From Streptomyces asoensis (GTDB lineage: Bacteria > Actinomycetota > Actinomycetes > Streptomycetales > Streptomycetaceae), in the NCBI RefSeq assembly GCF_013085465.1, contig NZ_CP049838.1:3100001-3164000 (forward strand): a stretch of DNA of 64,000 nucleotides, read 5' to 3'. How positions within the stretch are numbered: position 1 is the stretch's first letter; each line of letters starts with the position of its first letter. Positions 1-64,000 of this stretch are shown in pieces. The notes beneath the pieces were generated by a model. That model saw nothing but the letters and a program-made list of their open reading frames with translations, had not been told where the DNA came from and made no database searches. A program made the position numbers and the translations under genes.

Positions 1-1002
1 AAGCGTCCAGGAGGTGACCGGCTCCACGCCCTTCACCATGATCTGGTCGATCCGCGCCATCGGGAACGACGCGGGCCAGCTGAAGCCGAAACCGCTGCCC
101 GCCGCGCCCTGCGTGGAGCGCATCTGGGAGGTCACGGCATTGAGCGAGCGGTCGTTCATGGTGCCGTTGAGGTCACCGAGCAGGACCACCCGGGTCAGCT
201 TCTCGTCGACGATCGCCTCGCCCAGCGCGTCCGCGCTCTTGTCGCGCTGCCGGGCGGTGAACCCGGCCTGGAGCTTCACCCGCACCGACGGGAGGTGGGC
301 GACGTAGACGGCGACCTGTCCCTCCGGCGTCGTGACCGTCGCCCGCATCGCGCGCGTCCAGCCCAGCTTGATGTCGACGGGCTTCACAGCGCTCAGCGGA
401 TACCTGCTCCACAGGCCGACCGTGCCCTGCACCGAGTGGTACTTGTAGGTCGCCGCCAGCGCCTTCTCGTACACCGGCACCGCCGTGGCGGTCAGCTCCT
501 CCAGGGCGAGCACATCGGCCTCGGACGCGGCCACGTCACGGGCGGTGCCGGCCGGGTCCGGATTGTCGGCGTTGACGTTGTGGGTGGCGACGGTGAGGTC
601 GCCGCCGCTGCCGGTCCGGTCGACGAGGAGCCCGCCGAAGAGGTTCAGCCAGACCACGGCCGGGAGGACGACGGCGATCAGCGCGGTCGCCGACTTGCGC
701 ACCAGCGCCAGCACCAGCAGCACCGGCACGAACAGGCCGATCCAGGGCAGGAACGTCTCCGTGAGACTGCCGAGGTTGCCGTAGCGGTTGGGGATGCGCG
801 AGTGCAGCCCCATCACCAGGGAGAACGCCAGGGCGAACCCGGTCAGGACCAGACCGCGCCGCCAGATGCGCGGATCACCGCGCCAGCCCGCGCGGATCCG
901 GCCGAGCAGAGTGCCGATCAGGCGTCGGAGCCGAACTCCCCGAGGCTCGGGACCCGAGCCTCCGTTGTCGTCCGTCTCCGTCATGTACGCCTGCTGCGCC
1001 AT
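1..1002 (-). CDS. Endonuclease/exonuclease/phosphatase family membrane protein, 3' end cut by window
   Basis: The 334 visible codons lack the C-terminus, which lies beyond the left edge. The N-terminal third has hydrophobic segments at about residues 45-65 and 75-115, then an EEP fold begins. Visible catalytic motifs in order are THNVNADN, LALEEL (catalytic Glu), VAHLPSV (His), LLGDLNGTMND (the GDxN motif) and RIDQIM. The final SDH-type motif is off the window. The family hydrolyses phosphodiester or phosphoester bonds, and this membrane-anchored form probably faces the outside; its substrate is unknown. ATG at 1002 is the first start; a second ATG six codons later is possible. Confidence 0.85.
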   Translation of the reverse strand, partial: MAQQAYMTETDDNGGSGPEPRGVRLRRLIGTLLGRIRAGWRGDPRIWRRGLVLTGFALAFSLVMGLHSRIPNRYGNLGSLTETFLPWIGLFVPVLLVLALVRKSATALIAVVLPAVVWLNLFGGLLVDRTGSGGDLTVATHNVNADNPDPAGTARDVAASEADVLALEELTATAVPVYEKALAATYKYHSVQGTVGLWSRYPLSAVKPVDIKLGWTRAMRATVTTPEGQVAVYVAHLPSVRVKLQAGFTARQRDKSADALGEAIVDEKLTRVVLLGDLNGTMNDRSLNAVTSQMRSTQGAAGSGFGFSWPASFPMARIDQIMVKGVEPVTSWTL

Positions 1003-1140
1003 ACCGTCGCCTCACTGCCTGCCTTGCACACCGTCCGTTTCCCCGGGTACGACCCTAGGGGATGATCGGCTTTGTTCTCGCCGTCCCGTGACGGCCGTAC
1101 GGGCACGAGGACGACCGGGGTGGTCCCACGGGTTCCGATG

Positions 1141-1158
1141 CCGGGCCGCAGAGCCCGG
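1141..1158. terminator. Short GC hairpin between TetR gene and EEP gene
   Basis: CCGGGC and GCCCGG flank a six-base loop, 27 bases beyond the stop of the TetR gene. There is no T-tract, so its role as a terminator is only suggested by position. The rest of the 180-base gap (1003-1184) shows nothing else I can name. Confidence 0.35.
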
Positions 1159-1184
1159 TCTGTGACGAAACGCGCACATTGGGG

Positions 1185-1835
1185 CTACCCGGTCGAGGAA
1201 CTGACGGGGCGTAGCCCCGCGAGCAGCGTGTCGACGATGCGCGCGGGGAGTTCCTCGGGGAGGTCGGCGTCAGGGCGCATGATCGCGCGGACCAGCATGG
1301 GGCCCACGAAGATGTCGTTCAGCAGTTCCACATCCAGGTCGGCGCGCAGTTCGCCGTTCTCCTGACCCCGGCGCAGGACCTCGACGGCCATCCTGCGCCG
1401 GGGTTCTATCGCCGTGTTGTGGTACGCCGCCCAGATCTTCGGGCTGCTCTTCATCTGGGCGTGGACGTTGTGCAGGATCGCCGAGGAACGGTTGGCGAGG
1501 CCCCGCCGCCGCAGCGCCTCGAGGAGCACGATCAGGTCGTCGCGCATGGAGGTGCCGGGGAGTTCGGGGTCCTGCGGTTCGGCGGCGCGCAGCACGTCGA
1601 CGAAGAGTTCCTCCTTGCCGCTCCATCGGCGGTAGATGGCGGCCTTGCCGACGCCGGCGGTACGGGCGATGCGCTCGATGGAGATCTCGGCGAGCGAGAC
1701 GCCGTCCTCCAGCAGCTTCATCGTGCCCTCGATGATGGCCCGTTCGACGGCCTCGCTCCGGGGCCGTCCCCGGACGGGCTGCTCCCCGCCCATGCCGGTC
1801 CCCGGGACGGTGGTCCCCCTGTCGGCGAGGCTCAC
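1185..1835 (-). CDS. TetR family transcriptional regulator (partner of the adjacent MFS exporter)
   Basis: 216 residues. The TetR helix-turn-helix lies at about residues 50-72 (SIERIARTAGVGKAAIYRRW), followed by a divergent helical ligand-binding domain. I chose GTG 1835 because AAAGGA sits eight bases upstream; an ATG at 1793 and an upstream start at 1895 are alternatives. It lies 84 bases downstream of an EmrB/QacA-type exporter on the same strand, so the two are probably one transcript. The perfect palindrome at 3538-3560, upstream of the exporter, is its likely operator. The expected role is to repress the pump until a drug-like ligand binds. Confidence 0.88.
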   Translation of the reverse strand: MSLADRGTTVPGTGMGGEQPVRGRPRSEAVERAIIEGTMKLLEDGVSLAEISIERIARTAGVGKAAIYRRWSGKEELFVDVLRAAEPQDPELPGTSMRDDLIVLLEALRRRGLANRSSAILHNVHAQMKSSPKIWAAYHNTAIEPRRRMAVEVLRRGQENGELRADLDVELLNDIFVGPMLVRAIMRPDADLPEELPARIVDTLLAGLRPVSSSTG

Positions 1836-1919
1836 GTGTTCGATCCTTTCGTCGCAGTGGGGGAATTGTCGCCCAAGGGGCGGGTGGGGCGGCAATTCCG
1901 GCCGCCCCGGCCACCGCCC

Positions 1920-3515
1920 CTACGACTTCGTCCGCACCAACTCCCCTTCCTCCGCCGCGTCCTCCGGCGTCGGCTTCGGCCTGCCCGGCAGGAACAGGGC
2001 CACCACGACCGCGCCCACGGCCGCCACCCCGGCCCCGCACAGGGCGGTGACGTGCATGGCGTGCAGGAAGGCGTCGTTGGCGGGGGTGATCAGCGACCGG
2101 CCCTGGTCGCCGAGTTTCGCGGCGACCCCGAGCGTCGCCTCGATGGACTCGCCCGCCGTGTCGCGCAGACCCGCCGGCAGCGTGCCGAGGTGGCCCTCGA
2201 TGCCGTCGCGGTACGACGCCGACAGCACCGAGCCGAGTACGGCGATGCCGAGCGCGCCGCCGAGCTGGCGGAAGGTGTTGCTGAGCGCGGAGGCGGAGCC
2301 GGCCTTCTCGCGGGGCAGGGCCTGCATGATGACCACGCTGGTGGGGGTCATGACATGGGCCATTCCGGTGCCCATGCAGAAGAAGACGATCTCCAGGAGC
2401 CAGATCGGGGTGTCGGCGTCCAGCGTGGCGAAGGCGACCAGGGTCGCCGCGAGGACGACCATCGCCGCGGTGGTCGTGACCCGGACCCCGAAGCGGTCGA
2501 CGACCAGCCGGGCGCGCGGCGCGAAGATCAGCTGGGCGGCGGCCAGCGGCAGCAGGAGCAGACCGGACTGGAGCGGGGAGTAGCCACGCACGCTCTGGGT
2601 GTAGAAGACCGAGAAGAAGGTGACGCCCATCAGCGCGAAGAACACCAGCGTGATGACGGCCATCGCGGCCGAGAACACCTTGTTCTTGAAGTAGTCCATG
2701 TCGACGGACGGATGGTCGCTGCGCTTCTCGAACACCACGAACGCGACGAGGACCACCAGGCCGGCCGCTATGGTCGCCAGCACGGTCGGGTCCGTGAAGT
2801 CGGCCAGCTCGCCGCCCTTGATGATGCCGTAGACCAGCAGGACCAGGCCGACGACCGACAGGACGACGCCGACGAGGTCGACACGGCCGGGGTTCGGGTC
2901 GCGGGACTCGGGCACCAGCCACAGCATCAGCCCGAACGCGAGCAGCACGATCGGCACGTTGATGAGGAAGACCGAGCCCCACCAGAAGTGGTCGAGGAGC
3001 AGACCGCCGGTGATGGGTCCGATGGCGATGGCGAGCCCCACGCCGCCCGCCCAGATGCCGATCGCCTTGGGCTGCTCCTCGCGCTCGAAGACGTTCATCA
3101 GGACGGCGAGGGTCGCGGGCATCACGAAGGCGGCGCCGACGGCCATCAGCGCACGGAACGCGATGAGCTGGGTCGGCGAGCCGGATTCCGCGGCGAGCGC
3201 GGAGCCGATCCCGAACACGGCGAGTCCGCCGAGCAGGACCTTCTTGCGGCCCATCCGGTCACCGAGGAGACCGGCGGTGAACAGCAGTCCCGCGAAGACG
3301 AGCGTGTAGGAGTTGATCGCCCACTCCAGCTCGCTCTGGGTGGCACCGAGGCCGGTGGGGGCGGGTGTCGAGATCGTCTTGATCGCGACGTTCAGGATCG
3401 AGTTGTCGAGCACCACGATCAGCAGGCTCAGCATCAGGACACCGAGGATCGCCCAACGACGCCGGTGCACCGCTTCCGGTATCCGCGGAGCGGTGGGGAC
3501 GGCAGGAGTAGTCAT
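1920..3515 (-). CDS. MFS multidrug exporter, DHA2 (EmrB/QacA) type
   Basis: 531 residues, the usual size for 14-helix proton-driven exporters. The 14-TMS signature [10 protein letters not shown] lies in helix 1 (residues about 36-45), and the motif A-like [10 protein letters not shown] follows helix 2. Hydrophobic helices continue to about residue 510, and the tail is charged. It would export amphipathic drugs across the cell membrane. The start ATG follows GGCAGGAGTAGTC-like sequence read on this strand only loosely, but it matches the family N-terminus. A 23-base palindrome begins 23 bases upstream of the start, and a TetR gene follows, so expression is most likely induced by substrate. Confidence 0.93.
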
Positions 3516-3537
3516 GGCGTCGAGCGTAGGGCACTTC

Positions 3538-3560
3538 CGATACGAGACCGTCTCGTATCG
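3538..3560. promoter_or_regulatory. Palindromic TetR operator in front of the MFS exporter
   Basis: Arms CGATACGAGAC and GTCTCGTATCG are exact reverse complements around one central C. The GAGAC/GTCTC core is typical of TetR-family operators. It starts 23 bases upstream of the exporter ATG, where repressor binding would block transcription of exporter and regulator. Confidence 0.8.
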
Positions 3561-3696
3561 ATTCCTCTTACCGTTTTTCTTACTGAGGCTTTACCCACAG
3601 GAGGCGGTCTGGCTCTCCCTGGCACGAAGTGCCACCATGGGTGGTGGTCCGGGGACGCCGTGAGGGCGCCTCGAGATGACGTAAGGAGCCGTTGCA

Positions 3697-4563
3697 ATGA
3701 CGCAGCTTTCGGCTGCCCACACGAATGCCCCCGACGGCAGCAAGGCGCTGTACGGAGGCAAGGGCACACGCCGTATCACCGTCCGCGACATCGCCCTCGC
3801 CAAGGAGCGCGGCGAGAAGTGGCCCATGCTCACCGCCTACGACGCGATGACCGCCTCCGTCTTCGACGAGGCCGGGATCCCGGTGATGCTGGTGGGCGAC
3901 TCGGCGGGCAACTGCCACCTGGGGTACGAGACGACCGTGCCCGTCACCCTCGACGAGATGACCATGCTGTCGGCGGCGGTCGTACGGGGCACCAGCCGTG
4001 CGCTGATCGTCGGCGACCTGCCCTTCGGCTCCTACCAGGAGGGACCGGTGCAGGCGCTGCGCTCGGCGACCCGGCTGGTGAAGGAGGCCGGGGTCGGGGC
4101 CGTGAAGCTGGAGGGCGGTGAGCGCTCGCACCGCCAGATCGAGCTCCTCGTCGAGTCCGGCATCCCGGTCATGGCGCACATCGGCCTGACCCCGCAGTCC
4201 GTGAACGCGATGGGCTACCGCGTGCAGGGACGCGGCGAGGAGGCCGCCCAGCAGTTGCTGCGGGACGCGAAGGCCGTGCAGGACGCGGGCGCGTTCGCGG
4301 TGGTGCTGGAGCTGGTTCCGGCCGAGCTGGCCGCCGAGGTCACCCGGGTGCTGCACATCCCGACCGTCGGCATCGGCGCCGGGCCGGAGACGGACGCCCA
4401 GGTGCTGGTGTGGACCGACATGCTCGGGCTGACCGGCGGCCGGGTGCCGAAGTTCGTCAAGCAGTACGCGAACCTGCGTGAGGTCATGGGCGACGCGGCG
4501 AAGGCGTTCGCCGAGGACGTCGTCGGCGGAACGTTCCCGCTGGACGAGCACAGCGTCCACTGA
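3697..4563 (+). CDS. panB: 3-methyl-2-oxobutanoate hydroxymethyltransferase
   Basis: 288 residues. It transfers a hydroxymethyl group from 5,10-methylene-tetrahydrofolate to 2-oxoisovalerate, giving ketopantoate, the first committed step of pantothenate and CoA synthesis in the cytoplasm. The PanB barrel starts at about residue 25 (TVRDIALAKERGEKWPMLTAYDAMTA is split here as RDIALAKERG then MLTAYDAMTA), with the Mg-binding VGDS at about 67-70 and the EGG loop near 147. AAGGAG lies seven bases before the ATG. It stands alone between an exporter on the other strand and a strong terminator. Confidence 0.97.
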   Translation: MTQLSAAHTNAPDGSKALYGGKGTRRITVRDIALAKERGEKWPMLTAYDAMTASVFDEAGIPVMLVGDSAGNCHLGYETTVPVTLDEMTMLSAAVVRGTSRALIVGDLPFGSYQEGPVQALRSATRLVKEAGVGAVKLEGGERSHRQIELLVESGIPVMAHIGLTPQSVNAMGYRVQGRGEEAAQQLLRDAKAVQDAGAFAVVLELVPAELAAEVTRVLHIPTVGIGAGPETDAQVLVWTDMLGLTGGRVPKFVKQYANLREVMGDAAKAFAEDVVGGTFPLDEHSVH

Positions 4564-4580
4564 GCCATTTCCGCACCACC

Positions 4581-4625
4581 GCAGCCCGCCGATCTTCCCC
4601 CGTCGGCGGGCTGCGCTCTTTTGCG
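4581..4625 (+). terminator. Terminator of panB
   Basis: A perfect 12-bp stem (GCAGCCCGCCGA with TCGGCGGGCTGC) and ten-base loop begin 18 bases after the panB stop and are followed by GCTCTTTTG. This is a good factor-independent terminator. Confidence 0.85.
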
Positions 4626-4696
4626 TCCGAACCGGCGCCGCTCTCGCGGAGGTGGTTCCTCGCCGTCGTGGTTCCTCGATCGATGGTCGCGGTGAT

Positions 4697-4744
4697 TGTC
4701 GGGAGGATGTCGGTGCTGTCGGCGTCCTGTCGGTGGTTTGTCGG
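4697..4744 (+). promoter_or_regulatory. Helically phased TGTCGG direct repeats upstream of the ABC exporter
   Basis: TGTCGG occurs at 4697, 4708, 4717, 4728 and 4739, spaced 11, 9, 11 and 11 bases, with a weaker GGTCGG at 4749. A possible -10 hexamer CAGAGT lies at 4755-4760 and the ATG of the ABC gene at 4768 has no ribosome binding site, so the transcript may be leaderless. Direct repeats on one face of the helix just upstream of a -10 are how SARP regulators bind. A large SARP-type regulator gene lies 1.9 kb away, past the ABC genes. Confidence 0.5.
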
Positions 4745-4767
4745 TGGGGGTCGGCAGAGTTCCTGTC

Positions 4768-5793
4768 ATGACGCGAATCGACAAGAACCCCAGTGGCGCG
4801 GACAGCGCTGTAACCGTTCGGGGGTTGGTCAAGCACTACGGCGAGACCAAGGCACTGGACGGCGTCGACCTTGATGTACGGGCCGGAACCGTGATGGGGG
4901 TGCTCGGGCCGAACGGCGCCGGGAAGACGACCCTCGTGCGGATCCTGTCCACCCTGCTGGCCGCCGACAGCGGGCAGGCGACCGTCGCCGGCTACGACGT
5001 CGCACGCCAGCCCCGGCAGCTGCGCCGGGTGATCGGGCTCACCGGGCAGTACGCCTCCGTGGACGAGAAGCTCCCCGGCTGGGAGAACCTGTACCTCATC
5101 GGACGGCTGCTCGACCTGCCCCGCAAGGAGGCCCGCAACCGCGCCGACGAGCTGCTGGAGCGGTTCTCGCTGACGGACGCCGCCAAGCGGCCCGCGAGCA
5201 CCTACTCCGGCGGTATGCGGCGGCGGCTCGACCTCGCCGCGTCGATGATCGGCCGGCCGCAGGTGCTGTTCCTGGACGAGCCGACGACCGGGCTCGACCC
5301 GCGCACCCGCAACGAGGTGTGGACCGAGGTCAAGGCGATGGTCGGAGACGGGGTCACCGTGCTCCTGACCACCCAGTACATGGAGGAGGCCGAGCAGCTC
5401 GCCTCCGAGCTGACCGTCGTCGACCGGGGCAAGGTCATCGCCGGCGGCGGCATCGAGGAGCTGAAGGCCCGGGTCGGCGGCCGGACGCTGCGGGTACGGC
5501 CCGCCGACCCGCTTCAGCTGCGGCCGCTGGCGAGCTGGCTCGACGGCCTCGGCATCACCGGGCTCGCCACCACCGTCGTGGACGCCGAGCGCGGTTCCGT
5601 GCTGGTGCCGGTGCTCAGCGACGAGCAGCTGACCGCCGTGATCGGCGCGGTCAGCGCGCGCGGCATCACGCTCACCTCCCTCACCACCGAACTGCCCAGC
5701 CTGGACGAGGTCTTCCTGTCCCTCACCGGCCACCGGGCGAGTGCCCCGCAGGACGCCCAGCCCACCGAGACCCGCGAGGAGGTCGCCGTATGA
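4768..5793 (+). CDS. ABC exporter ATPase, daunorubicin-resistance (DrrA) type
   Basis: 341 residues. Walker A GPNGAGKTT is at residues 47-55, the signature YSGGMRRRLDLA near 148, and Walker B LFLDEPTTGLD near 169; the C-terminal extension of about 100 residues is typical of DrrA-family proteins. It should energise export of a hydrophobic antibiotic or lipid together with the downstream permease, which it overlaps by four bases (ATGA). No Shine-Dalgarno sequence precedes the ATG. The upstream TGTCGG repeats suggest activator control. Substrate cannot be told from sequence; no biosynthetic cluster is adjacent. Confidence 0.93.
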   Translation: MTRIDKNPSGADSAVTVRGLVKHYGETKALDGVDLDVRAGTVMGVLGPNGAGKTTLVRILSTLLAADSGQATVAGYDVARQPRQLRRVIGLTGQYASVDEKLPGWENLYLIGRLLDLPRKEARNRADELLERFSLTDAAKRPASTYSGGMRRRLDLAASMIGRPQVLFLDEPTTGLDPRTRNEVWTEVKAMVGDGVTVLLTTQYMEEAEQLASELTVVDRGKVIAGGGIEELKARVGGRTLRVRPADPLQLRPLASWLDGLGITGLATTVVDAERGSVLVPVLSDEQLTAVIGAVSARGITLTSLTTELPSLDEVFLSLTGHRASAPQDAQPTETREEVAV

Positions 5794-6608
5794 GCGCGGC
5801 CACGATCGACATCAGCACGACATCCGACGCGCGCATCCCGTTGCGCAGCCACCTCCGGCACACCGGCGCGCTGATCCGCCGCAACCTGCTGTGGATCCGG
5901 CAGGACCCCGAGTCGATGTTCGACGCGGTCCTCTTCCCGGTGATCTTCACCCTGCTGTTCGTGTACGTCTTCGGCGGCTCGATCGGGCAGTCGCTGGGCG
6001 GCGGGCAGGAGGCGTACGTGCAGTACGTCATCCCCGGGCTGCTGGCCATGATGGGGATGAACATGGCGCAGGGCGTGGGCACCGGCTTCAACACGGACTT
6101 CAACTCCGGCGTAATGGACCGCTTCCGGTCACTGCCCATCGGACGGGGCTCGGTGCTCTTCGCCAAGATCGTCGTCGAGCTGATGCGCATGCTGGTCGCG
6201 TGCGCGATCCTCGTGGTGGTGGCCGTTCTGGTGGGCTTCGACATCACCCACTGGCCCGGTCTGTTCGCAGCCGTGGGACTGGCCACGGTGTTCGGCTCGG
6301 CGCTGATGTGGGTGTTCCTCACCCTCGGCGTGGTGATGAAGAACGCGCAGTCCGTGCAGGCGATGGGCTTCCTGGTGCTGATGCCGCTCCAGTTCGGCTC
6401 GTCGATCTTCGCCCCGACCCAGTCGATGCCCGGCTGGCTCCAGAACTTCACCGAGTACAACCCGCTGTCCTCGCTCGCGGACGCGGCGCGCGGACTGATG
6501 GTGGGCGGGCCGGTCGCGCACGGACTGTGGGTGACGCTGGCCTGGTCGATAGGGCTCACCGCGGTGATGGCGCCGGTCGCGATCCACAAGTTCCGCACGA
6601 AGACCTGA
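5790..6608 (+). CDS. ABC-2 type exporter permease (DrrB type)
   Basis: 272 residues with six predicted membrane segments from about residue 40 to 262. The ABC-2 permease domain includes the conserved amphipathic start (LIRRNLLWIRQDPESMFDAV) and the late MPGWLQNFTEYNPLSSLADA region typical of DrrB proteins. It overlaps the ATPase gene by ATGA, so the two are translationally coupled and form one exporter. GAGGAGGTCGCC precedes its ATG inside the upstream gene. Confidence 0.93.
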   Translation: MSAATIDISTTSDARIPLRSHLRHTGALIRRNLLWIRQDPESMFDAVLFPVIFTLLFVYVFGGSIGQSLGGGQEAYVQYVIPGLLAMMGMNMAQGVGTGFNTDFNSGVMDRFRSLPIGRGSVLFAKIVVELMRMLVACAILVVVAVLVGFDITHWPGLFAAVGLATVFGSALMWVFLTLGVVMKNAQSVQAMGFLVLMPLQFGSSIFAPTQSMPGWLQNFTEYNPLSSLADAARGLMVGGPVAHGLWVTLAWSIGLTAVMAPVAIHKFRTKT

Positions 6609-6661
6609 GGCGGGGCGCCGCACGAGTCACGGCAGGACGCGTCAGGACGCGTCAGAACGAT

Positions 6662-9600
6662 TCACACCAGGGCGGTGGCCTCCTCGTAGGAGAGGCCACC
6701 GCCCTCGGCGTACGCGCTCTCGAACTCCGCGTCGCCGAGCGCACCGCGGGTCCGGGCCATGGCCAGGTCGCGCGCCTCACGCTCCACCCGCGGGGGTACA
6801 TGGCTCGGCGGCAGCAGGGTGTCGGCGGCACCGAGGCAGCGGGCGGCGTCAGCGGCGCGGCTGCCGCCGTCGACGCCGGACAGGGCGGTCGCGGCGATGA
6901 AGAGATAGAAGGAGCGCATCTGCGGGGCCATGGCCACGGACAGCGGATCCGTGGCCCGGCCCAGGGCGGACCGGATGCCGGTCAGGGCCTGCGCGGACCG
7001 GCCGTCGACCGCGTCCAGCCAGCCCTCCGCGCCCAGGATGAAGGCGTCGAAGACCGCGAAGTGACCGAAGTCGAACTGCTCGCGCAGCAGGCGCAGTTGC
7101 TCGCGGGCTTCGGTGCGGCGCCCGGTGGCGCCGAGCCAGCCGGCGAGGAAGAGGCGGGCGATGTGCATGGCCTCGTTGACCGCGCGATCCTCGCCGGCGA
7201 TCACCTCGCGCAGCACGCGTTCGCCCCGCTCCTCGTCACCTGCCTCCAGCAGCGCGCTGCCCAGGCGGGCGGCGAGGACCCCGGACTGGGAGCGGGCGCC
7301 GAGCCGTTCGGCCTGCTCGATGGCGTCCTCGTAGTCGGCGGCGGCGTCGCGGTAGGCGCCGAGGCGTTCGTGGGCCTCGGCGCGGGCGGAGAGGGCCTCG
7401 GCGGTGCCCCAGGCGTCGCCCATGCGCTGGAAGATCTCCAGGGCCTCGGCCGCGTCACGGAACGCGCTCTCGGCCCAGTCGGCGCGGTTGGCGAGGATGT
7501 TGGCGCGCATCTGGAGGCAGGAGGCGAGCTCCCACTCGTAGCCGGGCGTCCGGCGGCAGGTGTCGACGCTGGCGTCGATGATGGTGCGGATGCGGGCCGG
7601 GTCACCGGTCATCATCACGGCGAAGAACCAGAGCAGGCCGGGTGCGCGGCAGGTCTGCGGCTGGCCGGGCTCGTAGGTCTCGGCGATGAGACGCAGCTTG
7701 GTCTGCGACGTCGAGGTCTGCCAGGCCTCCATCTCGGTGTCCATACAGGCCAGATGAGCCAGGTGCACACCGCGCCGGGCCTCCGTGAGGGTCTCGCCGG
7801 TCATCGGCGGCGGGGCATCGGTGCAGGACTTCCACACCGGCGCGGCCGGGCGCAGGGGTTCGGCGAACGGGTCGGGGCCCAGGGCCATGACCTCGACGCA
7901 CCAGGTGCGGGCCTCGATGCGCAGGTCGCGCATCTGCCAGTACCAGACGAGGGACAGGGTCAGGCAGAGCGCCTCCTGCTCGTCACGTGCCGCGACGGCG
8001 CGGCCCAGCGCGGTGCGCAGGTTCTCGTACTCCAGCTGGAAGCGGTCGATGGCGTCCCGCTGCCCGGGGCCGCGCAGCAACGGGTCGGTGGTGCGGGCGA
8101 GTTCGCGGTAGTACGTCAGATGCGCACGCTCGGCCGCTTCCCGCCGCCCCGACTCGTCCAGCCGCTCACCCGCGTACTCGGCGACGGTCTCCAGCAGCCG
8201 GTAGCGCATGTCACCCCGTGGGTCCGGAGCGGCGACGACGAGCGACTTGTCGACCAGCGAGGCAAGCAGATCGAACGAGGAACGGCCCCCGAGAGACCCA
8301 CCGAAGACAAGCGGCTCACGGGAATCCAGTGCGTCGCGGGGGCCGTGCCCCTCGCGGGAGTCGTGGCCCGGGCCGGGGGCGGGGGTGGTCGGGGTGGTCG
8401 GGGTGCAGACTGCCTCGACTGCGGCGAGGTCGCAGCCGCGGGCGAAGACCGACAGGCGGGCCAGGACGTCGCGTTCGTCCTCGTCGAGCAGGTCCCAGGA
8501 CCAGTCGACGACGGCCCGCAGGGTCTGCTGGCGGGGCAGGACGGTCCGGCTGCCGGAGGTCAGGAGCCGGAAGCGGTCGTCGAGCCGGTCGGCGATCTGA
8601 CGGGGCGTCAGCATTCGCAGCCGGGCGGCGGCCAGCTCGATGGCGAGCGGCATACCGTCGAGCCGACGGCAGATCTCCGCACAGGCCGCCGCGGTCTCGT
8701 CGTCGGCGTCGGGCCGGAATCCGGGCCGGGCGGCCGCGCCCCGGTCGGCGAGCAGCCGCAGCGCCACCCGCTCCGGCAGCGGATCCAGCGGGCGCAGCAC
8801 CTCCCCGGGCACACCGAGCGGCTCACGGCTGGTGGCCAGCACCGTCACCTCGGGGCAGCGCGCCAGCAGTTCCTCGACGAGCCGGGCGGCGGCCTCGACC
8901 ACGTGCTCACAGTTGTCGAGGACGATCAGCATGCGGCGTCGGGCGCAGTGCTCGACCAGACGCTCCAGGGGGTCGTCGTGGCGCTCGGCGGCGACCCGCA
9001 TCTCCTCGGCGCCGGCACCGTACAGCACGGTCTCGCGGGCTCCCACGGCGGTGAGGACGGCCTGCGGCACGGCGTCCGGGTCGGCGACGGGCGCGAGCTC
9101 GGCCAGCCAGACGCCGTCGCGCGCGGTGTCCCGTACGGTCTCGGCGCTCTCCTGCGACAGCCGGGTCTTGCCGGCCCCGCCGGGCCCGAGCAGGGTGACG
9201 AGCCGCGCGCTCGCGAGGTCCCCCCGGATCGCCGCGATGTCGGCCTCCCGGCCGACGAAGGAGGTGAGGCGGGCCCGGAGGTTGCCGAGGGGCGGGGGCG
9301 GCGGGGCGGGGGCAGCCGGTGAGGGCGCCCGGCCCGGGCCCGCGGGCGGGACGGGACGGGACGGTTCCCCGGGGCTTCCCGGATCGCCGGGGGCGAGCAA
9401 CTCCGTGTGCAGGGCGCGCAGTTCGGGGCCGGGGTCGGCGCCGAGGCGGTCCGCCAGCAGTCGGCGGACCTCGTCGTACGCGGCCAGCGCCTGAGCGGTG
9501 CGGCCCGCCTCGCGCAGGGCGCGCAGCCGCAGGGCCTGGAGGGGCTCGTCCAGCGGGTGGGCGTCGCACAGGGCGGTGAGTTCGGGCAGCGACCGCTCGG

Positions 9601-10114
9601 CCTGGCCGAGGGCGATCGCGGCGGTGTGCCGGGCGCGCACCGCGTCGAGGCGGCGGGCCTCCCAGCGGGCCGCCTCGGCGGCGCGGTCGGGCAGGTCGGC
9701 GAGGGCCGGGCCCTGCCACAGGGCGAGGGCGTCGTCGAGGACGACGGCCGCCTTGGCGGGGTCTTCGTCGGTGAGCGCGCGGATGCCGTCGGCGGTCAGC
9801 CGCTCGAAGCGGTGCAGGTCGACGTCGTCCGGGGCGGCGGCCAGCCGGTAGCCGCCCTCGGCGGAGTCGATCGCGCCCGCCCCGAGGGCCCGGCGCAGCC
9901 GGCCGACCAGCGCCTGGAGCGCGCCCGGCGCGTCGGCGGGCGGGTCGCCGGCCCACACCTCCTCCACCAGCAGCCCGGCGGGAACGCTCCGGCCGGCCCG
10001 CAACGCCAGCACGGCCAGCAGGGCGCGCAGCCGCGCTCCGCCGACGGCGACGGGGACGCCGTCAGGACGGAGTGCCTGGGTGGTGCCGAGGATGCGGTAG
10101 CGCACGGGGTCCAT
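6662..10114 (-). CDS. AfsR/SARP-type regulator with NB-ARC ATPase and TPR-like repeats
   Basis: 1150 residues. An N-terminal OmpR-like winged helix (residues 1-95) is followed by the bacterial transcriptional activator domain (about 96-243) and a Pro/Ala linker. The nucleotide-binding domain starts at about 287 (FVGREADIAAI) with Walker A LLGPGGAGKTRLS near 307-319. Helical TPR-like repeats fill about 650-1130. This is the large SARP layout of AfsR: a DNA-binding activator gated by an ATPase and a repeat sensor. It converges on the DrrAB-type exporter genes, whose promoter carries phased direct repeats of the kind SARPs bind. Target genes are otherwise unknown. Confidence 0.92.
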   Translation of the reverse strand: MDPVRYRILGTTQALRPDGVPVAVGGARLRALLAVLALRAGRSVPAGLLVEEVWAGDPPADAPGALQALVGRLRRALGAGAIDSAEGGYRLAAAPDDVDLHRFERLTADGIRALTDEDPAKAAVVLDDALALWQGPALADLPDRAAEAARWEARRLDAVRARHTAAIALGQAERSLPELTALCDAHPLDEPLQALRLRALREAGRTAQALAAYDEVRRLLADRLGADPGPELRALHTELLAPGDPGSPGEPSRPVPPAGPGRAPSPAAPAPPPPPLGNLRARLTSFVGREADIAAIRGDLASARLVTLLGPGGAGKTRLSQESAETVRDTARDGVWLAELAPVADPDAVPQAVLTAVGARETVLYGAGAEEMRVAAERHDDPLERLVEHCARRRMLIVLDNCEHVVEAAARLVEELLARCPEVTVLATSREPLGVPGEVLRPLDPLPERVALRLLADRGAAARPGFRPDADDETAAACAEICRRLDGMPLAIELAAARLRMLTPRQIADRLDDRFRLLTSGSRTVLPRQQTLRAVVDWSWDLLDEDERDVLARLSVFARGCDLAAVEAVCTPTTPTTPAPGPGHDSREGHGPRDALDSREPLVFGGSLGGRSSFDLLASLVDKSLVVAAPDPRGDMRYRLLETVAEYAGERLDESGRREAAERAHLTYYRELARTTDPLLRGPGQRDAIDRFQLEYENLRTALGRAVAARDEQEALCLTLSLVWYWQMRDLRIEARTWCVEVMALGPDPFAEPLRPAAPVWKSCTDAPPPMTGETLTEARRGVHLAHLACMDTEMEAWQTSTSQTKLRLIAETYEPGQPQTCRAPGLLWFFAVMMTGDPARIRTIIDASVDTCRRTPGYEWELASCLQMRANILANRADWAESAFRDAAEALEIFQRMGDAWGTAEALSARAEAHERLGAYRDAAADYEDAIEQAERLGARSQSGVLAARLGSALLEAGDEERGERVLREVIAGEDRAVNEAMHIARLFLAGWLGATGRRTEAREQLRLLREQFDFGHFAVFDAFILGAEGWLDAVDGRSAQALTGIRSALGRATDPLSVAMAPQMRSFYLFIAATALSGVDGGSRAADAARCLGAADTLLPPSHVPPRVEREARDLAMARTRGALGDAEFESAYAEGGGLSYEEATALV

Positions 10115-10287
10115 TCTCTCCGGTGGGATCGAGGTCGGTCACGGGGTTCCGGCGGGGTGGCGCGAGCCGGTTGCCCGCGCGTTTCGTGTCCCAGGAACCG
10201 AGGGTCGGCCACGAGACGTTTTCCCGGTATGCCCGGGCCGGGTACGGTCGGGCAGTTCCACACACGCGTACGAACTCAGGGGGCCCC

Positions 10288-11088
10288 ATGACGACCGCCA
10301 CCACCCGCAGCGCCGAGCGGCGGATCAGTCCCGTCTTCCTCGGGATCCTGGCCGTGACGGCGGTCACCGGCTGGGCGACCTGGACGGGGTTCGCCGAGCA
10401 GCCGGGCGTGGCGGTGTTCCTGTTCGTGACGGCCGCCTGGATCGTGTCCCTGTGTCTGCACGAGTACGCACACGCGCGTACCGCCCTGCACAGCGGTGAC
10501 ATCTCGGTCGGCGCGAAGGGGTATCTCACGCTCAACCCGCTGAAGTACACGCACGCCCTGCTCAGCGTGGTGCTGCCGGTGCTGTTCGTGATCATGGGCG
10601 GGATCGGTCTGCCGGGCGGTGCGGTCTTCATCGAGCGCGCGCGGATCCGGGGGCGGTGGCGGCACAGTCTGATCTCGGCGGCCGGTCCGCTGACGAACGT
10701 GCTGTTCGCGGTGGTGTGCACGGCGCCGTTCTGGCTGGACGCGCTGGACGGCGTGCCGGCCGACTTCCGGTTCGCGCTCGCCTTCCTCGCCCTGCTCCAG
10801 GTCACGGCGGCGATCCTGAACTTCCTTCCGGTGCCCGGTCTGGACGGCTACGGGGTCATCGAGCCCTGGCTGTCGTACAACGTCAAGCGGCAGGTGGAGC
10901 CGTTCGCGCCGTTCGGCCTGCTGTTCGTGTTCGCGCTGCTGTGGGTGCCGGCGGTCAACGGAGTCTTCTTCGACATGGTCGACGCGGTGCTGCGCGGTCT
11001 CGGGATCGGCGACCTGGAGACGTACTGCGGTCAGTCGCTGTACCGCTTCTGGGAGGGCACGAACGAGTTCTGCGCGGTCAGCGGCTGA
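10288..11088 (+). CDS. Site-2 protease (M50) family membrane protein
   Basis: 266 residues, multi-pass. The zinc-binding HEYAH motif is at residues 58-62 within a helix (VSLCLHEYAHA), and the second metal-ligand motif NFLPVPGLDG lies near 178-187. These are the two catalytic signatures of intramembrane metalloproteases, which cut membrane-anchored regulators. ATG 10288 follows a GGGGG stretch in a weak binding site. Its stop overlaps the convergent small membrane protein gene by 11 bases. The substrate is unknown. Confidence 0.85.
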   Translation: MTTATTRSAERRISPVFLGILAVTAVTGWATWTGFAEQPGVAVFLFVTAAWIVSLCLHEYAHARTALHSGDISVGAKGYLTLNPLKYTHALLSVVLPVLFVIMGGIGLPGGAVFIERARIRGRWRHSLISAAGPLTNVLFAVVCTAPFWLDALDGVPADFRFALAFLALLQVTAAILNFLPVPGLDGYGVIEPWLSYNVKRQVEPFAPFGLLFVFALLWVPAVNGVFFDMVDAVLRGLGIGDLETYCGQSLYRFWEGTNEFCAVSG

Positions 11089-11296
11089 CGTCGGCCCCCG
11101 CGGCCCTGCGCACCTTTTCCCGCTTCACGTAGTACCAGGTCATGTTGGAGGACAGGCCCGCGAGCAGCACCCACACGACGCCCAGGAAACTGCCCTGGAC
11201 GAAGGAGACGACCGCCGCGGCCACGGCGAGTACGCAGACGACGAGGGTGTAGAGGGCGAGCCGCCGGGTCGAGCTGGGCGGGGGCACGGGGGACAT
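11078..11296 (-). CDS. Small two-helix membrane protein of unknown function
   Basis: 72 residues. Two hydrophobic segments at about 13-33 and 36-55 are joined by a very short turn (SFVQGSFLG), and the C-terminus is basic (YYVKREKVRR). I do not recognise a named family. The codon pattern fits a real Streptomyces gene, and GGAGAACCGGACCC precedes the start. It overlaps the convergent protease gene at its end. Confidence 0.65.
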   Translation of the reverse strand: MSPVPPPSSTRRLALYTLVVCVLAVAAAVVSFVQGSFLGVVWVLLAGLSSNMTWYYVKREKVRRAAGADVSR

Positions 11297-11359
11297 GGGT
11301 CCGGTTCTCCTGTCGGGGGGACACTGCCGGGCTGGCTCCGACCAGTGTCCCCCATGCGC

Positions 11360-12088
11360 TCATACGTCCGTGACGCGCAGCCCCGCGTGGGCCTTGTAGC
11401 GGCGGTTGACCGAGATCAGGTTGGCGACCAGGGACTCCACCTGGTGGGCGTTGCGCAGCCGTCCGGCGAAGACACCCCGCATGCCGGGGATCCGGCCGGC
11501 CAGCGCCTGCACGAGCTCGACGTCGGCCCGCTCCTCGCCCAGCACCATCACGTCGGTGTCGATCTCGTCGATCTCCGGGTCCTGGAGGAGGACCGCCGAG
11601 AGGTGGTGGAAGGCGGCGGCGACGCGGGAGTCCGGCAGCAGGGCGGCGGCCTGCTCGGCGGCGCTGCCCTCCTCCGGCTTCAGCGCGTAGGCGCCCTTCT
11701 TGTCGAAGCCGAGCGGGTTGACGCAGTCGACGACCAGTTTGCCGGCCAGCTCCTCGCGCAGGGACTCCAGGGTCTTGCCGTGGCCGTCCCACGGTACGGC
11801 GACGATCACGATGTCGCTGCGGCGCGCGGTCTCGGCGTTGTCGGCGCCCTCGACACCGTGCCCGAGCTCGTCGGCGGCGGCCTGGGCGCGGTCGGCGGCA
11901 CGCGAACCGATGATCACCTTCTGGCCGGCCTTGGCGAGCCGGTAGGCGAGACCCTTGCCCTGCGGGCCGGTCCCACCGAGCACGCCGACGACCAGTCCGG
12001 AGACGTCGGGGAGGTCCCAGGGGTCCTTGGCGGGGGCCTTCGCCGGGGCGGCCGCGGAGGTGTTCTGTGCACTGTCGGTAGAGGTCAT
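11360..12088 (-). CDS. npdG: NADPH-dependent F420 reductase
   Basis: 242 residues. After an Ala/Pro/Lys-rich N-terminal 30 residues, a Rossmann domain begins with VVGVLGGTGPQGKGLA (about 33-48) and an NADP-type GSRAADRA loop. Motifs VAVPWDGH and VDCVNPLGFDKKGAY are typical of F420H2:NADP oxidoreductases. It moves hydride between F420 and NADP in the cytoplasm, supplying reduced F420 for F420-dependent reductases. It is transcribed away from the gene at 12192. Confidence 0.9.
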   Translation of the reverse strand: MTSTDSAQNTSAAAPAKAPAKDPWDLPDVSGLVVGVLGGTGPQGKGLAYRLAKAGQKVIIGSRAADRAQAAADELGHGVEGADNAETARRSDIVIVAVPWDGHGKTLESLREELAGKLVVDCVNPLGFDKKGAYALKPEEGSAAEQAAALLPDSRVAAAFHHLSAVLLQDPEIDEIDTDVMVLGEERADVELVQALAGRIPGMRGVFAGRLRNAHQVESLVANLISVNRRYKAHAGLRVTDV

Positions 12089-12191
12089 GGGCCGACTTTA
12101 CGTGGGCGTGCGGAGCGGTCCTTCGTCATGTCGGGTGAACGAGGGGCGAACCCCGGGCGGGCGGCGGCCGGTTGCGGCACGATGCGGCCGC

Positions 12192-12788
12192 ATGGACGCC
12201 GTACGGGTCGCGCTGCTGCGTGAGGTGCTCGCCGGGACCGAGTGGCTGGGGGCCACCCGGAGGTTCGCCGGGGTGCTGCGCGGGTCGGTCGTGTCGCACG
12301 GGGGCGGGCTGCTGCTGGTGGGCACGGCGGCGTACGAGCCCTGGCATCTCGCGGCGCATCTGGTGGACGAGGCCGCGTGGTCGGGTACGCCGGAGCTGGC
12401 GCCGACCCTGGTAAGGCATGACGCGCGTCCTTCCGACCCGGCGCATCTCGCGGTCGGCCTGGGCCGGATCGAGGCGGCCCGGCGGGGCGAGACGCTGCTG
12501 GTGGCGTCGCCGTCGGGGGACGCACCGCTCCTCGAGCGGGTGTCGGACGCCCGGCGGGCCGGCGTCATGATCCTGACCCTCGGCCCGGGCGAGGGGGAGC
12601 TGACGGCCCTGGCCCACGAGACGCTGGCCGTGCCGGACGGCTCCGAGCTGGACCTGGACACCGTGCAGCACCTGGTGAGCGCGGCCGCCGGCGAGATGCT
12701 GCCTCCGGCGAGAGGGCGCCGACGATTCGCCGACCGTCTCTCCCACCTTGCCGAACGGCTGACGGCACCGCCCCCTCCCCCGTGGTGA
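12192..12788 (+). CDS. Conserved hypothetical protein with SIS-like pattern
   Basis: 198 residues. The region ETLLVASPSGDAPLLE followed by AGVMILTLGPGEGELTALAH resembles a sugar isomerase (SIS) fold, in which Ser/Gly loops bind phosphosugars, but the match is weak. A basic tail ends PPPPPW. No signal peptide or membrane segment is visible. It is divergent from the F420 reductase gene and 93 bases ahead of an MFS gene on the same strand. Function is unknown. Confidence 0.7.
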   Translation: MDAVRVALLREVLAGTEWLGATRRFAGVLRGSVVSHGGGLLLVGTAAYEPWHLAAHLVDEAAWSGTPELAPTLVRHDARPSDPAHLAVGLGRIEAARRGETLLVASPSGDAPLLERVSDARRAGVMILTLGPGEGELTALAHETLAVPDGSELDLDTVQHLVSAAAGEMLPPARGRRRFADRLSHLAERLTAPPPPPW

Positions 12789-12881
12789 CCTGCCCGCCTG
12801 CCCACCCACCTGCCCGCCGGTCCGCCGGTCCGCCGAAAAGCAGTTGCCCCTCGCTCCGCTCCCGCCCGAGCATGGCCCCTC

Positions 12882-14207
12882 GTGACCGACAACGATGTCC
12901 CCGCTGCCGCGCCGCCCGCTCCCTCCGGTCTGCGTGGCCTGCTCCCCGATCTCGCCCCCTGGCGGGCCTCACGGGACTTCCGGCGGCTCTGGGTGTCGGG
13001 CACGGTGTCGAACTTCGGAAGCTTCCTCACCTTCGTGGCGCTGCCGGTGCAGTTGAAGGAGCTGACCGGATCGGCCGCGGCGGTGGGGGCGATCGGGGCC
13101 GTGGAGCTGGTGCCGCTCCTGGTGTTCGGCCTGTACGGCGGGGCCCTCGCGGACGCGTGGGACAAGCGGAAGCTCATCGTGTGGACGGAGGCCGGGCAGG
13201 GACTGCTCAGCGCGATACTGCTGGTCAACGCGCTGCTGCCGGGGCCGGCGGTCTGGCCGCTGTACCTCGTCGCCGCGCTCTCCTCCGCCCTCGTCTCCGT
13301 CCAGCGGCCCGCACTGGACTCGCTCTGGCCGCGGATCGTCGCCCATGAGCAGCTGCCGGCGGCGACCGCGCTGAACTCGCTGCGGTGGACCGTGGGCGGG
13401 GTCGCGGGACCGGCACTCGCCGGTGTCGTCGTCGCGTACGCGGGCCTCGGCTGGGCCTACGCCGCCGACCTCCTCACCTTCGTGGCGTCGGTCGCCCTCG
13501 TCGTCCCCATCGCCGCCTCACCGGCCGCGCACGAGGCGGCGAAGCCCTCCCTCAAGGCCATCGCCGAGGGCGCCCGGTACGCCTGGGGCCGCAAGGAGCT
13601 CCTCGGCACGTACGCCGTCGATCTCGCGGCGATGTTCCTCGCCATGCCGCTCGCCGTGCTGCCGTTCCTCGCCGACGAACTGGACGCCGAGTGGTCGCTG
13701 GGCCTGATGTACGCGTCGGTGCCGGCGGGGGCGCTGCTGGTGAGCCTGACCAGCGGCTGGACCTCACGGGTGCACCGGCACGGGCGGATGGTGGTGCTGT
13801 CGGCCGCGCTGTGGGGCGGGGCGATCGCCGCCGCCGGGCTCGCCGGGAACGTCTGGCTGGTGCTGTTCTGCCTCGCCCTCGCGGGCGCCTTCGACATGGT
13901 CAGCGGCATCTTCCGCGGGGTCATGTGGAACCAGACGATCCCTGACGAGCTGCGCGGACGGCTCGCCGGGATCGAGCTGCTGTCCTACTCCGTGGGGCCG
14001 ACGGTCGGCCAGGTGCGCAGCGGCGGCCTGGCGGCCTGGCTGGGGGTGCGGACGTCCGTCTGGTCGGGCGGGGTGCTGTGCGTGGGCGCGGTGGGGCTGC
14101 TGGCGCTGTGCCTGCCGGGCCTGATGACGTACGACGTGCGCACGAACGAGCACGCGGCGCGGCTGCGCGCCGAGCGGTCGGCAGCCGCACCGGTCATGGA
14201 CGTGTGA
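12882..14207 (+). CDS. MFS transporter, EntS/MFS_3 type
   Basis: 441 residues with about 12 membrane helices. The start of the MFS domain FRRLWVSGTVSNFGSFLTFV (about 38-57) and the motif GALADAWDKRKLI after helix 2 match the enterobactin-exporter-like MFS_3 group. A GTG start at 12882 is used; no strong binding site is visible. Family members export siderophores or drugs, and the iron island 1.3 kb downstream makes a siderophore-related substrate conceivable, but that is only inference. Confidence 0.88.
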   Translation: MTDNDVPAAAPPAPSGLRGLLPDLAPWRASRDFRRLWVSGTVSNFGSFLTFVALPVQLKELTGSAAAVGAIGAVELVPLLVFGLYGGALADAWDKRKLIVWTEAGQGLLSAILLVNALLPGPAVWPLYLVAALSSALVSVQRPALDSLWPRIVAHEQLPAATALNSLRWTVGGVAGPALAGVVVAYAGLGWAYAADLLTFVASVALVVPIAASPAAHEAAKPSLKAIAEGARYAWGRKELLGTYAVDLAAMFLAMPLAVLPFLADELDAEWSLGLMYASVPAGALLVSLTSGWTSRVHRHGRMVVLSAALWGGAIAAAGLAGNVWLVLFCLALAGAFDMVSGIFRGVMWNQTIPDELRGRLAGIELLSYSVGPTVGQVRSGGLAAWLGVRTSVWSGGVLCVGAVGLLALCLPGLMTYDVRTNEHAARLRAERSAAAPVMDV

Positions 14208-14232
14208 TCGATCGCGTGATCGCCGGGGGTGA

Positions 14233-14466
14233 TCAGTCGTCGTCGGGGGCCCCGGCCGCCGGGGCGTCGTGCCACTTGGGGTCGTTCTCCCACTGGAGGT
14301 TGCGCTCGCGGGCGGTCTGCATCGCGTGCTCGGCCTCCGCGCGGGTGGCGTACGGGCCGAAACGGTCCTTGGCCGGGCACTCCGGCCCCTCCTCGACCTT
14401 CTTGTGCTCCAGGCAGTAGTACCACTCGCCCGGTTTGCCGACGGTCCGCTTCTTGAACAGGGGCAT
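14233..14466 (-). CDS. Small conserved acidic/basic protein of unknown function
   Basis: 77 residues: a basic start ([21 protein letters not shown] split, Cys at about 18), then [21 protein letters not shown], which resembles the pattern in small SPOR-like proteins where a tract is followed by an Ala/Glu helix, and a charged tail. AGAGGAG lies seven bases before the ATG. It is divergent from map, only 57 bases away. Function is unknown. Confidence 0.75.
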
Positions 14467-14523
14467 GACGGCTCCTCTCGCCATCGTCATGTTCCCCCAT
14501 GGCCGCTCGTTAGACTCACTCGC

Positions 14524-15381
14524 ATGTCTGGCCAGTCGCTGCTCGTCCCGGGGGAGCTGTCCCCCCTCCGTTCGGTGCCCGGAAACATCCGCCGCCCCGA
14601 GTACGTCGGCAAGCCCGCGCCGACGCCGTACACCGGGCCGGAGGTGCAGACGCCCGAGACGATCGAGGCGATGCGCCGGGCCGGCCGGATCGCCGCGCAG
14701 GCGATGGCGGAGGCCGCGAAGCTGATCTCGCCGGGGGTCACCACCGACGAACTGGACCGGGTGGCACACGAGTACATGTGCGACCACGGCGCCTATCCGT
14801 CGACGCTGGGCTACCGCGGCTTCCCCAAGTCCCTGTGCACGAGCGTCAACGAGGTCATCTGCCACGGCATCCCGGACTCGACGGTCCTGCGGGACGGCGA
14901 CATCGTCAACCTCGACGTGACGGCGTACATCGGCGGGGTGCACGGCGACAACAACGCCACGTACCTGGTCGGGGACGTCGACGAGGAGTCGCGGCTGCTG
15001 GTGGAGCGGACCCGGGAGTCCCTCGAGCGGGCGATCAAGGCGGTCCGGCCCGGCCGGCAGATCAACATCATCGGGCGGGTCATCGAGTCGTACGCCAAGC
15101 GGTTCGGGTACGGCGTGGTGCGGGACTTCACGGGGCACGGGATCAACTCGTCGTTCCACTCCGGGCTGATCGTCCCGCACTACGACAGCCCGCACGCGAC
15201 GACCGTCATCCAGCCCGGGATGACGTTCACGATCGAGCCGATGCTGACGCTCGGCACGCACGAGTACGACATGTGGGACGACGGCTGGACGGTGCTGACC
15301 AAGGACCGCAAGCGGACGGCCCAGTTCGAGCACACGCTGGTGGTGACCGAGACGGGGGCGGACATCCTCACGCTGCCGTAA
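14524..15381 (+). CDS. map: Methionine aminopeptidase, type I
   Basis: 285 residues. It removes the initiator methionine from new proteins. The pita-bread fold carries the five metal ligands: two Asp in [17 protein letters not shown], His in [12 protein letters not shown], Glu in TIEPML and Glu in [10 protein letters not shown]. The N-terminal 40-residue extension ([16 protein letters not shown]) is the form common in actinobacteria. ATG 14524 is preceded by a weak site only. A hairpin terminator follows ten bases after the stop. Confidence 0.97.
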
Positions 15382-15390
15382 CGGAACCGA

Positions 15391-15424
15391 AGGCCCGTTC
15401 CCTGCTGGGGGCGGGTCTTTTCTT
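15391..15424 (+). terminator. Terminator of map
   Basis: GGCCCG pairs with CGGGTC (one G-T pair) across a 12-base loop, followed by TTTTCTTG. It insulates map from the iron-regulated heme oxygenase promoter just downstream. Confidence 0.7.
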
Positions 15425-15463
15425 GTACGCTTTTACCGACACGGCGTCGGCAAACCCATTGAC

Positions 15464-15482
15464 TTAGGTAAGCCTTACCTTA
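15464..15482 (+). promoter_or_regulatory. Iron box (DmdR/IdeR type) before heme oxygenase
   Basis: TTAGGTAAGCCTTACCTTA is a near-perfect inverted repeat and agrees closely with the actinobacterial iron-box consensus TTAGGTTAGGCTCACCTAA. It ends 13 bases before the heme oxygenase ATG, so iron-bound repressor would block that promoter. Confidence 0.85.
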
Positions 15483-15495
15483 AAGGATGTGGGGC

Positions 15496-16143
15496 ATGGA
15501 CTCGTTCTCGACACTCATCCGCACGGCCTCCCACGAGCAGCACGTGGAGGCCGAGACCTCGACGTTCATGAGTGACCTCCTCGGCGGCAGGCTCGGCGTC
15601 GAGGCGTACGCGCGCTACACCGAGCAGCTCTGGTTCGTCTACGAGGCGCTGGAGGCCGGCGCCGGGCGACTGGGCTCGGACCCGGTGGCCGGGCCCTTCA
15701 TCCAGCCCGGGCTGTTCCGGCTGCCGGCGCTGGAGCGGGACCTGGCGCATCTGCGGGGCGCCGGATGGCGGTCGGGGGTGTCGGCCCTGCCGGCGACCGA
15801 GGCGTACGCGGCGCGGGTGCGGGAGTGTGCCGAGCGCTGGCCGGCGGGATACGTCGCCCACCACTACACGCGCTACCTGGGCGATCTCTCCGGCGGGCAG
15901 ATCATCCGCGACAAGGCGGAGCGGACCTGGGGCTTCGAGCGCAAGGGCGACGGCGTCCGCTTCTACGTCTTCGAGGAGATCGGCAACCCGGCGGCGTTCA
16001 AGCGGGGTTACCGGGAACTGCTGGACGGGGTGCGCGCGGACGACCTGGAGAAGCAGCGGATCGTGAGCGAGTGCAAGCGTGCCTTCGCGCTGAACACCGA
16101 CGTCTTCCGGGCCCTGGGCGAGGAGTTCCCGCTCTCGGCGTGA
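15496..16143 (+). CDS. hmuO: Heme oxygenase (biliverdin-producing)
   Basis: 215 residues, usual for bacterial HmuO-type enzymes. It opens heme to biliverdin, CO and ferrous iron in the cytoplasm. The proximal-helix His lies in TASHEQHVEAE (about residues 10-20), and the distal-helix glycines are in YLGDLSGGQ (about 132-140). I chose ATG 15496 over ATG 15487 because AAAGGA sits eight bases upstream. An iron box overlaps the promoter, so the gene should be on when iron is scarce. It opens an iron island containing heme ABC genes and efeOBU. Confidence 0.93.
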   Translation: MDSFSTLIRTASHEQHVEAETSTFMSDLLGGRLGVEAYARYTEQLWFVYEALEAGAGRLGSDPVAGPFIQPGLFRLPALERDLAHLRGAGWRSGVSALPATEAYAARVRECAERWPAGYVAHHYTRYLGDLSGGQIIRDKAERTWGFERKGDGVRFYVFEEIGNPAAFKRGYRELLDGVRADDLEKQRIVSECKRAFALNTDVFRALGEEFPLSA

Positions 16144-16171
16144 GCCGGCTTCGCGGACGGACGGAGACGGA

Positions 16172-16205
16172 CCGGGCCCCCTCGCCGCACGGCGAGGGGG
16201 CCCGG
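16172..16205. terminator. Strong bidirectional hairpin between heme oxygenase and His-rich peptide genes
   Basis: A perfect 15-bp GC stem (CCGGGCCCCCTCGCC with its complement) and a four-base loop sit between two convergent genes. There is no T-tract, as is common in Streptomyces; it probably serves both strands. Confidence 0.75.
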
Positions 16206-16212
16206 CGCCGGA

Positions 16213-16437
16213 TCAGAAACGGTCGCAGTGCTTGCCGGCCCAGAAGATGTCGGCCGAGGACGTGTCGATCGCGCCGATGTACGGGCTGCACACGCCCTCG
16301 TGCCCGCCGAAGTGGTGGTGCTCGCGAGGACCCTCGTGGTGCTGGCGGGGACCCTCGTCGGCGATGGCGGCCGTCGCGCCGGTGGCGGCGAGGGCGAAGC
16401 CCAGGACGGTTGCGGCCAGAACTGAACGGATACGCAT
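16213..16437 (-). CDS. Small secreted histidine-rich protein
   Basis: 74 residues. A Sec signal peptide (MRIRSVLAATVLGFALAA, cut near AIA-DEG) leaves a mature peptide of about 48 residues with a cluster of seven histidines in QHHEGPREHHHFGGHEG, then two Cys in VCSPYIGAI and GKHCDRF that could form a disulfide. GAGAGGA sits seven bases before ATG 16437; an in-frame start ten codons upstream lacks this. It is convergent with heme oxygenase. Metal or heme binding is inferred only from the His cluster and location. Confidence 0.7.
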   Translation of the reverse strand: MRIRSVLAATVLGFALAATGATAAIADEGPRQHHEGPREHHHFGGHEGVCSPYIGAIDTSSADIFWAGKHCDRF

Positions 16438-16560
16438 GGCGTTCCTCTCACGGGGCTCAGTGGTCACGCCCAGAGGTCCCCGTTCACCCCTTCCCGCACA
16501 CGCCAGACCACCCGTACGGCCGCGTAAGACTCCGCGGACACCCGCGACCGGCCGTAGGGT

Positions 16561-17205
16561 TCAGCGTTCCAGGAACACCCGTCCGCCGATCTCCACCCAC
16601 CCGTACGGCTGCGGGGCCGTCAGGATCTGGGAGCCCGCACCCTGGGTGATGTTCAGGGCGCGGCCGAGCCGCTCGGTGAGCAGCAGCGCCGGCGCGCCCG
16701 TCGCCTCGATCTCGTCGATGCCGTCGCCGCGGCCGGGGAAGCCGCGGGCGCGGATCCGGCCGGCCGGCTCGTCCTCCCAGGCCCAGGCGTAGATCCAGTC
16801 GCCGGCCGGCGGCACGGGCAGGTCGTCGACCTCGGCGGCGGTGGCGTACCGGTGGAACACGCACGGCGGGGCCCACTCCGCGCGCGCCTCGATCCAGGTG
16901 AACTCCCCGTCCAGGCGGGTGCCCACGGCGCCGGCCGGCGTGACGAGTTCGGGCACGTCGAGCAGCCAGGCCACGCCCACGCACGAGTGGTCCGCGAAGG
17001 ACAGGCGTTGGGTGGGCGTGTAGACGTCGATGATCCCGCGCTCGGGGTCGTCGACGAACACCGTCTCGCCGAAGCCGAGTTTCGCCGCGAGGTCCTGCCG
17101 GTCCTCGCGGTCCGGCAGCACCGAACCTTCGCGGACCACGCCCAGTTCATTGCCGTAGCCGCCGTTCGGCGCGCAGAAGACGCGGAGCACGTCGTAATCA
17201 GTCAC
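16561..17205 (-). CDS. PhzF-like isomerase family protein
   Basis: 214 residues, shorter than the 260-300 usual for PhzF proteins. The N-terminal motifs VFCAPNGGYGNELGVV and FGETVFVDD (holding the Glu that is catalytic in PhzF) and RLSFADHSCVGVAWLL match the diaminopimelate-epimerase-like fold. The second half is compact. PhzF enzymes isomerise dihydro-hydroxyanthranilate, but the wider family has varied, mostly unknown substrates. It is divergent from hmuU, 70 bases away, so the iron box there might also affect it. Confidence 0.75.
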   Translation of the reverse strand: MTDYDVLRVFCAPNGGYGNELGVVREGSVLPDREDRQDLAAKLGFGETVFVDDPERGIIDVYTPTQRLSFADHSCVGVAWLLDVPELVTPAGAVGTRLDGEFTWIEARAEWAPPCVFHRYATAAEVDDLPVPPAGDWIYAWAWEDEPAGRIRARGFPGRGDGIDEIEATGAPALLLTERLGRALNITQGAGSQILTAPQPYGWVEIGGRVFLER

Positions 17206-17247
17206 CGGGGAATTGAAGCACCGTCGGGCGGCCGAGCCATGGCGGGT

Positions 17248-17266
17248 GAAGGTTAGGCTAACCTAA
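17248..17266 (+). promoter_or_regulatory. Iron box directly in front of hmuU
   Basis: GAAGGTTAGGCTAACCTAA matches the iron-box consensus at 16 of 19 positions by eye and contains the palindrome TTAGGCTAA. It ends nine bases before ATG 17276. A possible -10 (TAGGCT) lies inside the box and no ribosome binding site precedes the ATG, suggesting a leaderless, iron-repressed transcript. Confidence 0.8.
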
Positions 17267-17275
17267 GCTTCGGCC

Positions 17276-18382
17276 ATGACCGTCCTGGACAAGCCCGCCG
17301 ACACCGGTGGCTCCGCCGGCACCGCCGCCCCCGCTCCCCCGGCCGGCCGGAAGCGACACAGCGCCGTCTGGCTGCTGACCGCCGGGCTGGTCCTGGCGCT
17401 TCTGGTGCTCGTGCCGGTGGCCGGCGGGCTCGGCGCCTATCCGGTCCCGATCGGGGACGTGCTCTCCTCCGTGCAGCACCGAACGGGCCTCGGGGGCCAC
17501 GAATTGGACCGGGTCGCGGAGTCGGTGCTGTGGAACGTACGGTTCCCGCGCATCGTGCTCGCGCTGCTCGTCGGCGCCTCACTGGGGTGCGCGGGCGCGC
17601 TGATGCAGGGCGTGTTCGGCAACCCCCTCGCCGAGCCGGGCGTCATCGGGATCTCCTCGGGCGCGGCGGTCGGCGCGGTCGCCTCGATCGCCTTCGGCCT
17701 GAACTTCCTCGGCAACTGGACGGTGTCGGCGTTCGCGTTCGCCGCCGGGCTCGGCACGGTCCTGCTGGTGTACGTGATGTCGCGCTCAGGGGGCCGCACC
17801 GAGGTGGTGACGCTGATCCTCACCGGGATCGCCGTGAACGCCTTCGCGGGGGCGCTGATCGGGCTGTGCCTCTTCTTCGCGGACACGGCGGCGATCCAGC
17901 AGATCACCTTCTGGCAGCTCGGCTCGCTGTCCCAGGCGACCTGGCCGAAAGTGCTCGCCGTGCTGCCCTGTGCGGCGCTCGGGCTCGCGCTCGCGCCCCT
18001 GTACTCGCGCCGACTGGACCTGCTGGCGCTCGGCGAGCGGCCGGCCCGGCATCTGGGCGTGGACGTGGAGCGGCTGCGGATCGTGCTGATCCTGGTGGTG
18101 GCGTTGCTGACGGCGGCCGCGGTGAGCGTGTCCGGGATCATCAGCTTCGTCGGGCTGGTGGTCCCGCATCTGCTGCGCATGGCGGCGGGGCCGGGGCACC
18201 GGTTCCTGGTGCCGGGGAGCGCGTTGCTGGGGGCGGTGGTGCTGCTGGCGGCGGATCTCGCGGCCCGCACGGTCGCCGTGCCGGCGGAGCTTCCGCTCGG
18301 CGTCCTGACGGCTCTGCTCGGGAGTCCGTTCTTCTTCTGGCTGTTGCGCAGGACGCGGCGCCGCCAAGGGGGTTGGGCTTGA
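17276..18382 (+). CDS. hmuU: FecCD-type ABC permease for heme or siderophore
   Basis: 368 residues with about ten membrane helices. Family motifs are RFPRIVLALLVGASLGCAGA, MQGVFGNPLAEPGVIGISSGA (both in the first third), and near the C-terminus the cytoplasmic loop GIISFVGLVVPHLLRM that contacts the ATPase. It imports heme or ferric siderophore through the cell membrane. The symbol is by heme context (heme oxygenase next door); siderophore use is equally possible. No binding-protein gene precedes it and the iron box lies right at its start. The ATPase follows after a 251-base gap that holds a repeat. Confidence 0.88.
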   Translation: MTVLDKPADTGGSAGTAAPAPPAGRKRHSAVWLLTAGLVLALLVLVPVAGGLGAYPVPIGDVLSSVQHRTGLGGHELDRVAESVLWNVRFPRIVLALLVGASLGCAGALMQGVFGNPLAEPGVIGISSGAAVGAVASIAFGLNFLGNWTVSAFAFAAGLGTVLLVYVMSRSGGRTEVVTLILTGIAVNAFAGALIGLCLFFADTAAIQQITFWQLGSLSQATWPKVLAVLPCAALGLALAPLYSRRLDLLALGERPARHLGVDVERLRIVLILVVALLTAAAVSVSGIISFVGLVVPHLLRMAAGPGHRFLVPGSALLGAVVLLAADLAARTVAVPAELPLGVLTALLGSPFFFWLLRRTRRRQGGWA

Positions 18383-18478
18383 GGCCCACCCGCCCCTTCC
18401 CCGGGGCGCCGCCGCCGGCCGTCCGGTGTGCGCGGATGCGCCGTTGGGGGGTGGGGTCGGGGCGCGTGCCGGTCGGCT

Positions 18479-18543
18479 GTGGCCGGTCGCGCAGTTCCCC
18501 GCGCCTCTGGGGGGGGGGCGGGCTACGCCCTGCCCCCCACCCG
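18479..18543. repeat. Streptomyces intergenic repeat, copy 1
   Basis: The 30-base segment 18479-18508 (GTGGCCGGTCGCGCAG... ending GCGCCTCT) is identical to 23963-23992 except for one base. It is followed by a G-rich/C-rich hairpin around CTACG. This element is widespread between Streptomyces genes from my general knowledge. Here it splits hmuU from hmuV. The remainder of the 251-base gap is featureless. Confidence 0.7.
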
Positions 18544-18633
18544 GCCGCCGGCCGCCGGCCGTCCAGAGCAACCCGAAGCAACCCCATCCGCCTGTCCGTT
18601 CGGCGTTCGTCGTCGCCTTTCGAGGGATCGTCC

Positions 18634-19452
18634 ATGAGACTTCTTCGCCGTCGGTTCTCGCCTCCCGAGGGTGTTGTGCCCGGTGATCTGCTTGCCGAGG
18701 CCATGGGGCTTCATGTGCGGCTCGGGGGGCGGGAGGTGCTCCGGGGCGTGGATGTCGAGGTGCGGGCCGGTGAGGTGCTTGCGCTGGTGGGGCCCAACGG
18801 GGCCGGGAAGTCGACGGTGCTCGGTGCGCTTGCCGCCGATCTGCCGGCCGCGCGGGGTGTCGTGCGGATCCTGGGCCGTCCCGCCACGGAGTGGAGCGCC
18901 CCGGAGCTGGCCCTGCGGCGGGCCGTGCTGCCCCAGGCTGCCGCGCTCTCCTTCCCGTTCACCGTGGTGGAGGTCGTCCGGATGGGGCGCGCCCCGCACG
19001 CCCCCTCCCCCGCCGAGGACGACCGCGCGGTCGCCGGGGCGATGGCCGCCACCGAGGTGAGCGGGTTCGCCGAGCGGCCCTTCTCCGCGCTGAGCGGCGG
19101 CGAGCGGGCCCGGGTCGCGCTGGCCCGGGTACTGGCGCAGGGCGCGCCGCTGTTGCTGCTCGACGAGCCGACCGCCGCCCTGGACCTGAAACACCAGGAG
19201 CTGGTGTTGCGGCTGTGTCGGGAAAGGGCGCACGAGGGGGACGCGGTGGTCGTGGTCCTGCACGATCTGGGGCTCGCCGCCGCCTACGCGCACCGGGTCG
19301 CGATCCTGTGCGCCGGGCAGGTGGCGGCGGACGGTCCGCCGGGCGAGGTGTTCACCGAGCGGCTGCTCTCGGAGGTATACGACCAGCCGGTCGAGGTGCT
19401 TCCGCACCCCCGGACGGGAGCCGTGCTGGTGACCCCGAAACGGAATCTTTGA
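18634..19452 (+). CDS. hmuV: Heme/siderophore ABC importer ATPase
   Basis: 272 residues. Walker A GPNGAGKST is at about 52-60, the signature LSGGERARVALARVLAQG near 150 and Walker B LLLLDEPTAALDLKHQE near 172, with the H-loop VLHDLGLAA near 209. It powers the HmuU-type permease. The N-terminal 27 residues before the ABC domain (RRRFSPPEGVVPGDLLAEAM) are longer than usual. ATG 18634 follows CGAGGGATCGTCC. It lies 251 bases after hmuU with an interspersed repeat between, so it may need read-through or its own promoter. Confidence 0.88.
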   Translation: MRLLRRRFSPPEGVVPGDLLAEAMGLHVRLGGREVLRGVDVEVRAGEVLALVGPNGAGKSTVLGALAADLPAARGVVRILGRPATEWSAPELALRRAVLPQAAALSFPFTVVEVVRMGRAPHAPSPAEDDRAVAGAMAATEVSGFAERPFSALSGGERARVALARVLAQGAPLLLLDEPTAALDLKHQELVLRLCRERAHEGDAVVVVLHDLGLAAAYAHRVAILCAGQVAADGPPGEVFTERLLSEVYDQPVEVLPHPRTGAVLVTPKRNL

Positions 19453-19554
19453 ATCTCCTTTGACCATCCCATGGGGTCCGTTTTGAGTCACCGTGATCGT
19501 CTCGTGCTCATACGGCGTCTATGAGAGGTGAATCACTGCACGGGCGGGTATTAC

Positions 19555-19593
19555 GCAGGTAAGCCTTGGATAAGTTAGGCGAGGCTCACCAAC
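19555..19593 (+). promoter_or_regulatory. Double iron box upstream of efeO
   Basis: TTAGGCGAGGCTCACCAAC at 19575-19593 matches the iron-box consensus at 15 of 19 positions by eye. Immediately upstream, 19555-19573 holds a half-conserved copy centred on AGGTAAGCCTT. The pair lies 48-86 bases before the efeO start, placing the whole efeOBU unit under iron repression. Confidence 0.7.
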
Positions 19594-19640
19594 CCTGTGA
19601 GCCGCGTCACGCCCTTATTCAGCCATCGCTGGGAGCCCGA

Positions 19641-20780
19641 ATGCGAGCCGCCAGACTGTCCGTCGTCACCGCCGTCACCGCCGTGACCGCACTGACCGCC
19701 GTCACCGGCTGCACCTCGAAGAGCGACGCGAAAGACGGCGACCGCGTCATCAGCGTGACCGCCACCGACGCCAAGTGCGTGACCTCCAAGAAGGAGATCT
19801 CCGCCGGACACGTCGAGCTCGCCATCGAGAACAAGGGTTCCAAGGTCACCGAGGTCTACATCCTCTTCCCGGACGACCGGATCGTCAGCGAGCGGGAGAA
19901 CATCGGCCCCGGCACCAAGCAGCGGGTCACCGCCGAGGTGAAGGCCGGTGACTACCAGATCGCCTGCAAGCCCGGCATGAAGGGCACCGGCATCCGCCAG
20001 GACCTCAAGGTCACCGGCGGCTCGGTCGCCAAGCGTGACCCGCGCCTGGACAAGGCCGTCGCCGCCTACCGCGAGTACGCGCAGGAGCAGGCCGACGCCA
20101 CGCTGCCGCTCGTCGCGACCTTCGTGAAGGCGGTCAAGGCCGGGGACCTCGAGGCGGCCAAGGCGGCCTACGCGCCCTCCCGCATCGGCTGGGAGCGCAC
20201 CGAGCCGGTCGCGGAGTCCTTCGGTGACATCGACCCGAAGGTCGACGTCCGCGCGGACGGCCTGGAGGCCGGTCAGACCTGGACCGGCTGGCACCGGCTG
20301 GAGAAGGCCCTCTGGCAGGACAAGAAGATCACCGCCGCCGAGAAGACCCTCGCCGACCAGCTCACCACCGACCTGACCGACTGGCAGAAGCGGGTCGGCA
20401 AGGCCGAGATCACCCCGACCTCCATGGCCAACGGCGCCAAGGAGCTCCTCGACGAGGTCGCCACCGGCAAGGTCACCGGCGAGGAGGAGCGCTACTCGCA
20501 CACCGACCTCGTCGACTTCAAGGCCAACGTCGAGGGCGCCCAGAAGTCCTACGAGCTGCTCAAGCCGGTCGCCCAGGAGAACGACGCGGCCCTGGTCACC
20601 GAGCTGGACAAGCAGTTCGCCGCGCTGAACACGCTGCTGGACAAGTACCGCCCGAACACGTCCTCGTACGCGTTCACCGCGTACGACAAGGTCGCCGCCG
20701 CGGACCGCAAGGAACTGTCCGACGCGGTCAACGCGCTCGCCGAGCCGCTGTCCAAGCTCGCCGCCGCCGTGGCGAAGTAA
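19641..20780 (+). CDS. efeO: Iron uptake lipoprotein EfeO (cupredoxin plus M75 domain)
   Basis: 379 residues. The signal peptide ends in a lipobox-like VTGC near residue 22, so it is probably lipid-anchored outside. A cupredoxin-like domain spans about 35-125 (with CVTSKKEISAGHVEL and YQIACKPGMKGTG) and the imelysin-like M75 domain about 135-375 has the family HxxE motif in WTGWHRLEKALW. EfeO binds extracellular iron and passes it to EfeU. GGGAG lies six bases before ATG 19641. It is the first gene of efeO-efeB-efeU, behind two iron boxes. Confidence 0.93.
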   Translation: MRAARLSVVTAVTAVTALTAVTGCTSKSDAKDGDRVISVTATDAKCVTSKKEISAGHVELAIENKGSKVTEVYILFPDDRIVSERENIGPGTKQRVTAEVKAGDYQIACKPGMKGTGIRQDLKVTGGSVAKRDPRLDKAVAAYREYAQEQADATLPLVATFVKAVKAGDLEAAKAAYAPSRIGWERTEPVAESFGDIDPKVDVRADGLEAGQTWTGWHRLEKALWQDKKITAAEKTLADQLTTDLTDWQKRVGKAEITPTSMANGAKELLDEVATGKVTGEEERYSHTDLVDFKANVEGAQKSYELLKPVAQENDAALVTELDKQFAALNTLLDKYRPNTSSYAFTAYDKVAAADRKELSDAVNALAEPLSKLAAAVAK

Positions 20781-20795
20781 CCGAGGGGCCAGGAC

Positions 20796-22043
20796 ATGAC
20801 CGAGACCCAGGGCAGCAGTCCCTCCCGGCGCTCGCTGATCGGCTGGGGCGGCGCGGGCCTCGCGCTCGGCGCCGCGGCGGCCGGCGGCGCGGTCGCGATG
20901 ACCCGCACCGGCGACGACGTCGACCCGGCGGCCGCCGAGGCGGGCGCCGCGGTCGGCTTCCACGGCAGCGTCCAGGCGGGCATCGCCACGCCCGTGCAGG
21001 ACCGGCTGCACTTCGCCGCGTTCGACGTGACGACCACGGACCGCGCCGAGTTCGTCCAGCTGCTGAAGGACTGGACGGAGGCGGCCCGCCGGATGACGGC
21101 CGGGAAGGCGGTCGGCGAGGGCGCGTACGGCGGCCTCGCCGAGGCGCCGCCGGACGACACCGGCGAGGCCCTGGGGCTCAAGCCGTCCCGGCTGACCCTG
21201 ACGGTCGGCTTCGGGCCGTCGTTGTTCAAGAAGCTCGACCTCGCCGACCGGCGGCCCGACGCGCTCGTCGACCTGCCCACCTTCGCCGGGGACGCGCTCG
21301 ACGCGGCCCGCAGCAACGGCGACCTGTGTGTCCAGGCCTGCGCGGACGATCCGCAGGTCGCCGTGCACGCGATCCGCAACCTGGCCCGGATCGGCATGGG
21401 CAAGGTCGTCATCCGCTGGTCGCAGCTCGGCTTCGGCAAGACCTCGTCCACGACGCCCGACGCGCAGACCCCGCGCAACCTGATGGGCTTCAAGGACGGC
21501 ACCCGCAACATCGCGGGCACCGAGACCGACCGGCTGAAGAAGTTCGTGTGGGTCGGCGAGAAGGACGGACCCGACTGGATGGTGGGCGGCTCCTATCTCG
21601 TCGCCCGCCGGATCCGCATGCACATCGAGACCTGGGACCGCACCTCGCTCCAGGAGCAGGAGGACATCTTCGGCCGCGACAAGGGCGAGGGCGCTCCGGT
21701 CGGCAAGGCGAAGGAGCGCGACGAGCCGTTCCTGAAGGCGATGAAGCCCGACGCGCACGTACGGCTCGCGCACCCGGACTCCAACCACGGGGCGACGATC
21801 CTGCGCCGCGGCTACTCCTTCACCGACGGCACCGACGGCCTCGGCCGGCTCGAGGCCGGTCTGTTCTTCCTCGCCTACCAGCGCGATGTGCGCGAGGGGT
21901 TCGTCCGCGTCCAGCGCAACCTCGCGTCCGACGCGCTCAACGAGTACATCCAGCACGTGGGTTCGGCCGTCTTCGCCGTCCCGCCGGGCGTCCGTGACAA
22001 GGACGACTGGTGGGGCCGGACGCTGTTCTCCGAGGAGGCGTAG
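20796..22043 (+). CDS. efeB: Dyp-type heme peroxidase EfeB
   Basis: 415 residues. A twin-arginine signal (SRRSLIGWGGAGLAL) opens the protein, so it is exported folded with heme. The Dyp motif GFKDGTRN lies near 228-235, and the C-terminal region with MHIETWDRTSLQEQ and AHPDSNHGATILRRGYSF carries the conserved heme-site residues. EfeB oxidises Fe(II) to Fe(III) with peroxide or has been proposed to strip iron from heme. It sits 15 bases after efeO and three before efeU, within one operon. Confidence 0.94.
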   Translation: MTETQGSSPSRRSLIGWGGAGLALGAAAAGGAVAMTRTGDDVDPAAAEAGAAVGFHGSVQAGIATPVQDRLHFAAFDVTTTDRAEFVQLLKDWTEAARRMTAGKAVGEGAYGGLAEAPPDDTGEALGLKPSRLTLTVGFGPSLFKKLDLADRRPDALVDLPTFAGDALDAARSNGDLCVQACADDPQVAVHAIRNLARIGMGKVVIRWSQLGFGKTSSTTPDAQTPRNLMGFKDGTRNIAGTETDRLKKFVWVGEKDGPDWMVGGSYLVARRIRMHIETWDRTSLQEQEDIFGRDKGEGAPVGKAKERDEPFLKAMKPDAHVRLAHPDSNHGATILRRGYSFTDGTDGLGRLEAGLFFLAYQRDVREGFVRVQRNLASDALNEYIQHVGSAVFAVPPGVRDKDDWWGRTLFSEEA

Positions 22044-22046
22044 CCC

Positions 22047-22940
22047 GTGTTCTCCAACTACCTGATCGGACTGCGCGAGGGCCTGGAGGCCAGCCTCGTC
22101 GTCTGCATCCTCATCGCCTACCTGGTGAAGACGGACCGCAGGGACGCCCTCAAGCCGATCTGGATCGGCATCGGCGTCGCGGTCGCGCTCGCGCTCGGCT
22201 TCGGCTGCGTCCTCGAATTCGGCTCCCAGGAACTGACGTTCCAGGCGCAGGAGGCGCTCGGCGGCTCCCTGTCGATCCTCGCGGTCGGCCTGGTGACCTG
22301 GATGGTCTTCTGGATGCGGCGCACCGCCCGGCATCTGAAGTCGGAGCTGCACGGCAAGCTGGACGCGGCCCTCGCGATGGGCACCGGCGCCCTGGTCGCC
22401 ACCGCCTTCCTCGCGGTCGGCCGGGAGGGCCTGGAGACCGCCCTGTTCGTCTGGGCGTCGGTGCACGCGGCCGGCGACGGCACCCCGCGCCCGCTGATCG
22501 GCGTGGCCCTGGGCCTGGCGACCGCCGTCCTGCTGGGCTGGCTGTTCTACCGCGGGGCACTGAAGATCAACCTCGCCAAGTTCTTCACCTGGACCGGCGG
22601 CATGCTCGTCGTGGTGGCCGCGGGCGTGCTGGCGTACGGCGTCCACGACCTCCAGGAGGCCGACCTGGTCCCGGGCCTGAACAGCCTGGCCTTCGACATC
22701 AGCGGCACGCTCCCGCCGGACAGCTGGTACGGCACGCTGCTGAAGGGCGTGTTCAACTTCCAGCCCGATCCGACGGTCCTCCAGGTCACGGTGTGGCTGC
22801 TGTACCTGGTCCCGACACTCGCGCTGTTCCTCGCCCCGGTAGGGTTCGCCTCCGGGAAGGGGAAGGTGAAGTCGCCTGATGAGCAGGGAACGCAGCCTGA
22901 CGACCGGGGTTCCGCGCAGTCGAAGGCTCCGCGCACGTGA
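22047..22940 (+). CDS. efeU: Iron permease EfeU (FTR1 family)
   Basis: 297 residues with about seven membrane helices. Both FTR1 iron-binding REGLE motifs are present: LREGLEASLVV at residues 9-19 and VGREGLETALFVWA near 124-137. It carries iron across the cell membrane, receiving it from EfeO/EfeB. A GTG start follows GGAGG inside the end of efeB. Its last 62 bases overlap the start of the next gene. The C-terminal tail after residue 270 is hydrophilic and lysine-rich. Confidence 0.94.
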   Translation: MFSNYLIGLREGLEASLVVCILIAYLVKTDRRDALKPIWIGIGVAVALALGFGCVLEFGSQELTFQAQEALGGSLSILAVGLVTWMVFWMRRTARHLKSELHGKLDAALAMGTGALVATAFLAVGREGLETALFVWASVHAAGDGTPRPLIGVALGLATAVLLGWLFYRGALKINLAKFFTWTGGMLVVVAAGVLAYGVHDLQEADLVPGLNSLAFDISGTLPPDSWYGTLLKGVFNFQPDPTVLQVTVWLLYLVPTLALFLAPVGFASGKGKVKSPDEQGTQPDDRGSAQSKAPRT

Positions 22941-23904
22941 CCGGTACGCACTCGTAGCGGCGTCGCTCACCGCCGTCTCGCTCACGGCGAGCGGCTGCGT
23001 GGTGGTCCATGGGGAGCTCGAGTTGCTCCCGGCCGCCACGAAGGCGGAAGCCGTGAAGGCGGTCGAGCAGTTCACGTCCGCCTACAACAAGGCCGACGCG
23101 GCGTACGACAGTTCCCTGGACGCCGACTACACCACCGGTGCCCTCGGGATCATCGACGAGGCGCGGCTGAAGGCGGGCCGCGTCAACAACCCGGACGGCA
23201 ACCCGCAGCACACACCGCTGGTGCTGTCGGACGTGAAGTACACGATCGTCGAGAAGGCGGGCTGGCCGCGCTGGTTCGTCGCCGACGCGAAGGGCAACAA
23301 GGGCGGCGACTCACGCTGGCTGATGGTGTTCACCCGGGGCGAGCGGGCGGAGCCGTGGCAGGCGACCTATCTGACGCTGGTGGCGCCGGGCTCGGTACCG
23401 GAGTTCAAGCAGTCGGGCAAGGACGGCCACGCCGAGGCCGTGCCGGCCGACTCCGCCGAACTGGCCGTCGCCCCCGAGGACTTGAGCAAGCACTACACGG
23501 CGTACCTGCAAAGCGGCAAGGGTGCCTTCGCGGACGGCGCGTACACCGACACGCTGCGCTCCACCCGGGCGAAGAACGCCACCAAGCCGGGCCTGGCCAC
23601 GCAGTACATCGACGAGCCGCTGACCGGCGGCGACTATGCGCCGCTGGCGCTGCGCACCGCGGACGGCGGGGCGCTGGTCTTCTTCACCACGCACCACTAC
23701 ATGAAGCAGACTGCCGCGACGGGCGCCGCCGTGCCCACCCCGAACAAGAACGTGGGCGCGCTGACGACCGGTGAGATCAAGCAGTCCCTGACGATGGAGT
23801 TCGTCGCCAACGACGTCGCCCTGGCCCCGGCGAAGGGTTCGGCGAACGGCAAGGTGTCGATGCTCAGCCGCCTGGAGGGCCTGACCGCGGCGAAGGGCGC
23901 GTAG
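22879..23904 (+). CDS. Lipoprotein of unknown function, fourth gene of the efe operon
   Basis: 341 residues. The N-region is unusually long and basic (SRRLRARDRY), then a hydrophobic stretch ends in the lipobox LTASGC at about residue 40, so the mature protein is lipid-anchored outside. No known domain is recognised; the mature part is mixed alpha/beta with a Ser/Lys composition. The start ATG lies 62 bases inside efeU with a weak GGTGAA site, and no other in-frame start precedes the signal sequence. Position suggests a role in iron handling, but nothing in the sequence shows it. Confidence 0.8.
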   Translation: MSRERSLTTGVPRSRRLRARDRYALVAASLTAVSLTASGCVVVHGELELLPAATKAEAVKAVEQFTSAYNKADAAYDSSLDADYTTGALGIIDEARLKAGRVNNPDGNPQHTPLVLSDVKYTIVEKAGWPRWFVADAKGNKGGDSRWLMVFTRGERAEPWQATYLTLVAPGSVPEFKQSGKDGHAEAVPADSAELAVAPEDLSKHYTAYLQSGKGAFADGAYTDTLRSTRAKNATKPGLATQYIDEPLTGGDYAPLALRTADGGALVFFTTHHYMKQTAATGAAVPTPNKNVGALTTGEIKQSLTMEFVANDVALAPAKGSANGKVSMLSRLEGLTAAKGA

Positions 23905-23962
23905 CGCTCCGCGGGCCGCATGGTGAGCCACCACCGAGTGCGTTGGCACCTGCGGGTGCGTC

Positions 23963-23999
23963 GTGGCCGGTCGCGCAGTTCCCCGCGCCCCTTGCGGGG
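23963..23999. repeat. Streptomyces intergenic repeat, copy 2
   Basis: Bases 23963-23992 repeat 18479-18508 with a single difference, in the same orientation. The CCCC-TTG-CGGGG that follows can form a hairpin and may end the efe operon transcript, whose last stop is 59 bases upstream, and that of the convergent gene. Confidence 0.7.
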
Positions 24000-24012
24000 G
24001 CCCGGGCCGGTG

Positions 24013-24750
24013 TCAGTGGCGCGACGGCCAGGCCGTGCTCGCGTGGTCGGACTCCTGGCCGGCGTGGCGGGCGCAGGCGTCCGTGAGGGTTTCGAGGAGG
24101 GTCAGCGGGTCGGGCAGCGCGTGCTCGGGGCCGCGCAGCCAGTGCACGGAACGGCCGTCGTCGCCGGGGAGCCGGGCGGGCGGTACCAGGACGTAGGAGC
24201 CGCGGCAGTGCCAGCGCAGGCCGGGGTGCTCGTCCATGGTCTCGGGGTGGCAGTCCAGCTCGCACGGCCACCACTCGTCCTCGTCCTCGGGGGTACCGCG
24301 GGTGAGGGTGAAGAACAGCATGCGGCCGTCGTCGCTCTCGGCGACCGGGCCGACCTCGACGCCGGAGTCGAGCAGCCGTTCCAGGGCTTGCCGACCGGCC
24401 TCCAGCGGCACGTCGAGGACGTCGTGCGTCATGCCGGTGGCGGTGATGAAGTTGGCCTGCGGCTGGTGGCGGGCCCAGCGCTCGATCTGCGCGCGGTCGG
24501 TGGTGGACTGCGTCTGCCAGGCGAAGGACACCGGGTGCCGGGCGGGGGTCGGACAGCCGACCCGGTCGCAGGAGCAGCCGTAGCCGGGGGCCGGGTGCGC
24601 GGCGGGCGCGAGCGGGAGTCCCGCTCCGGCGGCGGCCAGCAGCAGGGCCTCACGGTCGCCGTCGTCGGCGCCCTCCGTCGGGCCGCTCGTGCGCAGCCAC
24701 TCCGAGATCTTGCCCCACAGGCCGGTCCGGCCGCCGAACTCCGCGCTCAT
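24013..24750 (-). CDS. Prim-pol-like (bifunctional DNA primase/polymerase N-terminal) domain protein
   Basis: 245 residues. The segment GYGCSCDRVGCPTPARHPV with three Cys and the following WARHQPQANFITATG resemble the N-terminal domain of phage-type bifunctional primase/polymerases, which is often found alone in Streptomyces chromosomes. The usual acidic catalytic pair is hard to identify here, so activity is doubtful. It has no visible mobile-element context. ATG 24750 is preceded by GAGGCGAGGGGACAG. Role is unknown. Confidence 0.72.
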   Translation of the reverse strand: MSAEFGGRTGLWGKISEWLRTSGPTEGADDGDREALLLAAAGAGLPLAPAAHPAPGYGCSCDRVGCPTPARHPVSFAWQTQSTTDRAQIERWARHQPQANFITATGMTHDVLDVPLEAGRQALERLLDSGVEVGPVAESDDGRMLFFTLTRGTPEDEDEWWPCELDCHPETMDEHPGLRWHCRGSYVLVPPARLPGDDGRSVHWLRGPEHALPDPLTLLETLTDACARHAGQESDHASTAWPSRH

Positions 24751-24880
24751 CTGTCCCCTCGCCTCGCTGTGGTGCGGACAGCATGCCTCATGGTCCCACC
24801 ATCCTGCGCATCGGGGGGCCGTAGCCGTGAATCGGGGCAGGTGGGACGAGTGGTGCCAGAGTCACCCATGTGGTGCGCGG

Positions 24881-25513
24881 TCAGCGCGGGGCGAGGCCGT
24901 GGAGGGCGTAGTCGACGAGGGTGTCGGTGTACTCGTAGGAGATCGGGCCGGTGTGCTGGAGCCAGCGCTGGGCGAGCGGGGAGATGAAGAACTCGAGGGC
25001 GATGCGCGGGTCGAGGTCGGCACGGACCTGTCCGGCCTCCTGGGCGGCGCGCAGCCGGTCGACGTACAGCTGGATGGACGGTTCCATCAGCTTGGCCGTG
25101 AACTCTCGGCTGACCTGTTCGTTGACCAGGCCCTCGGCGGCCAGGGCCCGTGAGGGCGCCTCGAACCTGGGGTCCGTGAGCTGGTCGACGGTGGCCCGCA
25201 GGACGGCCTTGATGTCGGCGGCCAGGTCGCCGGTGTCGGGGATGACGTACGGCTCCTGCTCCGTCGCTCCCGCGTCCCGCGCCGCCTGTTCGCTGAGGTC
25301 GAGGAAGGCTTCCAGCAGGACGTCGGCCTTCGACCCCCACCAGCGGTAGATGGTCTGCTTGCCGACGCCCGCACGGGCGGCGATGCCCTCGATCGTGGTC
25401 TTCGCGTAGCCGGTCTCCGCGACGAGGGCGAGCGCGGCGTCGTAGATGGCGCGCCGGGACCGCTCGCTGCGGCGGGTGGTGTCGGGGGCCGGTTTACCGG
25501 ACTGGGTGACCAT
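24881..25513 (-). CDS. TetR family transcriptional regulator
   Basis: 210 residues. The HTH is at about 33-60 (TIEGIAARAGVGKQTIYRWW), followed by a C-terminal TetR_C-type ligand domain ending YALHGLAPR. A palindrome with arms GAGACG and CGTCTC lies 23 bases upstream, suggesting self-repression. It is 46 bases downstream of the Gfo/Idh/MocA oxidoreductase gene on the same strand and may be cotranscribed. Ligand is unknown. Confidence 0.88.
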   Translation of the reverse strand: MVTQSGKPAPDTTRRSERSRRAIYDAALALVAETGYAKTTIEGIAARAGVGKQTIYRWWGSKADVLLEAFLDLSEQAARDAGATEQEPYVIPDTGDLAADIKAVLRATVDQLTDPRFEAPSRALAAEGLVNEQVSREFTAKLMEPSIQLYVDRLRAAQEAGQVRADLDPRIALEFFISPLAQRWLQHTGPISYEYTDTLVDYALHGLAPR

Positions 25514-25535
25514 GGGTCGACGGTACCAAGCGGGT

Positions 25536-25550
25536 GAGACGGGACGTCTC
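25536..25550. promoter_or_regulatory. Palindromic TetR operator
   Basis: GAGACG-GGA-CGTCTC lies between the oxidoreductase stop and the TetR start, 23 bases before the latter. The same distance and a similar GAGAC core are seen for the operator at 3538-3560. Confidence 0.6.
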
Positions 25551-25558
25551 GCGAGCGG

Positions 25559-26560
25559 TCACGCTTCCTCGCCGGGATAGCGCACGCCGATCCGCTCGCG
25601 GACCGTGTCGAGGGTCCGCATCACCGCGAGGCTGCCGTCGAGCGGGACCAGCGGGGACTCGGTCTCGCCCGCCCGCAGCGCGCGCATGACCTCGCGCGCC
25701 TCGTGCCGGAACGTCGTCCGGGGTCCGTCGGCCGGGTCGGCGGCGAACTCCTCGGGGTCGCGCCCGTCGCGGTGCAGGACGAGGCGGTCGGGGTGGAAGA
25801 AGCCGGACGGGATGTCGATCCGGCCGCGTGAGCCGGTGACGGAGGCGGTGGTGCCCGTACCGCCGACGAGGGAGCAGTGCAGGGCGGCGAGCGCGCCGGA
25901 GTCCCAGGACAGGGCCAGGGCCGTCTGGAGGTCGACGCCCTCGGCGGAGAGGACGGCCTGGGCGGCGATGCCCGAGGGCGCGCCGAGCAGGAGGTGGGCG
26001 AAGGAGACCGGGTAGACGCCGAGGTCGAGGAGGGCGCCGCCGCCCTGGGCGGGGTCGCGCAGCCGGTGCGAGGGCGGGAAGGGTCCCTCGAGGCCGAAGT
26101 CGGCCTGCACGGTGCGGACCTCGCCGATCGCGCCGTCGTCGACGAGGGCCTTGAGGCGACGGATGACCGGGTTGCAGTACATCCACATGGCTTCCATGAG
26201 GAAGCGGTCGTGCTCCCGGGCCAGCGCGACCAGTTCCTCGGCCTCGCGCAGGTTCAGCGTGAACGCCTTCTCGCACAGCACGTTCCGCCCGGCCTCCAGG
26301 CAGAGTCCGGCGGCGGTGCGGTGGGCGGCGTGCGGGGTGGCGACGTAGACGACATCGATGTCCTCGTCGGCGGCGAGCGCGGCCCAGTCGCCGTAGGCCC
26401 GGGGTATGCCGAACCGGTCGGCGAACGCCTTCGCGGAGACCTCGGTGCGCGAGGCGACCGCGACGACCTCCGCGTCGGGCAGGTCGATCAGGTCCGCCGT
26501 GAACGCGGCGGCGATCCCGCCGGTCGCCAGGATGCCCCACCGCACCGTGTCCGTCGTCAT
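25559..26560 (-). CDS. Gfo/Idh/MocA family oxidoreductase
   Basis: 333 residues. The Rossmann start WGILATGGIAAAFTADL (about 8-24) binds NAD(P), YVATPHAAH is the conserved beta-strand 4 loop, and CEKAFTLN replaces the common CEKP motif. The C-terminal domain contains GGGALLDLGVYPV, typical for the family. Members oxidise or reduce sugars, inositols or dihydrodiols; the substrate here is unknown. ATG 26560 begins 87 bases from the divergent exporter gene. Confidence 0.88.
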   Translation of the reverse strand: MTTDTVRWGILATGGIAAAFTADLIDLPDAEVVAVASRTEVSAKAFADRFGIPRAYGDWAALAADEDIDVVYVATPHAAHRTAAGLCLEAGRNVLCEKAFTLNLREAEELVALAREHDRFLMEAMWMYCNPVIRRLKALVDDGAIGEVRTVQADFGLEGPFPPSHRLRDPAQGGGALLDLGVYPVSFAHLLLGAPSGIAAQAVLSAEGVDLQTALALSWDSGALAALHCSLVGGTGTTASVTGSRGRIDIPSGFFHPDRLVLHRDGRDPEEFAADPADGPRTTFRHEAREVMRALRAGETESPLVPLDGSLAVMRTLDTVRERIGVRYPGEEA

Positions 26561-26647
26561 ACCCCGCCCCGCCCTCGTGCCGTCCCAGCAGTGTGTTCGA
26601 GCTGAGAGCATAGGCGGCACAGATGTCGGAGAGGGAGGGGCGGCCGG

Positions 26648-27961
26648 ATGCCGGAGGGTGGGGCCATACCTGACGCGGCGCCGAAGGCCGTGACGGACCG
26701 GGACACGAGCATCGGCGAGGGAGCGGGGCCGGCGCTCTCCGCCCGGCGCCGGGCGGGGCTGCTCGTCACCCTCGTCCTGGGCGGGCTGACCGCCACTCCC
26801 CCGCTCTCGATGGACATGTACCTCCCGGCGCTGCCGGAGGTGACCCGCTCCCTGCACGCGCCCGCCGCGACCGTGCAGCTCACGCTGACCGCGTGCCTGG
26901 CCGGTATGGCGCTGGGGCAGCTGGTGGTCGGCCCGATGAGCGACCGGTGGGGGCGCAGGCGCCCGCTGCTGGCCGGACTCGTCGTCTACGTCGTGGCGAC
27001 CGCCCTGTGCGCCCTCGCGCCCACCGTCGAGCTGCTGGTCGCCTGCCGACTGGTGCAGGGGCTCGCGGGCGCGGCCGGCATCGTGATCGCGCGGGCCGTC
27101 GTACGCGATCTGTACGACGGCGTCGCGATGGCCCGGTTCTTCTCCACCCTCATGCTGATCTCCGGGGTCGCCCCGGTCGTGGCGCCGCTGATCGGCGCGC
27201 AGATCCTGCGGGCGACGGACTGGCGGGGCGTGTTCGTGCTCCTCACGGGGGTCGGGCTGCTGCTGGCCGTGGCCGTGTGGACCCGGCTGCCGGAGACGCT
27301 GCCCGCCGCCGAGCGCCACGCGGGCGGGGTAGGCGAGGCCCTGCGCTCGATGCGCCGACTGCTCGGCGACCTGCCCTTCACCGGCTACATGCTCACGGGC
27401 GGTTTCACCTTCGCCGCACTGTTCGCGTACATCAGCGCCTCGCCGTTCGTGGTCCAGGAGATCTACGGCGCCTCCCCGCAGACGTTCGGCCTGCTGTTCG
27501 GCGTGAACTCGGTCGGACTGGTACTGATCGGCCAGGTCAACGGCAGGGTGCTGGTGGGCCGCGTCCGGCTGGACCGGGTCCTGGCCGTCGGTCTCTCGGT
27601 CGTCGTGCTGGCCGCGACCGCCCTGCTGCTCATGACGACGGGTGTGTTCGGCGAGGTCGGGCTGGCGCCGGTGGCCGCCGCGCTGTTCGTCCTGATGTCC
27701 GCGATGGGCGTCACGCTGCCCAACGCGCAGACCCTCGCCCTGATGCGGGTCCGGCACTCCGCCGGGTCCGCCTCCGCGCTCCTCGGTACGTCCTCCTTCC
27801 TCATCGGCGCGATCGCCTCGCCGCTCGTCGGGATCGCCGGCGAGCACACGGCCGTCCCGATGGCCGTCGTCCAGTTGGCTGCCGCACTGGTGGCGGTGGC
27901 CTGCTTCGTGGGAATGTGCCGTCCCTGGACGAAGACGGGCGCGGAAGGAGCAGTGAGCTGA
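26648..27961 (+). CDS. Bcr/CflA family MFS drug exporter
   Basis: 437 residues, 12 helices. The family signature PPLSMDMYLPALPEVTRSL lies in the first helix region (about 53-71), and motif A is GPMSDRWGRRRPLLAG near 97-112. It exports bicyclomycin-, chloramphenicol- or peptide-like compounds by proton exchange. Its TGA stop overlaps the proposed CTG start of the following serine hydrolase (CTGA), so the two are translationally linked. Confidence 0.92.
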   Translation: MPEGGAIPDAAPKAVTDRDTSIGEGAGPALSARRRAGLLVTLVLGGLTATPPLSMDMYLPALPEVTRSLHAPAATVQLTLTACLAGMALGQLVVGPMSDRWGRRRPLLAGLVVYVVATALCALAPTVELLVACRLVQGLAGAAGIVIARAVVRDLYDGVAMARFFSTLMLISGVAPVVAPLIGAQILRATDWRGVFVLLTGVGLLLAVAVWTRLPETLPAAERHAGGVGEALRSMRRLLGDLPFTGYMLTGGFTFAALFAYISASPFVVQEIYGASPQTFGLLFGVNSVGLVLIGQVNGRVLVGRVRLDRVLAVGLSVVVLAATALLLMTTGVFGEVGLAPVAAALFVLMSAMGVTLPNAQTLALMRVRHSAGSASALLGTSSFLIGAIASPLVGIAGEHTAVPMAVVQLAAALVAVACFVGMCRPWTKTGAEGAVS

Positions 27962-29082
27962 GCGCACCGAGACTGCGCGTCGACACACCGGAACGGGCCG
28001 GGCTCGACCCGGCGGAGACGCGGCTCCTGGTCCGCGACGTCGTGGACCTCACCACCGGCGACCGGCCCTGGGCGGCGGGCGCCGTCGTGGTCGCCGGGCG
28101 CGGCCCGGTGATCGCCGTGCGGGAGGCGGTGGGCTGGGCGGTGCGGTACTCGGCGTACGACCCGGCGGCCGACGCGGGGGTGGAGCTCCCGGCCGGGGCG
28201 CGGATCCCGATGACCGTCGACACCCCTTTCGACCTGGCCTCCCTCACCAAGCTGTTCACCTCGGTGGCGGCGGTGCAGCAGATCGAGCGCGGCACCCTCG
28301 GCATCGACGCGCGGGTGGGCGCCTATCTGCCCGACTTCCACGCGGCCGCCGCCCACGGCATCACCGTCCGCCAGCTCCTCACCCACACCTCCGGGCTGCG
28401 CCCCGAGCTGCCCCTGTACGAGTGCGCGGACGACACCCAGCGGTGGGGGCTGCTCCGCGCGGAGGCGCCGATCGGCGCACCGGGCACGTACATGTACTCG
28501 GACCTGAACATGCTGCTGCTCCAGCAGCTCCTGGAGCGGCTGACCGGCCGCACCCTCGACGTCCTCGTGCGGGAGGGGATCACCCGTCCGCTGGGCATGG
28601 CCTCGACCGACTTCGGCCCCTGCCCCGGCGCGGCGGCGACCGAGGACCAGCGGCGGCCGTGGGCGAAGGCGGACCGGGGGATGCTGCGGGGCGTGGTGCA
28701 CGACGAGAACGCCTGGGCGCTGGGCGGTGTGGCCGGTCACGCGGGGCTGTTCTCCACGGCCCACGACCTCGCGGTGTTCTGCCGCACCCTGCTGTCGGGC
28801 GGTTCGTACGGTCCCGCCCGCATCCTCGGCCCCGACTTCGTGGAACTCCTGCTGACCCCGCCGGGGCTGGGCTTCGCGGTGGACCAGTCGTGGTTCATGG
28901 GCGAGCTGGCGGGCGAGGGCGCGGCGGGGCACACGGGGTTCACCGGGACCTCGCTGGTACTGGATCCGGCGACGGACACGTTCATGGTGCTGCTGGCGAA
29001 CACGGTGCATCCGAGGAGACGGGTGCCGGACAGCGGGCCGCGGGCTCTGGTGGGGACGCGGTTGGCGATGGCGGTGCGGTAA
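27958..29082 (+). CDS. Serine hydrolase, class C beta-lactamase family
   Basis: 374 residues if started at CTG 27958. AAGGAG lies seven bases upstream of this CTG, which overlaps the exporter stop as CTGA. No ATG, GTG or TTG occurs before residue 27, and the family-like PERAGLDPAE segment lies upstream of that point. Catalytic motifs are SLTK (Ser95, Lys98), YSD near 179 (the YxN element) and HTGFTG near 324 (KTG equivalent). No signal peptide is visible, so it is probably cytoplasmic and may be an esterase or peptidase rather than a lactamase. Confidence 0.85.
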   Translation: MSAPRLRVDTPERAGLDPAETRLLVRDVVDLTTGDRPWAAGAVVVAGRGPVIAVREAVGWAVRYSAYDPAADAGVELPAGARIPMTVDTPFDLASLTKLFTSVAAVQQIERGTLGIDARVGAYLPDFHAAAAHGITVRQLLTHTSGLRPELPLYECADDTQRWGLLRAEAPIGAPGTYMYSDLNMLLLQQLLERLTGRTLDVLVREGITRPLGMASTDFGPCPGAAATEDQRRPWAKADRGMLRGVVHDENAWALGGVAGHAGLFSTAHDLAVFCRTLLSGGSYGPARILGPDFVELLLTPPGLGFAVDQSWFMGELAGEGAAGHTGFTGTSLVLDPATDTFMVLLANTVHPRRRVPDSGPRALVGTRLAMAVR

Positions 29083-29142
29083 AGGCGGGGCGGTGAGGGC
29101 GGTGCGGTGAGGGCAGCCGCCCGGACCTGAGAAAATCCGGGG

Positions 29143-30129
29143 GTGAACGTCTCCGTATCCGTTTCCGAGACCCTCCGCGGTGCCCTGACGGACCTGCTCG
29201 ACGGGCTGCCGCCCAAGCAGGCCGGACAGGCCGTCGAGCGGCTCATCGCCAACTACCGGGGCGCCACCCCCACCGACGCCCCCATCCTGCGCGACCGGGC
29301 GGACGTGGCCGCGTACGCCGCGTACCGGATGCCGGCGACCTTCGAGGCGGTGCGGTCGGCGCTGGAGGCGTTCGCGGACGCCGTACCGCAGTGGTCGCCG
29401 GCCGGTCATGTGGACGTCGGAGGCGGCACGGGTGCGGCGACCTGGGCGGTGAGTTCCACCTGGGACGGGACGCGCCCGGTGACCGTGCTCGACTGGGCGG
29501 AGCCCGCCCTGGCCCTCGGCCGCGAGATCGCCGCCGCGAACCCGGCGTTGCGCGACGCCCGCTGGCAGCGCGCCCGCATCGGCACGGCCCTCGCCCTGGA
29601 CCCCACGGACCTGGTCACCGTCTCCTACGTCCTCAACGAGCTGGCGGCCCCCGACCGGGCCGTGCTGGTGGACGCCGCCGCGTCGGCCGCGCAGGCCGTG
29701 GTGATCGTCGAACCGGGCACCCCGGACGGCTACGCCCGGGTGATCGAGGCCCGCGACCGGCTGATCGCCGCCGGGTTCCGGGTCGCCGCGCCCTGCCCGC
29801 ACAGCGCGGCCTGTCCGATCGTGCCCGGCACGGACTGGTGCCACTTCTCGGCGCGGGTCAGCCGCTCCTCCCTGCACCGGCAGGTCAAGGGCGGCTCGCT
29901 GCCCTACGAGGACGAGAAGTTCAGCTATGTCGCGGCCGCCCGCTTCCCCGTCTCCCCCGTCTCCGCCCGGGTGGTCCGGCGGCCGCAGATCCGCAAGGGC
30001 CAGGTGCTCCTCGACCTGTGCGAGACCGAGGAGCGGCTGAGCCGTACGACGGTGACGAAGAAGCACGGCGACCTGTACCGGGCGGCCCGGGACGCCGACT
30101 GGGGCGACGCCTGGCCGCCGGCCCCGTGA
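29143..30129 (+). CDS. Rsm22-family methyltransferase-like ribosome assembly protein
   Basis: 328 residues, GTG start. The SAM-binding GHVDVGGGTGAATWAV lies near 86-101, followed by VTVSYVLNEL near 163. Cysteines at 218, 224 and 233 (in CPHSAAC and DWCHF) and 293 (LLDLC) reproduce the four-Cys arrangement of Rsm22/METTL17 proteins, where it holds an iron-sulfur cluster. The mitochondrial relatives bind the small ribosomal subunit. A basic C-terminus (TVTKKHGDLYR) could bind RNA. It is the last gene of its strand before a convergent phosphatase. Confidence 0.87.
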   Translation: MNVSVSVSETLRGALTDLLDGLPPKQAGQAVERLIANYRGATPTDAPILRDRADVAAYAAYRMPATFEAVRSALEAFADAVPQWSPAGHVDVGGGTGAATWAVSSTWDGTRPVTVLDWAEPALALGREIAAANPALRDARWQRARIGTALALDPTDLVTVSYVLNELAAPDRAVLVDAAASAAQAVVIVEPGTPDGYARVIEARDRLIAAGFRVAAPCPHSAACPIVPGTDWCHFSARVSRSSLHRQVKGGSLPYEDEKFSYVAAARFPVSPVSARVVRRPQIRKGQVLLDLCETEERLSRTTVTKKHGDLYRAARDADWGDAWPPAP

Positions 30130-30150
30130 GCTTCGCGGCCCGGGCCCGTC

Positions 30151-31791
30151 CTAGGCGGGCTTGAGCCCCTGGTCGCCGACCTCCGTCACGAAGGACCCGG
30201 CCGTGGTGAGGGGGGCGCCCTGCGTGGTGACGTACGGGACCGTTTTGAAGTCGGCGCGGGCGAGGTCGCGGCCGAGCGAGACGGTCGCGTAGCCGCGCAG
30301 GCCGTTGTAGAACTTCAGGTGCGGGTTGGCGGCCATGAAGGTGGCCCAGTTGGCGGGCTTCGCCGAGCCGTTGCCGCCGCTGGAGATCGACGAGGTGACG
30401 ATCTCCGTGCCGAGCGTCTTCGACGCCGGGTCGGCGAAGTCCCGCTTGATGTCGAAGCCGTAGTGCACATGGACGTCGCCGGTGAGGACCATCAGGTTCT
30501 CGACACCGGCGGCCTGCGCGCCGGCCAGGATCCGCTCGCGGGAGGCCGGGTAGCCGTCCCAGGAGTCCATGGAGACCTGGGACGGCACGGCGGTGGAGTT
30601 GTACCGCTGGGCGAAGGTGACCTGCTGCGGGACCACGTTCCACAGGGCGCGCGAGCGGTGCCAGCCGTCGATCAGCCACCGCTCCTGGGCACCGCCGGTC
30701 AGGGTGCGGGCCGGGTCCTCCGACTCCGGTCCGGGGACCCGCCAGCCGTCGCCGTACGCCTGGTCGGAGCGGTACTGGCGGGTGTCGAGGACGTCGAACT
30801 GGGCGAGCCGGCCCCAGTGCAGCCGCCGGTAGAGCCTGAGGTCGGGGCCGTCGGGGAGTTGCGGGCGGCGCAGCGGCTGGTTCTCCCAGTAGGCGCGGTA
30901 GGCGGCGGCCCGGCGGATGAGGAACTCCTCGGCGGGGTCGTCGTTCTCCGACACCGCGCCCGCGTAGTTGTTCTCGGTCTCGTGGTCGTCCCAGGTGACG
31001 ACGAACGGGTGGGCGGCGTGCGCGGCCAGCAGGTCGGGGTCGGACTTGTACAGCGCGTACTTGAGGCGGTAGTCGTCCAGCGTCACCATCTCGTGGCCGT
31101 AGACGGTGGGCACGGTCCCGGCCGGGTAGGCGCGGGCGCCGCCGACGCCGCTGACGGCGTACTCGTAGAGGTAGTCGCCGAGGTGCAGGACGAGGTCCAC
31201 GTCGTCCTCGGCGAGGTGCTTGTACGCGGTGAAGTAGCCCTGGTCGTAGCGCTGGCAGGAGACCACGCCGACGGTGAGGGCGGCCGCCTGGGCGCCGAGG
31301 GCGGGGGCGGTGCGGGTGCGGCCGGTGCGGCTGATCCAGGTGCCCGCCTTGAAGCGGTAGTAGTACACGCGGTCGTTCTCGAGGCCGTCGACCTGGACGT
31401 GCACGCTGTGGCCGAACTCCGGGTGCGCGAGGGCGGTGCCGCGTCTGACGGGCCGGCGGAAGGTCTCGTCGCGGGCCAGTTCCCAGTGCACGGTGATCCG
31501 CTCGGCGGGCAGTCCGCCGTCCGCCTGGTACGGGGCGGGCGCGAGGCGGGTCCAGAGGAGGACGGAGCCGGGCAGCGGGTCGCCGGAGGCGACGCCGAGG
31601 GTGAAGGGGTCGTCGGTGAGTCGTGCCGGGTCGAGTTCGGCGGCGGCCGCGGTACCGGCGGCGGGCAGGTTCACCGTGAAGGCGAGCGCGGCGGCGGCCG
31701 CGGTGCCGGTGAGGAAGCGACGGCGCCCCAAGTGGCGGGCGGTGGCGCGGAGTTCGGGGGCATGTTGGGACTGGTGGGCTGCGGGTGTCAT
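30151..31791 (-). CDS. phoD: Secreted PhoD-like alkaline phosphatase/phosphodiesterase
   Basis: 546 residues. A Tat signal ([17 protein letters not shown] at about 22-38) precedes an N-terminal Ig-like domain (about 55-150) and the metallophosphatase domain with [36 protein letters not shown] and [11 protein letters not shown], which carry the Fe/Ca ligands of PhoD. It releases phosphate from organic esters outside the cell. ATG 31791 is chosen because GGAGG sits six bases upstream; longer upstream starts lack a site and would bury the Tat signal. No Pho box is obvious to me in the 157-base divergent gap. Confidence 0.93.
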
Positions 31792-31948
31792 TCCGGTCCT
31801 CCCCAGAAAATGGCGACAGGAGGCATTGCAGTGGCCGGAGACGGCCCGGGGGCATCGCTGGGTTGGCGCGTACACAACAGTCGGATGTCGGACGCGTGAG
31901 TTCCGCATGCCGGATCCGAGGGGTGGGGCTCACGTACGCTGCTGGCCC

Positions 31949-32791
31949 ATGAATGCCGAGAACGCCGAAAGCGCCGAGAACGCCGAGGACACCCGGGACG
32001 CCCAGGACACCCGGGACACCCGGGCCGCCGGACGATCCGCCGGGCGGACGAAGATCGCGATCGTCACCGGCGCCGGTTCCGGGATCGGACGGGCGGTGTC
32101 CGTGGAACTGCTGCGCGCGGGCTGGTCGGTGGCGCTGGCCGGGCGGCGCGCCGAGACCCTGGAGGCGACGGCCGCGCTGGTGCCCGGGGGCACGGGTCTC
32201 GCCGTACGGACGGACGTCTCACGCCCCGAGGAGGTGACGGCCCTCTTCGACGCCGTGCGTGACCGCTTCGGGCGGCTGGACCTGCTGTTCAACAACGCGG
32301 GCACGTTCGGCCCGGGTGGCGTGCCGTTCGAGGACCTCCCCTACGACGCCTGGCGGCACGTGGTGGACACCAACCTCAACGGGGCGTTCCTGTGCGCGCA
32401 GGGGGCGTACCGGCAGATGAAGGAGCAGAACCCCCGAGGCGGCCGGATCATCAACAACGGGTCCATCTCGGCGCACACGCCCCGCCCGCTGTCGGCGCCC
32501 TACACGGCGACCAAGCACGCCCTCACCGGCCTGACGAAGTCCCTTTCGCTGGACGGCCGGGCGTACGACATCGCGGTCGGCCAGATCGACATCGGCAACG
32601 CGGCCACCGACATGACGGCGCGGATGCAGACGGGCGCGTTGCAGGCGAGCGGCGAGACCGCGCCGGAACCGGTGATGGACGTCGCCGACGTGGCGCGCAC
32701 GGTGCGGCACATGGCGGAGCTGCCGCTGGAGGCGAACGTGCAGTTCGTGACGGTGCTGGCGACGGCGATGCCGTACGTGGGACGGGGCTGA
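31949..32791 (+). CDS. Short-chain dehydrogenase with acidic repeat N-terminus
   Basis: 280 residues. The first 30 residues are a low-complexity run of Asn-Ala-Glu and Asp-Thr-Arg units, encoded by short tandem DNA repeats. The SDR core starts near residue 35: cofactor motif [12 protein letters not shown] near 117, and catalytic Ser plus YTATK near 182-186. It would reduce or oxidise a small alcohol/ketone with NAD(P). Substrate unknown. It is divergent from phoD. Confidence 0.87.
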
Positions 32792-32994
32792 GGGCGCGCG
32801 CCGAGGGCGGGCCGTGGGCGGCACCTCGGCCGCCCACAGGTCGTCAACTCCTCAACCTGCACAAGCGGAGTTTCTCCGTCCGCACCATTGCGGCCGGTAG
32901 CGGACTTATGCTCAACTCTTCTCCACGAGAACTTCACACTTGGGGCACGACAGTTCCGCACCGGACGACCGCAAAGCCACACCGAGGGGGGAGG

Positions 32995-33074
32995 GGCAGC
33001 CGTCCCATGGCACCGGGTGGGGGTGGACCTCGCTGGGACCGCGAGGTACGCACCGGCGCCGTGGGACGGCTGCC
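32995..33074. terminator. Large nested hairpin after the D-Ala carboxypeptidase gene
   Basis: Arms 32995-33016 and 33053-33074 (22 bases each, starting GGCAGCCGTCCCA) pair with two mismatches. Inside, ACCTCGC (33027-33033) pairs with GCGAGGT (33041-33047). It begins seven bases beyond the carboxypeptidase stop and probably ends that transcript, and also that of the convergent SDR. The remaining 32792-32994 shows no gene I can support. Confidence 0.65.
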
Positions 33075-33080
33075 GCACCA

Positions 33081-34268
33081 TCAACTCGCGGGCGGTACCT
33101 CGCCGGAACGGCGCCGACGCCGGCGCAGCGTGTACGCCCCGCCCGCCAGCAGCGCCACCGCTCCCGCGGCCCCGCCGAGCGCGCCCCACCCGTCCGCCCC
33201 GCCGCCGTCCCCCGCCGACGAGGCCTCCGCCCCGGCACGCGGCGCCTTCCCCGCGGACGACCCGCCCGCCCTGGTCCCGCCCTCGCTCAACGCCTCGACC
33301 AGCGTCCCCACCGCCCGCGCCGAACTCCCCTGCGCGAAGCCCCAGTCGAGCAGCGCGGCCGTCTCCTCGTAGACGGCGTTGTGGCCGCTCTTCGGATGCA
33401 GCACGGTGACGACGAGGGTGCGCCCCGCGCGGGTCGCGGCGCCGGTGAAGGTGTTGCCGGCGTTGCTGGTGAAGCCGTTCTTCACGCCGATCATGCCCGG
33501 GTACGGCGTCACCCCGTACGTGCCCGACAGCAGCCGGTCGGTGTTCTCGATGCGGAGGGTCTTGCCGCCCCCGGCCGGGAACCGGGCGGCCCTGGTGCCG
33601 CAGTAGGCACGGAAGTCGGCGTCGCGCAGGCCGTGCCGGGCGAAGAGGGCGAGGTCGTAGGCGGAGGACAGCTGGCCGTCGTGGTCGTAGCCGTCGGGGC
33701 TGACGACATGGGTGTCCAGCGCCTGGAGGTCGACCGCCCTCGCCTGCATCTCGGCGACCGTCTTCGCGACCCCGCCGTTCATCCGGGCGAGCACCTGCAC
33801 GGCGTCGTTGCCCGAGCGCAGGAACACGCCCTGCCACAACTGCTCGACGGTGTAGGTGATCCCGGCCTCGACGCCGACGAGGCTGGAGCCGGACGGGATG
33901 CCGGCCAGGTCCGCGTCGGTCACCAGGTAGCGCTCGGTGCGCTCGAACCTGTCCAGCAGGGTGTCGGCGAACAGCATCTTCAGCGTGGAGGCGGGCGCGA
34001 CCCGCAGATGCGCACGGTAGGAGGCGAGCACCTCGCCGCTGTCCTGGTCGGCGAGCAGCCAGGCCCGGGCGGTGAGCTTCTTCGGCAGGGCGCCGCCCCC
34101 GTTCACCTGGACGCCGTCGGCGACGAGCCGCGCACCGCCGACCACCACGTCGGACGCGGCCGCGGCCGGAGTCGCGGCGAGCGGTGCGGCGGTCAGTGGC
34201 GCGGTGGCCGCGAGGGCCAGCAGGGAGCGCCGGGACAGGCGCGGGGAAGGGCGCGAGAATGCGTGCAC
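33081..34268 (-). CDS. D-alanyl-D-alanine carboxypeptidase, S11 family
   Basis: 395 residues from GTG 34268. A signal peptide with SRRSLLALAATAPLTA leads to an S11 penicillin-binding domain: SxxK as PASTLK (Ser94, Lys97), SGN near 150 and KNG in place of KTG near 235. A Ser/Ala/Gly linker and a C-terminal membrane anchor followed by six Arg (about 360-390) fix it to the outer face of the membrane. It trims the terminal D-Ala of peptidoglycan stem peptides. The start is uncertain: no strong binding site, and a longer in-frame start at 34367 exists. Confidence 0.9.
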   Translation of the reverse strand: MHAFSRPSPRLSRRSLLALAATAPLTAAPLAATPAAAASDVVVGGARLVADGVQVNGGGALPKKLTARAWLLADQDSGEVLASYRAHLRVAPASTLKMLFADTLLDRFERTERYLVTDADLAGIPSGSSLVGVEAGITYTVEQLWQGVFLRSGNDAVQVLARMNGGVAKTVAEMQARAVDLQALDTHVVSPDGYDHDGQLSSAYDLALFARHGLRDADFRAYCGTRAARFPAGGGKTLRIENTDRLLSGTYGVTPYPGMIGVKNGFTSNAGNTFTGAATRAGRTLVVTVLHPKSGHNAVYEETAALLDWGFAQGSSARAVGTLVEALSEGGTRAGGSSAGKAPRAGAEASSAGDGGGADGWGALGGAAGAVALLAGGAYTLRRRRRRSGEVPPAS

Positions 34269-34490
34269 TGCGGGACCGTACAAGGGGATTCGGGGAAAAG
34301 GAAATCCCCAGCCAACCCCTGCCACCTGGGAAAAGCCCCTCCACAGCCTAGGAATCAGCTGTCTCAAGGAATTCTGATCCGGCCGCCCGCATTCTCAGTT
34401 CTTACACATCCTTTACTCAGGACGACTCAAAGGTTTCTCCCTAGGTTGTGGCCGCGCCCACAGCGGGCGCCAAGAACCTTAGGGAACGGG

Positions 34491-35975
34491 ATGTTTGGCA
34501 TCTATCTCAAGCGTGAACTGGGCCGGCGCAAGAAGGCCGCCCTGGTCATCGCACTGGGTCTGGCGCTCGGAATCGCGCTGGTCATCACCGTCAACTCGGT
34601 GTCGGCCGGCATGACACAGGCTCAGGACAAGGTCCTTCAGTCGCTCTACGGTCTCGGCACCGACATGACCGTCACCAAGGCCCGCACGGCGCCCACGGCC
34701 AACAGTTCCGGCGGCCCCAGATTCGAGTTCGACGCGAAGGGCGAGGACGACGACGACACCGAGCAGAGCTCGGACCGGGTGTCCACGCAGGGCGGCCAGG
34801 CCCTGAAGGCGGCGCTCGTCACGCAGGTCGCCGACCAGAAGGGCGTGGCGGCCGCGGTCGGCGCCCTCACCCTGAACGTCACCAAGGTCGACGGCTCCTT
34901 CACCCAGGGCAAGGCGCAGAGCTCCACCAGCGGAAGCAGCGGCAACGGCGGCCAGGGCGGTCCCGGCGGCGGCAGCGGCGGCGGGTCCACCGCTGCCCCG
35001 CAGGTGCAGGGCGGCGGCGCCTCCTTCGATGTCAACTCGTACTCCGTGGCCGGTGTCGACGTCACCAACCAGGACCTCGGCCCGCTGGCGAGCTCGAAGA
35101 TCTCCTCGGGCGTGACGTTCACTTCGGCGCAGGCCAACGCCAAGGTCGCCGTCGTCAGCAAGTCGTACGCCAAGGAGAACTCGTACAAGGTCGGTTCGAC
35201 GCTGACGATCTCCAGCACCAAGTACAAGATCATCGGTATCGCCACCCCCGACAGCAGCGACTCCACCACGGATGTCTACCTGCCGCTGAAGCAGGCGCAG
35301 ACCCTCGCCGACGCGGCGAACCAGGTCACCACGATCTACGTCAAGGCGACCGACTCCCAGCAGATCGACACCGTCAAGGCGACGATCCAGAAGAACATCT
35401 CCGGCACGACCGTGACGACCTCCGCCGACCTCGCGGAGACCGTGTCCGGTTCCCTCTCCACCGCCTCCAACCTGGCGACCAGCGTCGGCAAGTGGCTGTC
35501 GATCGCCGTCCTCGTCGCCGCGTTCCTGGTGGCCGCGCTGCTCACCTCCTCGGCCGTGTCCCGCCGGGTGCGCGAGTTCGGCACCCTGAAGGCGCTCGGC
35601 TGGCCGAGCCGCCGGGTGACCCGGCAGGTCGTCGGCGAGTCCATGGTCAACGGTCTCCTCGGCGGCGCCCTCGGTATCGGCCTGGGACTGGCGGCCGCGT
35701 ACACGGTGACCGCGATCAGCCCGAAGCTGACCGCCGAGCTCGGCAACACCGGCGGCGGTGGCGGTGGCGGCATGGGTGGCGGCCCCGGCGGCGGTGGCCC
35801 CGGTCAGCAGTCCGCGTCGAACACGATGGAGATCGCCCTCTCGGCCCCGGTCTCCGTCACCACGATCGCGCTCGCGGTGGGCCTGGCGGTCGCCGGCGGT
35901 CTGATCGCCGGCGCGATGGGCGGCTGGCGCGCCTCCCGGATGCGCCCGGCGGACGCCCTGCGCAGCGTCTCCTGA
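34491..35975 (+). CDS. MacB/FtsX-like ABC permease
   Basis: 494 residues with four membrane helices: one at about 17-38, then a large extracytoplasmic domain (about 40-335), and three from about 343 to 480. The external part has a Gly/Ser/Gln-rich linker near 143-165. The last loop carries another Gly-rich run near 422-440. FtsX signature features are [20 protein letters not shown] and the end [14 protein letters not shown]. With the following ATPase it forms a MacB/LolCDE-type transporter or a mechanotransmitter. AGGGAACGGG precedes ATG 34491. Confidence 0.9.
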
Positions 35976-36034
35976 CCCGCGTCCCGACCAGTCGTCACAT
36001 CCCTCACGGAGAACACGGAGAACCCGGAGATCCC

Positions 36035-36727
36035 ATGTACAACCTCACCGGCGTCACCAAGCGCTACACGCGCGGCAAGGAGACGGTCGAGGCGCTGCGC
36101 GGCATCGACCTCACGATCGCGGACGGCGACCAGCTCGTCATCCAGGGCCCCACGGGCGGCGGCAAGTCGACGCTGCTCCAGATGATCGGCGGCCTCGACC
36201 GCCCGACCGAGGGCAGCGTCGAGCTGGACGGCGTCGACCTCGCGCGGATCAGCGAGGCGAAGCTGACCCGGCTGCGCGCCGAGAAGATCGGCATCATCTT
36301 CCAGTCGTTCAACCTCATCCCGACGCTGACCGCGCAGGAGAACGTCGAGACGGCGCTCGTCCCGCTCGGGGTGAAGCCCGCGGAGCGGCGCGAGCGCGCG
36401 GCGGAGGCCCTGCGCTCGGTCGGCCTGGGCGAGCGCCTCACGCACGCCCCGGCGGAACTCTCCGGCGGTCAGCAGCAGCGCGTGGCGATCGCCCGCGCGC
36501 TGGTCAAGAAGCCGAAGGTGCTGCTCGCCGACGAGCCCACCGGCAACCTCGACGAGGGCATGCGCGACGAGATCATGGAGGTGCTCGAAGGGCTGTGGCA
36601 CGAGTACGGGCTGACCTTCATCATGGTCACCCACGACTCGTCGATCGCCCGCCGGGCCCCGCGCCTGGCCACCATCAAGGCGGGTCAGCTCACCCTGACG
36701 GAACAGGCGGCCACCCGCTCCTGGTGA
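36035..36727 (+). CDS. MacB/LolD-type ABC ATPase
   Basis: 230 residues. Walker [10 protein letters not shown] lies near 38-46, the signature [15 protein letters not shown] near 141, Walker [15 protein letters not shown] near 163. The [16 protein letters not shown] segment is the classical Q-loop of this subfamily. It partners with the permease 59 bases upstream. The gap contains three GGAGA units, the last serving as the ribosome binding site. A strong hairpin follows the stop. Confidence 0.93.
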
Positions 36728-36739
36728 ACCGACGCAGCC

Positions 36740-36782
36740 CGAGGGGCCGTTGACCGCCTGCCCGGCGGTGAACGGCCCCTCG
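36740..36782 (+). terminator. Terminator after the MacB-like operon
   Basis: CGAGGGGCCGTT pairs perfectly with AACGGCCCCTCG, and within it ACCGCC pairs with GGCGGT around TGCCC. It lies 12 bases after the stop of the ATPase gene. Confidence 0.85.
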
Positions 36783-36813
36783 GCCGTGCCCGCCGTGCAG
36801 GCCCGGGCCCGAC

Positions 36814-37140
36814 CTAGGCCTGACCGGTCTCGAAGCGGGAGATCCGGCCGTCGTCCTCGACCACGAAGCTCCACCTGGTGCGCATCTCGCCCCAGGTGTC
36901 GTTGCGGTAGTCGGCGATGAGGGCACGCCCGCCGGCCGACTCCTTGGTGACGTCCATGTGGCCGTGGGAGGAGAAGATCTCCCGGTCGATCCACTGGGCG
37001 AGGTCACGGTCGGAGCCGTCGTCCGCCATGGTCGCGTCGGGGGTGAGCAGGCTGCGGAACGCCTTCTCGTCGTGGGCGTTGACGGCGGCGACGAAGGCCC
37101 GCACGGCCGGGTCGCTGAGTCTGTCGATCTGGATCGCCAT
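36814..37140 (-). CDS. SnoaL-like (NTF2 fold) small protein
   Basis: 108 residues. The pattern VRAFVAAVNAHDEKAFRSLL, then FSSHGHMDVTKE and a C-terminal beta strand WSFVVEDDGRISRFETGQ fit the cone-shaped NTF2-like fold used by SnoaL proteins, as binding proteins or small enzymes. No clear catalytic Asp/His pair can be assigned. ATG 37140 is preferred over an upstream GTG. Function unknown. Confidence 0.75.
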   Translation of the reverse strand: MAIQIDRLSDPAVRAFVAAVNAHDEKAFRSLLTPDATMADDGSDRDLAQWIDREIFSSHGHMDVTKESAGGRALIADYRNDTWGEMRTRWSFVVEDDGRISRFETGQA

Positions 37141-37243
37141 ACGGGCCACCCTCACATCGCGGTCCGGGCCCCGCCACCCGAACGGCGCCCAGGACGGGCC
37201 GGACGGGTGTGAGTGGTGCGACGGTGGAAACGCGGAGGGGGCT

Positions 37244-37297
37244 GTTCCCGTTCCTGTTCCCGTTCCTGTTCCCGTTCCTGTTCCTGTTCCCGTTCTC
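37244..37297. repeat. Hexanucleotide tandem array GTTCCY
   Basis: Eight exact units alternating GTTCCC and GTTCCT, and a ninth GTTCTC, lie head to tail 33 bases before the DoxX start. It is in the intergenic region and is translated in no supported gene. Copy number could change by slippage. Confidence 0.9.
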
Positions 37298-37330
37298 CTA
37301 CGTCCGCCGTTCTCTGCTCAGGGAGTCACC

Positions 37331-37876
37331 GTGACCTGTTACGACCGTCGTGATCTGGGACTGCTGCTGCTCCGGCTCGGCACCGGCGGAGTGCTGGCGG
37401 CCCACGGCGCGCAGAAGCTGTTCGGCTGGTTCGGCGGTCACGGTCTGGAGGGGACCGGCCAGTTCATGGAGTCCGTCGGCTACGCCCCCGGCAAGGCCAG
37501 TGCGACGGCGGCGGGCCTGGCGGAGGCCGGCGGCGGCACGCTGCTGGCCCTGGGCCTGGCCACCCCGGCGGCGGGTGCGGCGGCGGCCGGCGCGATGGCG
37601 GGCGCGTCCGCGGTGCACGTCCCCAACGGCTTCTTCGCGATGAGCGGCGGCTACGAGCACGCGGCCTCCCTGGGCCTGGCCGCCGCGGGCCTCGCCATCA
37701 CCGGCCCGGGCCGCCTCTCCCTCGACCACGCCCTCGGCCACACGGTCGACCGCGGCTGGATGGTCCCGGTGGCGCTCGGCACGACGGCGGCGGTCACGGC
37801 GGTGGTCGTCGGCATGCGGAACAAGCGGCTGCGCAGGCAGGAGGAGGGGGAGCAGGAGGCGCTGTTCGAGGAGTGA
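37331..37876 (+). CDS. DoxX family membrane protein
   Basis: 181 residues with four hydrophobic segments. The N-terminal LLLLRLGTGGVLAAHGAQKLFGWFGG pattern (split here: LLLLRLGTGG, then HGAQKLFGWFGG) is the DoxX signature; the C-terminus is basic then acidic (RRQEEGEQEALFEE). DoxX proteins are linked to redox or thiol stress in mycobacteria, but the exact reaction is not settled. GGGAG lies five bases before GTG 37331. The tandem array at 37244-37297 sits in the promoter region. Confidence 0.85.
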   Translation: MTCYDRRDLGLLLLRLGTGGVLAAHGAQKLFGWFGGHGLEGTGQFMESVGYAPGKASATAAGLAEAGGGTLLALGLATPAAGAAAAGAMAGASAVHVPNGFFAMSGGYEHAASLGLAAAGLAITGPGRLSLDHALGHTVDRGWMVPVALGTTAAVTAVVVGMRNKRLRRQEEGEQEALFEE

Positions 37877-37913
37877 GCCCCGGGCGCCGGTCCTGACCTG
37901 ACACGCTTCGTCC

Positions 37914-38315
37914 ATGAGCACCCAGCCCCAGCCCCGGCCCCCGCGGTCTGCACCCACCGAACCCGATGCCGCCGGCCCCACCGATCTCTGGGCCATCGTC
38001 GACGCCCTGTGGACCTGGCTGGACGCCAACGCGGCGCACGGCGGCCGTGAGGGCCTGCTGCTGCGTGTACTGAAGCTGTCGGAGGAGGTCGGCGAGGTCG
38101 CGCAGGCAGTCATCGGCGCGACCGGCCAGAACCCCCGCAAGGGCGTCAGCCACACGTGGGAGGACGTGCAGGGCGAACTGTGCGACGTGGCCATCACGGC
38201 ACTGGTGGCGCTGCGGACCCTCACCCCGGAGGCGGAGGCGGTGTTCGCCGGGCATCTGGCGCGGGTGGCGGAGCGGTCGTCGGGTAGCGCGGGCGCCGGG
38301 GCCGACGTTCGCTGA
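37914..38315 (+). CDS. MazG-like nucleotide pyrophosphohydrolase
   Basis: 133 residues. A Pro/Ala-rich N-terminus of about 22 residues precedes a MazG-like all-alpha domain with the metal-binding pattern KLSEEVGEVAQAV and, 20 residues on, ELCDVAITAL (the EExxE and ExxD ligands). It would hydrolyse a nucleoside triphosphate to monophosphate and pyrophosphate, as a house-cleaning enzyme. The binding site before ATG 37914 is weak. Confidence 0.83.
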   Translation: MSTQPQPRPPRSAPTEPDAAGPTDLWAIVDALWTWLDANAAHGGREGLLLRVLKLSEEVGEVAQAVIGATGQNPRKGVSHTWEDVQGELCDVAITALVALRTLTPEAEAVFAGHLARVAERSSGSAGAGADVR

Positions 38316-38416
38316 TTCCGGCAGATCCCCTGTTCTTCGAACCGCCCGCCCGCTGCCCGCGTCCCTCTGTACGATCACCGCACGCGAGGCGGGGGCCGTA
38401 GGCGGAGGGGGCGTGG

Positions 38417-39268
38417 ATGGACGACAACGCTGGTAGAGGCAGGGCGGCTTGGCCATGGCGGGTCATGGCCACTGCGGCCGCGGCAGCCGTGGTGCTGGGC
38501 GGCTGCGGTTCCGGGGACGACGACAAGGCGGCCGAGCCGAGCCCTTCGGCATCCTCCCGGTCCGCGACTCCCACCGCATCCGGCTCGCCCTCGTCCTCCT
38601 CCTCGGCGGGTGGCGACGCGACGTCGCTGACGCCGTTCCAGGCGGACCCCGCTCAGGTGCCGAAGACGAAGCCGCAGGCCGAGGCGCTGGCAGCGGCCGT
38701 CGCGCTGAAACCGGAGGCGTGGGGCGCGGACTTCCGGGCCCAGCAGCCGGCCGCGAGCGCCCCCGGCACCGCCGCCGTCCTCGACGAACAGTGCCGGTGG
38801 GAGCGCCGGTCCCTCCCCCAGGGCGTCCTGGCCTCGCTGTCGCGCTACAGCGAGCTTCCCGGCACCACGGGCAAGGGCGAGATCAAGGTGACCGCGGCGG
38901 TCACCGTGCACGCCACGGTGCTCGACGCCGACGACCAGCTGTCCACCACGCTGGAGGAGCCGTTGCGCTGCCGCGAGCAGCAGGTCCGCACCGATGAGCG
39001 GATATCCGGGCTCATGTCGACCGGCACTCCCTACGGCCAGGGCGAAAACACCTACTCCGACGACCAGGTCGTGGAAATCGGCTCCTACCTCACCGGGACG
39101 GCCAAGCAGTCGTACTTCTGGTTCGTCACCCGGCTCGGCACGGTGACCCTGGCGGTGTCGGTGAAGGGCGCCAAGGGTTACACCGACAGCGAGCTGAACC
39201 GGTTCGGGTCGCAGGCCACCAGCACGATGCTCAGCCGCGTGGAGTTCGAGCTCGGAGGGAAGAACTGA
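38417..39268 (+). CDS. Lipoprotein of unknown function, first gene of the receptor-kinase operon
   Basis: 283 residues. Signal sequence with lipobox VLGGC near residue 31, then a Ser/Pro/Thr/Ala linker (about 40-70) and a mature domain of about 210 residues with two Cys (DEQCRWERR and LRCREQQ) that may form a disulfide. No domain is recognised. Its stop overlaps the kinase start as TGATG, so it is translated with the kinase and probably works at the outer membrane face beside the kinase sensor domains. Confidence 0.82.
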   Translation: MDDNAGRGRAAWPWRVMATAAAAAVVLGGCGSGDDDKAAEPSPSASSRSATPTASGSPSSSSSAGGDATSLTPFQADPAQVPKTKPQAEALAAAVALKPEAWGADFRAQQPAASAPGTAAVLDEQCRWERRSLPQGVLASLSRYSELPGTTGKGEIKVTAAVTVHATVLDADDQLSTTLEEPLRCREQQVRTDERISGLMSTGTPYGQGENTYSDDQVVEIGSYLTGTAKQSYFWFVTRLGTVTLAVSVKGAKGYTDSELNRFGSQATSTMLSRVEFELGGKN

Positions 39269-41559
39269 TGGAGGCGCTGCGTTCGTCGGATCCCGCGCGC
39301 ATCGCGGGACATCGTCTGCTCGGACGGCTCGGTGCCGGCGGCATGGGCGTGGTGTACCTGGCCCGCACACCCGGCGGAGCGCTGGTGGCGCTGAAGGTGC
39401 TGCTCGCCGAATACGCCGAGGAGCCGGACTTCAGGGAGCGGTTCCGCCGGGAGGTCGAGGTCGCCCGGCGGGTCGACAGTCCCTGGGCGGTACCGCTGGT
39501 GGACGCCGACCCGGACGCCGAGGCGCCCTGGCTGACGACGGCGTTCGTCCCGGCACCATCGCTGGGCGAGGCAGTGGCCGCGTACGGGCCCCTGGCCGAG
39601 CACGGGGTACGGCTGCTCGGCGCCCGTCTGGCCGAGGCTCTGGGCGCGGTGCACGGGGTCGGTCTGGTCCACCGGGACCTCAAGCCGGGCAACGTGCTGA
39701 TCGCCCACGACGGACCCCGGCTCATCGACTTCGGCATAGCCCGGGCGCCGCAGGACACGGCGCTCACGGCGACCGGTCTGGTGGTCGGCACTCCCGGCTA
39801 TCTGTCGCCCGAGCAGGCCCAGGACGGCGGCGACGGCATCGGCCCGGCGAGCGACGTGTTCGCCCTCGGGTGTGTCCTGGCGTTCGCGACGACCGGCCGG
39901 GCGCCGTTCGGCAGCGGACCGGTGGACGCCCTGCTGTACCGGGCCGTGCACGATCCGGCGGACCTCGACGGGGTGCCCCCGGAGCTGCTGACGGTGCTGG
40001 AGCGCTGCCTGGAGAAGGACCCGGCCCGGCGGCCGGACGCCGGGGAGCTGGTTCGAGAACTGGCGGCCGACGGCGCTCCGCGGGACGCGGAGACGGCCGA
40101 GTGGCTGCCCGAGCCGGTGACCCGGCTGATCGCCGAGCGATCGGCCGCCGCGCTCGCGCTGCCGGACATCGAGCACACGCAGGTGCCGTCGGCCGCGTCG
40201 GCCACCTCGGCGCCGACGGATTCCGGGCACGCCGAATCCGGGCCTGCGGACTCCGTGCCGGCCGGCTCGGACCCGGCTGATGCCGACCCGGCGGCCTCCG
40301 ATACGCACGGCACGTCTGCGTCGCCGGAGCCGCAGGACGCCCGGCCGGCCGGCCGACGCCGCTTCCTCCTGCTCGCCGGCGGGGCCTTGGCGCTGGCGGC
40401 GGGCGCGGGCGGAACCTGGTGGGCGGTCGCCCGGGACGGCGACTCGGGAGACGACAGCCCTGCCGCCGCCGCGTCCTCGGGGCGCCCGGTGCACACCGTC
40501 GCGCTGCACGGTGACCTCAGCGGCCCGCAGCGGGAGACGGGCCGGGCCCAGGAGCGCGGACTGCGGCTGGCCGTCGCGGAGTTCAACGCGCGCGGCGACG
40601 CGCCCTTCACGGTGAAGGTCAGGGCCGTCGACGACGGGGGCGATCCGGCGGCCTCGGCCCGGCTCGCCGCGGAACTCACGGACGACCCGGCGGTCCTCGC
40701 CGTGGTCGGCCCGACCACCGACGCCACGGCGCAGTCGGCGCTCGCGAAGTACGATGCCGGGCTGCTGCCGGTCGTCTGCGTGTCCCCCGGCGCGACCGCC
40801 CTCTCCATCCAGGGTTTCCGCTCGTTCCTGCACGCACGGCTGCCCGACGCGGTACTGCCCGTCTACGTAAGCAACTACCTGCGCGGCACGGCGCGATCGC
40901 GCAAGATCGGCATCGTCGTCGACCGCCCGGCCGGAAACTACGGGACGGATCTGAGCACTTCCCTCAGCAATGTGCTCGGCAACGCACAGCAGCCGTCCGT
41001 ACCGGAGGTGGTCAGCGCGATGCGCCGCGACTTCGGCAGCGCGGTGGACGCGGTGCTCTCCGCCGGCGCCGACTCCGTGTTCTTCGCCGGCCTGCCCGAC
41101 CGGGGAGCGTTGATCGCCTCGACGCTGCGCGAACGCGCCTTCCAGGGGGCTCGCATGTCCGGCCCCGCACTGCTCGACGGCCGCTTCCTGACGGAGGCTC
41201 AAGAAGCCGCCGAGGGCTGGGTGGTGGTGGCGCCGGTCATCGACGCGACCCGCAAGCCCGAGGCGAAGAAGTTCGCCGCCGCCTACCGCGAGCGCTTCAA
41301 GGAGGCGCCGCCCCGGTACGCGGCGGAGGCCTACGACGTGACCGGGATGCTGCTGAAGGCGCTGTCCGGGCTGCCCGCGAAGAGCCGCACCCGGGCGAAT
41401 CTGCTCGCGGCCGTGCGGGCCGGCAAGTACGAGGGCATCACCAAGACGTTCGCCTTCCAGAAGACCGGCATGATGGTCATCGACGGCACCGGTGGCTTCC
41501 TCTGGCGGGTCGAGCAGGGCGACTTCGTGTACGGCGGCCCCGCGCCGATCAGCGTCTGA
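39268..41559 (+). CDS. Receptor Ser/Thr kinase with amino-acid-binding-protein-like sensor (1)
   Basis: 763 residues. A Hanks-type kinase occupies about 10-270: GAGGMGVVYLAR loop, catalytic Lys in VALKVLL, HRDLKPGN at His135, DFGIAR and SPEQAQ. A Ser/Pro/Ala linker leads to RRRFLLLAGG (Arg363-365), which begins the only membrane span. The C-terminal 350 residues look like a type I periplasmic binding protein of the branched-chain amino acid family (HGDLSGPQRETGRAQ, VVGPTTDATAQS). The kinase lies inside, the sensor outside. RRRFL resembles a twin-arginine motif. TGATG overlaps link it to both neighbours. Confidence 0.93.
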   Translation: MEALRSSDPARIAGHRLLGRLGAGGMGVVYLARTPGGALVALKVLLAEYAEEPDFRERFRREVEVARRVDSPWAVPLVDADPDAEAPWLTTAFVPAPSLGEAVAAYGPLAEHGVRLLGARLAEALGAVHGVGLVHRDLKPGNVLIAHDGPRLIDFGIARAPQDTALTATGLVVGTPGYLSPEQAQDGGDGIGPASDVFALGCVLAFATTGRAPFGSGPVDALLYRAVHDPADLDGVPPELLTVLERCLEKDPARRPDAGELVRELAADGAPRDAETAEWLPEPVTRLIAERSAAALALPDIEHTQVPSAASATSAPTDSGHAESGPADSVPAGSDPADADPAASDTHGTSASPEPQDARPAGRRRFLLLAGGALALAAGAGGTWWAVARDGDSGDDSPAAAASSGRPVHTVALHGDLSGPQRETGRAQERGLRLAVAEFNARGDAPFTVKVRAVDDGGDPAASARLAAELTDDPAVLAVVGPTTDATAQSALAKYDAGLLPVVCVSPGATALSIQGFRSFLHARLPDAVLPVYVSNYLRGTARSRKIGIVVDRPAGNYGTDLSTSLSNVLGNAQQPSVPEVVSAMRRDFGSAVDAVLSAGADSVFFAGLPDRGALIASTLRERAFQGARMSGPALLDGRFLTEAQEAAEGWVVVAPVIDATRKPEAKKFAAAYRERFKEAPPRYAAEAYDVTGMLLKALSGLPAKSRTRANLLAAVRAGKYEGITKTFAFQKTGMMVIDGTGGFLWRVEQGDFVYGGPAPISV

Positions 41560-43784
41560 TGGAGCCGCTGCGCACCGGCGACCCGTCCCGGATCGGCCGC
41601 TACCGTCTGCTGCGGCGGCTGGGCGCCGGCGGCATGGGCGTGGTCTTCCTGGCCCGTGCGCCGGGCGGAGCGATCGCCGCGGTGAAGACGGTCCGGTCCT
41701 CGTACGCCGACGAGACGGGCTTCCGGACCCGTTTCCGCCGCGAGATCGAAGCCGCCCGGCAGGTGCGCAGCCCGTGGGTGGTCCCGTTGCTGGACGCGGA
41801 CGCCGACGCGGAGACACCGTGGCTGGCGACCTCGTACGTACCGGGACCCTCGCTCGCCGAGACGGTGGACACCTTCGGTCCTCTGTCGCTCGCCTCCGTG
41901 CGGATGCTGGGCGTGCGGCTCGCCGAGGCGCTCGAGACGGTGCACGGGGCCGGTCTCGTGCACCGCGACGTGAAGCCGGGGAACGTCCTGCTGGCCCCGG
42001 ACGGGCCACGGCTCATCGACTTCGGTATCGCCCGCGCGCCGGAGGCCACGGCGCTCACCTCCAGCGGCGTGATCGTCGGCTCGCCCGGCTTCCTGTCCCC
42101 GGAGCAGGCGCGGGCCCGGGGCGGCGAGATCGGCCCGCCGAGTGACGTGTTCTCGCTGGGGTGCGTGCTCGCGTTCGCCGCGACCGGCGTCCGGCCGTTC
42201 GGCGGCGGCGGGGCGGCCGGCATGCTGCTGCGCACGGTCTACGAGGAACCGGATCCGACGGCGGTCCCGGACAGCCTGGCGCCTCTCCTGCGAGCCTGTC
42301 TGGCCAAGGATCCGACCGCCCGTCCCACCGTCGCCCACCTGCGCCGGACACTCGACGAAGAGGTGCCGGAAACCGACTCCGCCGAGCGGTCGGACTGGCT
42401 GTCCGCGCCGGTCACCCGGCTGATCAACGACCGGGCCGCCGCCGTGCTCACCCTGGGCACGATCGAGCCGACCCAGGTGTCCGCGTCCGCGAGCACAGTG
42501 CCGACGGTGTCGCCCGAGGCCGCGACGCTGACGGCCGTCACCGCTGCCCCGCCCCCCGCCCGCGCCATCGGCCGCCGCGGCTTCCTGCGCCTGGGCTCGA
42601 CGGCCGGGGTCCTGGCGGCAGGCGGTGGCGGTGCCTGGTGGTGGAGCACCCGCCCGGATCCGGGGACGACGCCTCCGGCCGGAGCGAACCCGCGCCCCGC
42701 ACTGGTCGTGGCGTTCCACGGCGATCTGACCGGGCCCCGGAAGGAGACCGGGAACGCCCAGCTGAGCGGCGCTCGACTGGCCGTCGAGCAGCTCAACGCC
42801 AAGAGCGCGCACCCGTTCCGGCTGAAGCTGCGGACGTACGACGACGGCGGTGACCCGGAACGGGCCGACGAACTGGCCGTCCGGCTGGCGAAGGACGCGG
42901 ACGTGCTCGCCGTGCTGGGACCCACCACCGATGCCTGCTTCCTCTCGAGCGAGGTCACCTACACCAAGGCGACGATGCCCGTCGTGTCCGTGTCGGTGGG
43001 CGCCGACACCCGGAGCAGGACGATCGGAGAGAACGAGTTCCACCACTCCCATGCGGCGCTGCGCGTCGCTGACCCACTCCTCGCCGCCCCTTGTAGCCGC
43101 TACCTCGGCAACCACGTCGACGCGCAGAAGGTGTTCCTCATGGACGACCGGGCCCAGGGCGACTTCGCCTGGTCCCTGTGCGACCAGACCCAGCAGGCGC
43201 TGCGGCAGGCCGGCCGGGACGCCACGGTGACCCGTGTCGCCGCCGGAAAGATCGACTACGCGTCGCTCGCTACCGCAGTGATGTCCGCCCGCGCGGACGC
43301 GGTCGTCTTCACCGGCGACGCGGCCCGGGCCGCCGGACTCGCGTCGGCACTGAGCACCGCCCGGTTCACCGGCACCCGGATGGCGACGGAACGCGCCTTC
43401 GACCCACGGTTCCTCACGTCGGCCGGCGCGGCCGCGACCGACTGGGTCTTCGCCACCTCCTTCACCGACCCGACGGCCCGCCCGACCGCCCGCGCCTTCA
43501 CCAAGGCCTACCGGGCCCGCTTCGGCACCGACCCCGGCTGGTACGCGGCGGAGGCCTACGACGCCGTGATGTTCCTGGCCCAGGCCTGCGTCAAGGACGG
43601 CTCGGCACTGACGGAGCGGGGCGCGATCGCCCGCCGGATGCCCGAGATCACGTACGCCGGCATCACCCGGACCGTCAAGTACGAGCAGGGGTACGGCTAC
43701 AACCACGAAGCGATGTTCCTGTTCCGGGCCGCGGACGGCGCGTTCCGCTACCTGGGGCAGTACCAGGAGGCGGCGGTCTCCTGA
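41559..43784 (+). CDS. Receptor Ser/Thr kinase with amino-acid-binding-protein-like sensor (2)
   Basis: 741 residues, a tandem paralogue of the upstream gene with the same architecture and the catalytic HRDVKPGN at the same His135. Lys in IAAVKTV, DFGIAR and the activation segment are intact. Arg339-Arg340 start RRGFLRLG, a textbook twin-arginine motif, directly before the single membrane span. The external domain (FHGDLTGPRKETGNAQ, LGPTTDACFL) again resembles LivJ-type binding proteins. The sensor domains differ more than the kinases, suggesting different ligands. A hairpin follows the stop. Confidence 0.93.
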   Translation: MEPLRTGDPSRIGRYRLLRRLGAGGMGVVFLARAPGGAIAAVKTVRSSYADETGFRTRFRREIEAARQVRSPWVVPLLDADADAETPWLATSYVPGPSLAETVDTFGPLSLASVRMLGVRLAEALETVHGAGLVHRDVKPGNVLLAPDGPRLIDFGIARAPEATALTSSGVIVGSPGFLSPEQARARGGEIGPPSDVFSLGCVLAFAATGVRPFGGGGAAGMLLRTVYEEPDPTAVPDSLAPLLRACLAKDPTARPTVAHLRRTLDEEVPETDSAERSDWLSAPVTRLINDRAAAVLTLGTIEPTQVSASASTVPTVSPEAATLTAVTAAPPPARAIGRRGFLRLGSTAGVLAAGGGGAWWWSTRPDPGTTPPAGANPRPALVVAFHGDLTGPRKETGNAQLSGARLAVEQLNAKSAHPFRLKLRTYDDGGDPERADELAVRLAKDADVLAVLGPTTDACFLSSEVTYTKATMPVVSVSVGADTRSRTIGENEFHHSHAALRVADPLLAAPCSRYLGNHVDAQKVFLMDDRAQGDFAWSLCDQTQQALRQAGRDATVTRVAAGKIDYASLATAVMSARADAVVFTGDAARAAGLASALSTARFTGTRMATERAFDPRFLTSAGAAATDWVFATSFTDPTARPTARAFTKAYRARFGTDPGWYAAEAYDAVMFLAQACVKDGSALTERGAIARRMPEITYAGITRTVKYEQGYGYNHEAMFLFRAADGAFRYLGQYQEAAVS

Positions 43785-43801
43785 GGGGAGCGCCGCTCCC
43801 C
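43785..43801. terminator. Hairpin between kinase 2 and permease genes
   Basis: GGGGAGC-GCC-GCTCCCC starts right after the kinase 2 stop. No T-tract follows. It probably separates two convergent units. Confidence 0.55.
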
Positions 43802-43843
43802 CGCTCGGCGAGACGACCGGCGGCCGTCACCTCACCGCCGCGT

Positions 43844-45313
43844 TCACTCCGCGTCGGCGACGACCGACCCGACCCGGTCGGCCAGGCCCGGGTCGCGTCG
43901 GACCAGGAGGGTCGCGTAGCAGACGGCTGCGAGCAGGGTGGCCAGAGCCGCGTACGGGAACCAGTTGTACGGGGCGGGCTGGCCGGGCTTGGCGAGGTAG
44001 TAGAGGGGGATCAGGACGGCCAGCGCGCCGACCGCGGGCAGCACCAGATGCCGTACGGTCCGGAACTCCTGCGGACGGTATCTGCGGTAGTACAGCGGCA
44101 GCGCGATGTTGGACGCGAGGTAGACCAGCAGGATCAGAATCGCGCCCAGGCTCGAGGACTCCGCGAAGAAGACCACCGGGTTCATCTGACCGCCGTCCCC
44201 GAGCACATGCCCCAGACCCCAGCCCGCGATGATCAGCAGCGCGGTGACGGTGAAGGTGACGATCGCGTTGTTCGGCGTACGGCGTGTGGGATGGACGTAG
44301 CCGAAGAAGGACGGGAGCAGCCCCTCGCGTCCGGCGTTGAACACCAGCCTCGCCTGGGAGTTGATGCCGGCGATCAGCACGCCGAGGGTGGAGGTCAGGC
44401 CGCCGACGTAGGCGAGGATCGCCAGCGCCCCCAGGGTGTGCTGGGCGACGTCGATGAAGGGGATCCGGGAGTCGCCGAGCCGCTGCACGTCGTAGCCGAA
44501 GCCGGTCACCGTGGCGTAGGAGAAGAGGATGTAGCTCACCGTCATGATCGCCACGGAGGAGAACACGGCGCGGCCGACGTTGCGCCGCGGGTTCTCCGTC
44601 TCCTCGGCCAGGGCCGCCGAGTTCTCCCAACCGATGAACAGGTACACCGCCAGCGGGAAGCCCGCCGCGAGGCCTTTGATGCCGTGGGTGAGGTGGGAGG
44701 GCAGGAACGGGGCCGCGGAGAGGTCACCCCGGTGCTCGACGATCGCCGCGACCGAGACCACGACCAGCACGAGCATCTCGACGCCGAAGAAGTAGCCGGC
44801 CCACTTGGTGGACACCACGATCCCGCGCAGCATCAGCACCACCGACAGCCCGGTCAGGAGCAGCGTCCAGAGGATCCACGGCAGGTCGACGCCGGTGTAG
44901 TGGTGCAGGGTGATCTGCATGAACCCGCCCGAGATCGCGATGACGGAGGCCATCGCGATGATGTAGCCGAGTCCGGCGAGCAGGGCTGTGGTCACCGCGC
45001 TGACCGGCCCGAAGGTCTTGCCCACGAAGGTGGTGAAGCTGCCCGCCGAGGGGTGCGCCCGGGAGAACTCGGCCAGCGTGTTGCCGAACAGCGCGACCGC
45101 CACCCCCGCCGCCACGATGGTCAGCGGGGACGCGACGCCCGCGGTGGTGGCCAGGAAGGCGAAGCCGAAGAAGAAGCTCATGGCCGGGCCGACGTTGGCC
45201 ATCGTGGCGGCGGCGATGTCCGCCATGCCGAGGACGCCGCCGCGCAGCCGCTGGGGCGTGCCACCGGCGTGGCCCGACGTCGACGACGGTCCGACGGATC
45301 CGGACTCAGGCAT
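43844..45313 (-). CDS. APC family amino acid/amine permease
   Basis: 489 residues with 12 predicted helices. The APC start LRGGVLGMADIAAATMANVGP corresponds to the unwound helix 1 that binds substrate (written here to 20 residues: GGVLGMADIAAATMANVGPA). AVYLFIGWENSAALAEETEN is the helix 6 region of the family. It imports an amino acid or amine. It lies 35 bases downstream of a GntR gene and converges with the receptor kinases. The substrate is unknown. Confidence 0.88.
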   Translation of the reverse strand: MPESGSVGPSSTSGHAGGTPQRLRGGVLGMADIAAATMANVGPAMSFFFGFAFLATTAGVASPLTIVAAGVAVALFGNTLAEFSRAHPSAGSFTTFVGKTFGPVSAVTTALLAGLGYIIAMASVIAISGGFMQITLHHYTGVDLPWILWTLLLTGLSVVLMLRGIVVSTKWAGYFFGVEMLVLVVVSVAAIVEHRGDLSAAPFLPSHLTHGIKGLAAGFPLAVYLFIGWENSAALAEETENPRRNVGRAVFSSVAIMTVSYILFSYATVTGFGYDVQRLGDSRIPFIDVAQHTLGALAILAYVGGLTSTLGVLIAGINSQARLVFNAGREGLLPSFFGYVHPTRRTPNNAIVTFTVTALLIIAGWGLGHVLGDGGQMNPVVFFAESSSLGAILILLVYLASNIALPLYYRRYRPQEFRTVRHLVLPAVGALAVLIPLYYLAKPGQPAPYNWFPYAALATLLAAVCYATLLVRRDPGLADRVGSVVADAE

Positions 45314-45348
45314 GGCGACAGCTCCTCGGTATGGAGGGAGGGGGCGGG

Positions 45349-46047
45349 TCAGCTCGGTCCGGCGTGCCGGTGTGCCTTCACCGCACGTACCGCCGGGTCC
45401 ATCGCGCCACGGCCGAGTTCGTCCAGCAGGTCGGAATGGCAGCGGTTGCGGGCCCGTACGACCGCGGGCTCCGGCGCGGGCCGCAGCAGGCACTCCTTGC
45501 CGAGCAGGTCGGCCGCGAACTCCCGGATCCCGGCGCCGCCGAGCGTCTCCGCGAGGTCGAGGTGGAAGCGGGTCTCCAGTTCGAGCAGCCGGGCCGGGTC
45601 GTCGGCCAGGTCCAGCTCCTCGATCAGCGCCCGCAGCCCGTCGAGTCGGCCCTCCGGAAGCTCGCCCGAGGAGTGCGCCACGAGCCCGCACTCGAGCAGC
45701 AGATGGAAGGCGTCCAGTGCGGCCGCCTCGTCGGCGTCGTGCAGGACGGCGACGACCGCCGCCCAGTCCGCCGCGACGAAGGTTCCGCCCGCCCGGCCCC
45801 GCCGTCGGTCGAGCAGGCCGTCCTGGCACATGGCCTCCAGCGCGCGGCGCACGGTGATCTCACTGATCCCGAGCTCCTCGGCGAGGACACCCGCGTCCGG
45901 CAGCCGGTCACCCGGCGACACGGACCTCAGACGCACCCGCAGGGCGATCCTCGACCGGACGAGCTCCGCTCCCGTGGGGCCCCGGCCGGCCAGGACTCGC
46001 GTGTCCCAGCCGCTGTAGGGGCCGAACTTGCCCGCTGCATTCACCAC
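45349..46047 (-). CDS. GntR family regulator (FadR/FCD type)
   Basis: 232 residues. Winged helix at about 26-95 with ELGISEITVRRALEAMCQDG as recognition helix region, then an FCD-type all-helical ligand domain with metal-type His in RFHLDLAE and CHSDLLDEL. GTG 46047 has AAGGTGG before it. It is upstream of the APC permease on the same strand and divergent from a second permease; the palindrome at 46155-46167 lies in between. It probably controls both transporters in response to their substrate. Confidence 0.87.
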   Translation of the reverse strand: MVNAAGKFGPYSGWDTRVLAGRGPTGAELVRSRIALRVRLRSVSPGDRLPDAGVLAEELGISEITVRRALEAMCQDGLLDRRRGRAGGTFVAADWAAVVAVLHDADEAAALDAFHLLLECGLVAHSSGELPEGRLDGLRALIEELDLADDPARLLELETRFHLDLAETLGGAGIREFAADLLGKECLLRPAPEPAVVRARNRCHSDLLDELGRGAMDPAVRAVKAHRHAGPS

Positions 46048-46154
46048 GGCGCCACCTTAACGGCCTGCTGAGCGGGGTCACGGTGTGGTCCACAGAGGGC
46101 TCCCGGAAGAGAAGGTTCCGCGCTGCACGAAAAATAGAGCAAGGTGAACACTTA

Positions 46155-46167
46155 AACAAGTCTTGTT
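46155..46167. promoter_or_regulatory. Palindrome in divergent gntR/permease promoter region
   Basis: AACAAG-T-CTTGTT is a perfect inverted repeat in an unusually AT-rich stretch (about 46120-46195) between the two divergent genes. Likely GntR operator overlapping their promoters. It lies 54 bases before the permease ATG. Confidence 0.6.
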
Positions 46168-46220
46168 CTTTTCGATCGTACTGAACTAATTTCCAGACAC
46201 CCCTGGTCCGCACTCCCTCC

Positions 46221-47681
46221 ATGGATGTCGAGATGACCACAACCGTCCCCAAAACCCCTCCCGCCGAGTCCGGCGAGTCCGGCGAGTCCGGCGGCCTCCA
46301 GGCCGGACTGAAAAACCGCCACCTGTCGATGATCGCGATCGGCGGCGTCATCGGCGCCGGCCTGTTCGTCGGCTCCGGCTCCGGCATCGCCGCCGCCGGT
46401 CCCGGCATCCTCGTCTCGTACGCCCTCGTCGGCGTCCTCGTCGTCCTCGTGATGCGGATGCTCGGCGAGATGGCCGCGGCCAACCCCACCTCCGGTTCGT
46501 TCTCCGCCTACGCGGACCGCGCGCTGGGTCGGTGGGCCGGCTTCACCATCGGCTGGCTGTACTGGTTCTTCTGGGTCGTGGTGCTCGCCGTCGAGGCGAC
46601 CGCCGGGGCCAAGATCCTGGCCGGCTGGATCCCCGCGGTGCCCCAATGGGGCTGGGCCCTGATCGTCATGATCGTCCTCACCGCCACCAACCTGGTCTCG
46701 GTCAGCTCCTACGGCGAGTTCGAGTTCTGGTTCGCCGGCATCAAGGTCGTCGCCATCGCCGCGTTCATCGTGATCGGCGGCCTCGCGCTCTTCGGGCTGC
46801 TGCCCGGCTCCGACCATCCGGCGAGCGGCTTCTCCAACCTCACCGCACACGGCGGCTTCCTACCGAACGGGCCCGGCGCGATCCTCACCGGCGTCCTGAT
46901 GGTCGTCTTCTCCTTCATGGGCAGCGAGATCGTCACCCTGGCGGCGGGCGAGACCGCCGACCCGCGGGCCGCCGTCACCAAGGCCACCAACAGTGTGATC
47001 TGGCGGATCGCGGTGTTCTACCTCGGCTCGATCCTGGTCGTGGTGTCACTGCTGCGCTGGGACGACCCGAACATCCTCAAGGACGGCTCGTACGTCGCCG
47101 CCCTGAGCTCCATCGGCATCCCGCACGCCGCGCAGATCATGAACACCATCGTGCTGACCTCGGTGCTGTCCTGTCTCAACTCCGGCCTGTACACGGCCTC
47201 CCGCATGGCCTTCTCGCTCGGCCGGCGCAGCGACGCCCCGGCCGCCTTCGGGCGGGCCACGGACCGCGGTGTGCCGCGCGCGGCCATCCTCGCCTCGGTG
47301 GCCTTCGGCTTCGTCGCCGTCGCCTTCAACTACCTGTGGCCGGACACCGTCTTCCAGTTCCTGCTCAACGCCTCCGGCGCGATCGCCCTGTTCGTCTGGC
47401 TGGTGATCTGCTTCTCTCAGCTGCGGATGCGCAAGATCATCCAGCGGGAGTCGCCGGAGAAGCTGGTCGTCCGGATGTGGCTCTACCCCTACCTCACCTG
47501 GGCGACCATCGCCCTCATCACCTTCGTCCTCGGCTACATGCTGACCGACACGGCCGACGGCGGCGGCCGCGACCAGGTGATCCTGTCCACGGCGGTGGCC
47601 ATCGCCGTGGTGGTCTTCGCGGTACTCCGCGGACGGCTGTCCGGCAGGAACAAGACCCAGGACACGGTTCCCCTGTCCTGA
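46221..47681 (+). CDS. APC family amino acid permease, GABA/proline type
   Basis: 486 residues with 12 helices. The amino acid transporter family opening LKNRHLSMIAIGGVIGAGLF (about 30-49) and GMGSEIVTLAAGE-like helix 6 (SFMGSEIVTLAAGETADP) match GabP/AnsP-type importers. An acidic Ser-Gly-Glu repeat precedes it. ATG 46221 or 46233 may be used, neither with a clear binding site. Terminator follows. Divergent from the GntR gene, so probably in its regulon. Confidence 0.9.
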   Translation: MDVEMTTTVPKTPPAESGESGESGGLQAGLKNRHLSMIAIGGVIGAGLFVGSGSGIAAAGPGILVSYALVGVLVVLVMRMLGEMAAANPTSGSFSAYADRALGRWAGFTIGWLYWFFWVVVLAVEATAGAKILAGWIPAVPQWGWALIVMIVLTATNLVSVSSYGEFEFWFAGIKVVAIAAFIVIGGLALFGLLPGSDHPASGFSNLTAHGGFLPNGPGAILTGVLMVVFSFMGSEIVTLAAGETADPRAAVTKATNSVIWRIAVFYLGSILVVVSLLRWDDPNILKDGSYVAALSSIGIPHAAQIMNTIVLTSVLSCLNSGLYTASRMAFSLGRRSDAPAAFGRATDRGVPRAAILASVAFGFVAVAFNYLWPDTVFQFLLNASGAIALFVWLVICFSQLRMRKIIQRESPEKLVVRMWLYPYLTWATIALITFVLGYMLTDTADGGGRDQVILSTAVAIAVVVFAVLRGRLSGRNKTQDTVPLS

Positions 47682-47690
47682 GGATTTCGG

Positions 47691-47730
47691 GCGGGACGGT
47701 CCGGACCGACGACGGTCCGGACCGTCCCGC
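47691..47730 (+). terminator. Terminator of the GABA-type permease
   Basis: Perfect 17-bp stem (GCGGGACGGTCCGGACC and its complement) with loop GACGAC, ten bases after the stop. Confidence 0.85.
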
Positions 47731-47743
47731 GGGAAACCGCGGT

Positions 47744-48040
47744 AAGCATGCGCATGACTCCGCCGACTCCTTCGCGGCCGACTGCCACTGGTACGAACCC
47801 CAGGCGGCCGCCGAGGCCGACACGGCACTGACCAGGTGGTTCCACCCGGACACCGCACCGCACGCCGAGACACTCACCGACCTCAACCTGCTCGCGTTCG
47901 CCCTGACCCGGATGAAGCGGACCAAGGACGCGACCCCGGTGTTCCACCGCATCGGCCGCCACATGACCAGCCAACCGTGGGACCTCGTCCCCGACGCGGT
48001 GAGGACGCTCCAGTACTGGCAGGAACGGGCGCGGGACTGA
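47744..48040 (+). pseudogene. Coding fragment without a usable start
   Basis: Codons from about 47750 to the TGA at 48040 show the GC-rich third positions of real genes and encode WYEPQAAAEADTALTRWFHP and, further on, NLLAFALTRMKRTKDA, which resembles a helical, TPR-like segment. No ATG, GTG or TTG opens this frame after the permease terminator; two ATGs at 47748 and 47754 are in another frame. Either the 5' end was lost or frameshifted, or an unusual start is used. Confidence 0.4.
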
Positions 48041-48085
48041 GCCGCCGCCCCGGGACCGTTTCCCCGGGGCGAAGCCGCGGAGTGG

Positions 48086-48497
48086 CGGCAGACGAGTCGG
48101 GCTGTACGCCGGGTTCTGTCGCCCGGCTGCCTCGCGGCGGCCGGGGAGACGGCCATCCATCTAGGGCCGGCGTTGCCGCCGGCCTCGTGCGGTCTACCCG
48201 CGGACTCGGGCGGGCAGCCCTCGGACGTCCGCGCAGAAACACCGGGGTGTTTCCTTTTGACCTTGCTCCAGGTGGGGTTTACCTAGCTGCCCAGGTCACC
48301 CTGGGCACTGGTGGTCTCTTACACCACCGTTTCACCCTTACCGAGGACCGAGGTCCCCGGCGGTCTGTTTTCTGTGGCACTGTCCCGCGGGTCACCCCGG
48401 GTGGCCGTTAGCCATCACCTTGCCCTGTGGAGCCCGGACGTTCCTCGGGAAGTCCCGTGAGGGACTCCACGCGGCCGTCCGCCCGGCTCGTCTGCCG
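48086..48497 (-). ncRNA. rnpB: RNase P RNA, bacterial type A
   Basis: About 412 bases. On the minus strand the conserved elements appear in order: GAGGAACGTCCGGGCTCC (P3/P4 entry), ACAGGGCAAGGTGATGGCTA, ACAGAAAACAGACCGCC, GGGTAAGGGTGAAACGGTG-type core (here GGTAAGGGTGAAACGG), and near the 3' end AGACAGAACCCGGCGTACAG-type sequence. Terminal helix P1 is 16 bp with one mismatch, pairing 48482-48497 with 48086-48101, which sets the ends. It is the catalytic RNA that cuts tRNA 5' leaders. The end of the upstream EamA gene overlaps its first 90 bases. Confidence 0.95.
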
Positions 48498-49385
48498 TGT
48501 CGACCATGCTACCGGGCGCGCGTCGCTCTTCGGGCCCGAGGCCGTCGCCAGGACCGAGCCCGCCAGGATCAGGGTGAAGGCGGCCACGATCGTCGCCGTC
48601 AGGGGTTCGTCGAGGAACAGGGCGCCCGCCGCCACCGCGACGGCCGGGTTGACGTAGGTGATGACCGTGGCGCGGGTGGGCCCCGCCTCCTTGATCAGCT
48701 CCATGAAGGCGACGAAGGCGACCGCCGTGCAGATGACGCCCAGGCCCGCGAGGGCCGCCAGCACGGACGGGGCGGGCAGCTCCGAGGGCCGGGTCACGGC
48801 CGCGGCCGGCGCGTAGACCAGGGCGGCCAGGGCCAGGCAGGGGGCCGTGAGGTGGAGGGACGGGACCTCCTTGAGGTGACGGGCGGCTATGAGGGGCGCC
48901 GTCGCGTAGCCGAGGACCGTCAGCAGGACCTCGGCCAGGGAGCGGGCGTCGCCGCCCGTGAGGTGCGGGACGGTGAGGACCCCGACCCCGGCCAGGCCCA
49001 GCGCCAGGCCCGTCACCCGCCGCACGCCCAGCGTCTCCGTGTCGCCGAAGAAGCGGGAGAGGGTCACTCCGACGATCGGGACGCCCGCGATCAGCAGGCC
49101 CGCCGTGGAGCTCGACAGGTGGCGTTCCGCGTCGGTGAGGGTGAACCAGGGGCCGATGATCTCGATGACCGCGAAGGCCAGCATGGGCTTCCAGTGCGCC
49201 CGTACCGTCCGCGTCAGGCCCCGTTGCCGTAGCGCGAAGGGGAGCAGGAGGGCTGCGCCCAGCGCGCATCGGGTGAACACGACCATGGACGGGGAGAGGT
49301 CCTCCACCGCCACTTTGATCATCAGGTAGGGGATGCCCCACACCACTCCCATCAGGGAGAACAGGAACCAGCCGCGTGCAGTCAT
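48408..49385 (-). CDS. EamA/DMT family transporter
   Basis: 325 residues with ten helices in two EamA repeats; the first begins FSLMGVVWGIPYLMIKVAVE (about 9-28) and the second near 150. Members export amino acids or metabolites. After the last helix (VLATASGPK, about 280) the frame runs on for some 40 residues, the last 29 within rnpB on the same strand, ending at a TAA inside the conserved RNase P core. An AraC regulator lies 25 bases upstream on the same strand. Confidence 0.85.
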   Translation of the reverse strand: MTARGWFLFSLMGVVWGIPYLMIKVAVEDLSPSMVVFTRCALGAALLLPFALRQRGLTRTVRAHWKPMLAFAVIEIIGPWFTLTDAERHLSSSTAGLLIAGVPIVGVTLSRFFGDTETLGVRRVTGLALGLAGVGVLTVPHLTGGDARSLAEVLLTVLGYATAPLIAARHLKEVPSLHLTAPCLALAALVYAPAAAVTRPSELPAPSVLAALAGLGVICTAVAFVAFMELIKEAGPTRATVITYVNPAVAVAAGALFLDEPLTATIVAAFTLILAGSVLATASGPKSDARPVAWSTRQTSRADGRVESLTGLPEERPGSTGQGDG

Positions 49386-49410
49386 ACGGGGAGTGTCGGC
49401 CGGACCCAGG

Positions 49411-50232
49411 TCAGGTGTCTTGAACGCTGTTGCGGTACGCCGCCGGGGTCACGCCCAGCACCCGGCGGAACCAGCGGGTGAGGTGGGCCTGGTCCGCGAA
49501 GCCGACGAGGCCGGCGACCTCCGCGGGACGCAGCCCGGACTCCAGCAGGCCGCGGGCCCGGGCCACCCGGTACTGGGCCAGCCAGGCGTAGGGCGGCATG
49601 CCGGTCGTCGTACGGAAGGCGCGCAGCAGTTGGTAGCGGGACAGTCCCAGGTCGGCGGCGAGGTCGGCCAGGGAGGGCGGGGCGAGGAGTTCGTCGGCGA
49701 GACGGGTGCGGACGGCGTGGGTGAGGTGTTCGGCGCCGGGGATCGTGTCGCACACCGGCCGGGCCGTGGAGTGGCGTCGGGCGAGGGCCGTCAGCAGCCA
49801 CGGGAAGCGGGACTCGGCCTCCAGGGGGTCGGGGCAGGCGGCCAGTTCCGTGTGCGCCCGTCGCAGGGCGGCGGCCAGCTCCGGGTCGTCGAGGAGGGGC
49901 TCACGGAAGTGCGGCACACCGCCGAGGGTGCCCTCGGCGAGGAGGGCGGGGCCGGCGTACAGGGCGCGGTAGGCGTAGCCGTCGGTGTCGTTGCCCGGGC
50001 CGCCGGTGTGCGTCTCGCCGGGGGCCAGGACGACGATGGAGCCGGGACCGGTACGGATGTGGCCGCCTCGGTAGGCGATGATCTCCGAGCCGCCCACGCA
50101 GACGCCGACGGTGAACTCCTCGTGGGCGTGCGGGGCGTAGACGTGCCGGTCGAAGCGCGCGGTGAGCAGGTCCAGGGGCGGGCCGCAGCGCCCCAGTCGG
50201 GCTCTGGTCCACAACGCCTGTTCACGACTCAC
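49411..50232 (-). CDS. AraC family regulator with cupin sensor domain
   Basis: 273 residues. N-terminal cupin domain (about 10-150; VYAPHAHEEFTVGVCVGG carries the metal/ligand His), C-terminal double HTH (about 170-270) with LADLAADLGLSRYQLLRAFR and the AraC signature AGLVGFADQAHLTRWFRRVL. GTG 50232 start. It precedes the EamA exporter by 25 bases, so it most likely activates that exporter, as in other AraC-EamA pairs. Confidence 0.9.
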   Translation of the reverse strand: MSREQALWTRARLGRCGPPLDLLTARFDRHVYAPHAHEEFTVGVCVGGSEIIAYRGGHIRTGPGSIVVLAPGETHTGGPGNDTDGYAYRALYAGPALLAEGTLGGVPHFREPLLDDPELAAALRRAHTELAACPDPLEAESRFPWLLTALARRHSTARPVCDTIPGAEHLTHAVRTRLADELLAPPSLADLAADLGLSRYQLLRAFRTTTGMPPYAWLAQYRVARARGLLESGLRPAEVAGLVGFADQAHLTRWFRRVLGVTPAAYRNSVQDT

Positions 50233-50429
50233 TCGCCACCCCCATGTGACCCCCGTCCGTGCCTCTACGCATGCAACGCCTGCGGACCCCGGTTCATGCC
50301 GCCGGGCGGTGCCGGGCGAGCGGACGGGCGGGCGCCGGGCAGGCGGCCGGGTAGGCGCGAACCTCGGCCGGGCCGTGTCGTGGCACGCCGTACGCTGTCG
50401 CAGCAGAGCTCTATTGAAGGAGATTTCCC

Positions 50430-51221
50430 GTGCTTGTCCTGCTGCCGCCCTCCGAAGGCAAGGCGTCCTCCGGGCGTGGCGCCCCGCTCAAGTCGGAGGC
50501 GCTCTCCCTGCCGGGGCTCGGCGCCGCCCGCGAGGCCGTCCTCGACGAGTTGGTCGAGCTGTGCGCGGCCGACGAGGACAAGGCGCGCGAGGTGCTCGGG
50601 CTGAGTGAGGGGCTGCGCGGCGAGGTCGCGAAGAACACGGAGCTGCGCACGGCGGGAGCCCGGCCCGCCGGGGAGATCTACACGGGCGTCCTGTACGACG
50701 CCCTCGACCTGGCCTCCCTCGACGCGGCCGCCAGGAAGCGCGCGGCCAGGTCGCTTCTCGTCTTCTCGGGGCTGTGGGGTGCCGTCCGGGTGACGGACCG
50801 GATCCCGTCCTACCGCTGCTCGATGGGTGTGAAACTGCCCGGGCTGGGGGCGCTGGGCGCGCACTGGCGTGCGCCGATGGCGTCCGTGCTGCCCGAGGCG
50901 GCCGGGAACGGGCTGGTGCTGGACCTGCGGTCGGCGGCATACGCGGCGCCCTGGAAGCCGAAGGGTGAGGTCGCGGGGCGGACGGCGAGCGTGCGGGTGC
51001 TGCACGCGCCGACCCGGAAGGTCGTCAGCCACTTCAACAAGGCGACCAAGGGGCGGATCGTACGGAGTCTGCTGACGGCGGGGATCGCCCCCGCGGGTCC
51101 CGCCGAGCTGGTGGAGGCGCTCCGGGACCTCGGATACGTGGTGGAGGAGAAGGCGCCGGCGAAGGCGAAGGCCGGGGCGGCCGCCTGGTCCCTGGATGTG
51201 CTGGTGGACGAGGTGCACTGA
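50430..51221 (+). CDS. yaaA: YaaA family peroxide-stress protein
   Basis: 263 residues. The opening MLVLLPPSEGKASSGRGAPL is the family hallmark, and the C-terminal HFNKATKGRIVRSLL is its conserved basic patch. YaaA lowers free intracellular iron under peroxide stress in E. coli and binds DNA; the biochemical activity is not fixed. GAAGGAG precedes GTG 50430 by eight bases. It stands alone. Confidence 0.92.
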   Translation: MLVLLPPSEGKASSGRGAPLKSEALSLPGLGAAREAVLDELVELCAADEDKAREVLGLSEGLRGEVAKNTELRTAGARPAGEIYTGVLYDALDLASLDAAARKRAARSLLVFSGLWGAVRVTDRIPSYRCSMGVKLPGLGALGAHWRAPMASVLPEAAGNGLVLDLRSAAYAAPWKPKGEVAGRTASVRVLHAPTRKVVSHFNKATKGRIVRSLLTAGIAPAGPAELVEALRDLGYVVEEKAPAKAKAGAAAWSLDVLVDEVH

Positions 51222-51246
51222 CGCACCACCCCACCGAAGAGTGCTG

Positions 51247-51282
51247 TTGCAACATACGCAATGACCTTTGCGCATGCTGCGC
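51247..51282. promoter_or_regulatory. Two palindromic elements upstream of the KDPG aldolase gene
   Basis: TTGC-AACATAC-GCAA (51247-51261) and GCGCA-TGC-TGCGC (51270-51282) lie in tandem, 22 bases before the ATG. They may bind a sugar-acid regulator; none is encoded nearby. Confidence 0.35.
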
Positions 51283-51303
51283 ACCGGGGGCAGGATGAGG
51301 CGC

Positions 51304-51966
51304 ATGACCTCACCCCTGCCCTCCTCTTCGGCTGCCTCGGTACTGGATCTGGCCCCGGTCGTACCCGTGGTGGTCGTCGAGGACGCCGCCGACGCCGTAC
51401 CGCTGGCGCGGGCGCTGGTGGCGGGCGGGCTGCCCGCGATCGAGGTGACCCTGCGGACGCCGGCCGCGCTCGACGCGATCCGGGAGATCTCCGGGTCGGT
51501 CCCGGAGGCGGTCGTCGGGGCCGGGACCGTGATCACACCCGAGCAGGTGACGGCGTGCGGGGAGGCCGGCGCGCGGTTCCTGGTGAGCCCCGGCTGGACG
51601 GACGCCCTGCTGACGGCGATGCGGACGTCCGGGCTGCCCTTCCTGCCCGGGGTGTCGACCACATCGGAGGTCGTGGCACTGCTGGAGCGCGGAGTGCGGG
51701 AGATGAAGTTCTTCCCGGCGCAGGCCGCGGGCGGCACGGCCTACCTCAGGTCACTGGCCGGACCGCTCCCCCAGGCCCGGTTCTGCCCGACCGGCGGAAT
51801 CGGCCCGGACAACGCGCCGGAGTACCTTTCCCTGCCCAACGTCGGCTGCGTGGGCGGGAGTTGGATGATCCCGGCGGACGCGGTCGCGGCGCGGGACTGG
51901 CAGCGGATCGAGGGGCTCGCGCGGACCGCCTCACTGCTCAGGGCCGCAGGTGGGACGTGTCGTTGA
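51304..51966 (+). CDS. eda: 2-keto-3-deoxy-6-phosphogluconate aldolase
   Basis: 220 residues. It splits KDPG to pyruvate and glyceraldehyde 3-phosphate. Family motifs: VEDAADAVPLARALVAGGLP, catalytic-region Glu in IEVTLRTPAAL, GAGTVITPEQ, the Schiff-base Lys in MKFFPAQAAGG and GGIGPDNAPEYL. ATG 51304 follows AGGATGAGG; earlier in-frame starts exist at 51268 but the family N-terminus fits the later one. No Entner-Doudoroff dehydratase is adjacent. Its end overlaps the convergent gene by 29 bases. Confidence 0.93.
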   Translation: MTSPLPSSSAASVLDLAPVVPVVVVEDAADAVPLARALVAGGLPAIEVTLRTPAALDAIREISGSVPEAVVGAGTVITPEQVTACGEAGARFLVSPGWTDALLTAMRTSGLPFLPGVSTTSEVVALLERGVREMKFFPAQAAGGTAYLRSLAGPLPQARFCPTGGIGPDNAPEYLSLPNVGCVGGSWMIPADAVAARDWQRIEGLARTASLLRAAGGTCR

Positions 51967-53320
51967 ACAGGCGGACACTGGCGTTGCCGTCCGCGTAGTA
52001 GGCCACCGCCGACAACGAGGCCGCCGACAGTTCCATGCGGAACAGCGACTCGGGCGGGGCGCCCAGGGCGAGCCGTACGAACGTCTTGATCGGCGTCACG
52101 TGGGTGACCAGCAGAACCGTGCGGCCCGCGTACGCCGCGGCCAGTCTGTCCCGGGTGGCCGCGATCCGGGTGGCGGTCGCCGCGAAGCTCTCGCCGCCGC
52201 CGGTCGGCTCGGCCTCCGGGTCGGCCAGCCAGGCGTTCAGGTCGTCGGGGTGACGCTCGCGGACCTCGCCGAAGGTCAGCCCCTCCCAGGCGCCGAAGTC
52301 GGTCTCGATCAGTCCGTCCTCGACGGTCACCTCGAGGCCGAGGCGGGCGGCCACGGCCCCGGCCGTCTCGCGGGTGCGGGCGAGCGGGGAGGCGAGGATG
52401 TGCTGGACGGTCCCGCGCCGGGCGAGGGCGGCGGCGACCCGCTCGGCCTGCTCCCGGCCGACGTCCGAGAGGGAGGGATCGGTGCCGCCGCTGCCGGAGA
52501 ACCGCTTCTGCGGCGTGAGTGGCGTCTCGCCGTGCCGCAACAGCACGAAGGTGGCGGGCGCCCCGAGATCGGGCGCCGCCCCCCAGCCGACGGAGGGGGT
52601 GACCGCGGGCGTGACGGCGGCGGAGCCGACGGAAGAGGCCGACGCCGCAGCCGGAGCCACAGCCGGACCCGGAGCCGGGGTGGCGACCGTACGGGCGGCG
52701 CGGAGATCGGCGTCGGTATGCGTCGTCGCCTCCTCCTGCGCGGTGTCCGCGGGCGGGTCGGCGGGCGGGCGGGACCGGGCCAGGGCCTCGCGGGCCTTTG
52801 CCGCGCCCGCCGTGGCGTCGCCGGGCGGGCCGGACGGCTCGGGTGCGGCCGGGGTCACGGGGACACGGGCGTCGAGTTCGGCCCGCGACGCCCCGGCGTC
52901 CCACTGCTCGCCCCGCTTGCCCGCGTCCATCGCCTCGTTCGCCAGACGGTCGGCGTGCTTGTTCCGCTCGCGCGGCATCCACTCGTAGGTGACCTGCCCG
53001 GGCGGGAGGATCCGCGCCGCCTCGGCGGCCAGCGGCTTCATGTCGGGGTGCTTGATCTTCCAGCGGCCCGACATCTGCTCGACGACCAGCTTGGAGTCCA
53101 TGCGCACCCGCACCGTGGCGGACGGGTCGAGCTCGCGGGCGGCGCGCAGGCCGGCCACCAGCCCCCGGTACTCGGCCACGTTGTTGGTGGCGACGCCGAT
53201 GTACTCGGCGCGCTCGACGAGCGTCTCCCCCGTCGCCGCGTCGATCACCACGCTGCCGTAGCCCGCGGGCCCCGGGTTGCCCCGCGACCCGCCGTCGGCC
53301 TCGACGATGAACTCCCGCAC
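51938..53320 (-). CDS. Bifunctional RNase H / acid phosphatase
   Basis: 460 residues. N-terminal RNase H domain (1-130) with catalytic acids in VEADGGSRGNPG, NNVAEYRGL and RMDSKLVV. A Pro/Ala/Thr linker of about 110 residues follows. The C-terminal histidine phosphatase (about 253-455) has the LRHGET motif and the second His in LLVTHVTP; it resembles CobC alpha-ribazole phosphatase. This fusion is known in actinobacteria (Rv2228c type). It degrades RNA-DNA hybrids and may serve cobalamin synthesis. Last gene of the operon Nif3, zinc ribbon, this. Confidence 0.95.
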   Translation of the reverse strand: MREFIVEADGGSRGNPGPAGYGSVVIDAATGETLVERAEYIGVATNNVAEYRGLVAGLRAARELDPSATVRVRMDSKLVVEQMSGRWKIKHPDMKPLAAEAARILPPGQVTYEWMPRERNKHADRLANEAMDAGKRGEQWDAGASRAELDARVPVTPAAPEPSGPPGDATAGAAKAREALARSRPPADPPADTAQEEATTHTDADLRAARTVATPAPGPAVAPAAASASSVGSAAVTPAVTPSVGWGAAPDLGAPATFVLLRHGETPLTPQKRFSGSGGTDPSLSDVGREQAERVAAALARRGTVQHILASPLARTRETAGAVAARLGLEVTVEDGLIETDFGAWEGLTFGEVRERHPDDLNAWLADPEAEPTGGGESFAATATRIAATRDRLAAAYAGRTVLLVTHVTPIKTFVRLALGAPPESLFRMELSAASLSAVAYYADGNASVRLFNDTSHLRP

Positions 53321-53430
53321 GACGTACGCCCCTTACCGACTCCGACTACTGACCACTGACCACCGACTCCGATTGTCGACGGCCGATTTGCCGACTGCCG
53401 GCTGCCGGCTGCCGGTCTACCGACGGCCGA

Positions 53431-54174
53431 CTACAGGCCGGACTCGGACGTACGCACGAGGATGCGACGGCAGTTCTCGCACCGTACGACCGTGTCGGAC
53501 GGTGCCTTGCGGATCTCGGCCAGCTCGGTGATGGCGAGCTCCTGGCGGCAGCCCTGGCAGGTCCGCTGGTAGAGCTTGGCCGCGCCGACGCCACCCTGCT
53601 GCTCGCGCAGCTTCTCGTAGAGCTTGAGCAGATCGGCGGGCACGGCGGCCGCGATGACCTCGCGCTCCTTGGAGACGCTGGCGGCCTCGCTGTCGAACGC
53701 CTCCAGGGCCGCGTCCCGGCGCGCGAGGGCGTCGTCGATCTTCCCCTGGACGGAGCCGACCCGCTCGGTCAGCTCGGCGGCGCGCTCCTGCGCGCTCTCG
53801 CGGCGCTCCATGACCTCCAGGACGATGTCCTCGAGGTCGCCCTGGCGCTTGGCGAGGGAGACGATCTCCTTCTGGAGGTTCTCCAGGTCCTTGGAGGAGG
53901 TGACGGCCCCGGAGTCGAGCCGCTGCTGGTCGCGGGCGGCGCGCTGACGGACCTGGTCGACGTCCTGCTCGGCCTTGGTCTGCTCGCGGGCGGTGTCGCT
54001 CTCCTCGGTCTGCGCCGCGACAAGGAGGTCGCGCAGCTGCGTGAGGTCCTTGTTCAGCGACTCGATCTCGGCGTGCTCGGGCAGGGACCTCCGCTTGTGG
54101 GTGAGCTGCTGGAGACGGGCGTCGAGGGCCTGGACGTCGAGGAGTCGGATCTGGTCGGCGGGCGCGGCGTTCAG
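53431..54174 (-). CDS. Coiled-coil zinc-ribbon protein
   Basis: 247 residues from CTG 54174. A long coiled coil (about 15-180) is followed by a C4 zinc ribbon, CQGC and CENC, near 210-240. The CTG overlaps the Nif3 stop as CTGA and has GGGAG seven bases upstream; a TAG closes the frame eight codons before and no ATG/GTG/TTG occurs until the middle of the coiled coil, while the family begins xNAAPADQIRLLDVQ. Related to Rv2229c; molecular role unknown. The operon order Nif3, this, RNase H is conserved in actinobacteria. Confidence 0.9.
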   Translation of the reverse strand: MNAAPADQIRLLDVQALDARLQQLTHKRRSLPEHAEIESLNKDLTQLRDLLVAAQTEESDTAREQTKAEQDVDQVRQRAARDQQRLDSGAVTSSKDLENLQKEIVSLAKRQGDLEDIVLEVMERRESAQERAAELTERVGSVQGKIDDALARRDAALEAFDSEAASVSKEREVIAAAVPADLLKLYEKLREQQGGVGAAKLYQRTCQGCRQELAITELAEIRKAPSDTVVRCENCRRILVRTSESGL

Positions 54175-55046
54175 TTGGGGGCTCCCATTGAGCTAGAGGT
54201 GGCGTTGGACGCCGCGTGGGCCGTCCAGGGGTCGGTGACCGTACGGGAGACGTGGACCCGCAGGTCCCACCCCCGCCGGTCGGAGATCTCGTCGAGCTGG
54301 GTGGCGGCCAGCTCGCACCAGGGCCACTCGGTGGCCCAGTGCGCCGCGTCGAGCAGCGCGAGAGGTGAGTGGGCGCCGTGGGCGCGGTCCGCGATGAACT
54401 CCGACGCCGGGTGGTGGCGCAGGTCCGCGGTGAGGAAGGCGTCGACGCCGGCCGCACGGACGTGGTCGAACAGGCTGTCGCCGGAGCCGCCGCTGACGGC
54501 GACGGTCCGCACCAGCGCCTCCGGGTCCCCCGCCGCCCGGATGCCCTGCGCGGTGGCGGGCAGCCGCTCGGCGGCGCGGGCGGCGAGCTCACGGACGGTG
54601 AGCGGGTGGTCGAGCTCGCAGACGCGCCCGAGGCCGCGCCGCCCCTCGGGGTCGCTCGGATCCGGCACGAGAGGCCGTACGACCCGCAGGTCGAGCGCAC
54701 CGGCGAGGGCGTCGCTCACGCCGGGATCGGCGGTGTCGGCGTTGGTGTGCGCGACGTGCAGGGCGATGTCGTTCTTGATGAGGGTGTGCACGACACGGCC
54801 CTTGAAAGTGGAGGCCGCGACGGTCGTCGTCCCGCGCAGATACAGCGGATGATGGGTGACGAGCAGATCGGCGCCGAGCTTCACGGCTTCCTCGACGATC
54901 TCCTGGACGGGATCTACGGCGAACAGGACCCGGGAGACCTCCTGCTCGGGTTCGCCCACGACCGTGCCGACCGCGTCCCAGGACTCGGCCCGCTCGGCGG
55001 GCCACAGGTTCTCCAGCGCGGCGATGACTTCAGACAGACGGGGCAC
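54171..55046 (-). CDS. Nif3-like dinuclear metal centre protein
   Basis: 291 residues. The family motifs AESWDAVGTVVGEPE, DLLVTHHPLYLRG (metal-binding His pair near 62-63) and LFDHVRAAGVDAFLTADLRHH are present, and the C-terminal motif with DAAHWATEW carries a further His. NIF3/YbgI proteins are toroid hexamers with a two-metal site; some act on folate or cyclic compounds, but the function is open. First gene of a three-gene operon. Confidence 0.93.
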   Translation of the reverse strand: MPRLSEVIAALENLWPAERAESWDAVGTVVGEPEQEVSRVLFAVDPVQEIVEEAVKLGADLLVTHHPLYLRGTTTVAASTFKGRVVHTLIKNDIALHVAHTNADTADPGVSDALAGALDLRVVRPLVPDPSDPEGRRGLGRVCELDHPLTVRELAARAAERLPATAQGIRAAGDPEALVRTVAVSGGSGDSLFDHVRAAGVDAFLTADLRHHPASEFIADRAHGAHSPLALLDAAHWATEWPWCELAATQLDEISDRRGWDLRVHVSRTVTDPWTAHAASNATSSSMGAPN

Positions 55047-55269
55047 GGGGAAAGGCTACCTGGCCGTCTCACCGGCACGTACCGGTGCCGCCGATGCCGT
55101 CGCGGCCACCCCGGCCGGCGACCGGGAGTGAGCGGGCGGCCGATGCACACGCCTCCCACCACCCTCAGGCGAATCGCTTCTGCACCACTCTTATGAGGGA
55201 AGAAGGCCGCCCGGCGGTCCCACGTCCGTGCGTACGAAAACTAGCTTCGTCGCCGGAGGTGACCGAACG

Positions 55270-56826
55270 ATGACGATGCCGGCCTGTGCGATCGAGCCCA
55301 CCGCTGCGGACGGGAGTGACCCCGAGGACGGCGCCGCCGAGCCCACGCCACACGCGGAGGAGCACGCGGACGAGCACGCGAGCCCCGCGATCACGGCCGA
55401 TCACGCGATCACGGCGGACCGCATGATCGCGTCGGATCACGTGCCCCCTGAGGACCACGGGATCACGGAGGACCGTGGGATCACGGAGGACCGTGGGATC
55501 ACGACGGACCGTGGGATCACGACGGACTACGCGATCACGGATTACCCCAGGTTCATGGGAAGCCAAGAGGCCGTTGCGGACCGCGTGCTCGTGGTCGGCC
55601 GTGAGAGCGAGGCTGACCGCGTGCTCACGGATGGCCGTGGAAGCGAGGCGGACCGCGTGATCACCGGTGGCCGTGGAAGTGACACCGACCGTGTGCTCGC
55701 GGTCGGCCGGGGAAGCGTGGCGGACTGTGTGATCACGGCCGGTGGTGCCTACGCCGCGCGGCTCGCCCGGGCCGGCGACTCCTGGTTCCCCGAGCGCTGG
55801 ACCCTGGACGGCCCCGAGCCGTACGCCGTACCGCTGCCCGGCAACCAGCCGGAGGAACCCGGCACGGAGGTGCAGCCGATGGCCGACGGCCGGGTCCTGA
55901 TCCGGCGGCCGATCGAGGGACGGCACACGTTCTCGCTGCTGTATCCGACCGGCCCCGCCACGGGCGAGCTGCCGCTGGGCGCCGTCGAGTGCCCGGACGA
56001 GGGCACCCGGCTGCACCTGCTCCCACCGGCCCCGTGCGGCGAACGCGCGTACGCCCTCGCCGTCGGCCCTCACACGACGACCCTGTGGCTGGTCGCGGGC
56101 GGCACCTTCGGCCCCGAGTACCTGGCCGAGATCCCCGGCCGCTGCTCGGGCGGTGTCTGGCTGGACCGCACGGGCCGCATGCTCGCACTGGACCGGGAGG
56201 TCGGCGGCCGCACGAAGACGATCGTCGTGGACCTGGAGCGCGGCGGCGAGGTGTCGCCCCTGTTGCAGATCGCCGCCGAGAGCGACGACCGCCTGCTGCT
56301 CGCCGACTCCGACAGCGGGCTGCTGCTCATCCGCTCGGACGCGCCCTCGCCGGGCGAGGCACGGCTGGGCTGGGGGGTCCTCGGCAGCACGCTGCCGGTC
56401 CGCTTCCCGGAGTCGCTGCACCCGCCGGACCTCGCTCTCACCCCCTTCGCGAGCCAGCCGGGCCAGGCGCTCCTCCCCGAGGCCTGCGCGGTGGCGCTCC
56501 GCATCGACGGCCCCTTCGGCACCTGGGTGGGCGTATGGCGTCCGGCCGATCGTCGACTGCACCAGCTTCCGGCACCTGACGGGTGGTTGGCGGGCAGTGG
56601 GCTGTGGACACCGGAGGGCGTTCTCCGGCTGCCGTACGCCACGGAGGCGGAGCCGTGCGGGGTGGCACCGCTGACGGCACCGATCACCGCACCGCCTTCG
56701 TCGGCACCGTCGACGTCGCCGTCCGAAGAGGCCACGCCACTCGAGGAACCGCCGCGGCCGGCGCCCGCCGCCGCCCGTCCGGTCCCCCTTCAGCAAGCCC
56801 CCCTCGGCCGACTTGTAACGAAGTAG
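55270..56826 (+). CDS. Protein with two N-terminal tandem repeat arrays and a WD/propeller-like C-terminal domain
   Basis: 518 residues from ATG 55270, which follows GGAGGTGA by seven bases. After an acidic Ala/Glu/His region, residues about 63-90 are 6-residue GITEDR-type units, and about 103-155 are 12-residue ADRVLxxGRGSE units. The remaining 330 residues have regular beta-strand blocks (WLVAGGTFGPEYLAEIPGR, RTKTIVVDLERGGEV, DDRLLLADSDSGLLL) like a beta-propeller. A Pro/Ala/Ser tail ends it. No signal peptide. I do not recognise the family; the core looks conserved, the arrays look expanded. Confidence 0.82.
   Translation: MTMPACAIEPTAADGSDPEDGAAEPTPHAEEHADEHASPAITADHAITADRMIASDHVPPEDHGITEDRGITEDRGITTDRGITTDYAITDYPRFMGSQEAVADRVLVVGRESEADRVLTDGRGSEADRVITGGRGSDTDRVLAVGRGSVADCVITAGGAYAARLARAGDSWFPERWTLDGPEPYAVPLPGNQPEEPGTEVQPMADGRVLIRRPIEGRHTFSLLYPTGPATGELPLGAVECPDEGTRLHLLPPAPCGERAYALAVGPHTTTLWLVAGGTFGPEYLAEIPGRCSGGVWLDRTGRMLALDREVGGRTKTIVVDLERGGEVSPLLQIAAESDDRLLLADSDSGLLLIRSDAPSPGEARLGWGVLGSTLPVRFPESLHPPDLALTPFASQPGQALLPEACAVALRIDGPFGTWVGVWRPADRRLHQLPAPDGWLAGSGLWTPEGVLRLPYATEAEPCGVAPLTAPITAPPSSAPSTSPSEEATPLEEPPRPAPAAARPVPLQQAPLGRLVTK
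55459..55530 (+). repeat. 18-bp in-frame tandem repeat (4 units)
   Basis: Units of 18 bases beginning GGGATCACGGAGGACCGT, the first two identical and the next two with one and four changes. They encode GITEDR/GITTDR. Flanking sequence upstream (55388-55430) shows diverged copies of the same unit. Confidence 0.9.
55576..55719 (+). repeat. 36-bp in-frame tandem repeat (4 units plus partial)
   Basis: Units start GCGGACCGCGTG and encode ADRVL..GR.SE; unit borders are at 55576, 55612, 55648 and 55684, with a partial fifth. Differences are scattered, so the array is older than the 18-bp array. Confidence 0.88.
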
Positions 56827-56923
56827 CAGCGGTTGGCGTGGCCGCCTGGATCAGCCCCTCGGTGTGCCGGATAAAATCGCCCGGCTGTAAAGAAAGATCA
56901 TGTTGACGGGGTGAATTCTTCCG

Positions 56924-57118
56924 ATGAGCGACACAAGCACCAGGCAGCCGCTGGCCGCCGACTCCCAGGAGACGGCCGGACACGGCCGGCACCGGGGCCC
57001 GGTCTCGTCCCAGGACGGCGACTCGGCCCCACACGGCCGGCACCGCAAGCCGGCCGAGAGCAGGGCCGACAGCTGGGCCGGCGGTTGGGTCGAGGACAGG
57101 GCCGAGGCAACTGTCTGA
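56924..57118 (+). CDS. Small basic protein with HGRHR repeats
   Basis: 64 residues, no signal peptide or hydrophobic segment. GHGRHRGPVSSQDGDSAPHG and HGRHRKPAES show two HGRHR units, from a duplicated DNA segment (CGGCCGGCACCG). Similar HGRHR peptides are common in Streptomyces from my recollection, with no known function. An AT-rich stretch with GATAAAAT (about 56869-56876) could be its promoter. A perfect hairpin follows the stop. Confidence 0.6.
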   Translation: MSDTSTRQPLAADSQETAGHGRHRGPVSSQDGDSAPHGRHRKPAESRADSWAGGWVEDRAEATV

Positions 57119-57133
57119 CGGTACGCCGTACAC

Positions 57134-57175
57134 CGAAGGGGCTCCGGTCGTCGATGGACGACCGGAGCCCCTTCG
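57134..57175. terminator. Strong bidirectional terminator
   Basis: A perfect 19-bp stem (CGAAGGGGCTCCGGTCGTC and its complement) with loop GATG, between the small + strand gene and the convergent SDR gene. Confidence 0.85.
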
Positions 57176-57213
57176 CACGCGCATCCACCCTTGACCTACT
57201 CCTACTCCTCCAC

Positions 57214-58161
57214 CTACGCCTGCCCCCGCCGTAGTCCCAGCACCTCCGCCGCGGCGAACGTCTCCCCCCGGGGCCGGTCCGCGAAGTGCGCGCCGAGGAC
57301 GGCGTCCAGCTCCTCGTAGCCGAACACGTCCTCCTTGCTGTCGAACTTGGCTCGCACCCGAGGGCGTTCGACGACGGCGACCATGCCACCGTGCGCGACG
57401 AGCAGCTGTCCGTTGATCCGGGCGGCGGCCGGCGAGGCCAAGTAGCCGACCAGCGGGGCCACATGCTCGGGTGCGAGTGGGTCGAGTCCGCCCTCGTCCG
57501 GCTGTGCGAACCCGGCGAAGACGTCCTCCGTCATCCGGGTGCGGGCGCGCGGGCAGATGGCGTTGGCCGTGACCCCGTACTTGGCGAGCGCGAGTGCCGT
57601 GGACGTCGTCAGCCCGACGACTCCCCCTTTGGCCGCCGCGTAGTTGGGCTGCCCGGCCGAGCCCGCGAGGAACGCCTCCGAGGAGGTGTTCACGATCCGC
57701 CCGTACACCGGACCGCCCGCCGCCTTGGACCGGTCGCGCCAGTGGGCGGCGGCGAAGCGGGTCGTGTTGAAGTGCCCCTTGAGGTGGACCCGGACGACCG
57801 CGTCCCACTCCTCCTCGGCCATCGAGAAGACCATGCGGTCGCGCAGGATGCCCGCGTTGTTGACCAGCACGTCCAGTTTGCCGAACTCGCTGATCGCCAA
57901 CTCGACGAGCAGACGCGCCTGTTCGAAGTCGGCGACGTCCCCGGTGTGGGCGAGCGCGGTGCCGCCGGCCGACCGGATCTCCCGCGCCACCTCCTCGGCG
58001 GGGCCGGCCGACGCCTCGCCCGACCCGTCCCGGCCGGGCTGACCGTAGTCGTTGACGACGACGGCCGCGCCCAGCCGCGCCAGCTCCAGCGCCTCGGCCC
58101 GGCCGAGTCCGCGCCCGGCGCCGGTGACGATCGCGGCCAGCCCCTCAAGTGGCAGTGCCAT
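57214..58161 (-). CDS. SDR, 3-hydroxyacyl-CoA dehydrogenase (MFE-2/Hsd4A-like)
   Basis: 315 residues. Cofactor motif TGAGRGLGRAEAL (about 14-26), the VVVNDYG segment with an Asp that selects NAD, NNAGILRD near 99, catalytic Ser in VNTSSEAF and YAAAKGGVVGL near 177. The VVVNDYGQPGRDGSGEAS region is typical of the dehydrogenase part of peroxisomal multifunctional enzyme 2 and of actinobacterial Hsd4A. It would oxidise the 3-hydroxyacyl-CoA formed by the MaoC hydratase. ATG 58161 follows GGGGTGA at eight bases; last gene of a three-gene operon. Confidence 0.9.
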   Translation of the reverse strand: MALPLEGLAAIVTGAGRGLGRAEALELARLGAAVVVNDYGQPGRDGSGEASAGPAEEVAREIRSAGGTALAHTGDVADFEQARLLVELAISEFGKLDVLVNNAGILRDRMVFSMAEEEWDAVVRVHLKGHFNTTRFAAAHWRDRSKAAGGPVYGRIVNTSSEAFLAGSAGQPNYAAAKGGVVGLTTSTALALAKYGVTANAICPRARTRMTEDVFAGFAQPDEGGLDPLAPEHVAPLVGYLASPAAARINGQLLVAHGGMVAVVERPRVRAKFDSKEDVFGYEELDAVLGAHFADRPRGETFAAAEVLGLRRGQA

Positions 58162-58176
58162 CCGGACGGTCACCCC

Positions 58177-59253
58177 TCAGATCTCTATGCACGTACGGAG
58201 CGCCGCCCCGGTACGCATCTGGTCCAGCGCCTCGTTGATCTCGGTGAGCGCCACGCGGTGGGTGATCAGGCCCGACAGGTCGATCCGGCCGGCCCGCCAC
58301 AGGGCGATCGTCCGCTCGTAGGAGCGCAGGACGTCCCCGCCGCCGTACATCGAGGGCAGGATCCGCTTCTCGTCGAAGAACAGCTCGAACATGTTGAGCT
58401 GGAGGAAGTCGTCCAGGGCACCCGCGCCGACGACGACGAGGGTGCCGCCGCGCCGGGTGTTGTCGTACGCGGTGCGGGCGGTGGCGGAGCGGCCGACGAC
58501 CTCGAAGACGTAGTCGAAACCCTCGCCGCCGGTGACCAGTTGCTTCGCTCCGGGCAGCTCGTCCGGTGAGACGGCCTTCGTGGCGCCGAAGTCGAGGGCG
58601 GCCTCCCGGCGCGAGGCGACCGGGTCGACGGCCACGATCTCGGCGGCGCCCTTGAGCCGCGCGCCCTGGATCGCGGAGATGCCGACGCCTCCGCAGCCGA
58701 TGACGGCGACCGACGAACCGGCCTCCACCTCGGCCGTGTTGAGGGCGGCGCCCAGACCCGTGGTCACTCCGCAGCCGATGAGCGCGGCGATGTCGAAGGG
58801 GACGTCGTCGGGGATCGGGACCGCGCAGCCCGCGTCGACCACCACCTCCTCGGCGAAGGTTCCGGTGCCGGCGAAGCCGAAGACGTCTCCGCCGGGGCGG
58901 CGGAAGTTGGGTGTGCCCGCGTTCATGAACCCGGCCAGGCACAGTTCGGTCTGGCCGCGCTTGCACGCGGGACACGCCCCGCAGGCCGGCAACCAGCAGA
59001 CGACGACCCGGTCTCCGGGCTTCACCCGGGTGACGCCCTCCCCCACCTCCAGGATCTCGCCCGCACCCTCGTGACCGGGCACGAAGGGCGCGGGCTGCGG
59101 CAGCACCCCGCCCATCGCGGACAGGTCCGAGTGGCACAGGCCCGTGGCCCGCACCCGGATCCTGACCCGTCCGGGGCCGAAGCCCACCGCCTCGACGTCG
59201 TCGAGAACCTCCAGCTTGTCCTGGCCGATCTCGTGCAGTACGGCTGCGCGCAT
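58177..59253 (-). CDS. Zinc-dependent alcohol dehydrogenase
   Basis: 358 residues. Catalytic zinc ligands Cys in ATGLCHSDLS (about 39) and His-Glu in PGHEGAGEILE, structural zinc Cys cluster CGACPACKRGQTELC (about 91-105), Rossmann GCGGVGISAIQG near 187. It oxidises an alcohol or reduces an aldehyde/ketone with NAD(H). It sits between the MaoC and SDR genes with gaps of 47 and 15 bases, so all three form one transcript. Substrate is probably linked to acyl-CoA or sterol breakdown. Confidence 0.92.
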   Translation of the reverse strand: MRAAVLHEIGQDKLEVLDDVEAVGFGPGRVRIRVRATGLCHSDLSAMGGVLPQPAPFVPGHEGAGEILEVGEGVTRVKPGDRVVVCWLPACGACPACKRGQTELCLAGFMNAGTPNFRRPGGDVFGFAGTGTFAEEVVVDAGCAVPIPDDVPFDIAALIGCGVTTGLGAALNTAEVEAGSSVAVIGCGGVGISAIQGARLKGAAEIVAVDPVASRREAALDFGATKAVSPDELPGAKQLVTGGEGFDYVFEVVGRSATARTAYDNTRRGGTLVVVGAGALDDFLQLNMFELFFDEKRILPSMYGGGDVLRSYERTIALWRAGRIDLSGLITHRVALTEINEALDQMRTGAALRTCIEI

Positions 59254-59300
59254 GGTGCGGCTCCCCTCGGGTCCCCTCGGATGCTGGGCGGTTCTGGAGT

Positions 59301-60158
59301 TCAGGAGTGTTCGACGAGCGTGTCCGCCAGGACGGGCGCGTCGTCCCGTTGTACGGCGCTCACGGCCACCCGGACGGCGCCTTCACCGCGCCACACGCGG
59401 ATACGCAGGGTCTCTCCCGGGAACACCACGCCGGCGAAGCGCGTGGCGTAGCCGCGCACCCGGCTCACATCGCCGTCGAGCAGCGTGTCGACGACTGCCT
59501 TGAGCGTGATGCCGTAGGTGCACAGGCCGTGCAGGATGGGCCGGTCGAATCCGGCGAGTTTCGCGAACTCCGGGTCGGCGTGCAGCGGGTTGTAGTCGCC
59601 GGAGAGGCGGTAGAGGAGGGCCTGGTCCTCGCGGACGGTCCGTTCGACCACCTTGTCGGGCGCCCCGGCGGGCGGCTCGAGCCGGGCGGAGGGGCCCCGG
59701 TCGCCGCCCCATCCGCCTTCCCCGCGGACGAAGATCTGGGCGTCGTTGGTCCACAACGGCCCGTCCGCGTCGGCGACCTCGGTGCGCATGACGAGGACGG
59801 CGGCCTTGCCCTTGTCGTAGACGGCGGCGATGCGTCCGGTGGCGGTCGCCCGGCCGGTCACCGGGATGGGGCGGTGGATCTCCAGGCGCTGGCCGCCGTG
59901 CAGGACGCGGGCGAGGTCGACCTCGACGCCGGGCATGGACAGTCCGCTGATCACGCCGGGCGAGCCGGAGCCGGCGACGGTGGCGAAGCTCGGCAGGACG
60001 TGGAGCCGGGACTCCAGCGTGTAGCGCAGTTCGTCGGGGTCGGTGGCCGGGACTCCCGCGCCGATGCCGAGGTGGTACAGCTGGACGTCCCGGCGGTCCC
60101 AGGTGATCTCGCCGGTCCGAGGTTCGGCGGCGAGCGCCTTGGCTGCGTCGATGGGCAT
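59301..60158 (-). CDS. MaoC-type enoyl-CoA hydratase 2
   Basis: 285 residues, a double hotdog protein. The hydratase 2 motif with catalytic Asp and His is in YRLSGDYNPLHADPEF, followed by FDRPILHGLCTYG. It hydrates trans-2-enoyl-CoA to the (R)-3-hydroxyacyl-CoA. The N-terminal hotdog is degenerate, as in eukaryotic MFE-2 and actinobacterial Hsd4B. AGGAG precedes ATG 60158. First gene of the operon; a KstR-like site lies 130 bases upstream. Confidence 0.92.
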   Translation of the reverse strand: MPIDAAKALAAEPRTGEITWDRRDVQLYHLGIGAGVPATDPDELRYTLESRLHVLPSFATVAGSGSPGVISGLSMPGVEVDLARVLHGGQRLEIHRPIPVTGRATATGRIAAVYDKGKAAVLVMRTEVADADGPLWTNDAQIFVRGEGGWGGDRGPSARLEPPAGAPDKVVERTVREDQALLYRLSGDYNPLHADPEFAKLAGFDRPILHGLCTYGITLKAVVDTLLDGDVSRVRGYATRFAGVVFPGETLRIRVWRGEGAVRVAVSAVQRDDAPVLADTLVEHS

Positions 60159-60287
60159 GGAGCTCCTGATCGCTCGGATCGACAGGATCGATCGCATCGT
60201 TCAGAGACCTCGGCACGGCCGTCCGCACCGATCGGCCGCACCGAGGCCGCCACGGGGCCGCGGAACCCGCCCTGCCCAGAACGGATC

Positions 60288-60301
60288 TAGAACGCGTTCC
60301 A
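60288..60301. promoter_or_regulatory. KstR-like operator upstream of the MaoC operon
   Basis: TAGAACGCGTTCCA fits the 14-base KstR consensus TnnAACnnGTTnnA at every fixed position; the core GAACGCGTTC is a perfect palindrome. KstR represses sterol side-chain and ring degradation genes in actinobacteria. The genes 130 bases away resemble hsd4B and hsd4A, which are KstR targets. Confidence 0.6.
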
Positions 60302-60357
60302 GTGCGGCGACCCCCTGTATAGCCCAGGCCCCGGAAGTTGTGAAGACACCTGACGGC

Positions 60358-60383
60358 ATGTCAGAAACGGGTGTCGATGACAT
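60358..60383. promoter_or_regulatory. Inverted repeat upstream of the two-component operon
   Basis: ATGTCA and TGACAT are separated by 14 bases, about 109 bases before the kinase start. This spacing suits a dimeric NarL/LuxR-type response regulator and could be the self-regulation site of the downstream regulator. Confidence 0.35.
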
Positions 60384-60491
60384 TTGTACTGCCCGACTGC
60401 GTACGTCCCGCACTGCCGCGAGGGGGCCCGGAAACGTAGCGTCGAAGACAGGCACACGACCGTGGAAGATGCAGGAACGGGGGACGGACAC

Positions 60492-62189
60492 ATGACCAGG
60501 TCATTCGAGGACCGGCGCCGCGCGGCGACCTGCCGGCGGGACGCCTGGCGCTCGGCGTTCCGTACGGCACGAGAGCACCGGCGGCACTGGAGAGCGGACA
60601 AGGAACGCTTCAAGGCCGAGTACCGCACCGCCCGCCGGGCCGGGCGGATTCCCGAGGACCCGGGTCCGCCGGCCAGCGGCTTCACGCTGCTGCCGTGGCT
60701 GCTGATGGGGATGGGCGCGTTCTCCAACCTCTTCCAGGGCGACGCCAACCCGTGGATCGGCAGCCTGGGCCTGCTGGCGTTCAACTCGCTCTACATCTAC
60801 GTCGCTTTCCGCGCCTTCGTGAAGGAGGCCCGCGAGGCGACCTCCACGCGGGTGGCGCTGGTGCTGCTGGGCCTCGTGACCTGCGGACTCGCCCTCGGCT
60901 ACGGCGGCAGCTGGCTGCTCTTCCTCCCGCTGTTCGGCCTCGCGACGGGCGCGGTACTGCGCGGCCCCCAGCTACGGACCATCGGTACCGCCGTCGCCGT
61001 CCTGGCGGGCGCGGTCGCCTGTGTCCGCGACGGCTGGGACGGCCTCACCATCGCCTACGCCACCTGGATATCGACGATGGTGACGGCCGCGATCCTCTCC
61101 CTCTCCGAGGCCGTACGGGAGCTGCGCGCCGCCCGTGAGGAACTCGCCCGCCGGGCGGTGGAAGAGGAGCGGCTGCGCTTCTCCCGCGATCTGCACGACC
61201 TGCTCGGCCACACCCTGTCGGTGATCGTGGTGAAGTCGGAGGCGGCCCGGCGGCTGGCACCGCGCGACATGGACGCGGCCCTCTCCCAGGTCACCGATAT
61301 CGAGGCGGTGGGCCGCCAGGCGCTGACCGAGATCCGCGAGGCGGTCACCGGCTACCGCGAGGGCAGCCTGGCCGGGGAGCTGGACCGGGCCCGCTCGGCC
61401 CTGACGGCGGCGGGCGTCGAACCCTCGGTGAGCCGGTCGGGGCCGCCGCCGGATCCGAGGACCTCGGCCCTGCTCGGCTGGGTGGTGCGCGAGGCGGTCA
61501 CCAACGTCGTCCGGCACAGCGACGCGAGCCACTGCGGGATCACGGTGTCGGGCACACCGGAGCGGGTCCGGCTGACGGTGACGGACGACGGCGGCAGCGA
61601 CGACGGGGGAGGAATCAGCAGCGACAGCGGGGACGCGGGCGGTGACAGCTGCTGCGCACCGGGCGGCGGCACCGGCCTCACCGGCCTGCGCGAACGCCTG
61701 GCGGCGGCGGGCGGCACCCTGACGGCGGGCCCGGGACCGCGCGGCGGCTTCACGGTCACGGCGGAACTGCCGGTGGAACTCCCGATGCCACACTCGGGAA
61801 CCGCCACCGACACCATTGCCGGAACCGGAACCGGAACCGGAACCGGGACCGGGACCGGGACCGGGACCATCGCAGGAACCGGAACCGACACCGGGACCAT
61901 CGCAGGAACCGGAACCGACACCGGGACCACCGCCAGGACCGGGACCGACAGCCGCACCAGCACCAGCACCAGCACCAGCACCGATACCGGTGCCGCCACC
62001 GGCGACGGCACCGGCACCATCGCCAGGACCGACACCGGGACCGCCACGCCCACCGGCACCAGCACCGCCACCGAAGGGATACGGTCCCCCGCGGCAGCGC
62101 AGTCCCCCGCGGCAGCGCAGTCCGCGGACACCGTGCAGTCCGCGGACACCGTGCCGTCCGTGGCCGCCGGCCCTAACCTGGGCCCGTGA
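60492..62189 (+). CDS. DesK/NarL-type sensor histidine kinase with repeat-derived C-terminal tail
   Basis: 565 residues. A basic N-terminus (1-60) precedes about five or six membrane helices (65-205). The HisKA_3 helix has His235 in [17 protein letters not shown], and the ATPase domain includes [13 protein letters not shown] and [16 protein letters not shown]. The catalytic part ends near residue 435 (FTVTAELP). Then 127 residues of Thr/Gly/Ala/Ser follow, encoded by tandem repeats. GGGGGACGG precedes ATG 60492. The stop overlaps the response regulator start as GTGA. Thermal or membrane signals are sensed by DesK relatives; the signal here is unknown. Confidence 0.92.
61819..62150 (+). repeat. 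Minisatellite encoding the kinase tail
   Basis: Successive arrays: GGAACC/GGGACC hexamers (about 61820-61866), a 30-bp unit present at 61861-61890 and exactly again at 61891-61920 with a degenerate third copy to 61950, AGCACC hexamers (about 61952-61980), and 16-22-base repeats GCGGCAGCGCAGTC and GCGGACACCGTG near 62091-62150. All keep the kinase frame. Confidence 0.88.
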
Positions 62190-62851
62190 CCGAGATGCCG
62201 GGTTGGCCCGTGAACGAGATGCCCCGCGACCATCGCCCCGCCAAGTCCATCAGGGTGCTGCTCGCGGAGGACCAGGGCATGATGCGCGGGGCGCTGGCCC
62301 TGCTGCTGGGGCTGGAGGCCGACATCGAGGTCGTCGCGCAGGTGGGCACCGGGGACGCGATCGTGGACGCGGCCCTTCTGCACCGGCCGGACGTCGCGCT
62401 CCTCGACATCGAACTCCCCGGCATCAGCGGCCTGGACGCGGCCGCCGAGCTGCGCGACCAGGCGCCCGGCTGCCGGGTGCTGATCCTGACCACGTTCGGC
62501 CGGCCCGGCTATCTGCGCCGGGCCATGGAGGCCGGGGCCTCGGGGTTCCTGGTCAAGGACGGCCCGGTGGAGGAGCTGGCGGCGGCGATCCGCCGGGTGC
62601 TGGCCGGCGAGACGGTCGTGGACCCGGCGCTGGCCACGGCCGCGCTGAGTGCCGGCCCGAACCCGCTCACCGCCCGCGAGTGCGACGTCCTGAAGGCCTC
62701 CGTGGACGGCGCGACCGTCTCCGACATCGCCGCCAGGCTGCACCTCTCGGAGTCCACGGTCCGCAACTACCTGTCCTCCGCGATCGGCAAGACGGGCACC
62801 CGCAACCGCATGGAGGCGATGCGGGAGGCTCGGCAGCAGGGCTGGCTGTAG
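62186..62851 (+). CDS. NarL/LuxR family response regulator (DesR-like)
   Basis: 221 residues. Receiver domain about 22-138 with acidic pocket LLAEDQ and phosphoacceptor Asp74 in [10 protein letters not shown], conserved Lys in GFLVKDG. LuxR HTH at about 155-215 ([37 protein letters not shown]). GTG 62186 overlaps the kinase stop (GTGA). It is the partner of the upstream kinase. Confidence 0.94.
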
Positions 62852-62882
62852 AGGTCCGGACCGCCGCTGGCATAGTGCCCGC

Positions 62883-64000
62883 ATGTCCTTACCGATACGG
62901 ATCCTCAGGCGTCCGGCCGCGCTGGCGGCGAGCGTCGCGGCACTGTTCGCCACGGCGGTGGTGCCCGCCGCGGCCGACGGCACCGAGCAGGTCGCGATGC
63001 GGTTCGAGACCGCCGAGAGCTTCGTCATGTACAACGCCGACCAGGGGGCCGGGGCCGCCCCGAACAGCAGCTTCGCCGTCCCGGTCTACGTCGAGCCGAG
63101 CAAGGGTGGCGAACCGGCCCGCAACGTCCGGGTCGTCGTGGACGCGTCAGGGCTGAAGGGCATCGCCCGGCTCGCGCACAGCGACACGTGCCCCGTCGAG
63201 GGCGCTGTCTACACATGCGACTACGGCACGTTGCAGAACGGCGACGGCGAGAGCTACACGCCGCTCTCCCTCCTCGGGGTGGACGGCGTCGAGCCGGGCG
63301 ACAGCGGGACGGTGACGTACACCGCGACCGCCGACAACGCGCCCACCATCACCGGCACCACCCGGATGACCGTGGGCGGTCCGACGCTGACCGCGCCCGG
63401 GCAGGAGAAGGGCGTGAGCGGGCTGGCTCCGGGAAAGTCCGCGAACGTGACGGCACGGTTGGCCAACAACACCCGTTTCCCCACGAAGGCGGGCGTCGCC
63501 CTCCAGGTCAACGTGTCGGAGGGGGTGACGCTGACCGCCCTGCACAGCAACTGCTTCTACGCGGGCCGCGCGCCCACCTCCGCCTGGTGCACCTTCCCCA
63601 CGAAGGCCGCGGCGGGCGCCGCCTACCGCACCAGCGCGCCGCTGGTCTACACGGTCACGCCGCCCGGGAGACTGAGCGGCGAGGTGACCTACACCTGGTC
63701 GTCGCCCTCGGCCCGACCCGCCGATCACACCGTGCGCGGCACCGGCTCCCCGCTCACCCTGGTCCGCACGGCGGCCCAGAACTTCGACGACACTCACGGC
63801 AGGCTCGGGATCACCACCACCGTGCAGGTCGACTACCGTCCGGTCACCGCGACCGTGCGGGGCCGGGTCGGTGACACGGTGAAGGTGCGACTCGGGCTGG
63901 AGGACCTCGGTCCCGGCCGGGTGCTGGGCGAAGAGGACCAGGGCCGCTTCGAGGTGGTCCCGCCGGACGGCACCACGGTCACCTCGATCCCGTACGTCTT
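62883..64000 (+). CDS. Large secreted protein, 3' end cut by window
   Basis: 372 codons are visible. The signal peptide (LRRPAALAASVAALFATAVV, cut near AAA-DG at about 31) is followed by repeating beta-sandwich domains resembling DUF11/CARDB-type adhesion or cell-surface domains: VSGLAPGKSANVTARLANN near 178 and VGDTVKVRLGLEDLGPG near 330. Single Cys pairs (CPVEGAVYTC, CFYAGRAPTSAWC) could form disulfides in each. No cleavage or anchor signal is visible before the edge. ATG 62883 has no binding site, and a CATAGT -10-like hexamer seven bases upstream suggests a leaderless message. Confidence 0.8.
   Translation, partial: MSLPIRILRRPAALAASVAALFATAVVPAAADGTEQVAMRFETAESFVMYNADQGAGAAPNSSFAVPVYVEPSKGGEPARNVRVVVDASGLKGIARLAHSDTCPVEGAVYTCDYGTLQNGDGESYTPLSLLGVDGVEPGDSGTVTYTATADNAPTITGTTRMTVGGPTLTAPGQEKGVSGLAPGKSANVTARLANNTRFPTKAGVALQVNVSEGVTLTALHSNCFYAGRAPTSAWCTFPTKAAAGAAYRTSAPLVYTVTPPGRLSGEVTYTWSSPSARPADHTVRGTGSPLTLVRTAAQNFDDTHGRLGITTTVQVDYRPVTATVRGRVGDTVKVRLGLEDLGPGRVLGEEDQGRFEVVPPDGTTVTSIPYV

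Follow-up and report, generated by a model that had tools for sequence, protein, structure and literature searches.

Two tandem Streptomyces receptor kinases with a conserved twin-arginine motif before the membrane span, a candidate internal Tat signal anchor

Three consecutive genes occupy the forward strand in the part of the window treated here (the window being the whole analysed stretch of 64,000 nucleotides from Streptomyces asoensis; G+C 0.74 here): one for a predicted lipoprotein and two, kinase 1 and kinase 2, for proteins in which a Hanks-type Ser/Thr kinase is followed by a linker, a hydrophobic stretch and a LivJ-like ligand-binding domain (Table 1). The stop of the lipoprotein gene overlaps the start of kinase 1, and the stop of kinase 1 that of kinase 2, each time as TGATG. 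A lipoprotein homologue adjoins the kinase pair in eight of the nine neighbourhoods compared, and lipoprotein-kinase-kinase is a conserved gene unit. Profile searches with the lipoprotein gave no Pfam or NCBIfam match, and its true start possibly lies further in than the called one. ORF calls and Pfam agree with the coordinates and domain layout that a preliminary description had given for the two kinase reading frames.

Table 1. Features of the lipoprotein-kinase-kinase unit (positions in the window).
Feature	Position	Strand	Basis or remark
Upstream gene, predicted lipoprotein	38417..39268	+	ORF call, N-terminus read; 283 aa as called, lipobox VLGGC
Kinase 1, 763 aa	39268..41559	+	ORF and Pfam; Hanks kinase, linker, internal Tat-like signal (putative), span, LivJ-like domain
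Kinase domain of kinase 1, residues 18-263	39319..40056	+	Pfam; GAGGMG, VALK, HRDLKPGN, DFG present
Twin-arginine motif of kinase 1, RRRFLLLAGG, residues 363-372	40354..40383	+	RR 121/121 in family alignment
Weak span of kinase 1, residues 365-387	40360..40428	+	Predicted dG -0.72
Arg389 shortly after kinase 1 span, possible Sec-avoidance charge	40432..40434	+	R in 118/121
Peripla_BP_6 (LivJ-like) domain of kinase 1	40495..41469	+	Pfam, structure comparison
Kinase 2, 741 aa	41559..43784	+	ORF and Pfam; layout as in kinase 1
Kinase domain of kinase 2, residues 15-261	41601..42341	+	Pfam; AAVK, HRDVKPGN, DFG present
Twin-arginine motif of kinase 2, RRGFLRLG, residues 339-346	42573..42596	+	RR 120/120 in family alignment
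Weak Gly-rich span of kinase 2, residues 342-364, ending WWWST	42582..42650	+	Predicted dG +0.78
Arg365 directly after kinase 2 span, possible Sec-avoidance charge	42651..42653	+	R in 117/120
Peripla_BP_6 (LivJ-like) domain of kinase 2	42708..43739	+	Pfam; model resembles LivK/LivJ structures

The N-terminal domains match the Pfam family Pkinase (E = 1.6e-35 for kinase 1 and 1.5e-38 for kinase 2) and share the Hanks-type hallmarks (GAGGMG 22, VALK/AAVK 40, HRD 135, DFG 154), and the C-terminal domains match Peripla_BP_6 (E = 2.1e-34 and 5.5e-36, respectively), the best Foldseek matches of the kinase 2 model being 3td9, 4gnr and 3hut. In NCBI the family goes under the name bifunctional kinase/ABC transporter substrate-binding protein (SBP). 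The best NCBIfam model for both proteins is AfsK (296.7 bits for kinase 1 and 281.8 bits for kinase 2), with alignments that extend to residues 379 and 323, respectively, but these scores fall far below the NF053615 cut-off of 1300 bits and an identity as AfsK is rejected, as the NCBIfam cut-off also rejects it for the PQQ kinase L027. AfsK has PQQ repeats where the fusions have the SBP domain.

Both twin-arginine motifs lie, as had been described, directly before the span, which sequence and alignment confirm, and the pair is invariant in the alignments of both families (Table 1), in that of kinase 2 next to variable positions from -1 to -13. Conservation of the pair relative to the span among homologues had been proposed as a check, and the outcome was favourable: in the pooled set of 306 relatives covering the site, which are related and therefore not independent (single-linkage clustering at 50% ectodomain identity gives 17 clusters, and nearly all readable names are Streptomyces), none lacks it. 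The pair stands in the aligned column in 286 of them and is shifted by one in 20, so that a window of ten residues contains it in all 306; RRxPhiPhi is present in 305, with ectodomains as little as 24% identical. The set omits ten of 316 relatives, which are fragments ending short of the site, and includes 16 partial or unusual sequences with no kinase HRD ahead of it. P0284, the one relative without strict RRxPhiPhi, carries RR itself, as do P0249 and P0281, two of the three being cut in the kinase. Counted by the same rule, a control family of 30 proteins around a kinase with PRRGVLAL before its span and confirmed PASTA domains has RR aligned in 21, within the ten-residue window in 24, and RRxPhiPhi in 14.

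Span strength was predicted with dG parameters checked on one span, and by this measure the kinase 2 family has a weak span, with a median of +0.62 and values below 0 in 9 of 120 proteins. In the kinase 1 family the median is -0.49 and 116 of 121 values are below 0, and these spans overlap the weaker Sec-like ones in hydrophobicity; the PASTA-kinase control span has a median of -1.91. A weak dG alone is not diagnostic of Tat, since a Sec-type lipoprotein signal of the same genome also scores +0.66. A dG scan found no better hydrophobic stretch elsewhere in either kinase protein and no Sec-type span ahead of the arginine pair, the best stretches before residue 335 scoring +1.28 in kinase 1 and +1.06 in kinase 2, both inside the kinase domain.

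We think it probable, at about three chances in four, that both proteins are single-span receptor Ser/Thr kinases in which an internal Tat signal anchor that is not cleaved forms the junction. The kinase domain would fold in the cytoplasm and remain inside, the span, weak, rich in Gly/Ala and followed by arginine, would make a poor Sec anchor, and TatBC would recognise the RRxFL motif, so that the C-terminal LivJ-like ligand-binding domain would be exported by Tat to the outside and the span stay behind as membrane anchor; binding of an external ligand could then control the kinase. The working mode would be that of E. coli FecR and of the last span of the actinobacterial Rieske protein, the kinase being the part kept inside. 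For the internal Tat signal that the preliminary description had proposed, conservation of RR and RRxPhiPhi argues in both proteins, as do weak span and trailing arginine in kinase 2; kinase 1 fits in part, its stronger, more hydrophobic span (-0.72) making the case less clear. The host has a TatC gene (G000:C1:2280147-2280836, E = 5.5e-66). In the same genome a stand-alone Peripla_BP_6 protein, L141, has a Tat-like lipoprotein signal (SRRGLLAGISAVGASAALSAC), and depositors' names for the related solved SBPs 4ey3 and 3i45 mention a Tat signal. Among the 14 nearest stand-alone SBPs, RR of any kind occurs close to the start in three, and strict RRxPhiPhi in none, which indicates that the fold does not need Tat; inheritance of the signal from a Tat-exported stand-alone SBP is thus unsupported as a rule, L141 notwithstanding.

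An ordinary Sec/SRP type II signal anchor, whose arginines would act as a positive-inside signal and be conserved because the junction serves signalling or topology, is unlikely. It accords with the strength of most kinase 1 family spans, with the Sec-like spans without strict motif in some kinases with beta-propeller ectodomains (L031, L063 and L073), with the nearest stand-alone SBPs, mostly Sec-type by eye, and with the frequency of RR within -14 to +4 of strong spans (dG < -1), found in nine of 14 such kinases of the same genome and 15 of 21 related ones. Given how common RR near spans is in this arginine-rich genome, the pair alone proves little, and we reject it as proof in itself. A topology signal, however, requires charge rather than RRxPhiPhi, a motif that drifts in the PASTA control (14/30 against 305/306); the kinase 2 spans would be weak if they were the only signal anchor, and the far-side arginine of 117 of 120 kinase 2 proteins contradicts the positive-inside rule.

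It is very improbable that the Gly-rich span owes its weakness to use as a substrate of regulated intramembrane proteolysis, like RseP-cleaved FecR, with the arginine pair serving this or anchoring and Tat having no part. Low hydrophobicity, glycine content and tryptophan at the far end are indeed FecR-like, but the RRxPhiPhi register and the post-span arginine would be left unexplained, and such proteolysis is compatible with Tat export, both being reported for FecR in the available parts of the sources cited below.

Scarcely probable, too, is a stretch too weak to insert and an ectodomain that is not exported, which would make the proteins cytoplasmic kinases with an SBP-like sensor domain. 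The kinase 2 span scores little better than a stretch of its own kinase domain (+0.78 against +1.06), a related propeller kinase, L035, has no span, and in the AlphaFold model of kinase 2 residues 301-375 have pLDDT below 50, with helix there only at 359-362. Low pLDDT, however, is silent on membranes, and the model is uninformative on the span; Peripla_BP_6 domains generally lie outside the cytoplasm, and a cytoplasmic location would give linker and span no clear reason for keeping RR, Trp and Arg. Chance juxtaposition of arginine-rich sequence and a hydrophobic stretch, for which high G+C and a count of 7 Arg and 0 Lys in residues 251-362 (kinase 1) and 251-338 (kinase 2) might speak, is hardly tenable against near-invariance of RRxPhiPhi at such low ectodomain identities and its drift in the PASTA control.

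A similar junction, with RR and a weak span, recurs in beta-propeller kinases. In a survey biased by its sampling (the same genome plus relatives picked by likeness to kinase 2), 27 of the 34 kinases whose ectodomain has at least 340 residues combine motif and weak span, 15 of the 27 being the fusions themselves, against four of 57 others, among them L005, a truncated fusion copy; for the host genome by itself the counts are 3/6 against 1/23. Kinases with masked sequence, and 11 that have no span, were outside the survey. Tentatively, and at somewhat less than even odds, those actinobacterial receptor kinases that have a large globular ectodomain (SBP or beta-propeller) may include a class inserted by Tat only, in which the kinase would be a cytoplasmic cap, there would be no Sec step, and the sensor would cross folded, perhaps with cytoplasmic ligand bound, Tat proofreading selecting the receptors that reach the surface.

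Were the Tat anchor borne out, the Tat pathway would set the sensory reach of a Streptomyces kinase family, and tat mutants would be affected in signalling as well as in export. A large conserved family would join the proteins whose Tat signal is internal and not preceded by any membrane span, of which to our knowledge very few are known, and would raise the matter of how Tat handles a signal located behind a folded kinase domain. Internal-signal proteins are easily missed because signal-peptide predictors examine N-termini, and further candidates could be found by a simple rule, RRxPhiPhi and a weak span after a cytoplasmic domain.

That the fusion of kinase and binding protein is already known in Streptomyces, as had been stated, is correct: the available passages of a 2005 paper (PMC1262709) list a kinase-solute-binding domain fusion for S. 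coelicolor (gi 21223285), and for Nostoc a kinase with an ANF receptor domain. These passages give no export route, and 'twin' and 'signal peptide' have 0 occurrences in the main text as available. Among the matches listed, the open-licence PMC literature held no Tat-exported Ser/Thr receptor kinase. Tooke et al. (2017) screened for proteins in which the number of spans preceding RR is even and went through the resulting list by hand for cofactor domains; 'kinase' has 0 occurrences in their main text, and kinases could sit in the online list. The preliminary description went too far in proposing a new receptor topology, since E. coli FecR, a single-span sensor and sigma-factor regulator, has the same layout and is reported as Tat-dependent (PMC11533796), the title of Passmore et al. 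(2020) naming a unique Tat-dependent mechanism of translocation; available passages of another paper describe it as an N-in/C-out single-pass protein cleaved by RseP (PMC8144685). The FecR sequence, which we checked, likewise has RR directly before a weak Gly-rich span (predicted dG +1.45) that ends near Trp. Inside the cell FecR has a short regulator domain and no kinase, and the part that is exported is no periplasmic binding protein. The Rieske protein differs in that two spans inserted by Sec come first and a cofactor domain is present; neither kinase has a preceding span or a known cofactor domain. Rieske QcrA/Sco2149 and other dual Sec-Tat proteins have, as here, an internal RR, a weak last span and a positive charge after it, which in the last Rieske span works as Sec avoidance (PMC5449189). 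The published dG of the S. coelicolor Rieske span is +0.614/0.714 (PMC5449189), and the span of kinase 2 (+0.78) is as weak as the Tat-inserted TMD3 of the Rieske protein of the same genome (predicted dG +0.72).

Two tandem genes encode the receptor kinases K1 and K2, and the order of parts is established for both: a Hanks kinase domain with intact kinase motifs, then a LivJ-like binding domain (Peripla_BP_6; SBP), the two being joined by a Pro/Ala-rich linker, a twin-arginine motif (RR) and a single weak hydrophobic stretch, the span. Sequence comparison relates both ectodomains to LivJ, LivK and Leu-Ile-Val-binding proteins, and the predicted model of K2 resembles them in fold as well (matches to 3td9, 4gnr and 3hut). 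The gene coordinates and motifs of the preliminary description (RRRFLLLAGG at residues 363-372 of K1, RRGFLRLG at 339-346 of K2) match the ORFs exactly. Nearly all named close relatives of both kinases, among the matches listed, come from Streptomyces; the source genome is one contig of 10,044,300 bases.

Coordinates of the receptor kinase genes and the unit that contains them
Feature	Position	Strand	Remarks
Lipoprotein and two tandem receptor kinases, unit	38417-43784		overlapping stop/start codons
Kinase 1 gene	39268-41559	plus	ORF, 763 residues
Kinase 2 gene	41559-43784	plus	ORF, 741 residues

Directly upstream of the pair lies a predicted lipoprotein gene, whose product has no Pfam match and may be a co-receptor; both junctions (lipoprotein/K1 and K1/K2) are overlapping TGATG. 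Among nine neighbourhoods picked for holding a kinase-SBP fusion, eight have a lipoprotein homologue (absent from L158) and eight have two tandem fusions (a single one in L162). The lipoprotein and the two kinases are encoded in a conserved unit of three genes, whose translation is probably coupled. In a phylum draw of 396 genomes, with the two best candidates per genome scored and counts thus lower bounds, matches covering the ectodomain occur in at least 6 of 12 same-genus genomes and, among the matches listed, in none of 384 outside the genus; a nearer set of 21 genomes gave at least 6 of 13 and, among the matches listed, 0 of 8, respectively.

Arginine pairs from -14 to +4 into the span also accompany strong spans (predicted insertion score dG < -1, higher values denoting weaker spans) in 9/14 kinases of the own genome and 15/21 of relatives, and since they are so common in kinases, conservation is the proper test. 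Three protein searches and loci of related genomes yielded 316 aligned sequences (14 stand-alone SBPs were handled separately), of which 10 are fragments ending short of the site; the remaining 306 are all distinct, 16 of them, mostly partial, having no kinase HRD ahead of it. Their ectodomains are diverse (median pairwise identity 37%, minimum 24%; 17 clusters by single linkage at 50%, two of them large, with 142 and 122 members). RR occupies the aligned column in 286 and lies within a ten-residue window in all 306, so that no relative reaching the site lacks the pair, and RRxPhiPhi (two hydrophobic residues at the end) is found in 305; the motif and its conservation relative to the span, the check proposed at the outset, are thereby established. 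In the K2 family (n=120), R339 and R340 are invariant, F342 (108/120), L343 (119/120) and G346 (120/120) are nearly or wholly fixed, and positions -1 to -13 vary. Three tryptophans, W360-W362 (42636-42644), close the span, each in 120/120 K2 relatives; in the K1 family two stand at its end in 121/121. The control, a single family comprising the own-genome PASTA kinase (PRRGVLAL ahead of the span) and 29 orthologues of 68-86% identity, has RR in the aligned column in 21/30, within the window in 24/30, RRxPhiPhi in 14/30 and Pro at +3 in 9/30.

Span strength was computed with the dgpred function, checked on a single span, the last of the own-genome Rieske protein, whose +0.72 agrees with the 0.614/0.714 published for Streptomyces coelicolor (PMC5449189). 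K2 scores +0.78 (family median +0.62), K1 -0.72 (family median -0.49, below zero in 116/121) and the PASTA control a median of -1.91, which makes the K2 span Rieske-like and that of K1 intermediate. Two Tat-like lipoprotein signals of the own genome score +1.42 and +1.85, and a Sec-type one +0.66, so a weak span is not specific to Tat. Arginine just past the span occurs in 117/120 (K2 family) and 118/121 (K1 family); positive charge there lowered Sec export of Rieske fusions (PMC5449189).

Among 29 own-genome kinases with a scored span, motif and weak span (dG >= -1.0) coincide in 3/6 with an ectodomain of at least 340 residues (L027, a PQQ kinase, besides K1 and K2) and in 1/23 below that size (L025, whose ectodomain joins a peptidoglycan-binding part to a ricin-type lectin). 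L027 (G000:C1:1775539-1781064) carries GRRALLAVTAGAALVGG ahead of its ectodomain, another candidate internal Tat signal; its identification as AfsK is ruled out by the NCBIfam cut-off. In relatives the combination extends to beta-propeller kinases, one family having RR in 12/12 aligned rows (11 distinct proteins; L211 shifted by one residue), and in PQQ-type propeller kinases of related genera (L074, L098, L069 and relatives) SRRALF, TRRKFL or GRRRML abuts a weak span. The strict motif is missing before the spans of other propeller kinases (L031, L041, L063, L073, L111), and the propeller kinase L035 has no span at all; ectodomain type alone is therefore not decisive. Tat-like lipoprotein signals also occur in a stand-alone Peripla_BP_6 protein (L141, G000:C1:9382647-9386669; SRRGLLAG...SAC) and a small Rieske-domain protein (L156, G000:C1:2460800-2463600; TRRTVLLATGGAAAALATGC).

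K1 and K2 are strong, conserved and directly testable candidates for Tat-inserted receptor kinases, the case being stronger for K2. Most probably the kinase domain would remain in the cytoplasm, Sec would pass over the weak span, and Tat, for which a TatC gene is present in the own genome, would recognise RRxFL and export the ectodomain, the span being retained as membrane anchor; the topology, the dependence on Tat and the control of kinase activity by a ligand are inferences.

A link between receptor kinases and Tat was not found among the matches listed in open-licence PMC literature. The kinase-SBP fusion was, as already recognised, described in 2005 (PMC1262709), and internal Tat signals are, as also stated beforehand, established for the actinobacterial Rieske protein, together with a few polytopic families (PMC5449189). 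Escherichia coli FecR, described as an N-in/C-out single-pass regulator (PMC8144685) whose translocation Passmore et al. (2020) call Tat-dependent in their title, makes the earlier phrase "new receptor topology" too strong; given the Rieske and FecR precedents, the topology is not wholly new. FecR is a closer match to K1 and K2 than is Rieske: its junction (fecR, K-12 MG1655; span dG +1.45) shares with theirs a Gly-rich run and a tryptophan at a similar place.
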